Origin: Spiroplasma citri
Lineage (GTDB): Bacteria > Bacillota_I > Bacilli_A > Mycoplasmatales > Mycoplasmataceae
Direction: 5' to 3'
DNA length: 64,000 bases
Assembly: GCF_001886855.1 (NCBI RefSeq)
Contig: NZ_CP013197.1
Span: forward strand, 310,001-374,000
A program made the translations under genes and the position numbers. The notes below the pieces were generated by a model. It had not been told where the DNA came from and did no database searches. It saw only the letters and a list, made by a program, of their open reading frames with translations. Positions 1 to 64,000 of the stretch are shown one piece after another (the first letter of the stretch is position 1; each line of letters starts with the position of its first letter).

Positions 1-285
1 AATACTAAAATTAACCTGTCTAATTTTTGCGCGACATTTCAAAAAACATGTGTTGATATTATTATGCGAAAAACAAAATTAGCAATTCAAAATTTTCAAC
101 CGCAAATGGTTACGTTAGTCGGTGGGGTTTCAGCTAATAGCGCATTACGAGCAGCAATTTTAAATTTGGCAGCACCAAATTTAAAAGTCATTATTCCAAA
201 ATTAGAATATTGTACGGATAATGCTGCAATGATTGCTCGGTTAGCAGCACAAGAACTACTGGAAAACAACATAAAAGGAGACTAG
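1..285 (+). CDS. tsaD: TsaD, tRNA threonylcarbamoyladenosine synthase subunit, 3' end
   Basis: The last 94 codons of TsaD, the subunit that transfers the threonylcarbamoyl group to A37 of ANN-decoding tRNAs in the cytoplasm. The frame is open from base 1, so the start lies outside the window. The C-terminal hallmarks are visible: LVGGVSANSALR (nucleotide-binding fold) and the metal and substrate segment YCTDNAAMIA near the end. The next gene starts six bases after the stop, and its ribosome binding site (aaaggag, 274-280) lies inside the tsaD end, so the two are probably co-transcribed. Confidence 0.93.
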   Translation, partial: NTKINLSNFCATFQKTCVDIIMRKTKLAIQNFQPQMVTLVGGVSANSALRAAILNLAAPNLKVIIPKLEYCTDNAAMIARLAAQELLENNIKGD

Positions 286-290
286 ATAAA

Positions 291-1106
291 ATGGCATCAT
301 TTTTATCAAAATTAGAAACATTCGATTCAAAGAATTTTACTAAAAAAGAAAATGAAATTATTAAATATATTAAAGAAAATATGAAAGAAGTAACAACAAT
401 GAATATTGAAGTTTTAGCACAGCAGGTAAATACTGGTTATAGTGCAATATATGGTTTATTACGAAAAATGCAAATTAATGGTTATCGAGACTTTTTAATT
501 GCGATTGCTGCTGATATTGAAATTAAATCATTAGATTTTGAAAATATGGAAAGTCTAATGAAGAAGACATATTTTGATATTCTTAATCAAAATGATACGA
601 TGATTAATAATGAAAAGATGAATCAAACAATTAATGCAATTAAAGGAGCATATCGAATTTTTGTAATTGGAATGGGTTCAACAAATGCTTTATCACAAAC
701 ATTAGCGTTAGAATTATATCGTTTTGGCTTTAATGCTTTTAATCTAAATGAGAATGAAGAAGACTTAATGGTTCGTTCTCGTTTTATGAATAAAAATGAT
801 TTAATTTTAGCCTATTCATTATTCGGTGATAATGAAGCAGTTAATAAAGCATTAACAATTACAAAAGAAAAAGGAGTAACTATTGTAGTAATTTCTGGGA
901 AAGATATGTCAAAAGCAGTTAAATTAGCGAATTGGTCACACATTATTTCAACCCCAAATCAACGGGTAAATGATCATAAAATTTATGTTAACAAATTATT
1001 ACCTTGAATGTATTTTACTGATGATTTAATTAATAAAGTTTGATCATCAGATATTGTTGATAAAGATTTTGTAATGGATCAACAAGATAATCGTTGAGAT
1101 TATTAA
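291..1106 (+). CDS. RpiR-family transcriptional regulator (HTH plus SIS domain)
   Basis: A 271-residue protein with the RpiR layout: an N-terminal helix-turn-helix (about residues 1-75, with TGYSAIYGLLRKMQINGYRDF-type recognition region) and a C-terminal SIS sugar-phosphate-binding domain (about 110-240, FVIGMGSTNALSQ and YSLFGDNEAV). Family members sense phosphosugars and control sugar-use genes; the target here is unknown. TGA codons near the end are read as Trp. A good ribosome binding site lies in the end of tsaD. A second, broken copy follows immediately, so this locus held tandem paralogous regulators. Confidence 0.85.
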
Positions 1107-1110
1107 AACA

Positions 1111-1942
1111 ATGGATAATATTTCAATTCTCTCAAAGTTATCAATGATTCAAGGAACTTGCACAAAAAAAGAAATTAAAATTGCAAATTATATTCGTGAA
1201 AATATTCATAATATTCGAAATCTTAAAATTGAAGATTTGTCAAAAGTAACTGGAATAGGTTATTCACCAATTTATTCTTTAATTTAAAAATTAGGCCTTA
1301 TTTGGTTATCGTGATTTTATTATTGCAATCGTTGCAGAACAAGAACGTTTGGAAACCAATAATTTGTATTTAGATTCAACAGAAAATATTTTTTTATATT
1401 ATCAAGATATGTTAGAACGTAATCAACAGACTTTTGATAATGTTAAAGTTTTAGAAACAGTTACTTTACTAAAAAAAGCGAAAGTAATTTATTTAGCTGG
1501 TTTGGGAATTTCATCGTTAGCAGTAAAAGAATTAGCTACCCGTTTATTTAGTTTTGGGTTTACTTGTAGTTTGTTGATGGAAAATGAAAGCAATATTATT
1601 ACCCGTGCGAGTTTAATACAACCAGATGATTTATTAATTTGTATAAGTTTAGAAGGAAAAACAATGGCTGTGATAGCAGCAGCTAAGGAAGCTAAAAATA
1701 ATGGGGTAAATGTAATTGGTATTACATCAAAGTATAATTCGGATTTATCAAAATATACCGATATTATGCATACTATTATTTCTTCAACTTTGTATGAAAA
1801 AAATGAAATTTTTATTTCTGCTTTATTACTGTTAATATATTGAAATGATAATTTAATTAAAACTCTTTTATCTGTTGATAAAGAGCATCAATATTTAGAA
1901 AATAGAATTAAAAGTAATAAAATTTTAAAAAAATATTGTTAA
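1111..1942 (+). pseudogene. Second RpiR-family regulator, disrupted
   Basis: A paralogue of the preceding gene in two pieces. The frame beginning at 1111 encodes an HTH start (MDNISILSKLSMIQG) that runs through GYSPIYSLI and ends at a TAA near 1286. The rest, starting FGYRDFIIAIVAEQ, continues in another frame at about 1302-1942 with a SIS domain (YLAGLGISSLAVKELATR, CISLEGKTM). Joining the parts needs both removal of the stop and one frame change, which favours real decay over a single sequencing error. The SIS part has few further defects, so inactivation may be recent. Confidence 0.8.
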
Positions 1943-1946
1943 AATC

Positions 1947-1975
1947 AAAGGAACTAATGTTCCTTTTTATTTTTT
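1947..1975 (+). terminator. Rho-independent terminator after the RpiR genes
   Basis: The arms aaaggaac (1947-1954) and gttccttt (1959-1966) pair perfectly around a 4-nt loop and lead into a T-rich tract. Confidence 0.75.
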
Positions 1976-1979
1976 ATAG

Positions 1980-1985
1980 TATAAT
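1980..1985 (+). promoter_or_regulatory. -10 element of deoD
   Basis: A perfect TATAAT about 40 bases upstream of deoD, directly after a terminator. No convincing -35 box is seen. Confidence 0.5.
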
Positions 1986-2022
1986 ATAAATTAAATATAG
2001 AAAATGTTAAAAGGGAAATAAA

Positions 2023-2732
2023 ATGACACCACATATCAATGCTAAACAAGAAGAAATTGCCGAAACAGTCTTAATGCCCGGAGACCCATTACGAGCAAAG
2101 TTTATTGCGGAAACTTTTCTAGAAAAGATAAAATTAGTAAATGAAATTCGAAATATGTATATCTACACTGGAACTTATAAAAATAAAACAATTACAGTTG
2201 CTGGAAGTGAAATGGGCTGTCCAAGTATTGGGATTTATTCATATGAATTATTTAAATTTTATAATGTTGATAATATTATTCGAATTGGTTCAGCGGGTAG
2301 TTATGATGATGCACTAAAGATTTATGATATTGTTAATGCAACAGCAGCTTATGGTGAAAATAATTATGCTAGAATTGTAGCAGGGATAGAAGATGAAGTT
2401 TTAAATTCTTCACAACATCTTTTTGCAACAATTGAAGAAGTTGCTAAAGCAAAGCAAATTAAAACTTTCCCTGAAATTGTTCATTCATCTGATGTGTTTT
2501 ATCGTAAAAATGAGTATGATTGAAAAAAAATAAAGCCAAGTATAATACAGTATGTGTAGAAATGGAAGCATTTGCTTTGTTTGCAAATGCATTAACATTA
2601 AAGAAAAGTGCAGCAGCATTATTAACAATTTCTGATTCCTTTATTACAGGTGAATTAACAACAACAGCCGAACGACAAAATAATTTTTACCAAATGGTAG
2701 AGTTGGAATTAGAAAGTGCAATTAAATTATAA
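2023..2732 (+). pseudogene. deoD: Purine nucleoside phosphorylase DeoD, frameshifted
   Basis: DeoD phosphorolyses purine (deoxy)nucleosides in salvage. The N-terminal 167 codons carry MPGDPLRAKFIAETFLE and RIGSAGSYDD. The C-terminal part carries VCVEMEAFALF (the purine-binding VEMEA motif) and TTTAERQ, but in the -1 frame. The switch falls in an A8 run at 2523-2530 that reads as a slippery A-AAA-AAA in the upstream frame. Joined, the product is about 236 residues, the normal DeoD length, and nothing else is damaged. It could be a genuine indel, a sequencing error, or a gene rescued by slippage. A ribosome binding site (aaaggg) precedes the ATG. Confidence 0.8.
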
Positions 2733-2752
2733 AAGAAAAAAGGAGAAAAAAT

Positions 2753-4120
2753 ATGACAACAGTTTTACAGTTATATCAAGATCAAATTAAAGATCAAAGT
2801 GAAGTTACAATTTTGGGATGAGTGCGTTCTAATCGTAGTAGTAGTAAATTAGGTTTTTTAGTTATGAATGATGGGACTGTTTTTGATAATGTGCAAATTG
2901 TTTATAGACCAGAGCAACTTGCTAATTTTTTAGCAATTAGTAGTTTACGAATTTCATCAGCAATTAAAGTAGTTGGAAAGTTTTGCTTAACACCATCTGC
3001 AAAACAACCATTTGAAATTCAAGCATCAGTAATTGAAATTCTTGATGAGGCAACCGAAGATTATCCGTTACAAAAAAAAGAGCATTCTTATGAATATTTA
3101 CGTGAAATTGCTCATTTGCGAGCAAAAACTAATACATTTAATGCAGTTTTCCGAATTCGTAGTAGTAGTTCTTTTGCAATTCATGAATTTTTTAATAAAA
3201 ATAATTTTATTTATGTTCATACACCAATTATTACTGGAAATGACGCTGAAGGTGCTGGTGAATCATTTATTGTAACAACGAGAACGGATGACAATTATAA
3301 TGAAGATTTCTTTGGAAAAAAAGCTAGTTTAACTGTTTCAGGTCAGCTTCATGCTGAGGGTTTTGCACAAGCTTTTCGCAATGTTTATACTTTTGGCCCA
3401 ACATTTCGTGCTGAAAATTCTAATACAACAAGACATGCTGCTGAATTTTGAATGATTGAGCCTGAAATTGCTTTTATTGATCTAGAAGAAAATATGGCAT
3501 TAATTGAAAAAATGATTAAGCATATTATTAATTATTTATTTGTTAATAATAGCCATGAACTTGCCTTTTTAAATAGTAACGTTGATGATAAATTATTGAA
3601 AAGATTAAAAAGTGTTATAAATGATGAATTTGTTCGTCTATCATATACAAAGTCAATTGAAATTTTACAAAAAGCTGTGACAAAAGGCCAAAAATTTGAA
3701 AATACGAATATTTTTTGAGGAATGGATTTACAAACTGAGCATGAAAGATATTTATGTGAAATAGAAACAAAAAAACCAACCTTTTTATTTAATTATCCAA
3801 AAGAAATTAAAGCATTTTATATGAAAATTAATGATGATAATAAAACAGTTGCGGCTTGTGATTTATTAGTGCCAGGAATTGGAGAATTAGTTGGTGGTAG
3901 TGTTCGTGAAAATGATTATGATAAAATTGTCAACCGTTGCAATGAATTAAAAATTCCAACGATAGATTTACAATGATATATTGATTTACGAAAATATGGA
4001 TATTATAAAAGTGCAGGTTTTGGATTAGGGTTTGAACGTTTTGTTATGTATGTGACAGGAATGACAAATATTCGTGATGTGATTCCATTTCCACGCACCC
4101 CACGAAACTTATTATTTTAA
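2753..4120 (+). CDS. asnS: Asparaginyl-tRNA synthetase
   Basis: A 455-residue class IIb aminoacyl-tRNA synthetase charging tRNA-Asn. An N-terminal OB-fold anticodon-binding domain ([18 protein letters not shown]) is followed by the catalytic core: motif 2 near [21 protein letters not shown] and motif 3 at the end ([15 protein letters not shown] and [12 protein letters not shown]). Several in-frame TGA codons fall at expected tryptophans, for example after HAAEF, good evidence for genetic code 4. RBS aggag lies 8-12 bases upstream of the ATG, 20 bases after deoD. Confidence 0.95.
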
Positions 4121-4163
4121 TTTGATGCATATAAAAATTTTATTTAATTATAATTTTTTTTGT

Positions 4164-4169
4164 TATAAT
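4164..4169 (+). promoter_or_regulatory. -10 element of the XRE regulator gene
   Basis: A perfect TATAAT in the 125-nt gap between asnS and the small regulator gene. The -35 is not clear. Confidence 0.45.
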
Positions 4170-4245
4170 TTTAGCATTGCATAGATAGAGAGACATAAAA
4201 TATTTAACTTAGTTACTTATGATAATATGAAAGGAACATATATAA

Positions 4246-4563
4246 ATGAACGAAGTTATTAGACAATTACGAATTCATAAAGGATTAACTCAACGTGAAT
4301 TAGCCAAAATGTCAGGGTTACAACAATCAACTATTTGTCTAATTGAAAAAGATTGTTCAAAAACAAGTTGAAATAAAATTTTAAAATTACTCGTTGCACT
4401 AAAATTAGATGTTAAAAAATTTATTGATAAATTATATACATACAATGAATATAAAGTATATGAGTTTTTATCATTAATTATTGATAATCCCAAAATTCGT
4501 AAAGAGCTTGATCAAAATCCACGATTATTAGCATTAAAAGTATTACGAATTTTTACTAATTAA
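4246..4563 (+). CDS. Small XRE-family DNA-binding protein
   Basis: A 105-residue protein whose first 60 residues form a Cro/CI-type helix-turn-helix (IRQLRIHKGLTQRELAKMSG then QQSTICLIEKD). The C-terminal half (about 65-105) is helical and unrecognised. It is monocistronic, with its own -10 box, RBS aaagga (4230-4235) and a terminator at 4622. It may be a chromosomal regulator or a phage-type repressor remnant. Neighbours do not show its target. Confidence 0.8.
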
Positions 4564-4621
4564 GAAAAAAGTTAGATAATTTTGTCTTACCATGCAGTTG
4601 AATTAACTATAAAAATAAAAT

Positions 4622-4645
4622 AAAGACCTATTAGGTCTTTTATCT
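4622..4645 (+). terminator. Rho-independent terminator
   Basis: aaagacct pairs with aggtcttt around a 3-nt loop, followed by a T-rich tail. Confidence 0.75.
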
Positions 4646-4722
4646 TTTAATAAACGGTTTAATTAAAAAATGATATAATAATACTACTTAATTATTAATT
4701 ATAGTAATGTGAGGAATAAAAA

Positions 4723-5211
4723 TTGATTTGAGATTATTATTTTATCTTTGATGGTAATGGTAAAGAACAAAATTTACGATGTATTTGTAAAACAGCTGCT
4801 GATGCAGAACAAGCATTAGAGGATTGTTATTTAGATAATAAATATAATGTAGATATTATTAAAGCAATTTCATTTTGTTTAATATTTACATTTGATAGTA
4901 CAACTGATAATTACGAATTAAACAAACAAGGAACAGAAAGTTTTTTTAAAAAATTATCAATTTGTCAACAATGTAATCGTGTTAAAAATAAATTAGATTG
5001 CCATCAACTTTGTTCAGAATGTGAAAGTGAATTAGTTGGTTTGGAAACTTTTCAATGTGATTTATGTAAAAAACACCGTCTTGTTCGTGATGACTTTAAT
5101 CGCGAATTATTTGGAAAATTATTAGTAAATAATAAAGAGTATATAATTTGTTTTAAATGTGCTGCACAAAATTTTCGAAAGGACGCAAAAACAGAAGGGA
5201 TGAAAAGATAG
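4723..5211 (+). CDS. Cysteine-rich putative zinc-binding protein A
   Basis: A 162-residue protein of unknown function. I chose the TTG start because gaggaa (4711-4716) lies six bases upstream and the frame opens with MIWDYYFIFDGNGKEQ. The first 80 residues look like a small alpha/beta domain. The second half carries four paired cysteines (CQQC, CSEC, CDLC, CFKC), the pattern of two zinc ribbons. Its stop overlaps the GTG start of the next gene, which has the same architecture, so the two form a co-translated paralogous pair. Confidence 0.7.
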
Positions 5212-5681
5212 TGAATACAATTAAAAATTTATATATTGTTTTTTATACTGATAATGCGCATTATCCTAATCAAGGAAAAATTGTTAAAGTTTTTACTGAT
5301 AGTGAACCAGCAAGAAAATATTTATTGACAAAAGTTAATTTAAACGGAAAAAAAATTACAAAAGATAATAAATGAATTTTAAAAGTGTATAGTTATGTTG
5401 GAGCTAATGATTTTTATGAATACTCAAAATGAGAAACAACTCAATTTAAAAATATGGTTGGCAATTGTATTCATTGTCATAAATATTTTTTACGAGAAAA
5501 TAATGCTAATATGTGTGATGAGTGTTTAGGGCAAGTAAAACAAGGTTTAAAAGAATGTGAAGTTTGTCATAATTTTTTTAATCCAGCTGGGATTAAATTT
5601 GTTTCAAATGGTGATGTTTTTCCATCTTTAGCTTGTCAGGAATGCACACAAACATTATTACAAAATTTAAATATTAAATAG
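5211..5681 (+). CDS. Cysteine-rich putative zinc-binding protein B
   Basis: A 156-residue paralogue of the preceding protein. An N-terminal alpha/beta domain (NLYIVFYTDNAHYPNQGKI) is followed by four CxxC pairs (CIHC, CDEC, CEVC, CQEC). The GTG start shares its first base with the upstream TAG, and agaagg lies 13-18 bases upstream. Two in-frame TGA codons encode Trp. No catalytic motif is seen; a zinc-stabilised binding protein (nucleic acid or protein) is the cautious reading. Confidence 0.7.
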
Positions 5682-5767
5682 TTTTTTTAAAAATAAAATT
5701 TTAACAAAAAGATACCATTAAGATATTAAAATAATATTAATTAAATATTAATTATAGGAGGTTTTTT

Positions 5768-6617
5768 ATGTTAAAGTGGAATACTAAAATTTTATTTTAT
5801 GTACGGTTAAATGTTTTATTTTTAATTTTATTTTTTTAATTACTGATTTAGTATTAGCAATAATTAGTCCGCAACCCCAATTTTCTGATTTAGGATATGC
5901 AGAACGAGTATCAAATTATTATTTGTTTTTTACAACGCAAACTAATTATATTATTGTTGCTGTCTCCTTTTTCATTTATTTATTTGAAAATAAGTTTAAA
6001 ATTCAAAGTCCTAGTTATTTAATTAAATTAGCGGTGACAACATATATTACAATTACAATGGTAGTTTTTTGACTTGGAATTTTTACAAGTACACAAGATG
6101 CTAATCAATACAATGTATATGCTTGAATATCAACAATTGTTTTGCACTTAGTAATTCCAATTAGATGATTATTAGTTATATTTTAACAGCAGGTACTTTT
6201 CAATATAATTTAAAACAGCATTATAAATTAGCATTATGATTAATTTTAATTTATCCAGTTTGTTATTTTATTGTAATTTTAATTCAAGGAACATTACGCC
6301 ATTTAGATGATAGACCATCTGATACTTGATATCCTTATTTTTTTCTTAATGTTTATCAAGAGTGAGGATGATTAATTTTAACTTTTTCTTTTATTTGTAT
6401 TTTAACTTTATTTATTGGTTTACAATATTTATATATTTTTTTAAATAATAAGTTATATTCGAAATATCAGGGAGAAACATTAAACAAACGAGTAAATGAA
6501 AAAATATTTGGTATTAGTGGAAAAAGAATGACATTGCATAAAAAAGATGTTTTCATTCCACAATCAGTGCTAAATGTTTTTAAAAATGATTCTTATGAAG
6601 GAGAAAAATATGATTAG
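5768..6617 (+). pseudogene. Multi-pass membrane protein gene, two frame breaks
   Basis: Remains of a polytopic membrane protein of about 280 residues. The start (5768, RBS aggaggt) leads into a hydrophobic segment and stops at a TAA near 5837 in a T-rich run. The frame resumes with TDLVLAIISPQPQFS and NYYLFFTTQTNYIIVAV, then breaks again near 6183. The last part (ILTAGTFQYNLKQHYKLALW to the stop) has three or four more membrane helices and a basic cytoplasmic tail. The pattern resembles DUF1600/Pr6Pr-like mollicute membrane proteins, which is only a tentative match. Confidence 0.65.
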
Positions 6618-6625
6618 CAAAAAAT

Positions 6626-6657
6626 AAAGTGTTAAGTTAAAAAACTTGACTCTTTTT
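6626..6657 (+). terminator. Terminator before rpsP
   Basis: A 13-bp stem with one mismatch and one wobble (arms starting aaagtgttaagtt and ending cttgactcttt), then T6. It overlaps the -35 box of the next promoter. Confidence 0.55.
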
Positions 6658-6673
6658 TAATTTCGGGTATTAT
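6646..6673 (+). promoter_or_regulatory. Promoter of the rpsP operon
   Basis: TTGACT (6646-6651) and TATTAT (6668-6673) are separated by 16 bases, a near-consensus sigma-70 type promoter 60 bases before rpsP. Its -35 box sits in the 3' arm of the preceding terminator hairpin. Confidence 0.6.
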
Positions 6674-6732
6674 ATAAAGGATGTTAAGTTTTATAGTTTA
6701 ACATGAACACAGAATTAGAAAGGAAATTATTA

Positions 6733-7092
6733 ATGGTAAAATTACGTTTAAAAAGAATAGGGAAAAAGAAAGCAGCATTCTATCGAATTGTTGCAACAGA
6801 TGCTCGTGTCAAACGTGATGGAGAATATATTGAGTTAATTGGAACATATAATCCTATTAATGGTGATGTGAAAATTAATCATGATCTTGCTTACAAATGA
6901 TTATTAACAGGGGCACAACCAACTGATACTGTTCGTAATTTGTTGAGTAAAGAAGGTTTAATGACTAAATTGCATAATGAAAAATATGTTGCTAAAACAA
7001 CAAAGAGTACAAAAGAAAAGATAGCAACAAATTCAAAAGCAAAGGTAACAAAAAGTACAAAAGCAAAGACAACAACAGAAGCAAAAAAATAG
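6733..7092 (+). CDS. rpsP: 30S ribosomal protein S16
   Basis: A 119-residue ribosomal protein starting [20 protein letters not shown], with the conserved ELIGTYNP. The ATG at 6733 is preferred over an in-frame ATG at 6703 because gaaagga lies just upstream of it and the family begins here. The body ends near LLSKEGL; a 45-residue Lys/Thr/Ala tail (repeats of KSTKAKT type) follows, longer than in most bacteria. First gene of the rpsP-khpA-rimM-trmD-rplS operon. Confidence 0.95.
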
Positions 7093-7119
7093 TTGTAATT
7101 AAGAATGTGGTGTTAATTA

Positions 7120-7371
7120 ATGTATATTACCGAACTTAAAAATTTAATTAATCCGTTAATTTGTCAGGCTAATAATGAATTATATTATGAAATTCGCCAA
7201 ATGCCACCGACAAAAATAGAAGAAATTAACTTATTAGTAATGTGTAGTGAAGAAGTGTTTGGGTATGTTGTTGGTAAAGCAGGAATAATTGCTAATAGTT
7301 TGCGAATTTTATTAAATATTAGAGCACATGTTGATCAAAATAAAGTTAATATTAAGTTTGAGGTTTTATAG
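7120..7371 (+). CDS. khpA: KhpA-like KH-domain RNA-binding protein
   Basis: An 83-residue single KH domain with the GxxG loop in GYVVGKAGIIANSLR (about residues 48-62). KhpA proteins bind RNA and are usually encoded between rpsP and rimM, as here. Its stop codon abuts the rimM ATG, so translation is probably coupled. The ribosome binding site is weak. Confidence 0.85.
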   Translation: MYITELKNLINPLICQANNELYYEIRQMPPTKIEEINLLVMCSEEVFGYVVGKAGIIANSLRILLNIRAHVDQNKVNIKFEVL

Positions 7372-7863
7372 ATGGAAGATTTATTAAAAATTTTTAAGAT
7401 TAAAAAGCCCCATGCAATTAAAGGCGAGGTTAAAGCAACTTTATTAATAAACATTAAAAATATAAATAAATTACTTAATAAATTAATGTTTATTCAAGTT
7501 CAAATGATGTATACACCAGTAACATTAATTAAGATTACTGCTACCAAACAAGATTATATTTTAAAGTTTAAAGATTTTACTAATATTAATGAGGTAATAT
7601 CGTTTAAAGAATGCTATTTGTTTGGTCAAAAAACAGATTTGAATTACGCAGAAGTTATTAATCAAGAAAATTTAATTAATTTTACAGTCTTTCATAGTCA
7701 TAAAAAAATTGGAGTCTTAGTAAATCAATTTGAAACAAAAGCACATCTTGTTTTTGAAATTAAAACAACAGATGGTACATTAATGATGATTCCAAATGTT
7801 GATGCGTATGTTGAACAAGTTAATCTTCAACAACAAAAAATTATTTTAAAAAGGATGATTTAA
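7372..7863 (+). CDS. rimM: Ribosome maturation factor RimM
   Basis: A 163-residue protein assisting maturation of the 30S head domain and binding S19. The N-terminal beta-barrel shows the family pattern FKIKKPHAIKGEVKATLL. The C-terminal PRC barrel contains LVNQFETKAHLVFEIKTTDG and MMIPNVDAYVEQVNLQQQKI. It starts directly after the khpA stop, and one base separates it from trmD. Confidence 0.88.
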   Translation: MEDLLKIFKIKKPHAIKGEVKATLLINIKNINKLLNKLMFIQVQMMYTPVTLIKITATKQDYILKFKDFTNINEVISFKECYLFGQKTDLNYAEVINQENLINFTVFHSHKKIGVLVNQFETKAHLVFEIKTTDGTLMMIPNVDAYVEQVNLQQQKIILKRMI

Positions 7864-7864
7864 G

Positions 7865-8596
7865 ATGAAAAAGTTTACAGTATTAACTTTATTTCCAGAA
7901 ATGTTTAATAATTTTATGACAACATCAATTATTAAAAAAGCACTTTGTGAAAAGATGATTACAATTAAAATTGTTGATATTCGTGATTATAGCATTGGCA
8001 AACATCATCAAGTTGATGATTACCAATATGGTGGTGGTGAAGGCATGGTTTTAATGATTGAACCATTAGTAGCAACTATTAAAGCTCACCAAACAAAAGA
8101 CAGTCTAACAATTTTGTTAACACCACAAGGGAAACAATATGTTCAGGAACAAGTGCAACAATTTGCAGCAAATAATAATGATTTAATCTTAGTTTGTGGG
8201 CATTATGAAGGTTTTGATGAAAGAGTTTTATATTATATTGATTACGAATTATCAATTGGTGATTATATTTTAACTGGTGGTGAATTAGCTAGTATGGTTG
8301 TAATTGATAGTGTCACTCGTTTATGCAAAAATGTAATTAATACACAATCACATTTAAATGATTCTTTTTCTAACAATCTATTAGATTATCCTGTTTATAC
8401 AAAACCAGTTGAATATGATGGACATTATGTTCCTGAAGTTTTATTAAGTGGTCATCATCAGAAAATTGCCCAATGACGAGAATATGAAGCATTAAAAAAA
8501 ACTTGATTAAAACGTCCTGATCTTTTAGAAAAAAAAGTTTTAACCACAGAACAACAAATATTATTAGAAAAAATTAAAAGCGAAAAAAAGGTTTAA
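7865..8596 (+). CDS. trmD: tRNA (guanine-37-N1)-methyltransferase
   Basis: A 243-residue SPOUT methyltransferase making m1G37, which prevents +1 frameshifting. Motifs: [14 protein letters not shown] at the start, [21 protein letters not shown] and the AdoMet knot segment [13 protein letters not shown], then [12 protein letters not shown]. Trp codons near the end are TGA. It follows rimM by one base in the ribosomal operon. Confidence 0.95.
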
Positions 8597-8621
8597 TTAC
8601 CGTAGAAAGGAAAAAACAGTT

Positions 8622-8978
8622 ATGAAGATGAATTTAACAGAAGAAATTACAAAGCCTCAACTTCGTAGTGATTTGCCACAATTTTCTTCAGGAGATACAA
8701 TTAAAGTACATTATAAAATCCAGGAAGGAAATAAGTTTAGAATTCAGGCTTTTGAAGGAGTAGTAATTAAGTTACAAGGTAGCGGAATTGTTAAATCAGT
8801 TACAATTCGTAAAATTAGTAATGGAGCTGGAGTTGAAAGAAAATTCCCTTTACATTCACCATTAATTGATAAGATTGAAATTGTAAAATATGGACGAGTT
8901 TGTCGTGCTAGAATTTATTACATGCGTAATCGTACTGGTAAAGCTGCTCGAATCAAAGAGATTATTAAAACAAAATAA
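8622..8978 (+). CDS. rplS: 50S ribosomal protein L19
   Basis: A 118-residue L19, recognised by [23 protein letters not shown] and the C-terminal [23 protein letters not shown] gaaagga (about 8605-8611) precedes the ATG; an internal ATG two codons later is also possible. Last gene of the operon, with a terminator immediately downstream. Confidence 0.95.
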
Positions 8979-8982
8979 CCCT

Positions 8983-9006
8983 AAAAGACTGATAAAGTCT
9001 TTTTAA
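8983..9006 (+). terminator. Terminator of the rpsP-rplS operon
   Basis: aaaagact pairs with agtctttt around a 6-nt loop, followed by a short T tract. Confidence 0.75.
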
Positions 9007-9048
9007 TTTGTATTAAAATAATAACACAAGGAAGAAACACAATTATGT

Positions 9049-9894
9049 GTGATAAGAAATTTTCAATTCCCAAATAATTTATTAAAAATAATTAAAAAGG
9101 TTTATAAACTTGCTGAAACAGCTGATGTTATTATTGAAATTGTTGATGCAAGAATTGCACATTCTGGTGGTAATCTTTTAAATTATGCAAAATTAAATGA
9201 TGTGAAAAGAATAATTTTATTTTTAAACACACAAAAAGCTGATGTTGAACAAACAAAAAAATGAATGGAATATTATCAAAACCAAGGAATTTATTGCCAA
9301 ATGCTATTGTGTCATGATGAGCAAACTAGTAAAGAATATCATCAGTGTTTAGCCAATTTTAAGAAACTTTTAAAAAAGTATGCTAATAAGAAAATATTAA
9401 TTATTAGTTTACCAGATAGTAATAAAGAGATTTTATTAGAAAAAATATTTGATAATAATGAATTCTTTGAGAAAGCAAAAGGAATATTTTTTGCTCGTGA
9501 AAAGATTTATCGTTATAATTAATATTGAATTTATTGACACAGTACCAATTACGGGGATTAATTTTTCTCAACCAAATGTTTATTGAAATACACAAATTTT
9601 AGGGCTTTTTAAAATAGAAGATAATACGGAAATAGTGGCAATTAAAGCATTCCAATTATTATTATCAAAATATCAAAAAAAATAGAAACAGCATATAGTG
9701 TCCGGATTCAACCAAAATCATCAGTAAAATAAATTGTTAAAGAATTTATTAAATTAATGACAACAAATTTGTCTTTACTAGAATGTGAAACAACCGATAA
9801 TTTATTTCTTTGTGCTAAATTTTTAGAAGATATTAAAAAAGGGAAAAAAATTCCCGCAATTTCATTAGAATGAGTTGAAGATTACTTTAAATAA
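9049..9894 (+). pseudogene. Decayed RbgA/YlqF-like GTPase
   Basis: A degraded relative of the intact rbgA that follows. The readable parts keep the family order: ADVIIEIVDARIAHSGGN, then LFLNTQKADVEQTKKW in place of the usual NKKD region, a central stretch, and after a frame change IEFIDTVPITGINFSQPN in place of DTPG. Stops lie near 9520, 9683 and 9731. The G1 P-loop is gone (KILIISLPDSNKEILLEK), so GTP binding was lost before the later breaks. It may descend from an old duplication that became a non-GTPase. Confidence 0.65.
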
Positions 9895-9949
9895 TTTTTA
9901 TTTAAAATTATAAAAGTTTTCAAAAAAAGGTTGAAAGGAGGAAAATAAA

Positions 9950-10840
9950 ATGACAACAAATATTCATTGATTTCCTGGCCACATGGCAAAAGCAATTAAA
10001 CAAATTGATGAACAAAGTAAATTAATTGATTTAGTAATTGAAATCGTTGATAGTCGAATTCCGTTTTCCTCTTCAAATCCATTAGTTGATAACTTAAGGG
10101 GTTTAAAACCAAAGTTAATTATTTTAAATAAAAAAGATTTAGCGGATCCAGTTGTGATTAAGGCGTGACTTGAATATTATCAATCTCAACAAATTGCTGT
10201 TTTACCATTAGATAGTAAGCATGGCAATATTACAAAATTAATTATTGAAAAAATTTATCATGTTTTATCTGGTAAAATTGAGCGCGACCAAAATAGAGGA
10301 ATTAAGTCACCAAAACTAAAAGTAATGGTGATTGGGATTCCTAATGTTGGAAAATCTACTTTTATTAATGCTTTAATAAAGCGAAATTCAACTCGAGTTG
10401 GTAATAAACCAGGTGTAACAAAAGGCCAACAATGATTAAAATTAAATCATCAAATTGATTTAGTTGATACTCCGGGAATTTTATGACCCAAAATTAATGA
10501 CCCACAAGTAGCAATAAATTTAGCTTTTACTCGTTCAATCAAAGAAGATATTTTACCAAAAGAAGAAATTTGTTTAGCTGCAATAAAGTGAATGTATAAA
10601 CATTATTTTTCTTTGTTAGCTAAGCAATATCATCTTACAGCAAGTGACAATTTTGATGTAACAGATGAACAAAAACTTTTTGAGTTATTATTAATAATGC
10701 AACAAAACCGTTTTCATAAAGTTAATGAAGATAATGTTAATGATATTGTTACTGATTTTTTAAATAATTTATGAAATAATAAGTTTGGGTTAATGTCTTT
10801 TGAGTTTCCACCTGGAAGAGGAATATTTAATTATGAATAA
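9950..10840 (+). CDS. rbgA: Ribosome biogenesis GTPase RbgA (YlqF)
   Basis: A 296-residue circularly permuted GTPase needed for late 50S assembly. Motifs run G4 (ILNKKDLAD), G1 (GIPNVGKSTFINAL), G2/G3 (VTKGQQW and LVDTPGILW), the permuted order. The start HWFPGHMAKAIKQID is typical. RBS aaaggagg lies 8 bases before the ATG. The stop overlaps rnhB by 8 bases, so the two are translationally coupled. Confidence 0.95.
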
Positions 10841-11456
10841 ATTTGAAAAAGAGATTCTAATATCATATCCTAATACAACAATTCTGGCAGGAACTGATGA
10901 AGCTGGTCGTGGATGCTTAGCAGGTCCTTTAGTTGTTAGTGCTGTTATTTTACCACTAGATTATGTTAACGATGAAATTAAGGATAGTAAAAAAATAACA
11001 GCAAAACAACGAATTAAATTAGCAGATGAAATTATGTCCATTGCAATTAGTTATACGATTGAAATTATTTCTGTTGCAATGGTTGAAGAATTGAATCCCA
11101 AGCAAGCAAGTATTTTTGGAATGCAACAAGCAATTGACAACTTAATGGTTAAATCAGATATAATTTTAACTGATGCAGAAAAGCTAGGACCTTCTTATAA
11201 TCACCAAGCAATTATTAAAGGAGATAGTCTTTCGCAATCAATTGCGGCAGCTTCAATTTTAGCAAAAGTAACAAGAGATAATTTAATGCTCAAATTTGAT
11301 CAGGACTATCCACAGTATGATTTTAAAAATAATAAAGGATACGGAACCAAAAAACATTTATTAGCATTGCAACAATTTGGAATTACATCATTGCATCGGA
11401 AAACATATCGTCCCGTTCGTGAAACTATGTTAAAAAATAATGTTAATTATAAATAA
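10833..11456 (+). CDS. rnhB: Ribonuclease HII
   Basis: A 207-residue RNase HII removing ribonucleotides from DNA-RNA hybrids. It has the active-site signature GTDEAGRGCLAGP (about residues 24-36), DSKKITAKQR, and the late GYGTKKHLLAL motif with the final catalytic acidic region (DQDYPQYDF). The ATG at 10833 lies inside the end of rbgA behind an agagga RBS. Confidence 0.94.
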   Translation: MNKFEKEILISYPNTTILAGTDEAGRGCLAGPLVVSAVILPLDYVNDEIKDSKKITAKQRIKLADEIMSIAISYTIEIISVAMVEELNPKQASIFGMQQAIDNLMVKSDIILTDAEKLGPSYNHQAIIKGDSLSQSIAAASILAKVTRDNLMLKFDQDYPQYDFKNNKGYGTKKHLLALQQFGITSLHRKTYRPVRETMLKNNVNYK

Positions 11457-11534
11457 AAATAAAGAAAGTAAAACTGTTAATGTTATATTCTTTATGTTAA
11501 TAAGATTCTAATTATTAAATAGAAAGGAATTAAT

Positions 11535-12271
11535 ATGCGTCAAGTTTTACTTTTTTTGCTTTAAAATATGATGGTGATTGACTTAAAATTTATCAAACTT
11601 TAGAAACAAAAGAAAAAATTGCTTACGAAGATTTAATTGATATTGAAACTAAAATAACATGTCATTATGTTACTATTATTGACAGTGAATATCCAAAATC
11701 ATTGTGCAATATTTATCGGCCTCCCTTTGTTTTATTTTATGTTGGTAACTTAGCCGTTCTAAATGACCAAAGACATAAATTAGCAATTTGTGGAACAACA
11801 GTACCAAATAAAAGAGGGCTAGTTACAGCTAAGATGTTAACAAAAAAAATCTTAAAGCAAAAAATAACCTTAATTGTTACTTCAGAAGCAGGAGTTAATG
11901 AATGTGTGGTCAAAAATCTTGGCAATGGAAGTAGTATTTTAATTCTTAAAAATTTAAACGATTATAAACAAATAACAAAACAATATCCTAATACAAAATT
12001 TCAAATCATTATTTCTGAAGCATATCAAAATAGTGTTAATAAAAGTCAGTATGAACTTTATCGTATTATGTCGGGGTTGATGGATGGTGTTGTTATTGTT
12101 CAATCAACTTTAGATGATGAAACACATCGGATTGTAACATTGGCTAAACATGATGGCAAAGAAGTTTTTTGTTTTCCAGCTCAAATTACTGTTGCTAATA
12201 AAAATAATGGCTTTATTAAAAACGGAGCACAATTAGTAGAAAATGTTGATGATATTTGTGGAAAATTATAA
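11535..12271 (+). pseudogene. dprA: DprA/Smf-like DNA-binding protein, N-terminal frameshift
   Basis: DprA loads RecA on single-stranded DNA. A good RBS (gaaagga) and ATG at 11535 give MRQVLLF, then a T7 run near 11550 puts the frame out. The other frame continues ALKYDGDWLKIYQTLETK and stays open to 12271. Clear parts include IIDSEYPKSL, the Rossmann fold (KLAICGTTVPNKRG, IVTSEAGVN) and DGVVIVQS. One added base in the T run would give an intact protein of about 245 residues. Confidence 0.72.
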
Positions 12272-12377
12272 TTTTTAAAGGAATATGGATTAATTTATTC
12301 CATCATATTAACAAATAAAAAAGATCCAAAAGAGAACTTAGTTATAATGAAAAGTTTAAAAAATTAGTTGATAAATA

Positions 12378-12407
12378 AAATGTATATATCATATACATTT
12401 TTTTAAT
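12378..12407 (+). terminator. Terminator after dprA
   Basis: A perfect 10-bp stem (aaatgtatat and atatacattt, 3-nt loop) followed by T7. Confidence 0.8.
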
Positions 12408-12440
12408 TAAATTACCTAATTAAAGATTTTACAAATTATC

Positions 12441-12469
12441 TTGCATTAATACTAAGAATAAGTTATAGT
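12441..12469 (+). promoter_or_regulatory. Promoter of the riboswitch-hpt-guaA unit
   Basis: TTGCAT (12441-12446) and TATAGT (12464-12469) with a 17-base spacer. The predicted start near 12476 lies just upstream of the purine riboswitch. Confidence 0.55.
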
Positions 12470-12490
12470 TAACGTGTGATAAAAAATAAA

Positions 12491-12560
12491 ATGCTGATAT
12501 ATGTTAGTATTATGGACTAATGTTTCTACATCTTACCGTCATTAAGATACTATAGGGCAT
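12491..12560 (+). ncRNA. Purine riboswitch, guanine type
   Basis: The aptamer core is readable by eye. P2 is ttagt/actaa with loop attatgg. The J2/3 strand is the invariant GTTTCTAC. P3 is atctt/aagat with loop accgtcatt, keeping the CC of the loop-loop contact. J3/1 is ACTATA. The specificity base in ACTAT is C, so guanine or hypoxanthine is expected rather than adenine. The U in TTTCTAC that is C in the Mesoplasma deoxyguanosine class is retained. J1/2 departs slightly from consensus. It precedes hpt and guaA, whose products make GMP. Confidence 0.88.
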
Positions 12561-12602
12561 AATTTTTTTTGTTTTATTTTCGGAATTTAACAAAAATAAT
12601 TT

Positions 12603-12652
12603 GCATAACCTATTTCGCATTAGCAATGATAGTTTATGCTTTTATTTTTTTA
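12603..12652 (+). terminator. Terminator hairpin of the riboswitch expression platform
   Basis: gcataacctat (12603-12613) pairs with atagtttatgc (12629-12639) with one mismatch, followed by an interrupted T-rich tract. It lies between the aptamer and hpt, so ligand-controlled attenuation is the likely mechanism. I could not see a clear antiterminator by hand. Confidence 0.6.
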
Positions 12653-12675
12653 TTTTGTAAAGGAGAGTAACAATT

Positions 12676-13200
12676 GTGCAAACAGACAAATTAGAATTAT
12701 ATCTATCAGAATATAAAATTCAAGATAAAATTAAGGATTATGCGGAAAAAATAAATAAGTTATACGCGGGGAAAAAGTTATATTGTATTGGTTTACTAAA
12801 TGGGGCATTATTTTTTATGAGTGATTTATTAAAACAACTTAAAATCCAAATTGTGATTGATACAATGAATATTTCAAGTTATATTGGGATCCAGTCTACA
12901 AATAAGATTACTATTCATAAGGATATTTCAAAAGATATTACTGGACAAGATGTTTTATTAATTGAAGATTTGATTGACACTGGTAAAACATTATCGGTTG
13001 TCATTGAACAAATTCAAGCAAAAAAACCAAATAGTTTACGAGTAGTTTGCTTAGCAGATAAGGTTGCTATGCATTCAAATTTTAATTATCCCTATGATGC
13101 ACTATTTACTGTTCCAAATGAGTTTATTGTTGGTTATGGTTTTGATTACAATGATCAATTTCGACAATTACCAAATGTATATATATGGAGAGGTGAATAA
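12676..13200 (+). CDS. hpt: Hypoxanthine(-guanine) phosphoribosyltransferase
   Basis: A 174-residue phosphoribosyltransferase turning hypoxanthine or guanine plus PRPP into IMP or GMP. The PRPP-binding motif is VLLIEDLIDTGKTL (about residues 94-107), and the C-terminal substrate loop is FIVGYGFDYNDQFRQLP. The GTG start follows a strong aaggagag (about 12659-12666). The stop abuts the guaA ATG. Expression is probably controlled by the purine riboswitch upstream. Confidence 0.93.
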   Translation: MQTDKLELYLSEYKIQDKIKDYAEKINKLYAGKKLYCIGLLNGALFFMSDLLKQLKIQIVIDTMNISSYIGIQSTNKITIHKDISKDITGQDVLLIEDLIDTGKTLSVVIEQIQAKKPNSLRVVCLADKVAMHSNFNYPYDALFTVPNEFIVGYGFDYNDQFRQLPNVYIWRGE

Positions 13201-14739
13201 ATGAAAACAGCAAATAAAATTATTATTTTAGATTTTGGGTCACAATATACTCAATTAATTGCCCGTCGAATTCGTCACTTAGAGGTCTATTGTGAAGTAT
13301 GACCGTATAATACAACATTAGAAAAAATTAAAACAACACCAATGAAAGGGATTATTTTATCAGGTGGCCCTGCTTCTGTTTATGCAGAAGATGCATTTCT
13401 AATTGATAAAAAATTATTTGAATTAGAAGTTCCTATTTTAGGAATTTGTTATGGGATGCAATTAATAAGTCATCTGCATGGAGGCACAGTACAACGAGCA
13501 ACAAAACAAGAATTTGGTTTTTCAGAATTAATTATTGATAATCAAGAAGATTTGTTTGCTAAGGTTCCTATTAAATCACAAGTATGAATGAGCCATGCTG
13601 ACCACATTGAAATAATGCCAACAGATTTTATTCAAATTGCTCATAGCGAAAATTCAATTAGTGCAATTAAACATTTAGAAAAGAAAATTTATGGTTTACA
13701 ATTTCACCCTGAAGTAACTCACACTTTAATTGGTGAACAATTATTAAGCAATTTTGTTTTTAATATTTGTGGTTGCGAACCAACATGAAAAATTACAGAG
13801 TTTATTTCAACAGCAACAACCGAAATTAAAGGTAAGGTTGGAAGCGATAATGTTGTTTTAGCATTATCAGGCGGTGTTGATTCTAGTGTTTGTGCAGTTT
13901 TATTACATAAAGCAATTGGGAAACAATTAACATGTATTTTTGTTGACACCGGATTGTTACGACAAGATAGTGGATGAAATGATTTACAAAAATTTCAAGA
14001 AAAATTTAAATTAAATATTATTAAAATTGCTGCTCAAGAAAGATTTTTAACTGCCTTAAAGGGAGTTACTAATCCAGAACAAAAACGAAAAATTATTGGA
14101 AATTTATTTATTGAGATTTTTAATGAAGAAGCGATAAAAATTAAAAATGTTAAATGATTAGGACAAGGAACAATTTATCCAGATGTTATTGAATCAATTT
14201 CCGTAAAGGGACCCTCAGCCACAATTAAATCTCATCATAATGTTGGGGGATTACCAAAAGATTTACCATTTCAATTAATTGAACCATTACGCGAATTGTT
14301 TAAAGACGAAGTTCGCCGAACTGGCGAAGCATTGGGAATTGATTCTAAATTTGTGTACAAGCATCCTTTTCCCGGGCCGGGATTAGCAGTCCGCATTATT
14401 GGTGAAATTACAGCAGAGAAAGTAGCCTTATTACAAGCAGCTGATCAAATTTTTATTGATGAATTATATCAAACAAATTTATATGATCAAGTTGCACAAG
14501 CATTTGTTGTTTTATTACCTGTTCAGTCGGTTGGTGTAATGGGCGATGTGCGAACATATGGATACACTGCTGTTGTGCGTAGTGTTGATACAACTGATTT
14601 TATGACGGCAAATTGAAGTCGTTTACCATTTGAATTATTGGAAAAAGTATCAACTCGAATTGTAAGCGAAGTGCATGGAATTAATCGAGTTACTTATGAT
14701 ATTACATCAAAACCACCAGGAACAATTGAATGAGAATAA
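13201..14739 (+). CDS. guaA: GMP synthase (glutamine-hydrolysing)
   Basis: A 512-residue enzyme converting XMP to GMP. The N-terminal class I glutamine amidotransferase domain has the nucleophile in [11 protein letters not shown] and the His-Glu pair in [11 protein letters not shown]. The ATP pyrophosphatase domain has the P-loop [16 protein letters not shown]. The C-terminal dimerisation domain has [12 protein letters not shown] and ends [11 protein letters not shown]. Several TGA codons are read as Trp. It directly follows hpt and should share its riboswitch. Confidence 0.96.
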
Positions 14740-14929
14740 TAAAAAAATATTAATGAATTCTGTTGATATCTAGCAAAAATTTAGCAGAATGAGTTAGTTG
14801 ATAATTGCTTCATATTATATTTTTCAGTTCATGGATGATTTGATAGCTGAAAGATTAGGTTTATGAGTTTTGGATTTTGGCAATGCTTTTTCTATATTTT
14901 TAATTATAGGAATATATGCTAATAGATTA

Positions 14930-15355
14930 TAAATTTTGTTTTCATACTTAAGATATGAAGTAGTTGTGATTTTGACACCTAATTCATTACAACATTGGTT
15001 GAATTGAATAAAGGTGTTTTTTTGTTTTTACTATTAGTTTTTGATATGTAAAAATTGTTTGTTTATCTCTGTAAAATGACATAGGAACGCCATAATTTTT
15101 TAAAATTTAATACAAAACATGGCAATAACCATTTAAGGTTTCTTGATAATCAAAATATAATCCAACAATTGTATTTTGTTGTATCATTAATAACACCCAC
15201 ACCATGTCAAAATATTTTAGGATGATTTAATGCTAATCATAAATGCTCACTAGCATCAGCTTGTAATAATTCACCAAAACATTTATTGCGTTCTCTTAAA
15301 GGATGTGATTTATCTTTTTTTCATAATTTTTGTTTTTAGGAGATTTTATTTGGTT
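14930..15355 (-). mobile_element. Remnant of an ISNCY-type transposase
   Basis: Read on the minus strand, three frames together give a recognisable core: SHPLRERNKCFGELLQADAS, HLWLALNHPKIFWHG, then VGLYFDYQETLNGYCHVLY and after another shift NTFIQFNQCCNELGVKITTT. This matches the order of ISNCY-type integrases (FGELIQxDAS; DDATG; FDxQETLNGY; FTQF..ELGVEI). Frameshifts, internal stops and missing ends make it non-functional. TGA is used as Trp. No flanking inverted repeats were found by eye, and 14740-14930 may hold further decayed sequence. Confidence 0.65.
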
Positions 15356-15738
15356 TAAAAACATTAAATTATATAAAACTGAATAAGAATTTTTATTTCC
15401 TTATTTTTAAGTAATTTTTAAATAAATATAAATTATAAATATGCTACAATAATCCTGTATAAAAATTATCATAACATTTTTATAGAGAAAGGAATGATTA
15501 TTTATATGAAAAAATAATATTTCCGGTAGTATATATTATTTTGAGGTTTTTAATAAAATTAAGTAATTAGAAACAAATTATGTCTCGCTTATGAATAAAT
15601 GATAACAAAATTTATAAAAAATTCAACTTTTTTAAAAATTATATTTTTAATTAAATAAAATAATTTTATAAAATTATGAATTTTGACACACTAAAAAGTA
15701 CTTTTTAAAGTTATTACCAATTTTAAAAAGTTTTTTAT
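15356..15738. other. Non-coding AT-rich stretch
   Basis: No credible gene. An RBS-like gaaagga near 15488 precedes a four-codon frame (15506) that stops at once, perhaps a beheaded gene start. Otherwise low-complexity AT-rich sequence lies between the ISNCY remnant and the ISLre2-like gene. Confidence 0.4.
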
Positions 15739-17049
15739 TTATAAAGATAAAAATTGATTTTGAGATTGATTTATTTTAAAAATATTAAATTCAACTTTTT
15801 CTTTATTTTTATTAATTTTAACTTCATTAATTCTGCTATTAAGTCTTAACATTGAAGCAATTAACATATTATTAAATGTTTCTTTACAATATATTTTTGC
15901 ACCTCGCCCCTTAACAGCCTTAATATAATGTGAAACATCACCTTCAACATGACAACCAATATTATATTCTAATGCTTGATTTTCAATACCATCTTTATTA
16001 TTTTTAATTAATTCAATAGTTTCTAATAAAAATTTCTTTTTGCTGTCAATAACATAGGGTAAATGACAAATTAAAAAATCTAATAATGTTTCATAATTTC
16101 CAGTAAAAAAATATATACTTGCTAATTTATATTTTAATCTATTAATTTTGTTTCTATTTCTATATGAAAATAAGTCTTTAAATCTTTTTACTAAATAAAA
16201 TTTATCCAAACTATATGATACAGTGTTATTTTTATAGTTTGTTTTTATAGCTTTGTAAATTTTTTTAATTTGTTTTTCGCCATCACTTAATACTAATATT
16301 ATAGTATTTTCATTAATATCATAAGTATCCATTAGTTTAAAAATTTTGTCAATAAAATTATTAAAACTAGATTTTTTATTTTTAGTAACATTTTTATCCA
16401 TTATTTGAAAAACACCTTTTTTCTTTTTAATTACTTTTCTTGTTTTAGTTGATTTTTCTTCATCAATACCAATATGCATAGTTGAAAAAAATATTTTCTT
16501 TTCAATTCTTTTTTTATTTTCTCGCATAGGAACAAAAGCACCATCAATTTGAATATATAAAACATTATTGGAAATTTTAATTTTATTGTTATTTTTGTTG
16601 CTAATATAGTCAACTTTTTCTAAATCAGCTTTTTTAAAAATATTAGATATTATTTTTTCACTGATATTAGCATTTTCTGTTGTGTGCATAATATCTTTAT
16701 ATCGTTTTCCATCACCCATAAAAGAAATAAATTTATCTTTTAAATTTTTTTCAATTCTTTCATATTTTTTTAATCCTAATTCTTCATCTAAAGGATAACA
16801 ATTTATATATTTTTTATTTTTTTCATTATATTTAACATATCTTCGTCTTTTTATAGGAATATTTCCATATTCTGTTTTGAATGTTTTTGGTAATTTTGAT
16901 ACTACCTTATATCCTTGTAATATTTGTCCTTGTTGATATAATTTAAATATCTCATTATCTCTATTAATTAATAAATTTTTAACTTCATTTTGTGTCTCGA
17001 TTGTTTTATTTTTTTTATAATTTCCTAACAAATTTTTTTCTAACTCCAT
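15739..17049 (-). CDS. ISLre2 / Mbov_0401-like transposase (UPF0236 type)
   Basis: A 436-residue protein with the features of UPF0236/ISLre2 transposases, the type called ICE element transposase-like (Mbov_0401) in mycoplasmas. After a basic region with QGYKVVSKLPKTFKTEYG come three acidic residues in the expected order: D169 (IQIDGAFVPMR), D256 (VLSDGEKQIKKIY) and E369 (CHVEGDVSHYIKAVKGRG), plus LDKFYLVKRF. I found no Trp codon of either kind. RBS ataggg precedes the ATG. It is divergent from the terminase gene across 114 bases and may be cargo of, or host to, the phage block. Confidence 0.8.
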   Translation of the reverse strand: MELEKNLLGNYKKNKTIETQNEVKNLLINRDNEIFKLYQQGQILQGYKVVSKLPKTFKTEYGNIPIKRRRYVKYNEKNKKYINCYPLDEELGLKKYERIEKNLKDKFISFMGDGKRYKDIMHTTENANISEKIISNIFKKADLEKVDYISNKNNNKIKISNNVLYIQIDGAFVPMRENKKRIEKKIFFSTMHIGIDEEKSTKTRKVIKKKKGVFQIMDKNVTKNKKSSFNNFIDKIFKLMDTYDINENTIILVLSDGEKQIKKIYKAIKTNYKNNTVSYSLDKFYLVKRFKDLFSYRNRNKINRLKYKLASIYFFTGNYETLLDFLICHLPYVIDSKKKFLLETIELIKNNKDGIENQALEYNIGCHVEGDVSHYIKAVKGRGAKIYCKETFNNMLIASMLRLNSRINEVKINKNKEKVEFNIFKINQSQNQFLSL

Positions 17050-17163
17050 CTTATTATTTCCCTATCTTTAAAAAATATTTTTAATATAATATTAATAATA
17101 CTTAATTTGATATTTGATAAGTTTTATTATTTTATCATAATTTGAAAGCGAGGATATCTAAAA

Positions 17164-18900
17164 ATGCAAAACTTTACTGAAATTAATAACAAAAAACGAA
17201 TTACTAGTTATGAACATTTAAATACAAAATATGATTTAAATTTTAGTGACTATAATTTTGGTTTTGACTGAGAAGTATTTAAAGACTTTGTTGGGGATAG
17301 TTATGCCCGTTATTTTACTTCACCAAGTTTTTTTAAGTTTGTTTCTGCGGGTCGTGGTACTAATAAAACATGAAATCATATAGCAGAAAAATTATTTTAT
17401 GCTTGTAATTTTACTGATGCTTCATCTAATATTTTACGAAGATATGCTAATACCCACGAAGATACTACTTTTGGAGATACAATTAACGTATGTAACTACT
17501 TATATGATAAATATGGTATTGATTTAGGACCCGACAATGAAAATGGCATTGTTTGACCTAAAAATGTTAAAGAAGGTGGAGAAATTGTTTTTCCTGGTGG
17601 TGTTCGTATTGCTTTTGCTGGTTATGCAAATGGTAATAAAATTATGGGTAAAGTTGGTAAAGGTAGTGGTATTATAACAGCGTGAACTGATGAAATGATA
17701 CATGCCGAAGAAAAAGAAATCTTAACTGATAAAGAATTAGATAAAAGATATAATAATTTAAGAGTTTCAATGTTTCGTTCTAAAAGTTTAAAAGTATCTT
17801 ATGAAAAATACACCGATGAAAATAATAATGAACAATATAATTTAGACAATCCTATTCCTATAAAAGAATTATCTTGGACATTTAAAGAATGAGATAATAT
17901 AACAAAACAATATACAACAATAACAACATATTTTCATAAAACATATTCTAATCAATTTACTTTTAATCCTTTTGATAAATACCACGTATTTTATGAAAAA
18001 TTTGTAACCCCATATTTACCTTTAAATGAAAGAATTAAAAATATTTTAAAAGAACATAACCAAATATACTCAGAAAATAAACAAGCATTTAACGGTTTAG
18101 GTGTTTTTAATTTACGATTAACAATGGGGGCTGTTTGAAGTAAAATACCTAATATCACTAAAAAACTTGTTTTAACCAACAAAGAAGAACGACCAGACTT
18201 ATTTGAACTTGAATATTACGGATTTGAATATAACGACAATGACCCCAGTATTTATGTTTTACGAAATTATCGTAAATATATTAAAGAATATAATTTAAAA
18301 GATTTTTATAATTCTAATACAAAACAGTATCAATTTGATAGTTATTCAATTGGTGTTGATTATGCTAATGGAAGCGAAGACCATACCGTATTTTTATTTA
18401 GTGGATATAAAATTAATGAAAATAACGAGTATGATAAATATTTAATTGAAGAAAATGTTATTACACCAAAAAATGCAATGAATTTAAATGAATTAGTAGA
18501 GCATTACGGACAATGAATAATTAATACATTTGATAAATTTGATGGTTTTGAATATGCCACATTTCATTATGATATTAATGCCCACGACTTTATGCAAAAA
18601 TTACAAGAAGATATTTACCCTTATTTAGGTTATAAGATTAAAATGTTTAAAGCCAAAAAACATCAAACATCACTTAATAAAGAAGCGAAAATAATTAACC
18701 GTGTAACATGAATACGAAAAATGTTTGTTCAAGGCAAGATATATGGCATATTAGATAATTTCCCATTTTTAGATAAATGTATTAGTGAATTAAGATTTAG
18801 CGATACCAAAACAAATATACCCGATAGTAAAATGTACCACGACCCATATGATGCTTTGTTTTATGGTTCTTATCCATATCGCTTTAAAATGGGAATATAA
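17164..18900 (+). CDS. Phage terminase large subunit
   Basis: A 578-residue protein with the two-domain layout of DNA-packaging terminases. The ATPase part has a deviant Walker A, FVSAGRGTNKTW (about residues 59-70), and an acidic Walker B-like site WTDEM (174-178). The C-terminal RNase H-like nuclease has three spaced acidic sites: D399 (SIGVDYANGSEDHT), D470 (HYDINAHDF) and D560/D563 (YHDPYDALFYG). Many TGA codons encode Trp. The ORF is intact although no other packaging or capsid gene is adjacent, so this is either a prophage remnant or a recently inserted piece. Confidence 0.85.
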
Positions 18901-18934
18901 TAAATAATTTGTAAAAATAAAATAAGGTAATGCA

Positions 18935-18999
18935 AAAGTGAAGTTAAATTAAAAAAATTTATTTATTTAAAATAAATTTTTTTAATTTAACTTCACTTT
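18935..18999. terminator. 30-bp perfect inverted repeat after the terminase gene
   Basis: Arms 18935-18964 and 18970-18999 are perfectly complementary with a 5-nt loop, followed by a T-rich tract. It should act as a strong terminator. Its length and perfection are unusual and could also mark an insertion end or cruciform site. Confidence 0.75.
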
Positions 19000-19101
19000 C
19001 TTTTTTAATATATCTTTTATTTTATAATATTTAATAACACTATACATAGTTATTTTTTTTATTTTTTTTAATCATATAAAATTTCTTTCATTTAATGCGT
19101 T

Positions 19102-19182
19102 CCTCTTTTTTTAAAAAAGAGGGATGACCTGATATTTAAAATACCGATCTAGGTATTGAGATGATGATTTACTAATCATCTC
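19102..19182. repeat. Three consecutive small inverted repeats
   Basis: cctctttttt/aaaaaagagg (19102-19122), atacc/ggtat (19141-19156) and gagatgat/atcatctc (about 19158-19182) follow one another in a stretch without genes. The last may be a weak terminator. They lie directly upstream of the structured RNA candidate. Confidence 0.5.
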
Positions 19183-19224
19183 TATTTAAAATATATAATT
19201 ATTTTTTTTAATTTGTCAAGTAAA

Positions 19225-19230
19225 TATAAT
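19225..19230 (+). promoter_or_regulatory. -10 element ahead of the structured RNA candidate
   Basis: A perfect TATAAT ending five bases before the first base of the closing helix, so transcription would begin at or near the GG that opens the helix. No clear -35 box is visible. Confidence 0.5.
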
Positions 19231-19234
19231 TTTT

Positions 19235-19444
19235 GGCCGAGCGGTTGACTTTCTTAAATTGTTGTGATAAAATCACTTACAAGTTAAAAAAAGTTTTGAG
19301 GTTCTTTCAAACAAATTTGGGAACCTTTATAAAATTCTTCGCTTACCGCTTAGAATTTTTCCCAAGTACTTTGAAAAGCGCGGCAAAAGTTTTTTTAAAC
19401 TTTAAGTTATTTTTCACAAAATTCTAGAAAGTCTCCGCGAGGCC
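19235..19444 (+). ncRNA. Candidate structured RNA of about 210 nt in a phage block
   Basis: The ends pair over a long helix: ggccgagcgg (19235-19244) with ccgcgaggcc (19435-19444), including a tandem G.A step, then gactttc (19247-19253) with gaaagtc (19427-19433). The helix can continue through ttgtga (19262-19267) with tcacaa (19414-19419). Inside are aggttc/gaacct (19299-19326), aaaattct/agaatttt (19331-19359) and acttt/aaagt (19368-19390). The second loop carries cgctt and the third aagcg, so they could kiss. A TATAAT sits at the 5' edge. It may be a separate RNA or the leader of the lipoprotein gene at 19512. A TTG-started frame through it (64 codons) has no ribosome binding site and resembles no known protein. 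Confidence 0.6.
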
Positions 19445-19511
19445 AGATTGACCCTTTTCAGATATATATAATTGTGATTGTAAGAAAATTTTAACGAAAG
19501 GGATTATAATA

Positions 19512-20009
19512 ATGAAAAAAATATTAAGTTTATTAGGCACAATCACTCTAATTGGAACAAGTACAACAAGTTTAGTTGCTTGTAACACACAATGTAACGA
19601 AGATGAATTAGAACAATTAAAAATAGAAAACAAAATAAATACTACTAATCAAGAAATTAAAGACAATTTAGAATGAATAGCACCACAAGAAAAACCATTT
19701 ATTACTGTTGATAATAAGTGATATTTTGTTGTATGGCGAGGTGATAAAAATGATGATTGAAAAATTATTAAATTTAATAATAATGAAGTTAATATAATAA
19801 TTGATAATTTTAAAAATTATGAGTTAGAAAAATATGATTTACCTTTATTGGGTAATGATTTATATATTAAAAATAAATCAGGAATTAGATGTGAAAGTTG
19901 AAAAGATGATAAGAAAAATAATTATTTTAAAGCAGTTTATCGTTGAAATTTAGACACACAAGAACCTAATTTAATAGTTAATAAAGATGGTGTAATCCAA
20001 GTTAGTTAA
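19512..20009 (+). CDS. Phage-associated lipoprotein
   Basis: A 165-residue lipoprotein. The signal peptide MKKILSLLGTITLIGTSTTS ends in the lipobox SLVAC, with the lipidated Cys at residue 24. A short coiled stretch follows, then a domain opening with NKWYFVVWRGDKNDDW and closing with YFKAVYRWN. The same domain occurs in two more genes of this region. TGA encodes several of its many tryptophans. RBS gaaagg (19496-19501) is 10 bases upstream. Function is unknown; cell-surface display is expected. Confidence 0.75.
19692..19948 (+). repeat. Left arm of a 257-nt inverted repeat
   Basis: Nearly identical, in inverted orientation, to 20624-20880. I saw two base differences. It covers the Trp-rich domain of the lipoprotein gene. 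Confidence 0.8.
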
Positions 20010-20048
20010 ATATAAAAAGTCATTTTAAATAAATGACTTTTTATATTT
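20008..20048. terminator. Bidirectional terminator between convergent genes
   Basis: Perfect 18-bp arms (20008-20025 and 20031-20048) with a 5-nt loop and A- and T-rich flanks, placed so that it can end transcription from both sides. Confidence 0.8.
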
Positions 20049-21174
20049 CTAATGTAATTAATGATAGTTTTTCATTGTTCTTATTAAATAATTCTAAATT
20101 ATTAATATTAATTTGTTCTTTTTCTGTATAAATTGTAATATCATAATTTCCATAACCCCATATAGCAGATAATTCAATTTGATTTAAATTAAATAGTTTT
20201 TGATAATTATAAAAAGTTATTTTAATATTATCTACAACTAATGTTTTAGTCATACTTATTCAATCTGCTTTTGAATAAAGTAATCTATATCATTGTGAAA
20301 AATAATTTAAATAATTTTCTATTTTGTCATTAGAAACAATTAAATTAGTTAAGTATTTTCCATATTCTCCATCTGATAATTTAATTTCTGCTGGAATAAG
20401 TGACGGTATATTATTTGTTTCTAATTCGTTTGTTATAGATAACCAATTAAAATAATTTGCTTCTAATTGATAAATAGGATTTTCTGAAATATCTTGTCTT
20501 TTAACAGTTACTTTAATTTCATTGTCTTTATTGTTATTAATATTGATTTGTTGTTTTAAATTTCAATTTGTAATCTGTCCAGTTTTAGGGTCAATAATTG
20601 GTGTGTTGGGCTCACTGTTATTGTTTCAACGATAAACTGCTTTAAAATAATTATTTTTCGTATCATCTTTTCAACTTTCACATCTAATTCCTGATTTATT
20701 TTTAATATATAAATCATTACCCAATAAAGGTAAATCATATTTTTCTAACTCATAATTTTTAAAATTATCAATTATTATATTAACTTCATTATTATTAAAT
20801 TTAATAATTTTTCAATCATCATTTTTATCACCTCGCCATACAACAAAATATCACTTATTATTAACAGTAATAAATGGTTTATCATCTGCATAAACTTCCA
20901 TTCAATAATTTATCGGTTTAGGCGGAATAGGACCACTACTAGAAAAATTAAAATACATTGAATTTAATTCAACTTTGCAATCTTCAAATACTCAATATCC
21001 AGTTTTTTCTTCTACTGGATTAGAAACTAATTCTAAATAATAAGGAGTAATTAATTTAACATCATCATTACAGCCTTTATTAATGGCATACTTGCTATAT
21101 GTGTAATTTGATAACATATAGATAATTTGTTTAAATCTTTTGACAACCCTATCATTAATAAGGTACTTGTACAT
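20041..21174 (-). CDS. Phage-associated surface-type protein, probably 5'-truncated
   Basis: A 377-residue open frame. From residue 101 or so it repeats the lipoprotein domain (KPFITVNNKWYFVVWRGDKN to YFKAVYRWNNNSEPNTPI) almost unchanged, then continues with a C-terminal part not found in the smaller gene (NWNLKQQININNNKDNEIKV; FSQWYRLLYSKADWISM). It has no signal peptide; it begins MYKYLINDRVVKRFKQIIYM with no ribosome binding site near. The natural start was therefore probably replaced when the region rearranged. The stop lies in the shared terminator. Confidence 0.6.
20624..20880 (-). repeat. Right arm of a 257-nt inverted repeat
   Basis: Inverted near-copy of 19692-19948, in the same reading frame of the minus-strand gene. 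The two arms and the hairpin between them make the whole segment prone to inversion or fold-back. Confidence 0.8.
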
Positions 21175-21440
21175 TGGAACTTATTAATATACTTTCTTTA
21201 ATTGAAAAGAAAGTGTTATTGTTGTTGAATTTAATAAAAATGTTACTAGTGTTGCTAAAAAAACATATAGCAAAAGTATGTATGATGAATTTGTTAAACA
21301 TATTAATAAATATTAAATTCCAAGCTATATCAACTGTATTTAGTATCAACTTATGATAAGGCATTCTCAATTCAGACACTTAATAAAGGTTTAATCCTAA
21401 AATGGTTTAAAATAAAAGTGAAAGAATTGAGGTTTTTATT
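21175..21440. other. Junction sequence with a short coding remnant
   Basis: On the plus strand, codons near 21190-21316 read FNWKESVIVVEFNKNVTSVA, then KTYSKSMYDEFVKHINKY and a stop, which looks like the C-terminal end of a lost protein I do not recognise. The following 120 bases up to the IS3-type start contain no gene. Confidence 0.35.
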
Positions 21441-21560
21441 ATGAAACATTATAGCCTATATAAAAAAGAACAGATTGTAAAGGAATATTTAGAAAATAAA
21501 ATAACTATCAAACTCCAAGTTAGTTTATTTTATATAATGTTAGGGCACCAACTACTTTTC
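21441..21560 (+). pseudogene. IS3-type transposase OrfA fragment
   Basis: An ATG after a gagg ribosome binding site gives MKHYSLYKKEQIVKEYLENK and ITIKLQVS, the typical opening of the helix-turn-helix protein of IS3-family elements, then runs out of similarity and stops. No OrfB or terminal repeat is seen. Confidence 0.5.
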
Positions 21561-21943
21561 TAATAGTTTTTTATATTTATGTTTTTCTGTTATTGTTAAT
21601 TTTCTTTCTATAGTTACCACCAAATTAATAAATCATCTGGTTGTGAAATTTTTGCTAGATAAGTATTACGAAATTATCAAAAAATAAGGACAAAGTATTA
21701 ATGAATCCTTTACATTAGTGCTAAAAAATGTCAGAATTACTGCCAGGGATATTGAGGTATAAAATGCAAATTGGTTTGATGAAAGAATTTGAAATTTTTT
21801 TACAAAAAAAGAAGATTCTTTTTGATATCTTTAATATTCTACAAAATAAAACAATAATTAATATTAATAATGCAATTTACTAGTTAGTAATAATTTACAA
21901 ACTAGTTTTTTTATGCAATTTTAAGAAAAAAGGAGAAAAAATA
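21561..21943. other. Leader region of the permease gene, no gene found
   Basis: No supported coding sequence. Close to its end, ctagtt (21880-21885) can pair with aactag (21899-21904) followed by T7, an attenuator-like hairpin just ahead of the aaggag ribosome binding site of the permease gene. The rest may be insertion-sequence debris. Confidence 0.35.
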
Positions 21944-23152
21944 ATGGAAAAAGAACAAACTATTTTGGTTGAAAATAATATTAAGTTACTATTAGGACCA
22001 CACGATCGCCCAAAAAGTTTTTTTCAATGATCAATTTTAGCATTACAACATGTTTTTGCTATGTTTGGTTCAACGGTGTTAGTGCCATTAATTATTAATC
22101 AAACGGCTGGAGTTGAAGTTATGAACATTGCAATGGCCTTGTTTTGCTCAGGAGTTGGAACATTAATTTATATTGCAATTACTGCTGCAAAAGTACCAAT
22201 GTATTTGGGAAGTTCGTTTGCATATATGGGGGCAATGGGAGTGTGCTATCCTTTCTATGGCAATGCGGTTTTTATTATCGTAATGATGGTTGGTGTTATT
22301 TATATCACTTTTGGAATATTAGTATACTTTATTGGCAATAAATTTTTAGAACGAATTTTACCAGCCGTAATTGTTGGACCACTAATTATTATTATTGGAA
22401 TGTCAGTTGCACTGAGTGCAATTAATAATGCTGGTTTTAATCCAGATGCTTGAAAACAACCTTATTCACACTGAATTGGGACTGGAATTGCTGTTTTTAC
22501 ATTTTTAATAACAGCAATTATTGCTTTAAAATGTAAAGGATTTGCTAAGGTAGTTCCAGTCATTATTGGTGTTGTTGCAGGATATTTATTATGTGTAATT
22601 CTTCATTTTACAATTGGAACAGAATATCAAATTTTAGATACATCAAAAATTACCGACCCAAGTCAATGATAATGATATCCATCATTTAAAAAAATTTGAG
22701 ATTTAAAAGCAAGTAATATTGGACCAGCTATTTTAGCAATTAGTCCCGTGGCAATTATTGCTATTGCTGAACATATTGGTGATCATATTAGTATGTGCCA
22801 AATGACAGGGAAAAATTTTGTTAAAGATCCTGGAATGCATCGAACATTAATTGCTGATGGAGTTTCCATTATTTTTGATGGTTTAGTTGGCGGACCAGCA
22901 AATACAACATATGGAGAAAATGCTTCAGTCGTTGGAATGACACGAATTGCTTCAGTATGAGTAACAGGATTGGCTGCCTTATTTGCAATCGGATTATCAT
23001 TTATTGCTCCAGTTAATCAATTAGTACAAATGTTGTCAGCACCAGTAATGGGTGGTATTAGTATGATTATGTTTGGTTTAATTAACACTCGAATTCCGTT
23101 TGTAGCAATTAAACCAAACATAATCATACTAACTTTTTCATCATCTTTTTAA
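21944..23152 (+). pseudogene. uraA: Uracil/xanthine permease (UraA type), disrupted
   Basis: A nucleobase transporter of the NCS2/UraA family: WSILALQHVFAMFGSTVLVP at the start, the motif GPANTTYGENASVVGMTR late, and many hydrophobic helices. Two defects are seen. A TAA at 22670-22672 interrupts SQW-W-YPSFKK, a position where CAA would restore the reading frame. At 23083 the sequence leaves the permease family, turns back through a 26-bp inverted repeat and enters phage DNA, so the last helices are missing. The RBS and 5' end are intact. Without another copy the cell would lack this transporter. Confidence 0.8.
23058..23132. repeat. 26-bp perfect inverted repeat at the permease-phage junction
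   Basis: Arms 23058-23083 and 23107-23132 are exact inverted copies around a 23-nt spacer. The left arm is permease coding sequence. The right arm is its copy fused to phage DNA and supplies the last codons of a minus-strand phage gene. Confidence 0.85.
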
Positions 23153-23336
23153 TTATTTTGTTGATATTGTCTTCTTTATTTTCATCTAACAAAATACATT
23201 CATTATTAATTTTTTCTTTTAATTTTAGCATTAGTTTATTAATTTCAGTGAATAAAATTGGCAATCCAAATGTTAAACCGTGAACTATTCAATATGCTAA
23301 TCGTAGAAAAAATAACTTAGTCTTTTTCTTTTTCAT
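23109..23336 (-). CDS. Small phage membrane protein
   Basis: A 75-residue protein starting MKKKKTKLFFLRLAYWIVHG with one hydrophobic segment (about residues 8-30) and a Lys/Glu-rich tail. RBS aaggatgg lies close upstream. Its start overlaps the end of the next gene upstream by 20 bases. Its C-terminal codons come from the inverted copy of permease sequence, so the tail is probably not native. A holin-like or accessory role is possible but unsupported. Confidence 0.5.
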
Positions 23337-23598
23337 TTTTATTACCATCCTTGTTTTTTTGTCTGATATTTATTTTGTTGTTATTAGCTAATTTATTATT
23401 TATAATTGTAATAACATCTAATTTCGTATTAATATTATTAATTTCAATTTTAATATCGTTTATTTTTTCTTTTAATTCTTTATTTTTATCTCTAATTTTT
23501 TGTTGTTTTTTACTCAAAATAGTTGCTGTTATGCCGGTTGTTCCACCAGTAAAAAGTGATATAACCAAAACAATAATTTCTAAAATAGTTTCACTCAT
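23317..23598 (-). CDS. Small phage protein with membrane segment and coiled coil
   Basis: A 93-residue protein. An N-terminal hydrophobic stretch (IIVLVISLFTGGTTGITATI, about residues 8-28) is followed by a charged heptad-like helix (DKNKELKEKINDIKIEINNI) and a Lys/Asn-rich tail. RBS aaggag stands ahead of the ATG. The layout recalls small phage lysis or spanin-like proteins, but no family is recognised. Confidence 0.6.
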   Translation of the reverse strand: MSETILEIIVLVISLFTGGTTGITATILSKKQQKIRDKNKELKEKINDIKIEINNINTKLDVITIINNKLANNNKINIRQKNKDGNKNEKEKD

Positions 23599-23613
23599 TT
23601 TTTATTCTCCTTA

Positions 23614-24198
23614 TTATCAAATTAATCAATATCCAAATGCTCGCAAACCAATAGCAGCCGTTGTCACAATACCACGCTGTGCTTTTTCTCATGTTTTAAA
23701 ATCTTTTCATACCCAAAATTTAATCATACCCCCTTCATCATCATATGCTAATATGGGTGATCACTCTTCCCCACCATTTCAACGATAAACTGCTTTAAAA
23801 TATTTATTATTAATATTTGATATTCATTTCTTTAAAATATTATATCCAACTTGTAAGTGTCTGCCATAATCCATATTATAAAGTATACTAAGTTCACCAT
23901 TTTTTATTTTTTTAATAACTTTAAGCTTATTATCTATAAAATCATTTTTAAATTTAGCAATTTCTCAAACATCATTTTCATTGCCACGACAAACAACATA
24001 ATATCATTTATTATTAACTTGATTAAAAGGTTGTTCGTCTGGTGTCATTTCTTTTAATCTGCTTTTGACATATTTGGCACTGCTTTCTATTTCGTAGGGC
24101 ATTTCTCTAATTCTTTTGTCTAGGTGTGCTATTTTTTGATCCATTTTTTCCATTTCTTTGGTTCATTTTTTATTGAATTCTTCTTTTTTCTCGGGCAT
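23614..24198 (-). CDS. Phage protein with the Trp-rich lipoprotein-type domain
   Basis: A 194-residue protein: an N-terminal coiled coil (MPEKKEEFNKKWTKEMEKMD), then NKWYYVVCRGNENDVW to NKYFKAVYRWNGGEEW, the same domain as in the two lipoprotein-type genes at 19512 and 20041, and a hydrophobic C-terminus (AAIGLRAFGYWLIW). Its ATG lies inside the end of the upstream gene. It has no signal peptide, so here the domain may belong to a virion or cytoplasmic protein. Confidence 0.65.
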
Positions 24199-24880
24199 AT
24201 TCTCAAAAATTAATAAAATTGTTGGGGTCTTTGATTGATTGATAACGAATGGGAACTCGTGCGGTATATTCTCAATTAAAGGATTTTATTTTTTCGCCTT
24301 TTAGGGGTAAATTAAAACTAAGAATAGGGAATTCACAAATTCCGTCTTTATGTTTTGTGTTTAAGTTATCTTGGATTAATCTTCCTTTGTCTGTTCATAC
24401 AAAATATTCGCTAGCACATTTATTTTGATAAATTGCTCGGTATTTAAAATCATTTACTTGATTAATGTTATAGATTATGGCTGTTGCTATTGTTTTTGAA
24501 TTATCGTTTCAAGTCATGGCACTTTTAATATTTTTTCATGGTTTGTTTTCTTCTTCTTTGGTTTTTTCAAAATAGAATTTATTGTCAATTCCGCTTGGTT
24601 CAACTTCGTCAATTTTAGTGTTAATGTGGCATTGTTCTAATAAATCTGTTAATTTTTCAATTTTTTCGCTTTTGTTTTCTCCTAAACTTTCAATAAATTT
24701 TTTATTAATATATTTGTAGTTTTCATCTGGGTTGTCTATATCAGGGATTGGATATACTAATGGTGCTTTTGACATATCTATTTTAATTGTTAAAAATATT
24801 GTTGTTGTTTCTGCTTGGTTTTTTGTATAGGGAATTAAGTCGTTGATATCATTTGTGGTGTTGTTTTCTACTTTAATCAT
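24170..24880 (-). CDS. Phage protein, 3' part of a probably split gene
   Basis: A 236-residue frame, MIKVENNTTNDINDLIPYTK at the start, with a region of beta-rich character and FKYRAIYQNKCASEYFVW and YTARVPIRYQSIKDPNNF later. TGA codons encode Trp. There is no good RBS at its ATG, and in the same frame sequence upstream of the ATG reads KKGNKEIPFFYLIICGK, which looks like natural protein. It is therefore likely the continuation of the gene at 24873-25229, split by an A8 run. Confidence 0.55.
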
Positions 24881-25229
24881 TTTTCCGCAAATGATTAAAT
24901 AAAAAAATGGTATTTCTTTGTTTCCTTTTTTTTGTTTTTATTTTTTCTTGAATTTCGTTGTCTTCATATTTGAATTCTGCTTCTAAGTTTTCTTGTTGGC
25001 CAAATCCGTAAAATAAAAAACCAGTTGAATTGTTATCACATAGTTTTAATATTTCTTCGTTATAATTATCGCTATTACCTAATAAGTTTATAGCGTTTTT
25101 ATTGCTTAATTCTTTATTAGCATAGTAGGGAATTGTTTGGTTTCTTAATAAAAAATCATAGTATATTGCTTGGTCGCGGTCTGTTAAATAATCTTCTGTA
25201 TTGTCAAATGTTATAAATATAAATGCCAT
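24873..25229 (-). CDS. Phage protein, 5' part of a probably split gene
   Basis: A 118-residue frame starting MAFIFITFDNTEDYLTDRDQ behind a good agaggt ribosome binding site. The last 15 residues (RKQRNTIFLFNHLRKND) look like out-of-frame sequence. Removing one base from the T8 run (plus strand 24926-24933) fuses it to the next frame, giving a protein of about 350 residues. Function unknown. Confidence 0.55.
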   Translation of the reverse strand: MAFIFITFDNTEDYLTDRDQAIYYDFLLRNQTIPYYANKELSNKNAINLLGNSDNYNEEILKLCDNNSTGFLFYGFGQQENLEAEFKYEDNEIQEKIKTKKRKQRNTIFLFNHLRKND

Positions 25230-25281
25230 TTTTTACCTCTCTTTTATAAATATTTTTTTCTAATTTGTTAGATGTTTTATC

Positions 25282-25377
25282 TTATTCACTATGTAATGCG
25301 TTATTAGTAATCATTATTTTATTCATTGTTTCTTCAATGTTGTTAAAATTATTGTTTAGATTGTTTTGATGTTTTTA
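25282..25377 (-). pseudogene. C-terminal scrap of a phage gene
   Basis: About 32 codons ending NNFNNIEETMNKIMITNNAL, upstream of the gene at 24873-25229 on the same strand and cut off by a stop on its 5' side. It marks the edge of the second phage block. The rest of the gap up to smc holds no gene. Confidence 0.4.
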
Positions 25378-25469
25378 TTAATTTTAGTTGCAAATAATAA
25401 ACTTTTATAGAATAATTATTAAAGAATAATTTGGTTTTTTAATTTTGAAATTTAAGGAAGTGATGAGTA

Positions 25470-28436
25470 GTGTTATTTTTAAAAAAATTAGAGGCATTTG
25501 GTTTTAAATCATTTGCTGATCCATTAACAGTTAATTTTGATCATGAAATGATAGGAATTGTCGGACCAAATGGGAGCGGAAAATCCAATATTAATGATGC
25601 AATTCGTTGATGTTTAGGAGAACAATCAATTAAATCACTTCGTGGAAATAATAGTGAAGATGTCATTTTTAATGGTTCAGAAACAAAACAAGCATTAAAT
25701 ATGGCCGAGGTTAAACTAATTTTTGATAATACAAACCGGATTTTTGCAATGGACTATGACGAAATTGAAATTATTCGTCGTGTTTTTCGAGGAACTGGTG
25801 AAAATGAATATTTTATTAATAAACAACGAGTTCGTTTAAAAGACATTCAGGATTTTGCGATTGATAGTGGCTTAACAAAATCATCATTAGCAATTATTTC
25901 GCAAGGAAACATTAATGCTTTTGCAGAAGCAAAACCATTAGAACGACGTGCTTTATTTGAAGAAGCTGCTGGAGTTGCAAAGTATAAACGCCGCAAATTG
26001 GAAGCTTTAAAAAAACTAGACCGTTCAAATGAAAATTTAGCGCGTTTAAAAGATATTTTGAATGAAATTGAACGAAAATTACCAAGTTTAAAACGTCAAA
26101 GTGAAAAAGCAATCAAATATACAACATTGAAAGACAAATTAAATCAAATTGAATTAGCGGTTTTAGTAAAAGATATTACTTTTTTTAATGACAAATTATT
26201 AGAATTACGTTTGCAGCAGAAAGAAATTATTAGTACGAAACAAGATGCTGATCGAAAATTAAAAAACAATGAAATTGAATATAATGAATTAACCAAAGAA
26301 AATTTTAATTTGGATAGCAAAATTAATGTCTTAACTAAAGAATTTCAAAGTTTAGTTTCAGAAATTAGTGATTTGAAAGTACATAAAATTGAATTAGATA
26401 ACAAAGAAGCAGCCTTAAAAATGTCTAATAATGATATTACTATTACTAATATGGTTAATGATTATAATGAGTTAACTGTTAATTTACAAAATGAACGGGA
26501 AAAATTGACAACATTAGAAACACAGCAACAAGAATATCGTGCGCAACGTGAAGCTTTTAATACAAAGCAAGCTGTGTTAAATGAAAAATTAGGAGCAATT
26601 AATAAAACCATTATTCGCTTAGAAAGTGAATTAGAACGTTCTCAACATAATCTTGAAAATCAAGATAATTTACATGAAGGGGTTAAAAATATTATTAACA
26701 ATAAGACCGTTCTGCCTGGAATTATGGGATTAGTTCAAGATATTATTAATGTTGATGAAAAATATGAGCAAGCGATTGTAACTGCTTTAAGTGGGCGTTT
26801 ACAAGATATTTTAGTTAAAAATGTTGATAGTGCAAAACGAGCAATTTCATATTTAAAACAAAACCGTGCTGGACGAGCAACATTTATTCCGTTAGATGTA
26901 ATTTCGCCCCGTTATCTTAACAGTGATGAAGCATTTGTGATTAAATCAGTGCAAGGATATTTAGGATTAGGAAATAGTTTAGTTAAAGTAAAAAAAGAGT
27001 TTCGAATTGCAGTTGATTACTTGTTAAGCCGGTATTTAATTTGTACTGATTTTGATAGTGCGCAGGAAATTGGAAAATTAACAAAGTATCGCTATAACAT
27101 TGTTACCTTAGATGGAGAAATAGTTCGCCCGCAGGGAGCTGTTACAGGGGGTTCACGTCGAACACGAATGACAATTGTTAATCCAGAAAAGGAATTAAGA
27201 GTTCTTAATGAAAAATTAGCAATGCGAACTGAAGAACATCATCATGTATTAAAACAATTAAATATACTTCGACGCCAATTAGATGAAATTAATGAAGTTA
27301 TTGCTGAAAATCAAGCTTCAATTGGAGCAGGAAAACGACAAATTGAAATTATTATGTATGACCAAACGAAATTGCAAAATGAATATCAGTTACTAACAGC
27401 AAAAAATATTGATGAAACAAAAATAGTTGAAAATAAAGCAGTACTTAATATTGTGGATCAAATTAAACAAAAAGAACTTTTAAAAACAAAAATTGAACAA
27501 CAATTAAATGTTGCACGCAGTTTGAAAGATAAACAGTCATTAGCAATTAATGAACTTAATAATCAAATTGCTGAAAAACGATATTATATTTCAGCTTTAC
27601 AAGAACAAATTAGCAAAATGAATACTGATGTATCAATTATTAATGTTAAGATTCAACAAAATCTAACAAGACTAACAGAAGAATATCAAATGACATATGA
27701 TCATGCTAAAACGTTGGAATTAAAGGTAATTGATAATGAAGATTTAATTCGTGATGAAATTAAGCAATTACGAAGTGATTTAGCTCAAATTGGAAATGTT
27801 AATTTAGAAGCAATTGAAGAATATAAAGAAGAAGATGCTCGTTTTCAATTTATGAATAATGAATATAACGATGCAAATGATTCAATTAAAAATTTATTAA
27901 AGTCAATTGATGAGATGGATAGTATTATGAAAGAAAAATTTGATAAAACAATTAAGGAGGTTAATGAGAATTTACCATCCACCTTTGAAGTATTATTTGG
28001 TGGTGGTTCAGCACGAATCATTTATACTGAGCCAGAAAATTTATTAGAAACAGGGGTTGATATTAAAGTATCGCCACCAGGGAAAAATATTACTAACTTA
28101 AATTTATTATCTGGAGGAGAAAAATCATTGGTTGCTCTATCAGTTCTTTTTGCGATTTTAAAAGTACGACCAATTCCATTAGTAATTTTAGATGAAGCAG
28201 AAGCACCATTAGATCCAGCTAATGTTGAACGATTTGCTAAGTATATTCGTAGTTTTGTTGAAACCACTCAATTTATTGTTGTTACCCATCGAGTTGGGAC
28301 AATGGAACATTGTGATGTATTATATGGGGCAACAATGCAACAAAAAGGTGTCACAAAAATTGTTGGAATTAAATTACAACAAGCGGCAGAAATGATTAAA
28401 GAATTTGAAAATAAACTTGAAAATAAAAAAGCATAA
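25470..28436 (+). CDS. smc: Chromosome partition protein SMC
   Basis: A 988-residue SMC ATPase for chromosome condensation and segregation. The head has Walker A GIVGPNGSGKSNIND (about residues 30-44) and, at the C-terminus, the ABC signature LLSGGEKSLVALSVL and Walker B PLVILDEAEAPLDP. Two long coiled-coil arms flank the hinge (about 410-570; GIMGLVQDIINVDEKYEQA, RATFIPLD). The GTG start is chosen because it gives the canonical opening LFLKKLEAFGFKSFAD, with aaggaag upstream. The phage block ends just before it without damage. Confidence 0.95.
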
Positions 28437-28529
28437 ATTATTTATGATTTTTTATTTTTTTGATACAATTAATACAAATAATTTTTAAAGGATAAAACCA
28501 TTTACTAAAAAGGGGAGGAAACTTAACGA

Positions 28530-29852
28530 ATGAAGCCAAACGAATCTACTAAGGCTACTGAGGAAAAGAAAGAAAAAAAGCATTTTCTTAAGACTTTAGT
28601 CGGAGAGATTAGCCATCATAAAATGCTTACTTTAGTTGGTTCTGCTTTGGTATTAGTAATATCAATTATTATTTGAACAATTGCATCGGCGAGTAATGTA
28701 ATTGTTGCTGGAGGAAGTACATCAGTTGCCCAAGTAATGGCAAATATTACGGAACAATATAAACGTGATAACAAAGAAGATATTTTATATAATTCATTAG
28801 GAAGTGCTGCTGCCCTAGTTGGCGTAAAAAATGGTAGTTATGCTTTTGGTTTTTTATCAAAAGATGTTAATTCAACCCCTAAAGCAGGAGATAACCGTGT
28901 GAATGCTCAACAACTATGAGCAGAGTATCATACTGGTCGTTTTGTTTTTGCCCGTGATTATATTATCTTGGTATATCATTTACCAAATGGTTGTCAAATT
29001 AATCCACAACAAGATTCCTTACAATTCAAAAGTTTTTTTGGTGGAGAAGGAACTGAATTAATTCGCAAAATTTATACCGATCCAACTTTTACTTGACAAC
29101 AAGCCTTTGGGTCGCAATTAGTTTGCAGTAGTGGCAGCAATAAATTTTATACTTTAACACGTGAGTCTGGAAGTGGGACAAGAGATTTTTTTGAATCAGC
29201 AGTAATTAAAAGCAAAAAATATGAAACAAATCAAGTAGCTTCATCAAATGGTTCAATGTATCAAGCAATTTCAACTACTCCTGGTTCAATTGGTTATATT
29301 TCTTTTTCATATATTAAAAGAATTATTAGCAATGAAGATTTAGGGGCAAAAGCAATTGCTAGTGTTATTAGCAAAGGAAGTGCTAAACCAGAGTTACCAT
29401 ATAAAGTTGTTAATAATAATTATGAATTTAATCCGGCTTATTCTTTAACAAGACCCTTTACTGGAATTATTAATTATGAAGGAAAGCAATTCAATTGTGC
29501 CTTATCATTTATTGCGTGAATGCTAGATCCATTACCATATTCAAAAACAAAACCAAAACTACGAAATGGGGAAGTTAATCCTTATTATGACCCATATTTT
29601 ATTTTAAGTCCATATGATGCTGCATATTGATATATTGAAGAAGGTGAAGAACCATTATCATTTGATGATTTTTTCTTCCGAAAGTATAATAATAATACAA
29701 CATTTGCAAAAAGCGGGAAAACAACTGAAGATGAAAAAACACCTTGAAATTTTAAATCAGATTATAAGAGCACTTGAGATATTATTGTGGAAAAATTTCC
29801 CACAAAATATCAAGCATATTTTGAATATGAATATAATGGAATGGAGAATTAA
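28530..29852 (+). CDS. pstS: Phosphate ABC transporter substrate-binding protein
   Basis: A 440-residue PstS. The phosphate-binding loop regions VIVAGGSTSVAQVM and TRESGSGTRDFFESAV are clear. Unlike typical Gram-positive PstS there is no lipobox; the protein is held by an N-terminal membrane helix (about residues 36-56, LTLVGSALVLVISIIIW) after a highly charged cytoplasmic tail. RBS ggggagg lies 13 bases before the ATG. It opens the pstS-pstCA-pstB-phoU operon; the next ATG starts two bases after its stop. Confidence 0.9.
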
Positions 29853-29854
29853 CT

Positions 29855-31969
29855 ATGGCGAAGAAAGAAATCACGAAAGAAAAACAACCGTTTTCCCAAA
29901 AAATAGAATTATGAAAAATTCGTTTTGCAAATAATTTTCGTGGGCGAAAACAAATTATTGATTTCACTTCAAAAATTGTTATTTATTGTTTTGCGATTTT
30001 AACAATTTTAATTTTGTTGACTTTAGTTGGATTTATTATTTATAAATCAATTTATTTTTTTCAACATTATCCTGGTGGTTTTTGAGGCTTTTTATCGAGT
30101 AATACTTGAAATGCTAATAACAGTCAATTTGGAATTTGACGAATTATTATTGCAACATTTTTTGTCTTATTAATTGCTTTACTATTTGCAATTCCATTAA
30201 CTATTTTTTCATCATTATATATTTCAGAGTATTTAAGTCCAAGGATTAAACGTAAAGTAATTGGCATTATTCAATTGCTAGCTGGAATTCCTTCTGTTGT
30301 TTTTGGATTATTTGCCTTAGCAATTTTAGGACCCATTTTTATGTTGATGGGAGCTCCCTCAACCTCAAACTTATTAGTAACATCAATTACCTTAGCTTTT
30401 ATGGGTTTACCAATTATGATTTCATTATCAATCAATGCTTTAGAAAATGTTCATGATTCATATCGATTTGGTTCGTTAGCATTAGGATTAAGTAAAACCC
30501 ATACAACTTATCGTATTGTTTTACGTTCAGCTTGATTTAAAATTATTACTGCCATTATGATGGGAGTTGCACGGATCATTGGAGAAACAATGGCGGTGAT
30601 GATGATTGCTGGAAATGCACCAGATGGCTTAAAACTTGGAAATGGTTTTATTAATTTTATTTTTTCATCAATAGCAACTTTAGCATCAACAATTGGATTA
30701 GAAATGCTAGAAAATTCCGGACCAATGCATGAATCAGCATTATATGCAATTGGGCTAGTATTATTTATTATTGTTTGTATTATTAATATTTTTATTATTT
30801 CGTCACAAGCGTTTCATAATCGAAAACGAAACTATCATTCTCGAAAAACAACAAAAGGTTTACGATTAAGTAAATCATATAATGCTAATAAAATTAATAA
30901 ATTATTTTATGAACATATTGAAAAAACAAGAGGATTAAAAAAGTTTAAAGATGGACTTGGAATGTTCCTTTTAATCTCTTCAACTGTAATTGTCGTATCA
31001 TTTACATTAGTTATTTTAGCCACAATTATTTGAAAAGGATTATTTGGAATGGTATGAAGTGATTTAATTTCAACATCAACTTTTGATGGTGGAGCAGGAA
31101 TTCTTTCAACATTTTTAGTTACTCTGTTATTAGTAATTTGTTCAATAATTTTTGCGATACCGCTATCATTAATGGTTGCCATTTATTTAAATGAGTATGC
31201 CCGCCAAAATAGTATTTTTGCAAAAGTAGTTCGTTTTGCAATTGATGTTTTATCATCAACACCAAGTATTATTTATGGAACTTTTGGATTAGCTTTCTTT
31301 ATTGGTGTTTGTCATTTACCATTATCCATTTTAAGTTCTGGTTTAACATTAACAATTGTTATTTTACCAATTATGATTCGTAGTATTGAAGATGCTTTAT
31401 CAGGTGTTGAAAACTCATTGCGACATGCATCATTAGCATTGGGAGCCAATAAAACAGCAACAACATTGAAAGTTGTGTTGCCTAATGCAATGCCAGGTAT
31501 TATTACAGCAATTATTTTAGCAATTGGCCGTGTTATTGGTGAATCAGCCCCAGTTTATTTAACATTAGGAACAGCGGTGCGGTTACCAATTGCTGGTTTT
31601 ATGTCACCAGGGGCAAGTATGACAACCCAAATTTTAATGCTATCAAAAGAAGGAGCAACAGCAGGAGCAATGCGAATTATGTTTGAATTAGCTTTTGCAA
31701 TTATGGTTTTGATTTGATTATCAAATAGTTTAGCACATATTTTAGGAAAGAAATTTGCACCAAACTATGTTAATATTGGATTTAAAGCAAAATGAAAAAA
31801 TCGCATTAATAACTTAAAATTCTTCTTTTCAAAAGAGAATTATCTTCATCAAAAACAAAGTTTTAATAATTTTTGAAAAAAAATTTTACCAAAGAAAAAA
31901 ACAACGCCATGAAAAAAAATAAAACAAAGAAAAAGGGAGAAAAATAATGGACCCAAAAGTAATTATTAA
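29855..31969 (+). CDS. pstA: Phosphate ABC transporter permease, PstC-PstA fusion
   Basis: A 704-residue protein with two complete permease domains in tandem. The first has GIIQLLAGIPSVVFGLFALA and ARIIGETMAVMMIAGNAP. The second has DVLSSTPSIIYGTFGLAF and GRVIGESAPVYLTLGTA. Each repeats the EAA-type loop that contacts PstB. Fusion of the two subunits is known from other mollicutes. The basic C-terminal tail runs 23 bases into pstB, which starts in another frame. Confidence 0.92.
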
Positions 31970-32756
31970 GAATCCAACATTTGATTCATCAGATAATAAT
32001 CCAGATTTAATTACGGTTAAAAATGTTGACTTTTTTTACAAAGGAAACAAACAGGCGCTTTTTAATATTTCAATGAAAATTAAAGAACATACTGTTACTG
32101 CTTTTATTGGTTCATCGGGATCGGGAAAATCAACATTGCTGCGCTTATTTAATCGAATGAATGATGTTGAACCAAAGTCAGTTTTTAAAGGCGAAATTTT
32201 AATTAATGGAAAGGATATTTATAGCCCTGAAACAGATATTGTTAAATTACGAACAGATATTGGAATGGTATTTCAAAAACCTTCACCATTTCCAATGTCA
32301 ATTTATGATAATGTTGCTTATGGGCCACGGAATCAAGGGGTTCGTGATCGAAAATTAGTTAATAGTATTGTTGTTGAAAGTTTAAAACGAGCAGCATTAT
32401 GAGATGAAGTAAAAGATAATTTACGAGATTCTGCTTTTGCATTATCAGGGGGGCAACAACAACGTTTATGTATTGCCCGGGCAATTGCAATGAAACCGAA
32501 AATTTTATTAATGGATGAACCAACTAGTGCGTTAGACCCAATTTCGACATCAAAAATTGAAGAATTAATTACCCAACTAAAAAAAGATTTTACAATTGTT
32601 TTAGTAACACATCATATGCAACAAGCAGCACGAGTTGCTGATTATACAGCTTTTTTTGCAAAAGGGAAATTAATTGAATATAATAAAACTAAGATTATTT
32701 TCTCTCGTCCCGCTAATAAAAAAACAGAAGATTATATTACTGGGCGTTTTGAGTAA
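31947..32756 (+). CDS. pstB: Phosphate ABC transporter ATP-binding protein
   Basis: A 269-residue ATPase: Walker [22 protein letters not shown]-loop [20 protein letters not shown], signature [15 protein letters not shown], Walker [14 protein letters not shown] and H-loop [15 protein letters not shown]. It powers phosphate import through the fused PstCA. RBS ggga lies in the end of pstCA. Confidence 0.96.
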
Positions 32757-32776
32757 TGAAAGGATGGTGACAAAAT

Positions 32777-33436
32777 ATGAGCATAAAAATTGAAAATGAT
32801 TTAGCACAAACAAAACAAATGATTATTGATATTATTGCGATGACAAAAAATCAATATGATGATATGGTTAAATGTTTAGAAACAAATGACACTGAGCTTG
32901 GTCAAAGTGTTATTTCCGCTGATGAAACAATTAATAAAATGCAAGAAGCTTTCATTGAAGTTTCATTATGAAAAATTGCAAAACAACAAATGGTTGCAAA
33001 AGATTTACGCCGAATAGTTGGTTTCATTTTGATTGTCAAGGAAGTTGAACGAATTGCAGATTATGCAAAAAGCATTTGTCGTTATTATATCAAATATAAA
33101 CCTTCAACAAAGTTAATTAATTTTTTAAAAAAATTAGTTGCAAAAGTCATTGAAATGTTAACAGAGGTATCAAATATTTTTGAAGAAGAGCGAATTGAAT
33201 CAGCATATAATATTTTAAAATATGATACTGAATTAGATAAGATTTATAAAGTTGAAAATGATGCTTTAATTGAAAAAATTCGTGAAGCAAAATCAAAAGA
33301 AGAAATTAAAGTTATTACTTTAACAATGCAACAATTACGTTCAATTGAACGTGCCGGAACACATATCATTAATATTGCTGAAACATTAATTTATATTATT
33401 GAAGGAAAAATTTATGATTTTGAATTACCAATTTAA
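32777..33436 (+). CDS. phoU: PhoU-like phosphate transport regulator
   Basis: A 219-residue all-helical protein made of two PhoU repeats, each with the acidic metal-binding pattern (RRIVGFILIVKEVERIADYA and LRSIERAGTHIINIAETLIY). It damps Pst transport when phosphate is plentiful. No PhoR/PhoB genes are visible here, so direct control of the transporter is likely. RBS aaaggatggtg precedes the ATG. Confidence 0.92.
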
Positions 33437-33437
33437 T

Positions 33438-33466
33438 ATGGTCTTCATTATGAAGATCATTTTTAA
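33438..33466 (+). terminator. Terminator of the pst operon
   Basis: tggtcttca and tgaagatca form a stem with one wobble, followed by T5. Confidence 0.7.
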
Positions 33467-33613
33467 TGCAAAATTATAAATGAACTTATGGGTGTAACAA
33501 GATCATATTAATATGATTAAAATCATTGTTAAATATTTAAAAATAAAAGTATAATTTATAATGGATATAAAAAAATAAAGAAGGTGACAAGAAAATATGA
33601 AAATATGGAATAA

Positions 33614-33796
33614 ATGCAAAAAAATATTGAAAATGAAGAATCACGTTTAACAGGATCGTTAATAGGAAATGGACAAATTGACAATTTTTGTAAAGATTGT
33701 TTTGAGCTAAGAAGAAAATGATATTGAATTATAGTTGGTATTTCAATTATTGTTTTACTATTACTAATTATTTTAAGTATACATAAGATTATATAG
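33614..33796 (+). CDS. Small single-pass membrane protein, hypothetical
   Basis: A 60-residue frame: MQKNIENEESRLTGSLIGNG, a CxxC (FCKDCFELRRKW), then one membrane helix (WIIVGISIIVLLLLIILSI). A TATAAT lies at 33550-33555, but the ribosome binding site is weak. Two Trp codons are TGA. The remaining gap to 33960 has no gene, only a short inverted repeat (aacaagg/ccttgtt). Confidence 0.45.
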
Positions 33797-33960
33797 ATTA
33801 CATATTTCATTGAATAATATGAAAACAATAAAATGACTAACATCAAGATAGAAAAATTCACAATATAAGGTGAAAAATGTTGGTTGAAGAGAACAAGGTT
33901 ATATTTATGGTCAAACCCAAAAACCTTGCTCCTTGTTAAAAAAATAAAAGGAGAATTAAG

Positions 33961-35637
33961 ATGTCATATTTAGATAATTTAAATTTATGAAAAAATGCTA
34001 AAAATTTAGATCCAACGTTAGCCACTGAATTTCAACAAATGTCTGAAGCAGATTTAATTGCTGCTTTTTCAGATGATTTAGAATTTGGAACCGCTGGATT
34101 ACGAGGTTTATTAGGACCAGGAACCGGAAAAATGAATTTATATACAATTCGGAGAGCAACATTAGCTTTTATGCAGTATTTAAAAACAATTTATTCTGAG
34201 ACAGATTTAAAAACAAAAGGAATCGTAATTGGACATGATAACCGTTATTTTTCAGCTGAGTTTGCGCAAGCAGTAGCAAATATTTTTGCTAGTAATAATA
34301 TTAAAGCAATTTTATTTGCGAATAATGATCTTCGGCCAACACCAATGGTTTCATATACCATTCGTAAAATAAAAGCGGCAGCGGGTGTTATTATTACGGC
34401 AAGTCATAATTCACGTGAATATAATGGTTATAAAATTTATGATCATAATGGTTCACAATTTTTGCCAGTTGCAACCGATATTATTGGTGAAAATTACTTA
34501 AAAATTAAAGAAGAAGTTTTTACTTTAACTTTAAACCCAAATTCAACTTTAATTACATATGTTCCAAAAGAGGTTGAGGATAATTATGTTAGTGATGTTA
34601 AAGCAATGCAGTTTTATCCAAATCAAAAACGTAATATTAAGATTGTTTTTTCTAATTTGCACGGAACAAGTAAAGAATGAACACCACGAATTTTTGAAGA
34701 ATGTGGTTATGATGTCACGATTGTAGAAGAGCAATTTGACAATGACCCTAATTTTACTTTTGCACCTAATCCAAATCCAGAATTAACAGAATGTTATGAT
34801 TTAGCATTAAAATATGCGAAAAAAGTTAATGCTGACGTTATCATTTTAAATGACCCTGATGCTGATCGGTTAGGAATTGGTGTTAAAATTAAGGACAATG
34901 AGTATTATTTAATGACTGGTAATGAAACAGCTCCGGTATTAATTGAATATTTGTTTTCTCATTATCAACGTCAAAAAACATTACCTAAGAATGGAGTTAT
35001 GTATAATACCTTTGTTACTGGTAATTTATCAGATAAAGTTGCTGAAGGCTATGGTGTTCAAGTTATTAAAACATTAACTGGTTTTAAATGAATTGGTGAT
35101 CAAATGAGCAAAGCATCAGCTAAAGGATTACAATTTTTATTTGGATTTGAAGAAGCATATGGTTATGTTTTAAAAGACATTACTCGTGATAAAGATGGAA
35201 TTCAATCGTCATTAATCTTAGCAGAAGCTTGCTGATATTATCATAATCAAGGAAAAACATTATATGATGTTTTAGTTGAACAATATAATAAATTTGGTTA
35301 TTTTTATTGTAAAACAGTTAATTTAGTTCGTGATGGAATTGATGGCAAAAAAGTTATTAATAATATGTTAAAAAAATTACGACAAGAAACAATTACTAGT
35401 TTGAATCAAATTAAATGTATTAAGAAAGAAGATTATTTGAATGGCTTGTATGAAATGCCAGGACAAGACTTATTAAAGTTTTATTTTGCAGATGGTAGTT
35501 GATTTGCAGTTCGGGCAAGTGGAACAGAACCAAAAATAAAATTCTATTTTGTTTGTGTTGATAAAACAAATGAAGAAGCAAAAATAAAAATGGAAGCAAT
35601 GTACCAAGAATTAGAAACTACTTATTTAAAAGAATAA
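33961..35637 (+). CDS. Phosphoglucomutase/phosphomannomutase
   Basis: A 558-residue alpha-D-phosphohexomutase. The active-site phosphoserine loop is GVIITASHNSREYNGYKIYD, the metal-binding loop is NDPDADRLGIGV, the sugar-recognition loop is FGFEEAYGYV, and the phosphate-binding loop near the end is VRASGTEPKIKFYF. The start has LEFGTAGLRGLLGPGTGKMN. It links glucose-6-phosphate and glucose-1-phosphate (or the mannose pair). The symbol pgcA or manB cannot be decided from sequence alone. RBS aaggag is present. Confidence 0.92.
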
Positions 35638-35678
35638 AAGTTATGCTAATATATAGTTAGAAAATAGGGGGTTTTGGT

Positions 35679-37427
35679 ATGTCAAAAATTATTTTTGAAG
35701 CTGATGATAATCGTAAAGGAATTGTTGATAAAATTTTTGTTACAAATAAACAAGTTGTCCAAAAGGGCGATAAGATTGCTAACATTATTACACAAAATAA
35801 GGTTTATGAAATCAAAGCACCAATTACTGGTGAGGTGTTAAATATTATTGTTTATGAAAATAAAGTTATTAATAGTGGTGATGTTTTATTAGATTTATTG
35901 CCATTTGAGCCAACCCTTAATGAACAGCATAATCATTTTGAGCAACCCTATAATACTGCTTCCTTTAATGGTTCTGGAAAATATAATATGCAAAATCGAC
36001 CACCAATTGATGTTAAAAAGTCAGAAACAGAAATTTTTCGAGAAGAGTTAATTGAAACATTATTGGCACGTGAAGTAGCTGGTGAAAATCTTCAAGATGA
36101 TTTTGATGATTCAATTGAAATTGATTTACCAGAAGAAAATATAGAACAAGATTCAACGCCATTTTTTAGCCAGGATAATAATTCAAAGACATTTCCTTTT
36201 AAAGATAAAGTTGAAAATATTCTTGAAAATATTCCTAGTGAAGAGAATATTGAAACATTGCAAAAAGATTTGGGTGATTTAAAAGAAGATTTGGCAATTG
36301 TTAAAGATGATTTAACAACAATCACAATTGAAGAAGAAATTATTGAAGATCTTGAAAATTTAGAACGGGATTTAGCATTTAAAGCAGAAATGGCCGAAAA
36401 AAAACAAGTTGATGATAAAATATCAGAGCCATTAATTTATCATCACCCCTTTGATGTAAAAAAAGAATGCAAGCCAGAAAGTAATACAAAAGAAGAATTA
36501 AAAAGTAATTTTGCTTCAATTCAAAATAATGCTGATGATTCAAAAATGCAACCTATTATAAATTTAGAAAAAGATAAATTAGTAGATGATGAGTCGAAGG
36601 GACATCATGGAGAGCATTCAACGGTGCATTCGTCTGCTCCAACTTATCTTAAAAAACATAAGGCAGAAGATGTAACATCAAGAGAACATGCTGCTTTTTC
36701 AGGCCATAAAACCAAAGAAAACACGCAGAGTTTGCAAGTTGACAAAGTTAAATTAAATCAAGAAGCAATTATTCGTGCAAAAGAAATTATGGAAAGTAAA
36801 AAAAATATTGCTCATAGTTTTATTGATGTTGAAGTTGATGTTAGCGAATTAGTTAGTTTATTATCAATTATGCGTGAAGCATATTCACAAAATGATATTA
36901 AATTAACATTATTACCTTTTTATGCTAAAGCAGTCTATGATGGATTAAAAAAATTTCCTATTTTAAATGCATCTTTTATTAGTCAGGAAAAAGCAATTTT
37001 ATTAAAATGATTTTATAATATTGCTTTTAGTGTTGATAGTGATACTGCAGTGAAAATGCCAGTTTTATATAATTTAAAAAATGTTTCAATTAAAGAAATT
37101 GCTTCAAAGGTAACAAAATTAATAGGAAAAAGTATTAATAATGAATTAAAAGAAAAAGACTATCAAGATGCTTCATTTTCAATTGTAAATTATGGTGAAT
37201 ATGGAATAACACGGGGAACATTTACAATTCCAGATGATAATGTTGCTGGAATTGCAATGGGTATTATTTTTAAAAAACCTGTTGTTGTTGAAAAAAATGA
37301 TATTGCAATTCGTGATATTATGGTAATTACATTAGGGTATAATGAAGCTGTAATTGATATTACCGAAGCAAGTAAATTTGTTCATTATGTTGCATATTTA
37401 TTATCAAATCCAGGACTTTTATTATAA
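35679..37427 (+). CDS. E2-like acyltransferase paralogue lacking the catalytic histidine
   Basis: A 582-residue relative of dihydrolipoamide acyltransferases. The N-terminus is a biotinyl/lipoyl-like domain (residues 1-77) that keeps a Lys in the swinging-arm turn (ITQNKVYEIKAPITGEV). Residues 80-360 are an acidic, low-complexity linker with coiled coil. The C-terminal CAT-like fold (about 365-582) aligns with PdhC (FPILNASFISQE; DASFSIVNYGEYGITRGTF), but the DHRLID active site is NEAVID: His is Glu556 while the Asp remains. The E3-binding domain is not recognisable. It is probably not a working transferase; a structural or regulatory partner of PDH is possible. It is not adjacent to the pdh operon. 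Confidence 0.75.
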
Positions 37428-37430
37428 GAT

Positions 37431-37456
37431 AAAAAGTCATTACTCACTTTTTTATT
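37431..37456 (+). terminator. Terminator after the E2-like gene
   Basis: aaaaagt and acttttt pair around an 8-nt loop, followed by T and A. Confidence 0.55.
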
Positions 37457-37471
37457 TTTAGGAGGGGAAAA

Positions 37472-38413
37472 ATGAATATTAAAGATTTAAAAAAAGAAGT
37501 TAATAATGTAGAATTAATTGTGATTGCTGATAAGGTAACCCAAGGAACAGCTTCCAATGGAAGCACTTATTTATTAATAACCCTGAAAGACCGTACTGGA
37601 ACAATTGAAGCAAGGTTATGAGATGCTCGTCCAGCTGATATTGAGACTTGAATTAAAGGTAATTGTTACAAAGTAAATATTAATATTATTGAATATCGTA
37701 AAGTTTTACAAGCAAAAATTAATATTTATGATATTATTGATAATGCCAATATTAATTTAGATGATTTTATTGAAGTTGCGCCACTTTCAGCAAATGCAAT
37801 GTATGATGAAATTATTACAACAGTGAAAAAAATGAAAACAACTGAATATCGTGAAATTATGACTTTAATTTTAGAAAAATATGGTGAGCAATTTAAAATT
37901 TGACCAGCTGCCATTCGTAATCATCACGAAATTAAATCAGGTTTAATTTGACATAGTTTAACTATGCTACAAATGGCAAAAAATGTTGCCAATGTTTATC
38001 ATGATCGTTTAATTGATTCGGAATTATTATATTGTGGTGTTATTTTACATGATTTAGGAAAAGTTATTGAAATTACAAGTGGAGCGACAAATGATTTTTC
38101 ATTTGAAGGAAAATTACTTGGGCATATTTCAATTATGGCAAATGAATTAAATCATCTTGCCCAAAGTAATAATTTAAATTCAGAAAAAATTGTTTTGTTA
38201 GAACATATGATTTTAGCTAGTCATGGCCGTTTGGAATATGGTTCACCTGTTGAACCACATTTATTAGAAGCAGAAATTTTATCATTTTTAGATAATTTGG
38301 ATGCACGAATTTACCGCATTGATAAAGAGTTAGAAAAAACATTGCTTAATGAACAAACACAACGGTTATTATCTGTTGAAGGTCGTTGATTTTTAAAACA
38401 TTTTGAAAAATAA
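37472..38413 (+). CDS. yhaM: 3'-5' exoribonuclease YhaM-like (OB plus HD domain)
   Basis: A 313-residue protein. The N-terminal OB-fold (about 10-90; LITLKDRTGTIEARLWDA) binds nucleic acid. The HD phosphohydrolase domain (about 155-290) shows HHEIKSGLIWHSLTMLQMA, the paired VILHDLGKVIE and LEHMILASHGRLEYGSPV. YhaM enzymes degrade short RNA or DNA 3' ends with Mn2+. RBS ggagggg lies 7 bases upstream. It ends before a very stable terminator. Confidence 0.9.
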
Positions 38414-38423
38414 AGATTAATTT

Positions 38424-38478
38424 AATTGCAAAAAGTTTAAAATTTTTTTAAAATTTTAAACTTTTTGCAATTTTTTTC
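38424..38478 (+). terminator. Strong terminator after yhaM
   Basis: Perfect 22-bp arms (38424-38445 and 38451-38472) with a 5-nt loop, followed by T-rich sequence. Confidence 0.85.
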
Positions 38479-38522
38479 TGTTTTTCATTTCTTTTTTTCT
38501 GTTTTCTTTTTTCTGAAAGGTA

Positions 38523-38528
38523 TATAAT
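38523..38528 (+). promoter_or_regulatory. -10 element of the nox-lplA-pdh operon
   Basis: A perfect TATAAT after a pyrimidine-rich tract (38470-38515). A start near 38535 gives a leader of about 110 nt. Confidence 0.55.
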
Positions 38529-38535
38529 AACATTA

Positions 38536-38578
38536 CGGTATGATTTAATTTTCAGGAATAAATGTCCTAGAACTACCG
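38536..38578 (+). promoter_or_regulatory. Possible structured 5' leader of nox
   Basis: Right at the predicted transcript start, cggta (38536-38540) can pair with taccg (38574-38578), enclosing ttcagga/tcct-a-gaa (38551-38557 and 38565-38572, one bulge). It matches no riboswitch class I know. A protein-binding or 5'-protecting stem is possible. Confidence 0.35.
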
Positions 38579-38644
38579 GCATATTTAGTTAGTTATATCG
38601 AAAGAACTATTAATACTGCTAAGAATAGAAAAGGAGAATATAAA

Positions 38645-40003
38645 ATGAAGATTATTGTAGTTGGAACTAACCATGCAGGTACAACTGCTGTTAGAACCTT
38701 AAGACGATTAGATCCAAAAGCAGAAATTGTTACTTATGATAAAAATAACAATATCTCATTTTTAGGATGTGGAATTGCACTATGAGTTTCAGGAGAGGTA
38801 AAAGATTCAAATGGTTTATTTTATGCTTCACCAGAGGTGTTAAAAAATGAAGGTATTAAAGTAAACATGGAACACGAAATATTATCAATTGATAATAAAA
38901 ATCAAAAAATTCGTGTAAAAGATTTAAAATCAGGAAAAGAATTTGATGATAATTATGATAAATTGATTTTAGCGATTGGTTCTTGACCAATTATTCCACC
39001 AATTGAAGGAATTAAGCAAGAAGGTGTTCATATTGTTAAATGATATCAACATGGGGAATTAGTAAAAAAAGCAAATGATGACAAAAATATTCAAAATGTT
39101 GTTGTATGTGGGGCAGGATACATTGGCGTTGAATTAGTTGATGCTTTTCATCAAAAAGGAAAAAATGTTACTTTAGTTGATATTTCAGACCGAATTATGC
39201 CACGTTATTATGATCAACCTTTTACTGACAAAGTTGAAGGAGCAATGCGTAAAGCGGGTGTTAATTTACGTGGTGGCGAAAAAGTTATTAAATTTGAGGG
39301 AAATGATAACAAAGTAACAAAAGTAGTAACAGATAAAGGTTCATATGATGCTGATTTAGTAATTTGGTCAGTTGGTTTTAAACCTGCAACAGAAATTTTA
39401 AATGGTGTTGTTGATTTAGATAAAAATACAGCCATTAAAGTTGATCAATACATGCAAACATCAGACCCAAATATTTTTGCAATAGGTGATTGCATTGAAG
39501 TTTATGATAATTCTAAAAAGCAACCAGCATATATTGCTTTAGCAACAAATGCTGTACGAACAGGAGTTATTGCAGCTGTTAATGCTTTGAAACCAGCAGG
39601 TTTAGCATCACCAGGATTCCAAGGTTCAAATGCAATTAATGTTTTTGGTTGAGCATTAGCATCAACAGGAATGACAGAAACTGTGGCAAAAGATTTAGGA
39701 TTTGACTACGAGCAAATTACATTTACAGATAATGATCGTCCAGAATTTATGAATTCTTATCAAGAAGTTTTAATTAAAATTCTTTGAGACAAAAAAACAA
39801 GAAAAATTATTGGTGCACAAGTAGCTTCAGAAGCTAATCATACCGAAGTTATTTATATGTTTTCATTAGCGATTATGAAGGGAGTTACAATTGATGAATT
39901 ACCATTAATTGATATTTTCTTCTTGCCACATTTTAATAAGCCATATAACTTTATTACTTTACCAGGCTTAGAAGTATTAGGATTAAATTACTTTAAAAAG
40001 TAA
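38645..40003 (+). CDS. nox: NADH oxidase (water-forming type)
   Basis: A 452-residue FAD-dependent oxidase regenerating NAD+ with O2. It has an N-terminal FAD fold ([18 protein letters not shown]), the redox-active Cys42 in [11 protein letters not shown] that favours four-electron reduction to water, the NAD fold [17 protein letters not shown], and the second FAD motif [13 protein letters not shown]. It heads an operon: lplA follows after 5 bases, then pdhABCD. This fits a need to reoxidise NADH from glycolysis and PDH. RBS aaaggag precedes the ATG. Confidence 0.93.
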
Positions 40004-40008
40004 GCAAA

Positions 40009-40995
40009 ATGATTTGTTTTAAAAATTCTTCTACAGATGTTTATTTTAATTTGGCTTTAGACGAGTATCTTTTAAAAAGTGATATTAACGACAATATTTT
40101 CTTTTTGTGAAAAAATTTTAATACAATTGTTATTGGCCAAAATCAAAATACAATTGAAGAAATTAATTTACAAGCGGTTGAAGCTGATAAGGTGAATGTT
40201 GCACGGCGAATAACAGGTGGCGGGGCTGTTTATCAAGATGATGGTAATTTATGTTTTTCCATTATTGTTAATAAAGATGATAAAATAGCAAAAAATTATG
40301 AAAGTATTTTACAACCTATTATTAATGTTTTGCAAAAACTTGGTTTAAATGCTAAATTTGCTGGCAAAAATGATATTGAAATTGATGGCAAAAAAATCTC
40401 TGGTAATGCACAAATAAAATATAAAAATCGTTTGCTACACCATGGAACATTTTTATTTGATGTTGATTTAAGCAAAATGGAAAAATACTTAAATGTTAGT
40501 CAGGATAAAATTATTTCAAAAGGAATTAAATCAATTCCAGCACGAGTAACTAATATTCGTCCATTATTAGTAAATGATATTACAATTAATGAATTTATGC
40601 TGTTTATTACTAATGAGTTTTTGGCACAAGGAACGCCAGTGTTAGATTTACCACCAGATATTATTGCTGCAGTTAATAAACTAGCTGATGAAAAATATCG
40701 AACATGGGAATGAAACTTTGGTAATTCACCTGAATTTAGTTATCAGAATAAAATTCGATATGAAGGAAAAGGTACTGTTGATGTGCGTTTAAATGTTACT
40801 GAAGGAAAGATTACAAAGATTAAATTTTTTGGTGATTTTTTAGGTTCTGGTGGAACAGAACCACTTGAAACTCTTTTAACAGGTTGTGAATATAATCTGG
40901 ATAAAATTAAAACAAAATTATTAGAAGTGAATATTAAAGATATTTTTGGTGAAAAATTTGAAACACAAGAAGTTTTAGATGTTATTTTTACTTAA
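40009..40995 (+). CDS. lplA: Lipoate-protein ligase A
   Basis: A 328-residue ligase attaching scavenged lipoate to the lysine of lipoyl domains. Family motifs: NLALDEYLLKSD, the lipoate loop RRITGGGAVYQDDGNLCFSI, and FAGKNDIEIDGKKISGNAQ with the adenylate-binding lysine region. A C-terminal accessory domain (about 245-328) is present. It lies between nox and pdhA, whose PdhC partner needs lipoate. Confidence 0.93.
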
Positions 40996-41032
40996 AAATA
41001 TTTAAAAAACAGGAAAGGCAGGAATCAAAAAA

Positions 41033-42136
41033 ATGTATTTTGACAAATTTGATTCGTTAAAAAATGAAATGCTTCAAATTATGGATGCAACTGGAAAGAT
41101 TGTTAAACCAGATTTGATGCCAAAAATTAGCGATGATGAGGTTTTAACAGCATATAAATTAATGTGCTTATCACGTCGCCAAGATGATTTTCAAAATAAA
41201 ATTCAACGACAAGGAAGAATGCTATCATTTCTTTCATCAACTGGACAAGAAGCAACTGAAGTGGCATATGGAATGCAAATTATTAAAGGAAAAGACTGAT
41301 TTTCATCAGCATATCGAAATAATGCTGCTTGATTAGCAACAGGTGTTCCAATGCGTAATATTATGTTATATTGATGTGGAAATGAAATGGGAAGTTACAT
41401 ACCAGAAGGAATTAATACTTTACCTATTAATATTCCAATTGCAACACAATATTCGCATGCAACTGGATTAGCATTTTCTGAAAAATATAATAAACGCGAT
41501 GGTGTTGTTATTACAACAACCGGTGATGGGGGTTCTTCAGAAGGAGAATTTTATGAAGCAATGAATTTTGCTAAGTTACATGAAGTTCCAGCAATTTTTA
41601 TTGTGGAAAATAATCAGTATGCAATTTCAACTCCTAGTCGTAAAGCAACAAAAGCAATAAACTTTGCAGTAAAAGGGATTGCGGTTGGAATGCGTAATAT
41701 TTTAGTTGATGGGAATGATTTTTTTGCAGTTTATGTTGCTGTGCAAGAAGCTATTAAATTTGCTCGTAAAGGTGAAGGACCATCATTAATTGAATGTAGT
41801 ACTTATCGAATTGGAGCACATTCCTCAGCTGATGATCCTAATGTTTATCGTGATGAAAAATTACATCAAGAAGCATTAAAAAAAGACCCATTAATTCGTT
41901 TAAAAGCTTATTTAATTAAGCAAAAAAAATGATCAGAAAAAGAACAAGAAAAATTAGATGCTGAACAAGATAAATTTATTAAAGATGAATTTGCTTGAGT
42001 AGAAGCAAACAATACTGTTTCAATTCGTGATATTTTTGCTTACAATTATGCTGAAATGCCAAAATTCTTAGAGGAACAATATCAAGAAGCCGAAGCATTT
42101 TTTGCAAAATATCCAAGTAAAGGAGAAAACCACTAA
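41033..42136 (+). CDS. pdhA: Pyruvate dehydrogenase E1 alpha subunit
   Basis: A 367-residue subunit with the thiamine diphosphate motif TTGDGGSSEGEFYEAMNFA and ENNQYAISTP. The phosphorylation-loop equivalent YRIGAHSSADDPNVYRD is also present. With PdhB it decarboxylates pyruvate and reductively acetylates the lipoyl arm of PdhC. TGA encodes Trp at DWFSSAYR and later sites. The final A of the stop codon is the first base of the pdhB ATG. Confidence 0.96.
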
Positions 42137-43125
42137 TGCCAGTTGTAAATAATATCCAAGCATTAACACATGCTTTAGATTTAGCGATGGAAAAACATCA
42201 AAATATTGTGATTTATGGTGAGGATGTTGGTTTTGAAGGAGGAGTCTTTCGTGTTACGATTGGTCTACAAGCAAAATATGGTGAAGAGCGTTGTTTTGAT
42301 GCACCAATTGCAGAAGCAACATTAGTTGGAACAGCAGTGGGAATGGCTATTAATGGAATGAAACCAATTGTTGAAATGCAATTTGAAGGATTTTCATATC
42401 CAGCGTTTCAACAACTTTTTACCCATGTTGCACGATTACGTAATTGCTCACGCGGTCGTTTTACTTGTCCATTAATTGTTCGTATGCCAATGGGTGGAGG
42501 AATTCGTGCGTTAGAACATCATTCTGAAGCAGTTGAAGCAATGTTTGCGCATAATCCAGGTCTAAAAGTAGTTATTCCGTCAACGCCATATGATACCAAA
42601 GGATTATTATTAGCAGCTGTTCAATCACCTGATCCAGTCATCTTTTTAGAACCAACGAAGATATATCGTGCTTTTAAACAAGAAATTCCTGATGAATATT
42701 ATACTTTACCAATTGGTGAAGGTTATAAAATTCAAGAAGGAGAAGATTTAACAATTGTTACTTATGGAGCACAAGTTAGTGAATGTGAAAAAGCTTTAGC
42801 ACAATTAAAAGAAGAAGGACTCCCTATTAATGTTGATTTAATTGATTTACGAACAATTCAACCATGAGATCGTGAAATTGTTATTGAATCTGTTAAAAAA
42901 ACAGGGCGAATTCTAGTTGTTCATGAAGCTGTTCGTTCATTTTCAGTTGCATCAGAAGTTATTACAACTGTTAATGAAAAATGTTTTGAATATTTAAAAG
43001 CCCCAGCGGGACGGGTAACTGGTTATGATATTATTATTCCATTTGATCGTGGTGAGCATTATCATCAACCATCAGTTCAAAAAATTGTAGTTAAAATTAA
43101 AGAATTAGTTAACTACCAATTTTAG
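42136..43125 (+). CDS. pdhB: Pyruvate dehydrogenase E1 beta subunit
   Basis: A 329-residue transketolase-type subunit: YGEDVGFEGGVFRVTIGLQ, the ThDP-activating Glu region PIAEATLVGTAVGMA, and RMPMGGGIRALEHHSE. The last third has DLRTIQPWDREIVIESVKKT and the closing VTGYDIIIPFDRGEHYHQP. Its ATG overlaps the pdhA stop, giving coupled synthesis. Confidence 0.96.
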
Positions 43126-43144
43126 ATAGGAGTTGAAAGTAAAA

Positions 43145-45825
<2,681 letters not shown>

Positions 45826-45827
<2 letters not shown>

Positions 45828-45850
45828 AGTTACAGAAGTAACTTTTTTAT
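45826..45850 (+). terminator. Terminator of the pdh operon
   Basis: aaagttac pairs with gtaacttt around 4 bases and runs into T7. It begins inside the pdhD stop codon. Confidence 0.8.
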
Positions 45851-45918
45851 TTAAAAATAATAACTAAAAAGATTAATTTTGTTTGAAAAGTCTGCTTTTC
45901 ATTTAATATTAATTTTGT

Positions 45919-45924
45919 TATAAT
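45919..45924 (+). promoter_or_regulatory. -10 element of the surface-protein cluster
   Basis: A perfect TATAAT 45 bases before the first gene of the cluster, with a weak tttcat 16 bases upstream as a possible -35. Confidence 0.5.
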
Positions 45925-45968
45925 AAACACATTAAATCGGTCTATAAAGTTTACTAAAGGAGATTTCA

Positions 45969-48011
45969 ATGGCAAGAAAACCAGGCAGTTGACATAAACT
46001 TAATAATTTAACAAAAAATGTTACTGTAGTATCACGTAAAAAGGGATGACTTGCTGCAATTTGTGCTGTATTATACCTTAGCGCTTTAATTCCCTCTGCT
46101 TATTTTGCCGTGGCATTTTTAGCAGATATTTTAAATTATGGTGGTATTGAAACCGATGGGCCCTTGCCCGATGTTAATGATGGAGATTATTTTGAAGTTA
46201 ACTTTGCAAAAACAGAATTGCGAGATAATACAATAACAACTCCAGTCTTTGAAACTTATGAAACTCCTCCTGACCCTAATAGTGGGCAAGTTGCACAAAC
46301 TCGTGTTCGTGCAAGATCATTACGATTAGAATATGCTTATAATTTAATTTTTGAAAAAGCACCTAGTTTATATATTGCAAATAATATCTTTTTTAAACAT
46401 AAATATAATCAGCCTAATCAAATTCAAATTTTAGATATTTTTACTGATTCACGAGGCACACAGCGGTTAAGTCTTGCTGATGTGCAGCAAAATCAATTTA
46501 ATTTAATGAAAAATTTATTATTTTTAAAAATCAAATACCAAGGGGTACTACAAAAAAATTTAATTTGAATGCCAACATTATTTGTTGGTAATGAAGGATT
46601 TTTATCAAATTTTTTAAGCTTTAAATTAGGAGAAACAAGAAACAAAGATGATTTAAAACCAATAGTTTGAGAAAAACAAACAAATATTCTAGGTGAACAA
46701 GCTAATAATATTATGATTAATGGTACTAATGATAGTTTAGCGTTAGCAGATAGAGTTTATGCTGCTTATAAAGAACGTTTTGCTGCTTTTTATGCAGAAA
46801 ATAAAGGAAATGATAAAGAATTTATTGGCGATTATAATCCATATAGTAATTTTTCTATTTCAAGTGTTAATCCAAATGACCAACTGTTTCCAAGTACTTT
46901 TATTGATAGTACACATTACATGCTTGATATTAATCGGGTAATTCAATCAGTATATAAAAAAGGTGATTCAGAGCAAAGTTTTGCAAAAACAGATACTCAG
47001 ATTAATGGTAAATATATTCCACAATTATTAATTTTCTTAATTAACATTTTAGAAACATCACAAAATCGTGGTTTAGTGTTACCAACAGAACTTGTACCAA
47101 CAGATTGACAAATTTGATATCAACATCTTCAACCAAAACGTTTAAATGTTAATCAGCCAGAGCAATTTTATTTTATGTTTTTACCACAAGGTGAAACAAT
47201 TAAAAATGTGATTGTAAATCGATTGGGGCAAGAAATTAAAGATGTTTTAAATGGTAAATATTCATTATCAACAGCAATTAGAGAATTGGAAGAAGATGTT
47301 TTGAGCAATCCTAATGGATCAAAATATAAATGAGTTTATGATTGAAATATTTTACCATTTCAATCATATGGAATAATTGAGAAAGCAGATTATACTGTTG
47401 TTAAAAGAACAATTCAAGAAAATAGTGATTTAACAATTAATTTTAATAACAATCAAGCGAAAAAATCAGACTATGTAATAATTGATCAACCATCATTACA
47501 TTCAATTACTAATTTAGTTAATCCTGGTGATCGTGATGCCTATTCAATTAGTAATAAACAGAAACGAAATACTTTATTTACAAAATATTGAAGTGCTAAT
47601 TTGTATGGCGCACAGAAGCCATTAAATTATATTGACATTGATGTTTCAAATATTCCAGGTGATATAACTTCATTCAAAACAATGCTACAAAACCAAATTG
47701 TTAATCGCACATGAGAATTTATCCAAAATATTATTCAGAAGGTAGGAAACAATTTAAACATTAGTGATAATGTATTAGAAATAGATTATGCTAAGGCGAT
47801 TGCAGAAGATATTATAACATTTACACCTTTAAATAATTATCATAATGCTGCTGCTACTTTTAATGAATGATTTTATGCATTGCAAGCAAAAAGTGAAGAA
47901 GAATATAGTAATTTAACTGTTATTGATATTAAATTAGAATTAAAAAAGAAAGAAAATGTTCCACAAAATTTCCAAGTAATTACTTTCCGTTTTAACATTA
48001 ATTATATTTAA
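45969..48011 (+). CDS. Large membrane-anchored extracytoplasmic protein
   Basis: A 680-residue protein of unknown function. A basic N-terminus is followed by one membrane helix (about residues 32-55, GWLAAICAVLYLSALIPSAY), and the rest should lie outside the cell. The ectodomain has mixed alpha/beta character with no known motif; its last 100 residues (FTPLNNYHNAAATFNEWFYA to FRFNINYI) resemble in style the repeat units of the next gene. RBS aaaggag. It is the first gene of the cluster that ends with the RavA/ViaA pair. Confidence 0.7.
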
Positions 48012-48049
48012 AATTTATGTATAAAATATAAAAATGTATATAAAGTGTA

Positions 48050-48055
48050 TATAAT
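48050..48055 (+). promoter_or_regulatory. -10 element of the lipoprotein gene
   Basis: A perfect TATAAT 38 bases upstream of the lipoprotein ATG. Confidence 0.45.
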
Positions 48056-48093
48056 GATAGTAAGTATTAATGTTTGAAAAAGAAGGGATTTAA

Positions 48094-50304
48094 ATGCGTA
48101 AAATTTTAACACTTTTAACAACATTTCTAATTACAAGTGCTTCGATAACTAGTGTTATATCATGCGGAACAATTTCTCCACCAAAAATTGCTGGAAGAGA
48201 AAATATTTCAACAGAATTCACTTTAACTAATAATGTTATTGTTACTGATGACAATATGACTGTAGAAGAATCAATATTTAATCAAGCAAAAAGTGAAGGA
48301 AGGATTTCTCAAGATTTATCCTTAGATTTTTTTGAAATTACTGATGCGGAAAATATGGTAAAACCAACTGCTGCTAATACGCCACAAACTGGAGATGTTG
48401 TTTTAACCGTTCGCCAAGATGAAGATATTCCATATATTGGTTCGATTACCATTCGTTTTACTTTAGTTAAAAAATTGTCAATGGACATTAGTCAAACTGT
48501 TAACTTAAAAAATGTGTGAGATGTAACAAAATATGAAAATGTTGAGGAATTATATAATGATATTTGGGAAAAGGCAGTTGGTAGTTTTAAACCAGAAACA
48601 CCAATTGATATAGAAACTTATGATATCTCAGGTTTTGATTTACCAAGCGTTTATAACACAAAGTTACCTGTAACAATGTTTGCTGAATATAATGGAAAAG
48701 CAAATACGCCAACAAGTCTTTTTAGTGGAACAATTATTACATTCAACTTAAACATTATCAGTTATCGTGCTATGGTTAATTTGAAATTACAACAAAATAA
48801 CTTAGATCCAACATTGTTATATGATTTAGTGTGAAAAGAAGTTAAACAACAATTTAGTGATGATCATGGAGTTTCAAGTGATTATAATGACTATCAAGTT
48901 GAATGAAGTGATATGATAGAACCAGATATTGGTGGCAACACACAATTGAATTTTTTAGCAACACCAAATAATGAAAACATTCATCATTATATGAGAGTTG
49001 AGGGGTTTATTTTTAAAGACCAAATTGAATTACCATCAACAATAGAATTATCAATTCCAATTGTTGTAACTCAACAAGAACGGCCAAATGTTGATAAAGA
49101 TTGAATTTGAAAATTAGCAATGCGAAAAGTAAACATTAATGGTGGCCCAGCATTAACTAATTTTAATACAACAGATTGACAAACAATATTTAGTAAGAAT
49201 TGACCTAATATTGGGCGAACAGAAACAGTTACTTTGCGTGCAGTTAATCGTAACACTGATCCAATGTTTAAAGGCGATGTTAAAATTACATTAAAATTAA
49301 TTAATCAAGGTATTGATCCTGGTTTATTAGAATTAGACCCAATTTTATTAGTTAAAAGTGATAATCATACAACAGATTCAGTCTTACATTTAGTATGAGA
49401 TAAACTTATTAATAATAAAGCATGAAATCCGCATTTATCACGTGATTTAGTGAATTTTAAGCCTGAAGACCTAGATAGATTAAGTAATGCTTTACGAGAC
49501 GCTGAAAACAGTGAAGAATGAGAATCTTATGCAATTAATATTTCTGGAAAACAAGAGGATGCTGGTGGTGACTTTAAAATAACTGTTCACGGTAAAATTA
49601 AGATGGTTAATAAAGCGATAGAAAAAGATGCCATAATTGATTTATCCGATAAAACTTATAACTTTATGCCAAGAAAACAATTTGGTTCAGATAATCAAGT
49701 GTCTTATTTAGTTCATCAAATTTGAGGTGATATTATTAAAAATTCAATATTTACTGCTAACGATGAACAAACTTTTGGTCTTTCAAAAATTCAAACTGAT
49801 TGAAATTACTTTGAACCAATTTATCAACAAATAGATGAAGCAATTAATAAATATGATGCAAATAGTAGTGGCGATAAAATTCCATTAGAGTTGAAGTTTT
49901 CATTTAGAAACAATGCTATTTATACAGGCCAAGTGACTGTTAAATTAAATTTAACAGCAAGTGAACCAATTAATCTTGATTTTAATTTAACAAGTTCAAT
50001 GTTACCAATATTTATTCGTAGTTTACCAACACCATCAGAAGATAAAAAAGAATTGGTAAAAAATATGGTTAATACAATACTATATGATGGAATCATAAAA
50101 AATCCAGACTTAAAAGCACAACAACGAAATATTTTATGACAATTATTATCTTATGATACAACAACGAAAGAATTTATTGAACAATTTAATTTTCCAACAG
50201 AAAGTAATCCACAACGAGAATTAATTATTAACATTAAAACATCATATGGCCAATTCGTTAATGGTTCATTTATGTTAAAAATAAATTTAATTTATCAACC
50301 TTAA
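48094..50304 (+). CDS. Large lipoprotein with repeated domains
   Basis: A 736-residue lipoprotein. The signal peptide MRKILTLLTTFLITSASITS leads to the lipobox SVISC (Cys about residue 27). The mature part is built of about six related units of 100-120 residues. Each has a helix of the form LxxxVWxxxxxxF (LYNDIWEKAVGSF, LYDLVWKEVKQQF, VLHLVWDKLINNK, LVHQIWGDIIKNS) and ends in a beta strand pattern such as VTLRAVNRN or VTVKLNLTAS. This architecture is common in Spiroplasma surface lipoproteins. The partner or ligand is unknown. Confidence 0.75.
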
Positions 50305-50331
50305 AACTCTTCAAAAAAGAAGAGTTTTTTT
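50303..50331 (+). terminator. Terminator after the lipoprotein gene
   Basis: A perfect 10-bp stem (aaaactcttc and gaagagtttt, 6-nt loop) followed by T-rich sequence. Confidence 0.85.
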
Positions 50332-50369
50332 CCTTTTAATAAGGGGATAGTATTTTTAAAAGAAAATGC

Positions 50370-50375
50370 TATAAT
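50370..50375 (+). promoter_or_regulatory. -10 element for the downstream membrane gene series
   Basis: A perfect TATAAT 42 bases before the ATG at 50417. It should drive the run of closely spaced genes that follows. Confidence 0.5.
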
Positions 50376-50416
50376 CATTGTAAAAGAGGGAGAAATTATT
50401 AAATTAGGTGGTATTG

Positions 50417-50986
50417 ATGGAAAAAGCAACACAAGATTTTCAAAAAAATGATGTTCGGTTAACGAGAATGTATTTTACTACGCCAATGGAAATTATTGCT
50501 AGAATTATGATTTTAATAGGTCAAGCAGTTATGTTGGGAGTAATTATTATTGTATCAGCTTCTTTAGCAATGATTGCAACTAGTAAATTACCAATTCCTG
50601 CAGTTTTTAATAATTTTGGTTTAGCTGATGGTGTTTTTCGTGGTCTTACCATTGTTATTGCTTTGTTTGGAATTCTCTTTTCCTTAATTTTTGTAATTCC
50701 AACGTTAATTGTTCGTAATATTAAGCTTCTAAAGGTAACTGGAATTATTTTTAATACGGTTGGATGCATCTTTGTTTTTCTAATGTTAGGATTAAGCATT
50801 ATTGCATATCTTTATATTCCTGTTCGATTAAATTTACCAGGGGTAATTATGGCTGAGATTTGTATGTTAACATTATTTTGAGGTAGTTTTTTATTATGAT
50901 TATCAGCAATTCGTCAGCAAAAACGAATTAACCTTGCTGTTGCTGAAAGTTTAGATTTTAGTTCTAAATTAAAAATAGTTGAATAG
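50417..50986 (+). CDS. Four-helix membrane protein, cluster paralogue 1
   Basis: A 189-residue protein with about four membrane helices (roughly 27-52, 75-97, 105-132, 139-165) and short cytoplasmic ends. Just before helix 1 it has YFTTPMEIIARIMILIGQ (19-36), a signature also found in the genes at 50999, 51772 (weaker) and 55372. No known family. It is separated by 12 bases from the next paralogue. Confidence 0.65.
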
Positions 50987-50998
50987 GAAGGTGTTTTA

Positions 50999-51757
50999 AT
51001 GAAAAAAACAAAAAATAGTAAAACAATAAATCAAGAACAATCAGCAAAAGTAGTGAAAACAATGCAGCTCATTGTTGATAATCGCCCGCCAGTGTTAAAA
51101 AATTTAGATAAAACTGTTATTGATAAAACAGTAAAATCATTAGGAGAATATGAATTAAATCGAAAACAGCAAATTCGGCCATTACCTTATCAATACAACC
51201 TTGAAGCAAGTAAATATTATTTCTCTACTAAGAGTGAAACAATAGCAAGAACTTTAATTGTCTTCTCACAATTATTATTAATTGTAGTTGCACTAATATA
51301 TCTTCCAACATTAGGGCAAGTAGGAGAACAACTTATTATCTCTTTATTATCAAAATTTAAAACTCCATTTACTGAACAAATTGTAACAATTGGTCAACCA
51401 ATTGTAATTGGAATAATTATTTTATTAGCTATTTTATGAATTGCAACATTCTTTTTTATCACAATTCCAATTTTAATTACCAAAACATTAAAAACTGTTA
51501 ATATTTGAACAATTATTGTTAGTATTGTTGGTAATATTAATTGTTTTTCAGTTCTTGGGTTAGCCATTTTACAATTTGTTTATGTTAAGAATTCAGTTGC
51601 CGGATTAAATATTAATACATTTATATTACCGTCATTTGCGATTATTGCTTTTTGTTGTTTTATATTGGGTTGCTTATTTTTAAAAAGTGATCGCAAAAAA
51701 TACCAAATAAACTTAGAAAATGAAATAGCAAATCAAATTAGGGCGCTGAGAGAGTAA
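50999..51757 (+). CDS. Four-helix membrane protein, cluster paralogue 2
   Basis: A 252-residue protein: a charged cytoplasmic N-terminus of about 70 residues, the signature YFSTKSETIARTLIVFSQ, then about four membrane helices and a short charged tail (SDRKKYQINLENEIANQIR). RBS gaaggtg lies upstream. Its third helix region contains TGA-encoded Trp. It is paralogous to the gene before it by motif and topology; function unknown. Confidence 0.65.
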
Positions 51758-51771
51758 GGAGAAAAACTATT

Positions 51772-52485
51772 ATGTTAACAAAAATTAGTTCAAAACGAGA
51801 CGAATTAGCATTGCAATGAAACACACGAATTGAAGTTGCAGCACGTTTATTAGTTCTTAGTTTTTCAATTTTAGGAACTTTTATGGGTTATTTTATTGGG
51901 GCTGGTTCTGCAATGGCTTATAATAATATTAAGAATCTAACGGGTGTTATTTCACATCGAACTTATGAATTACATTATATTATTGCTGGAATTGTTGGTT
52001 TTATTTGTGCTGTTTTTTTCTTTTGTTTTATTGGTTTACCATATTTAAAATTAAAAAAAGCAACTAGTTTTAAAAGCTGAATTATTATTTCAACTATTTT
52101 TGCAACAATATATTACACAACATGTTTTACTTTAGCAATAATTTTTATAAATATGTTTAATACTATTAATAATTATTTTATTGTTGGTTTTACTTTGCTT
52201 ATTATTTGTCTGGTCGTAATTTTTTCGTCGTATTTTTCACTTTGACGTGAAATAAAAAAACAATGGATTTTACGAAAAAAAATTGAGTATTTAGCAGATG
52301 AAGAACAAATGAAAAAAGTAGAAACAAAATTAGCAACTTTAGAATTACAACGTGAACACCTTGTTGAATTAGAAACAATTAAATATAATAAAGAAAAGTA
52401 TAGTTTAAATAATTTAAAGGAAAAAAAGAAACATATTTATGTTCAAAAGCCTGTTTTAGAAGAACAAGAACAAGAAGAAATTTAA
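51772..52485 (+). CDS. Four-helix membrane protein, cluster paralogue 3
   Basis: A 237-residue protein. The signature is weaker (LQWNTRIEVAARLLVLSFSI), then about four membrane helices (for example YIIAGIVGFICAVFFFCFIG) and a long C-terminal coiled coil rich in Glu and Lys (MKKVETKLATLELQREHLVE), probably cytoplasmic. The coiled coil could dock a soluble partner such as the downstream AAA+ protein (inference). Confidence 0.6.
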
Positions 52486-52534
52486 AATCATCTAAACAAA
52501 AAAATATAATAAATAATTAGAGGAGACCCTATTA

Positions 52535-55276
52535 ATGAATAAAGAAGATAACAATAATAATGTCGTGGAAGTAACAATTCAGCCTGTTCGGCGAAAAATT
52601 TCTCGGAAAACAAATTTAAATCTTTTTGCTATTATTGCAATAATAGCAATTATTGCTGGGCTAGGTGGAGTTATTTACTCAATTATTGCTGTTTCTTTTT
52701 ATCATAATAAAAATCCATGAGCAAATGCTATTTTGCTAGATGATAAAATTACAAAGATGGTTAATTCACAATTATCAAAAACATTAGTTGATTCTAATGG
52801 AGTTGCAAAACCAGAGAATTTAACTAGTTATGTTCAGTTTAATGTCGGTGAAAAAGATGGAATTGATATTTATGCTAATTTAACTAATATTCAAATTATT
52901 CAAGATATTTTTGCAAAAAGTAATTGAATTGAAGATAATTTAAGTATTGTTGAAACAATGCTAAAGGGAACAGGTGCTAGTTTATCAGGAACCAAAGTAA
53001 TTTATCAAAATAATATCTTGAATTTAGTTTTGCGACCAAAAATTTTATCTTATCCATATAATGATGGTGATGATAAATATGGTTTGGTAACAGTTGTTCC
53101 AGTGGATTCTCAACAAGGGCTCTTTACATATAAAGTTCGTTTTCTTTTGCAATTAATTGCGACTGATTTTGCTGGTTATTATATTGATTTAAAGAAAACA
53201 TTTGATTATACATATGATACAGTAGAAGGAGTTTACCCAGTTGCTTTAACATTAAGTCAACTTTTAAATTTAATTAGCAATCAAAAAATTATTAATTTAG
53301 TGCAAAAATATAATATTAGACTAGACAGTGGTAATGAATTAATTTTAAATAGTCTTTTAAGTGAATATTATCCAATTGCAAAACCAGATAATAGTATTTT
53401 TATTAATGAAGAAATTGTAAATAAAGATGGTGTTTCTTTTGCACCAATTATTTGAACGCCATCTGCCAGTGACTTAACATTAAATATTAAGTATGATTTT
53501 AAAAAATTTAGTTCATTACAACAATTTGGCGCTAATCTTTTTAATTATCATGATAAAAATTACTCAGCAATTGCTAATATTTTTACTAAAATTGGAATTA
53601 CAATGCCAACATTTGAAAATGTCAAAAATAGTTATGATTTATATGATCGAAACAGTGAAAATACTTTTCTTACTGATGCAATGATTGACCAACGAGTAAA
53701 TTCTTATCGAGGATTTGTGAAAGAAATGGGCGTTGATTCTGATAATATTGCTGATAACTTTAATTATGTTACTAATGATAATAGCCAGTATGTTTGAGGT
53801 TCAGAACATCAAATTTTTTATAATGAAGTTAAAATTAAATTTTTAAATATTAATAACAATTTGGGAAATAATATTTATCGTAGTCCAACTAAAATTTACT
53901 ATGACCAACAACGTTACACTAATACTTCAATTAATTTCCAAGATTTTGATTTAGCGGCAAATGTTAAAAATGTTATTGAAAAAGTTCAATATGATGATTC
54001 TGAATCAGAAATTGATCGCCGATTAACAAATCAAAGTGGAGTTATTAAAGCAAATTTAAAAGATTATTTATTAAAGCAATTAAATAATCCCGATATTAAA
54101 ATTGACAATATTGTGAAAGAAATTACTGTTGGGGTTACACATAATGCTTCTACAATTGAAGAAACAGTTTTTGCAAAACAGGTACCTATTAATGAAACTT
54201 TGCGGGGGAATAATAATAAAGTATATCAAGATAAATTGTTAACCTTACCGAAAATTGACATCACAGTACGTTTTTCTTATGATGGCACTAACAGCAACAC
54301 TTATAATTTATCTTATCAATATGATGTGGCGCCAAAAGTAGTTAAAGATTGACGTGGTGTTGATAAAAATAGTCTTAATGTTTTACAAGGTGATTTTAAC
54401 TTTTCACGGAATTATACAACACTTGACAAAATAACAAGTTTAGAAAATGATTATCGTAAGGAAATAATTAGTGTTGCTAATATATGAGAAAATAATAATC
54501 CGATGGGAGCAGGGAATGGAGATAATAATTATCCCGTTGAATTTTCAAATTGAAATTCTTTTGCAATTAAGTTAAATCAAATTAATGTTGGACGAAATAA
54601 TAACAATAATTTAAGAGTTGGGTCTTATAATGCTAGTGTAACAGCAACAAAAGAATCGTTAAATTATCAAGGAACATTTACAACTAATTTAATTTATGTA
54701 AAAGCAGCACCAATTGAGCATATTACAGTGCAGTCATTGTTTGCAAATAGTTCATGAACACAGCAACAAGCTTATCGACAAATTAAAACTAATATTTTAA
54801 ATCAAGCTGCAAAGTATGGTTTAAATTTAACAGATCGTGATTTTAGTATTAGTGGTATTTCAGAAAATAATGTAGAAAAATTACCAGTTGGAAATAAAGA
54901 AATTATTATTACTGCTTTGGGAAATGATAATGTTGTAACTGGAACGGCAACTATTAATTTAATTGTAAATCCAGTTAATATTAGAAAATATGATAATGTT
55001 CTTAAACTAGGCTTTCAAAAAGTTAATCATTCAATTGGCGAGACAATTAACATTATTTTTGCGCAATTACAACAACCAATTAGGAAAGATGGGTATAACA
55101 TTATAAATCCACGTCAATATTTTGATGTTATTATTTTAACTGAAAATAACCGTGAACTAAGTGCTAATGATATTTTTTTAGTAGAAGGTAAATATTGGTA
55201 TTATATTAAAGTAACAAGTTTTGGAGCAAGATATTTTGATGGAACAATATCAAATAATTTAATTGTTAAAAAATAA
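52535..55276 (+). CDS. Very large membrane-anchored extracytoplasmic protein
   Basis: A 913-residue protein with a basic cytoplasmic start, one membrane helix (about residues 30-52, LFAIIAIIAIIAGLGGVIYS) and a long ectodomain. The C-terminal third contains at least one unit like those of the lipoprotein at 48094 (SSWTQQQAYRQIKTNILNQA through ATINLIVNPVN). The rest is Asn/Tyr-rich and unrecognised. RBS gagga precedes the ATG. It lies between membrane paralogues 3 and 4, so it is probably part of the same complex. Confidence 0.68.
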
Positions 55277-55371
55277 GAAAAAAATAATTTAATTGCCTAA
55301 ATTTAGGGAAAATGTTAAAATATTTACACAAATTAAAATAAAATAGGGTTAAATACCAGAGGGGGAATAAA

Positions 55372-56040
55372 ATGTTTAAAAATAAGCCCACATATGGAAG
55401 TAAATTTCCAGATTTAGAGTTGCTTGATACTGAAGAAGAACGCCGAAAATATGAGGAAGAAGTTAAAGAATTATCTAAACAAGAGCAAAAACGTTTTAGT
55501 TATTTGTCGCCAACTCAGCATAATGATTTTTCACAACGACGAATGTTTTGGGATAGTCCACTTGAACGAGTAGGGCGAAGTTTTATCATTTTTGGACAGT
55601 TGATAGCAATTGTTTTAGCTTATTTTATTGGTCAAAAAGCAATTTTAGTTGCTTTAAGTAATTATCTTGATCCAAATATTAAAGTTTTTGCTGAGCTTTA
55701 TGTTAAAGATCTTTTAAGTTATGGCTTCTTATTTCTTAGTTTATTATTTAGTTTATTATATTTTATTCCGATGGCAATGGCTCGAACTGCGGGTGCTATT
55801 TATGGATGAGGTATTGCATATATTATGTTAGCAATTTTATATTTTTTATTTGTTGAAATTTTATGTGCAATTTTATTGATTTTAGGAAGTATTAAAGGAA
55901 ATCCGGCTGAACCAATTAATATTTGATTACTAGTTTTTATTGTTTTGGTTCTAATAATTACTTCCATTTGAATTATTGGAGCATGCCTCTTGATTGTTAA
56001 ATCAGATGATGTTAAACGAAGAATTAATTTAGAAATTTAG
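55372..56040 (+). CDS. Four-helix membrane protein, cluster paralogue 4
   Basis: A 222-residue protein: a charged N-terminus of about 60 residues ([20 protein letters not shown]), the signature [19 protein letters not shown], and about four membrane helices. A strong RBS (gaggggg) precedes the ATG. It is followed after 13 bases by the RavA-like gene, the clearest link between the membrane series and the AAA+/VWA pair. Confidence 0.65.
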
Positions 56041-56053
56041 GAGAAAAAAGAAA

Positions 56054-57595
56054 ATGATGACACTTACAGAAAGATTAGAAGAATTAACAAAGCAACTACA
56101 GCAAAATGTTTATGAAAAAGAAGAAATTTTTAATTTAGCAATGTTAGCAATGCTAAGTGGTGAATCAATTTTTCTTTTAGGAAAACCCGGAATTGCTAAA
56201 TCATTAGTTTCTCGTCGTTTAAAACATGCTTTTAAAAATGGTACTATTTTTGAATACTTAATGAATCGTTTTTCTACACCAGAAGAAATTTTTGGTCCAA
56301 TTTCAATTGAAGATTTACAAAAAGGAGTATATAAACGTTTAATTGATAAATATTTACCAACCGCAGAAATTGTATTTTTAGATGAAATTTGAAAAGCAGG
56401 ACCATCAATTCAAAATACTTTATTAACAATTATTAATGAAAAGATTTTTCGTAATGCTGGAGTAGATATTAAAGTACCAATGAAATTATTAATTTCCGCA
56501 TCAAATGAATTGCCAGCAGAAGGGCAAGGCCTTGAAGCTTTATATGACCGCTTTATTATTCGTTATATTGCCCAAGGTTTAAAAGATGAGGAAAACTTTA
56601 ATGAGATGATTGCTGGGGTAACTGAATTGGATGTAAAAGTTGATGAGGCTTTACAAATTACACATGAAGAATATGATGTGTGACGAAAAGAAATTAATAA
56701 GATTAAAATAACATCAGTAACCTTTGATTTCATTTCACGATTTCGAAAAGCAATGTATATTGCTACTGAAGGTGAATATTATATTTCCGATCGTCGTTGA
56801 AAGAAGATTGCTCATTTAATGAAAGCTTCAGCATTTTATAATGGTCGTGATACAGTTGACAAAGTTGATTGATTAGTAATTCCATATTGTATTTGAGATG
56901 ATGAACAACAACAAGAAGAATATAATGCTATTTTTAATGAATTTTATTTAGATGCTTTAACATATGATGTTCGTGAAAAAAAGAATCGTTTAAGCAAAGA
57001 ATTAGAAGAATTATCAGCTCAATATGAAGATATTCAAGAAGTTAATAGTCGTAAAAGTGAATATTTAGATGTTTTTGATGGAAAATTACAAGGAACATTT
57101 CATCGAATTTTTTGAAAAAATCAACAATATCCAATTTGTTTTATCCGTGTTGAGGATTTCATTGATGCTCGTCATAATAAAACACAACCAACTTTAATTG
57201 AATTATATTATGGCGAAGATTTAGATAATATGGCAGATGTTTTACAAACAGAGATTAGTTATGTTAATGATAGTACTTTTAAAATTATTAAAACAAATGA
57301 AGAAATTAAAATTGAAATTAAGAATTCAAAAGTGGATAATAATTCAAAAGTGGAAAAAAGAATTTTAGCTATTGAACGGGAAATTGATAGTTTAACAACT
57401 GCTTTTCCTGATGAAAAGGAACGATTATTATCTTTAAATTGTCTCTTTTTTAAAGAACGTTTTACGTTAGCAGTTAACAATGCTTTTAGTGATAGTAAAT
57501 TAAATTTTAATGAAGATGGGTTAGAATTAGAACATTTTTCAATCCCAGAACAAAAAATAAGTAATAATAATTTTGAACAATCAACAAAAAATTAA
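56054..57595 (+). CDS. ravA: RavA-like MoxR-family AAA+ ATPase
   Basis: A 513-residue AAA+ protein of the RavA branch of MoxR ATPases. It has Walker [17 protein letters not shown] (about residues 41-56), the RavA-typical [18 protein letters not shown], Walker [20 protein letters not shown] and sensor 1 [10 protein letters not shown]. After the AAA+ module come a helical triple-helix-like region and a C-terminal extension. In E. coli, RavA works with the VWA protein ViaA and is linked to respiratory enzymes and membrane lipids. Here the next gene is a ViaA-like protein, but the upstream genes are Spiroplasma-type surface and membrane proteins. Confidence 0.88.
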
Positions 57596-57621
57596 GTGGA
57601 TAAAACAAGGGAGGATTTAAC

Positions 57622-59181
57622 ATGAATCCATATTTAGAACAAAAAGCGGGAGTTCAATTAGCTAATAAGTTAACAGCATTAAAAAATAGGGATTTAGTTA
57701 ATCCAAAGTTTGCTCTGATGAAAACAACAAATCGTTGATTAAGTGAAATGTTTGATCAAGCTGTTAATAATTTTTATGATCACCAAATTGAAAATGAAAT
57801 TATGAAAATTAAGTTAGACTCAAATATTGAAAAAGAAATTTATTTGTTTCATTGAATTAAAGTTAATGGTTATGATGGTTTAAAAAAGAATTATGCTTCA
57901 ACACAAGACTTTTTATTTAAAGTTAATTCACCATTTTATGATCGGCTAAATTATTATCGCTATGAATTTAATAAAAAACAAAATAATAATACAAATATGT
58001 TATTTCGTGATTTTATTGGAATTTGAGAATCAATTTTAATTAAAAGAATTAATGATTATCGTTTTGCAAAAATTGAAGAATTAAGAACAAAGTTTATGCA
58101 AGATTTATATAATAAAGTGGAAATATATAATAAAGCTAATAGTTTATTAAAAACAGTATGAAATTTTTTTGGTAAAATATGAAATCCAACAGAACTAAAA
58201 AAAGGTGTTAATATGTCAGCCATTGATAAGTTTGCAAAATTTTTAGAAACTAATCCAGCAATTATGGAAATTGCAACATTATTAGGACGTTTCCAAGGTG
58301 AAAGTAATTTAATTGAACAACGCATTTTAGAAGAAATTGTGATGGATTATGAATGAAAACCAATTGGCTCTTCACCAGAAGAAATTATTGGGGCAACTGA
58401 GTCAAAGGATTTAGAACATATGTTCGCAGCCGAATTAGTTTTATTAAAAGATCCAGTTTTAAAATATATTTTTTATAAAAAATATATTGAGGGAAAATTA
58501 ACAACATTTGAATTTTTATCACAAGATAAAGTTCCTAAAGAACAAATTAAATTACGGACAATTGAAACATATGTTCCCGAAGAAAAAGGACCAATCATTT
58601 TATCAATTGATACTTCTTCTTCAATGCGAGGTAGTCCTGAACAAATTGCCAAAGCACTTGCTTTAGCAATTGCAAAAATTGCTTTAGGAGAACATCGTCC
58701 TTGCTATATGATTAATTTTTCTAAAAGTTTAGATGTCTATAATTTATCTTCTTTAAAAGATTCACTCCCAAAATTAATTGAATTTTTATCAAAAAGTTTT
58801 GCTGGAGATACCAATGTTGAACCAGCTTTAGAACATACCTTAACAGTAATGGATAGTAATGAATATTTTAATGCTGATTTATTATTAATTAGTGACTTTT
58901 TAACTTCTGATTTATCACCTGAATTAATAACAAAAATAAATTTATTAAAACAACGTCGGAATCGATTTCATGCTATTGTAATTGGCACAATGGGAGCAGA
59001 AAATGTAGAAACAATTTTTAACAATGCTTGAATTTATGACCCACGTGATCCATTTGCTTCAGAACTAATTATTGCCTCGTTAACAGGCCAAATTGTAAAG
59101 AAATATGATAAAGTTTCTGGGGCAAAAGCAATTTTAGGACGAATGATAACTGCAAAGGAGATTAGCAAAAATGTTAAGTAA
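57622..59181 (+). CDS. viaA: ViaA-like VWA-domain protein
   Basis: A 519-residue protein with a long helical N-terminal region (1-310) and a C-terminal VWA domain (about 325-500). The metal-ion site is D330, S332, S334 in LSIDTSSSMRGSPEQIA, with GDTNVEPAL supplying the later Thr and LLLISDF the last Asp. Order and size fit ViaA, the RavA partner. RBS gggagga lies upstream of the ATG. Its end overlaps the decayed dUTPase gene by 11 bases. Confidence 0.88.
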
Positions 59182-59677
59182 GGATACTTTTAATTATTTG
59201 TTAGAAAATCAAAAAAATTAGATGAGCACATTTTAACAAAATTTAAATTAAATGATGATGAAACATTTGAGAAAAGAATTTTAGCTTTCTTAGTTGAATT
59301 AGCAGAATTTATTAATGAACAACGTGATTTTAAATATTGAAGTGTTAAACCAGCTTCAACAAAAGATGTTTTATAGAAGAATATATTGATGGAATTCATT
59401 TTTTGATTAGTATTGGTAATAGTTTAGGAGTTGATTTTAAAACATATCAATATTGTAATGAATGTTGTAAGGAAAATATTAATTTGACGAAACTTTATTT
59501 AGATTGTTTTGCTGTTGCGACAGAACTAATTAAAATCAGACACCAGAAATTTATTTTAAAGTTTTAAATCAGTATTTAATAATTGCTGAACAGTTAAAAT
59601 TTACTGAAGATGATTTACTTATCGCTTATAATAAAAAAAATAAAATCAATTTTACTCGTCAACAAAATAATTATTAA
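59171..59677 (+). pseudogene. dut: Dimeric dUTPase-like gene, disrupted
   Basis: Pieces of an all-alpha (dimeric) dUTPase appear in order: MLSKDTFNYLLENQKK, then after a frame change LDEHILTKFKLNDDETFEKR and LAFLVELAEFINEQRDFKYW, after a second EYIDGIHFLISIGNSLGVDF, and after a third PEIYFKVLNQYLIIAEQLKF. The metal-binding patterns ExxE (VELAEFINE) and EYIDGIHF are still present. Three frame changes, one in an A7 run, show genuine decay. dUTP would then need removal by another enzyme outside this window. Confidence 0.75.
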
Positions 59678-59713
59678 AAAAATGTTTTATAATTTTTTAT
59701 AAAACATTTTTTT
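59677..59713. terminator. Bidirectional terminator between dut remnant and ferredoxin gene
   Basis: aaaaaatgttttata and tataaaacatttttt form a perfect stem around 6 bases with A- and T-rich flanks. It serves the convergent genes on both sides. Confidence 0.8.
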
Positions 59714-59957
59714 AATTCGTATCAAGACTACTTTTACGATTTTCCTTAAATTCTTCTAATGTTTTAATAAAAATTGCCGCCGTTGGACACACCATTTGTG
59801 CTTCCACTAATTCCTTTTCATTATCAATTGTATTTGCGAAACCATCATCATCCATAAAAAATGTTTCGGTTTCATCAATCATAATACAGCTTCCACAAGA
59901 AATGCATAAGTCAGTATTTACATATGTTCTTTTTTTTGATATATCACGATTTGCCAT
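59712..59957 (-). CDS. [4Fe-4S] ferredoxin
   Basis: An 81-residue small electron carrier with one cluster: CISCGSC (three ligands) and CP in MVCPTAAIFI (fourth). The rest is acidic (DETETFFMDDDGFANTID). I chose ATG at 59957 because ggagtga precedes it by 5 bases; an in-frame GTG three codons earlier overlaps that site. Electron partners are not evident in the window; few Fe-S proteins are expected in this lineage. Confidence 0.88.
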   Translation of the reverse strand: MANRDISKKRTYVNTDLCISCGSCIMIDETETFFMDDDGFANTIDNEKELVEAQMVCPTAAIFIKTLEEFKENRKSSLDTN

Positions 59958-60013
59958 ATTTATCACTCCATTATTTATTTACTATAATAATAACAAAAAT
60001 TTTAATAATAATA

Positions 60014-60019
60014 TATAAT
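60014..60019 (+). promoter_or_regulatory. -10 element of the cmk-der-gpsA unit
   Basis: A perfect TATAAT about 35 bases before the ATG at 60053, in the divergent gap with the ferredoxin gene. Confidence 0.45.
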
Positions 60020-60052
60020 TTTAATGTAGTTTAAAAAAGTTGGAGGTTTAAC

Positions 60053-60754
60053 ATGGAAACTAGAATGGAGAAATTTGCCCAGCTACGTGAAATGATTAAG
60101 AAAGAGATTGAGATTGATCAAGAAATTAATCAAACAAGTCAGGTCATTAATAGTTATATGGCGAAATTAAACGCTATTGATGATAATTTTTTTGGTGGTG
60201 TTAAATCAAATTTTGAACAAGAATTTAGTTGAGAAAAAGTGTATTTGGATAAAAACCCAGATGAACAACCATATCCATCTGATTTTAAATATGATTTACA
60301 ACAGTTGCTAGAACAAGTTGTTAATACAACCAAAGCAACAATTCAAACTAATCAAAAAAATGACCAAGATGCCGGTGATATTATGCATAATATTTTAATT
60401 GCTGAAACATTGTTAAACAAACCAACATATCAAAAATATCAAGCAATTTTAGAAAGTATTTTAGCAGAAAAAATTATTTATCATCGTGTAAGTGATAAAA
60501 TTAAAGCAGAAAATAGTAATTTTAAAATTAATTCAGCTAATATTGAATTTAGTACAATTGCACATATGCGTAAAAATGACCAACGGTCAACAGCAGAAAT
60601 GCTAAAAGAATCAAGTGCTCTTTTAGAAGAAAAGCATAATAATGTGTTAGTTGTTTATCGAAAGATAAAACCAGGTTATAAAATGTTATTTAGTACTATG
60701 GTTTTGCTTGTTGTTTTATTGGCTATTTGTTTAGTTTTAATCTTTATGTTATAG
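60053..60754 (+). CDS. Tail-anchored membrane protein, unknown
   Basis: A 233-residue protein: a helical, charged cytoplasmic part (about 1-205, opening METRMEKFAQLREMIKKEIE) and a single hydrophobic C-terminal helix (MLFSTMVLLVVLLAICLVLI). RBS ggaggt. It lies 13 bases before cmk and seems to be the first gene of the cmk-der-gpsA unit. I do not recognise the family. Confidence 0.65.
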
Positions 60755-60767
60755 AAAATAGGAGTAG

Positions 60768-61439
60768 ATGATGAAAATAAATATTGCGATTGATGGCCCG
60801 GCTGGTAGTGGAAAATCTTCTGCTGGTTATGAATTGGCCAAAAAACTAAATTATCAGTTTATTGATACTGGTCTAACTTATCGTGCTTTTACTTATTTTT
60901 GTGTAAAAGTTGGAGTTGATTTTACAAATCATCATCAGTTGCAAGCACAATTAGCAAACTTTAAATATCAAGTAATTAATAACCATGTTTATGTTAATAA
61001 TGAAGATATTACTTATAAGTTGCAAACTAATCTTGTTCTTGATAATATTAACAAAATTACTGGACTTGATTTTATTCGAGCAGCAATGGTTTGTTTACAA
61101 CGAAAATTAGTGGTTAAAAAAGGTAATGTTGTTGTTGGGCGAGACATTACTACTGTTGTTCTCCCTGATGCGGAAGTGAAAATTTACTTAACAGCTAGTA
61201 TTACAGCACGAGCTAACCGTCGATGAAATCAAAATCAAGAAAACAATATTGTTCCAAATAATTTAGCAGAAATTAAAGTCAAATTAAAAGAACGAGATTA
61301 TGTTGATACAACACGAGCGGTAGGACCATTAAAAATTGCTCCTGATGCGGTTGTTGTGGATAGTAGTAAGTTAACATTTGAACAAACAGTAACTAAGATT
61401 TATCAAGTAATATGTAATTATAAGAAAGCAGGAAAATAA
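60768..61439 (+). CDS. cmk: Cytidylate kinase
   Basis: A 223-residue (d)CMP kinase: P-loop IDGPAGSGKSSAGYELAKKL, FIDTGLTYRAFTYF, and VVVGRDITTVVLPDAEVKIY where GRD binds substrate. Two ATGs in a row are possible starts (60768 and 60771); ggag lies just upstream. The stop codon overlaps the der ATG by no more than one step, so the two are coupled. Confidence 0.94.
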
Positions 61440-62756
61440 ATGGCACAAAAAGGAACTGTTGCAATTGTAGGGCGGCCAAATGTTGGGAAATCAACATTAT
61501 TTAATCGTATTATTAAAAATCGTCTTGCAATTGTTGAAGATACTCCTGGCGTAACACGTGATCGAATTTATGCTTTTTCAGAATGATTAACAAGGGAATT
61601 TTTAATAATTGATACGGGTGGAATTACATTAAATAATACGGCAATGTTTGCCCAAGAGATTAAAATGCAAGCAGAAATTGCAATTGCAGAAGCCGATATT
61701 ATTATTTTTGTTTTATCGTACAAAGAAGGAATTACTCCAGATGATGAAATGGTTGCAAAAATATTATATCGTTCTAAAAAACCGGTTCTTTTAGTTATTA
61801 ATAAATATGATAAACAAGAAAAAGAAAGTGAATTATTTGAATATATGACATTAGGATTTGGTGAGCCAATTGCTGTATCTGCTACGCATGGGATTGGCAT
61901 TGGTGATTTATTAGATCAAGTAATTTCTTATTTAGATCAAATTCCAATTCAGCCAAAAACAGAAGGAATTCATTTTTCTTTAATTGGAAAACCAAATGTT
62001 GGGAAATCTTCGTTAACAAATGCAATTTTAGGTGAAGAACGAGTTATTGTATCACCAATTGCAGGGACAACAACAGATTCAATTGATACATCGTTTAAAC
62101 GTAATAATCAACTTTATACTGTGATTGATACAGCTGGGATTCGACGAAAAGGGAAAGTTTATGAGAAATTAGAAAAATATAGTGTTCTTCGTGCTGTTAG
62201 TGCAATTAAACGAAGTGATCTTGTTTTATTGATTATTGATGGAACAGTTCCTATTACTGACCAAGATACAAATATTGCTGGAATTACATTTGAACAAAAT
62301 AAACCAATTATTTTAGTAGTTAATAAGTGAGATGCAGTGATGGAAAAAGATGAACGGTCAATGAAAAAAATTGAGCAAAGTATTCGTGGATATTTTAAAT
62401 ATCTAAATTATGCAAAAATGGTTTTTGTTTCTGCTTTAGAAAAAAAACGATTACATATTTTATTTCAAACAATTGATGAAGTTTATGCTGGTTTAACCCA
62501 ACGAGTAAAAACTAGTATTTTAAATGAAATTTTAGTAAAAGCACAATTGTTAAATCCACCGCCAGATTTTAATGGTGGTCGTTTAAAAATTTATTATGCT
62601 ACCCAACCCGAAGGTATTATTCCGACTTTTATTATGTTTTGTAATAATCCAAAATATCTTCATTTTTCTTATAAAAGATTTCTTGAGAATCAACTTCGAG
62701 AATATTTTGGATTTGAGGGAGTACCAATTAAAATATTATTTAGAGAAAGAAAGTAA
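61440..62756 (+). CDS. der: Ribosome assembly GTPase Der (EngA)
   Basis: A 438-residue protein with two tandem GTPase domains: [18 protein letters not shown] (from about residue 8) and [18 protein letters not shown] (about 181 onward). G3 motifs are DTGG and DTAG; G4 motifs are NKYD and NKWD, where the Trp is TGA. A C-terminal KH-like domain follows ([20 protein letters not shown]). Required for 50S assembly. Confidence 0.96.
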
Positions 62757-62767
62757 CGAGGGAAATT

Positions 62768-63778
62768 ATGATGAAAAAAACACAAAAAAATATTACTATT
62801 ATTGGAACAGGAGCATATGGGACAGTTTTAGCAAATGTTTTGACAGATAATGATCATAACGTTATTATGTATGGAATTAATAATAAAGAAGTTGATGATA
62901 TTAATAATGCACATTTAAATCGTCATTTTTTTGGTAATTTAAAAATTAATAAAGAAATTAAAGCTACAACAAATTTTGCTGAAGCAGTTGAAGATGCTGA
63001 ATATATTATTTTAGGAATCCCTGTTGTTGCTATTAAATTAATTATTGAAAAGATTAATAAAACAGTAACTAAACCAGTTGTTATCATTAATGTTGCTAAA
63101 GGATTAGACCCTGACACGCATGAAGTTTTATCAAAATCAATTATAAAATTAGTGAATCCAAAAATTTTAAAAGAATATGCTGGTATTTATGGTCCAAGTA
63201 TTGCAAAAGAAGTTTTACAACGAAAACCAACATGTATTATGGCGGTTTCACAGGATTTTGCAATTGCACAAGAAGTTCGTGAATTATTTAACAATGAATA
63301 TTTTGTTACTTTTGCTAATACGGATGTTATTGGTACTGAATATGCTGTTGCTTTGAAAAATGCATTAGCAATTGCCTCAGGAATATTTAATGGTCTTTAT
63401 GAATCAGATAACGCTAAAGCATCATTAATTACGATGGGATTAAATGAGATTCAACTTTTTGCCAAAACAAAAGGAGCTCAAATTGAAACTTTTTTTAACT
63501 TTGCGGGATTAGCTGATTTAATTTTAACAGCTACCTCAAGCAAATCAAGAAATTATTCTCTTGGTTTTGAAATTGCTCAAGTTGATAATGCTCAAAAAGT
63601 TTTATCAGAGCAGGTAAAAACAGTAGAAGGCGTTTTAACTTGTAAAACAATTGTGTTAGATGCGCGAGCAAATAATATTACTCTACCTCTATTTGAAGCT
63701 TTATATGATATTTTATATCATAATAAACGGCCAAGTGTAATTATTAATAATGTTTTTACAAAAGCAATATTGTCCTAA
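62768..63778 (+). CDS. gpsA: Glycerol-3-phosphate dehydrogenase [NAD(P)+]
   Basis: A 336-residue enzyme reducing dihydroxyacetone phosphate to sn-glycerol-3-phosphate for phospholipid synthesis. The Rossmann motif is ITIIGTGAYGTVLANVL, the segments VNVAKGLD and GIYGPSIAKEV are typical, and the active-site Lys is in EYAVALKNALAIASGI. ATG 62768 or 62771 are both possible behind gaggg. Confidence 0.95.
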   Translation: MMKKTQKNITIIGTGAYGTVLANVLTDNDHNVIMYGINNKEVDDINNAHLNRHFFGNLKINKEIKATTNFAEAVEDAEYIILGIPVVAIKLIIEKINKTVTKPVVIINVAKGLDPDTHEVLSKSIIKLVNPKILKEYAGIYGPSIAKEVLQRKPTCIMAVSQDFAIAQEVRELFNNEYFVTFANTDVIGTEYAVALKNALAIASGIFNGLYESDNAKASLITMGLNEIQLFAKTKGAQIETFFNFAGLADLILTATSSKSRNYSLGFEIAQVDNAQKVLSEQVKTVEGVLTCKTIVLDARANNITLPLFEALYDILYHNKRPSVIINNVFTKAILS

Positions 63779-63797
63779 AAATGCCACTATTTTATGT

Positions 63798-63803
63798 TAT
63801 AAT
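63798..63803 (+). promoter_or_regulatory. -10 element of the last gene
   Basis: A perfect TATAAT 62 bases before the ATG at 63866. Confidence 0.45.
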
Positions 63804-63865
63804 TACTACACAAAGTATATAAAAATAAAGAGTATGTAATTATTGATGAAATGGAAGGGCACAAA

Positions 63866-64000
63866 ATGAATTTTAAACATTCTTTTAACAATGATTCGGG
63901 GAACAGACCAGAAAGTAATCAACAACAAGTTTCTCTTAACCAGGGAAATAATTTTAGTCTTTCACAACAACAGTATCAACAACAGAATGGTAATAAGCAA
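63866..64000 (+). CDS. Gln/Asn-rich protein, 5' end only
   Basis: The first 45 codons of a protein that continues beyond the window. It starts MNFKHSFNNDSGNRPESNQQ and goes on with many Gln and Asn residues (SLSQQQYQQQNG), a low-complexity N-terminus without a signal peptide. RBS ggaaggg (63853-63859) supports the start. No function can be assigned from this part. Confidence 0.6.
   Translation, partial: MNFKHSFNNDSGNRPESNQQQVSLNQGNNFSLSQQQYQQQNGNKQ

Follow-up and report, generated by a model that had tools for sequence, protein, structure and literature searches.

Several antisense RNAs of plasmids and prophages, namely ColE1 RNA I, CopA, FinP, the CI RNA of phage P4 and C4 of P1/P7, carry U-turn loops. 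GOLLD and ROOL are phage-linked structured RNAs of several hundred nt. The pRNA of phage phi29 is a further phage-linked structured RNA, encoded near DNA-packaging genes. To our knowledge, few small RNAs are known from Mollicutes, and our literature search found no description of a small RNA of Spiroplasma phages. Phage-like particles with about 19 kb of DNA have been reported for S. poulsonii (Ramirez et al. 2023, as cited in PMC12453411). Plasmids of S. citri carry conserved inverted repeats near gene pF, the IRR, which may serve as signals for replication or transfer according to Saillard et al. (2008, PMC2386487).

In this study, a stretch of 64,000 nucleotides of the S. citri chromosome (NZ_CP013197.1, positions 310,001 to 374,000; hereafter the window) was analysed around a conserved inverted-repeat element. 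We believe, with a probability of roughly 0.5, that this element is a previously undescribed small-RNA gene of Spiroplasma prophages that was taken up by some conjugative plasmids. That it is a conserved structured-RNA gene is highly probable, and a regulatory role of the antisense type is proposed tentatively. The element resembles the antisense RNAs named above in being short, in having its own predicted promoter and terminator, in its YUNR-like apical loop and in its location on plasmids and prophages. It differs from them in that neither a sequence relation nor a target was found, and in that it forms a long rod instead of short stem-loops. Compared with GOLLD and ROOL, the RNA candidate is much shorter (about 117 nt) and has no Rfam match. 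It shares with the phi29 pRNA a place near DNA-packaging genes; unlike the pRNA, it matches no Rfam family, is a rod without a junction, occurs on plasmids and is absent from the phages of a third family (f5) that have related terminases. Like the IRR, it is a conserved inverted repeat near pF on the same plasmids, but the two differ in position: the inverted repeats of the IRR were located upstream, at pSci2 12327-12485, one of them within pF itself, and the element is 3' of pF (13221-13441). The features of the locus are as follows.

17161-18897, plus strand: terminase-like gene upstream (579 aa, table 4), adjoining most chromosomal copies of the element
19232-19448, plus strand: whole conserved element, an imperfect inverted repeat (rod) of 217 nt, supported by its copies, alignment A1 and the covariance-model match
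19235-19244, plus strand: 5' arm of the basal stem, GGCC-GA-GCGG, with the tandem G.A
19245-19250, plus strand: -35 box TTGACT of the embedded promoter
19265-19273, plus strand: extended -10 box TGATAAAAT, nearly invariant in 36 copies
19279-19396, plus strand: predicted small RNA of about 117 nt, matched exactly by the core model; 5' end at 19279-19281, 3' end in the U-tract
19332-19358, plus strand: apical hairpin AAATTCT...AGAATTT with loop; the version in the diverged congener G010 is AAACCTCC...GGAGGTTT
19390-19396, plus strand: U7 tract closing the rod, terminator-like; T runs of 6-9 in 36 of 36 copies
19435-19444, plus strand: 3' arm of the basal stem, CCGC-GA-GGCC
19512-20009, plus strand: lipoprotein-like gene downstream, given as context and likely outside the RNA gene

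The segment 19225-19510 folded at -87.4 kcal/mol, compared with -51.6 ± 5.1 kcal/mol for shuffled sequences (z = -7.0), and none of 200 shuffles folded as well. The results bore out the strong fold that an earlier note had read from the sequence, and also its closing helix with tandem G.A, which is almost invariant among the copies. The excess of G and C that it had described was found as well (28-31% at the element, 11-25% in most neighbouring 200-base windows). The three internal hairpins that it had drawn gave way to a consensus of one long rod with a single apical hairpin. A kissing interaction between its complementary loop 5-mers is unsupported: both CGCTT and AAGCG can be found, yet 12 of 36 copies differ on the AAGCG side and show no compensating change in the loop. 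The note had also named a structured, phage-linked RNA of unrecognised family, and indeed an Rfam search at gathering and relaxed thresholds returned no match for the element. A 64-codon frame crossing the segment, whose conservation would have spoken for a protein, is disrupted in most copies. Copy lengths differ by non-multiples of 3, and the copies lacked the third-position excess of coding sequence (31/45/47).

The 5' arm of the element holds a conserved predicted promoter (19245-19273; TTGAYT-N17-TGATAAAAT). The -35 box TTGAYT was matched in 33 of 36 copies, with a spacing of 16-17 in each of these, and a -10-like hexamer was present in all 36. Copies in another family (f9) retain TTGACT-N17-TATAAT at the equivalent place, and G010 has a similar promoter, TTGATT-N17-TGGTAAAAT, upstream and just outside the rod. 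A generic promoter scan also picked the embedded site, with its TG extension. Since the scan gave 3 sites in total, compared with 4.8 expected from shuffles, the argument for the promoter rests on its conservation. The earlier note had placed the promoter at a TATAAT at 19225, shared by just 5 of 41 copies, and had let a transcript of about 210 nt start at the closing helix; the start now predicted is near 19280 and the length about 117 nt. At the other end, the rod closes in the window with CAAAA-G-U7, and the copies of G010 and f9 have T6-T7 tracts. A simple terminator scan did not call this U-tract hairpin because its loop limit is 8. The predicted RNA measures 114-117 nt in all but one of the 36 copies, the exception having 105 nt; in the window (19279-19396) it folds at -30.0 kcal/mol (z = -3.3). 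Judged by sequence only, its own promoter and an intrinsic terminator would delimit a short RNA. An embedded promoter in the 5' arm, together with a core that ends in a hairpin and U6-9, makes a small RNA of about 117 nt the best reading. A promoter folded into the inverted repeat of its own RNA gene is unusual.

Covariance models were built for the whole element (R1) and for the core (R2). The whole-element model recovered the element in its own genome at G000:C1:329232-329448, and the S. citri genome contains 7 copies. The element was found in 10 of 14 genomes of the genus; besides S. citri, 9 of 13 species searched have it, and near-identical copies occur on S. citri plasmids. R1 and R2 detected diverged copies in G010, which belongs to the same genus and has a core 77% identical, and the core model matched three genomes of f9 (G067, G083 and G088), with 66% identity in G083. 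No match was obtained in the remaining genomes among 198 in the order or in 395 of the class. Searches of phage records and IMG/VR gave no phage record with the element or the terminase; one viral contig ends at the terminase. In two degenerate copies the fold is lost: they reach about -12 kcal/mol, compared with a mean of -26 kcal/mol. A diverged copy in G083 (C1:1558643-1558759, minus strand) has a G-rich insertion in the apical hairpin and still folds at -43.6 kcal/mol; it lies away from any terminase seen in that stretch.

Across the 36 close copies, pairing was retained in 94.7% of pair cells, and double changes were seen at 10 pairs. The diverged clades gave the stronger test, in which the observed substitutions were placed at random on the core and the surviving pairs were counted. 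With diverged sequences aligned to the core by hand, which may favour structure somewhat, G010 kept 33 of 37 core pairs (null 29.0 ± 0.9, P = 7e-4) and f9 kept 29 of 33 (null 20.9 ± 1.7; 0 of 20,000 randomisations as good). Double changes numbered 4 in G010, about 11 times the 0.36 expected (P = 5e-5), and 7 in f9, about 4 times the 1.6 expected. A tree-simulation covariation test, which was underpowered, gave 2 significant pairs in the close set (6-216 and 18-205) and 1 of 37 in the core set. The f9 core alone folded weakly better than shuffles (z = -1.5). The comparison shows a core whose predicted RNA structure is under selection across three clades. Changes through G.U and A.C over the whole rod were nearly equal in number (25 and 26 events), with no clear strand preference; in helix 2 they favour the plus strand (15 vs 4), and in the apical part the opposite holds (1 vs 15). 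The tandem GA was kept while its flanking pairs changed, from GGGC-GA-GCGG to CTGG-GA-GGGTT, which favours the plus strand as the folded strand. The GA/GA mismatch is retained on one strand in all clades. The basal stem is conserved yet lies outside the predicted transcript, which is a point against the small-RNA gene.

Most chromosomal copies lie 3' of the terminase-like gene on the same strand, at a distance of 10 to about 670 bases in the citri group. The terminase-like protein matched Terminase_3 weakly (E = 9.4e-5, just below the Pfam cut-off), and a PDB sequence search with the terminase profile gave no match. Almost none of the other phage genes tested matched a family. In G010 and f9, opposite-strand cargo genes lie between terminase and element, including a SocA/Panacea antitoxin gene. 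In the G010 phage this gene is at 4414-4860 of locus L149, and similar ORFs are found in f9 phages. In the window, a long inverted repeat (AAGTGAAGTTAAATTAAAAAAATTT...), read by eye, lies directly 3' of the terminase gene (18942-19001).

Some conjugative plasmids carry the element behind pF, mostly directly after a ribosome-binding site; the pF protein is annotated as replication-relaxation family in some records. Among 42 plasmid records with pF, about 8 have a complete RNA behind it. On two plasmids the copies are internally deleted. No terminase is annotated beside the plasmid copies, and the annotated gene that follows often has the opposite orientation. In pSci2, pF is split into two annotated ORFs (12596-13186) at the inverted repeat IR6 of the literature.

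Some alternative functions are tied to the flanking genes. A packaging RNA acting with the terminase, as in phi29, would fit an element that usually adjoins that gene on the same strand, in phages with terminases only 48% identical. It would also fit co-occurrence within the genus: in the order-level draw, the genus genomes with the terminase were those with the element, and five without the terminase also lacked a covariance-model match. However, the f5 phages, with terminases about 48% identical and equivalent phage blocks, have no detectable diverged copy behind the terminase, the plasmid copies sit behind pF with no terminase annotated, and the rod has no pRNA-like junction. Its presence on plasmids and absence from related f5 phages make an essential packaging RNA unlikely, and we regard this function as highly improbable. 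We know of no use of RNA by a terminase of this type. Hardly better is the case for a 5' leader belonging to the lipoprotein or small membrane-protein gene that follows. The distance to the start of that gene is indeed short, 63 nt in the window and about 33 nt in G010, but the core has its own promoter and U-tract. Moreover, the next annotated gene on plasmids is often on the opposite strand, f9 copies have a terminator-like hairpin before the gene, and f5 phages retain a small membrane-protein gene in this position while lacking the element. A bidirectional terminator between the terminase and convergent structural genes is improbable to a lesser degree. The A7-hairpin-U7 is terminator-like on both strands and the element does lie between convergent gene blocks, but it is too large and too conserved and has a promoter embedded in it; several copies are flanked by separate terminator-like hairpins, and f5 phages do without it. 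Of the three options in the earlier note, packaging RNA, lipoprotein leader and separate regulatory RNA, the last fits best.

Other explanations concern the element itself. It may be a mobile, MITE-like DNA palindrome or a DNA site, with the RNA fold a by-product of inverted-repeat ends. Its many copies in phages and plasmids, its long imperfect inverted repeat, the plasmid copies at a ribosome-binding site with two internally deleted, and the absence of an overall G.U/A.C asymmetry all agree with this. We consider it unlikely, given the one-strand GA/GA mismatch, core helices that covary across clades and a conserved promoter and U-tract. Placement is tied to terminase or pF, and reading the flanks by eye revealed no target-site duplication. 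Type I toxin-antitoxin modules are typically carried by plasmids and prophages, and the RNA might be the antitoxin to a small hydrophobic peptide encoded on the opposite strand. A minus-strand micro-ORF (MIIIVIILY and variants) with a Shine-Dalgarno-like sequence runs convergently into the element from its right flank in many of the copies of G005, G007, G008, G011 and G012 (e.g., L028 and L051). At 9 codons it is very short, though; it is absent from the S. citri copies, the window included, and from plasmid copies, and none was noted in the G010 or f9 sequences inspected. This pairing is quite improbable. It is also unlikely, though worth stating, that the full rod closed by the tandem-GA stem represents a new RNA family working as a ribonucleoprotein in phages and conjugative plasmids. 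Such an RNA might, for example, counter defence or bind the host polymerase, and the embedded promoter would yield a second, shorter product.

For the small-RNA gene that we prefer, RNA polymerase would start near 19280 from the promoter in the 5' arm (TTGACT-N17-TGATAAAAT) and stop at the U-tract (19390-19396), giving a rod-shaped RNA of about 117 nt. Read-through RNA or single-stranded DNA would be needed for the outer tandem-GA stem to form. The apical loops CUUAAC and CUAAAC, found in three clades, are of the U-turn type and agree with the YUNR motif. Through such a loop the RNA may act in trans as a regulator, most likely of mobile-element expression, i.e., lysogeny, superinfection or copy control. 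As the only candidate target, a 13-nt complement of the loop in the plasmid transfer gene Mbov_0396 (pSci2 and pSPh387) was considered and rejected. It is altered in most relatives and broken in pSKU226 and pSciBLHMB-1, both of which carry the RNA, and it is at least as variable as the sequence on either side. The phages concerned fill Spiroplasma genomes, including those of plant pathogens and male-killing symbionts. Being multi-copy, present in phages and plasmids and conserved over two bacterial families, the element offers a ready entry to phage gene control.

Two further observations were made in the window. The lipoprotein gene and the adjoining minus-strand gene (19512-21174) share a stretch of about 98 aa at 89% identity, an inverted local duplication. 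A purine riboswitch (Rfam RF00167) lies at 12475-12572, upstream of a phosphoribosyltransferase-like gene and guaA.
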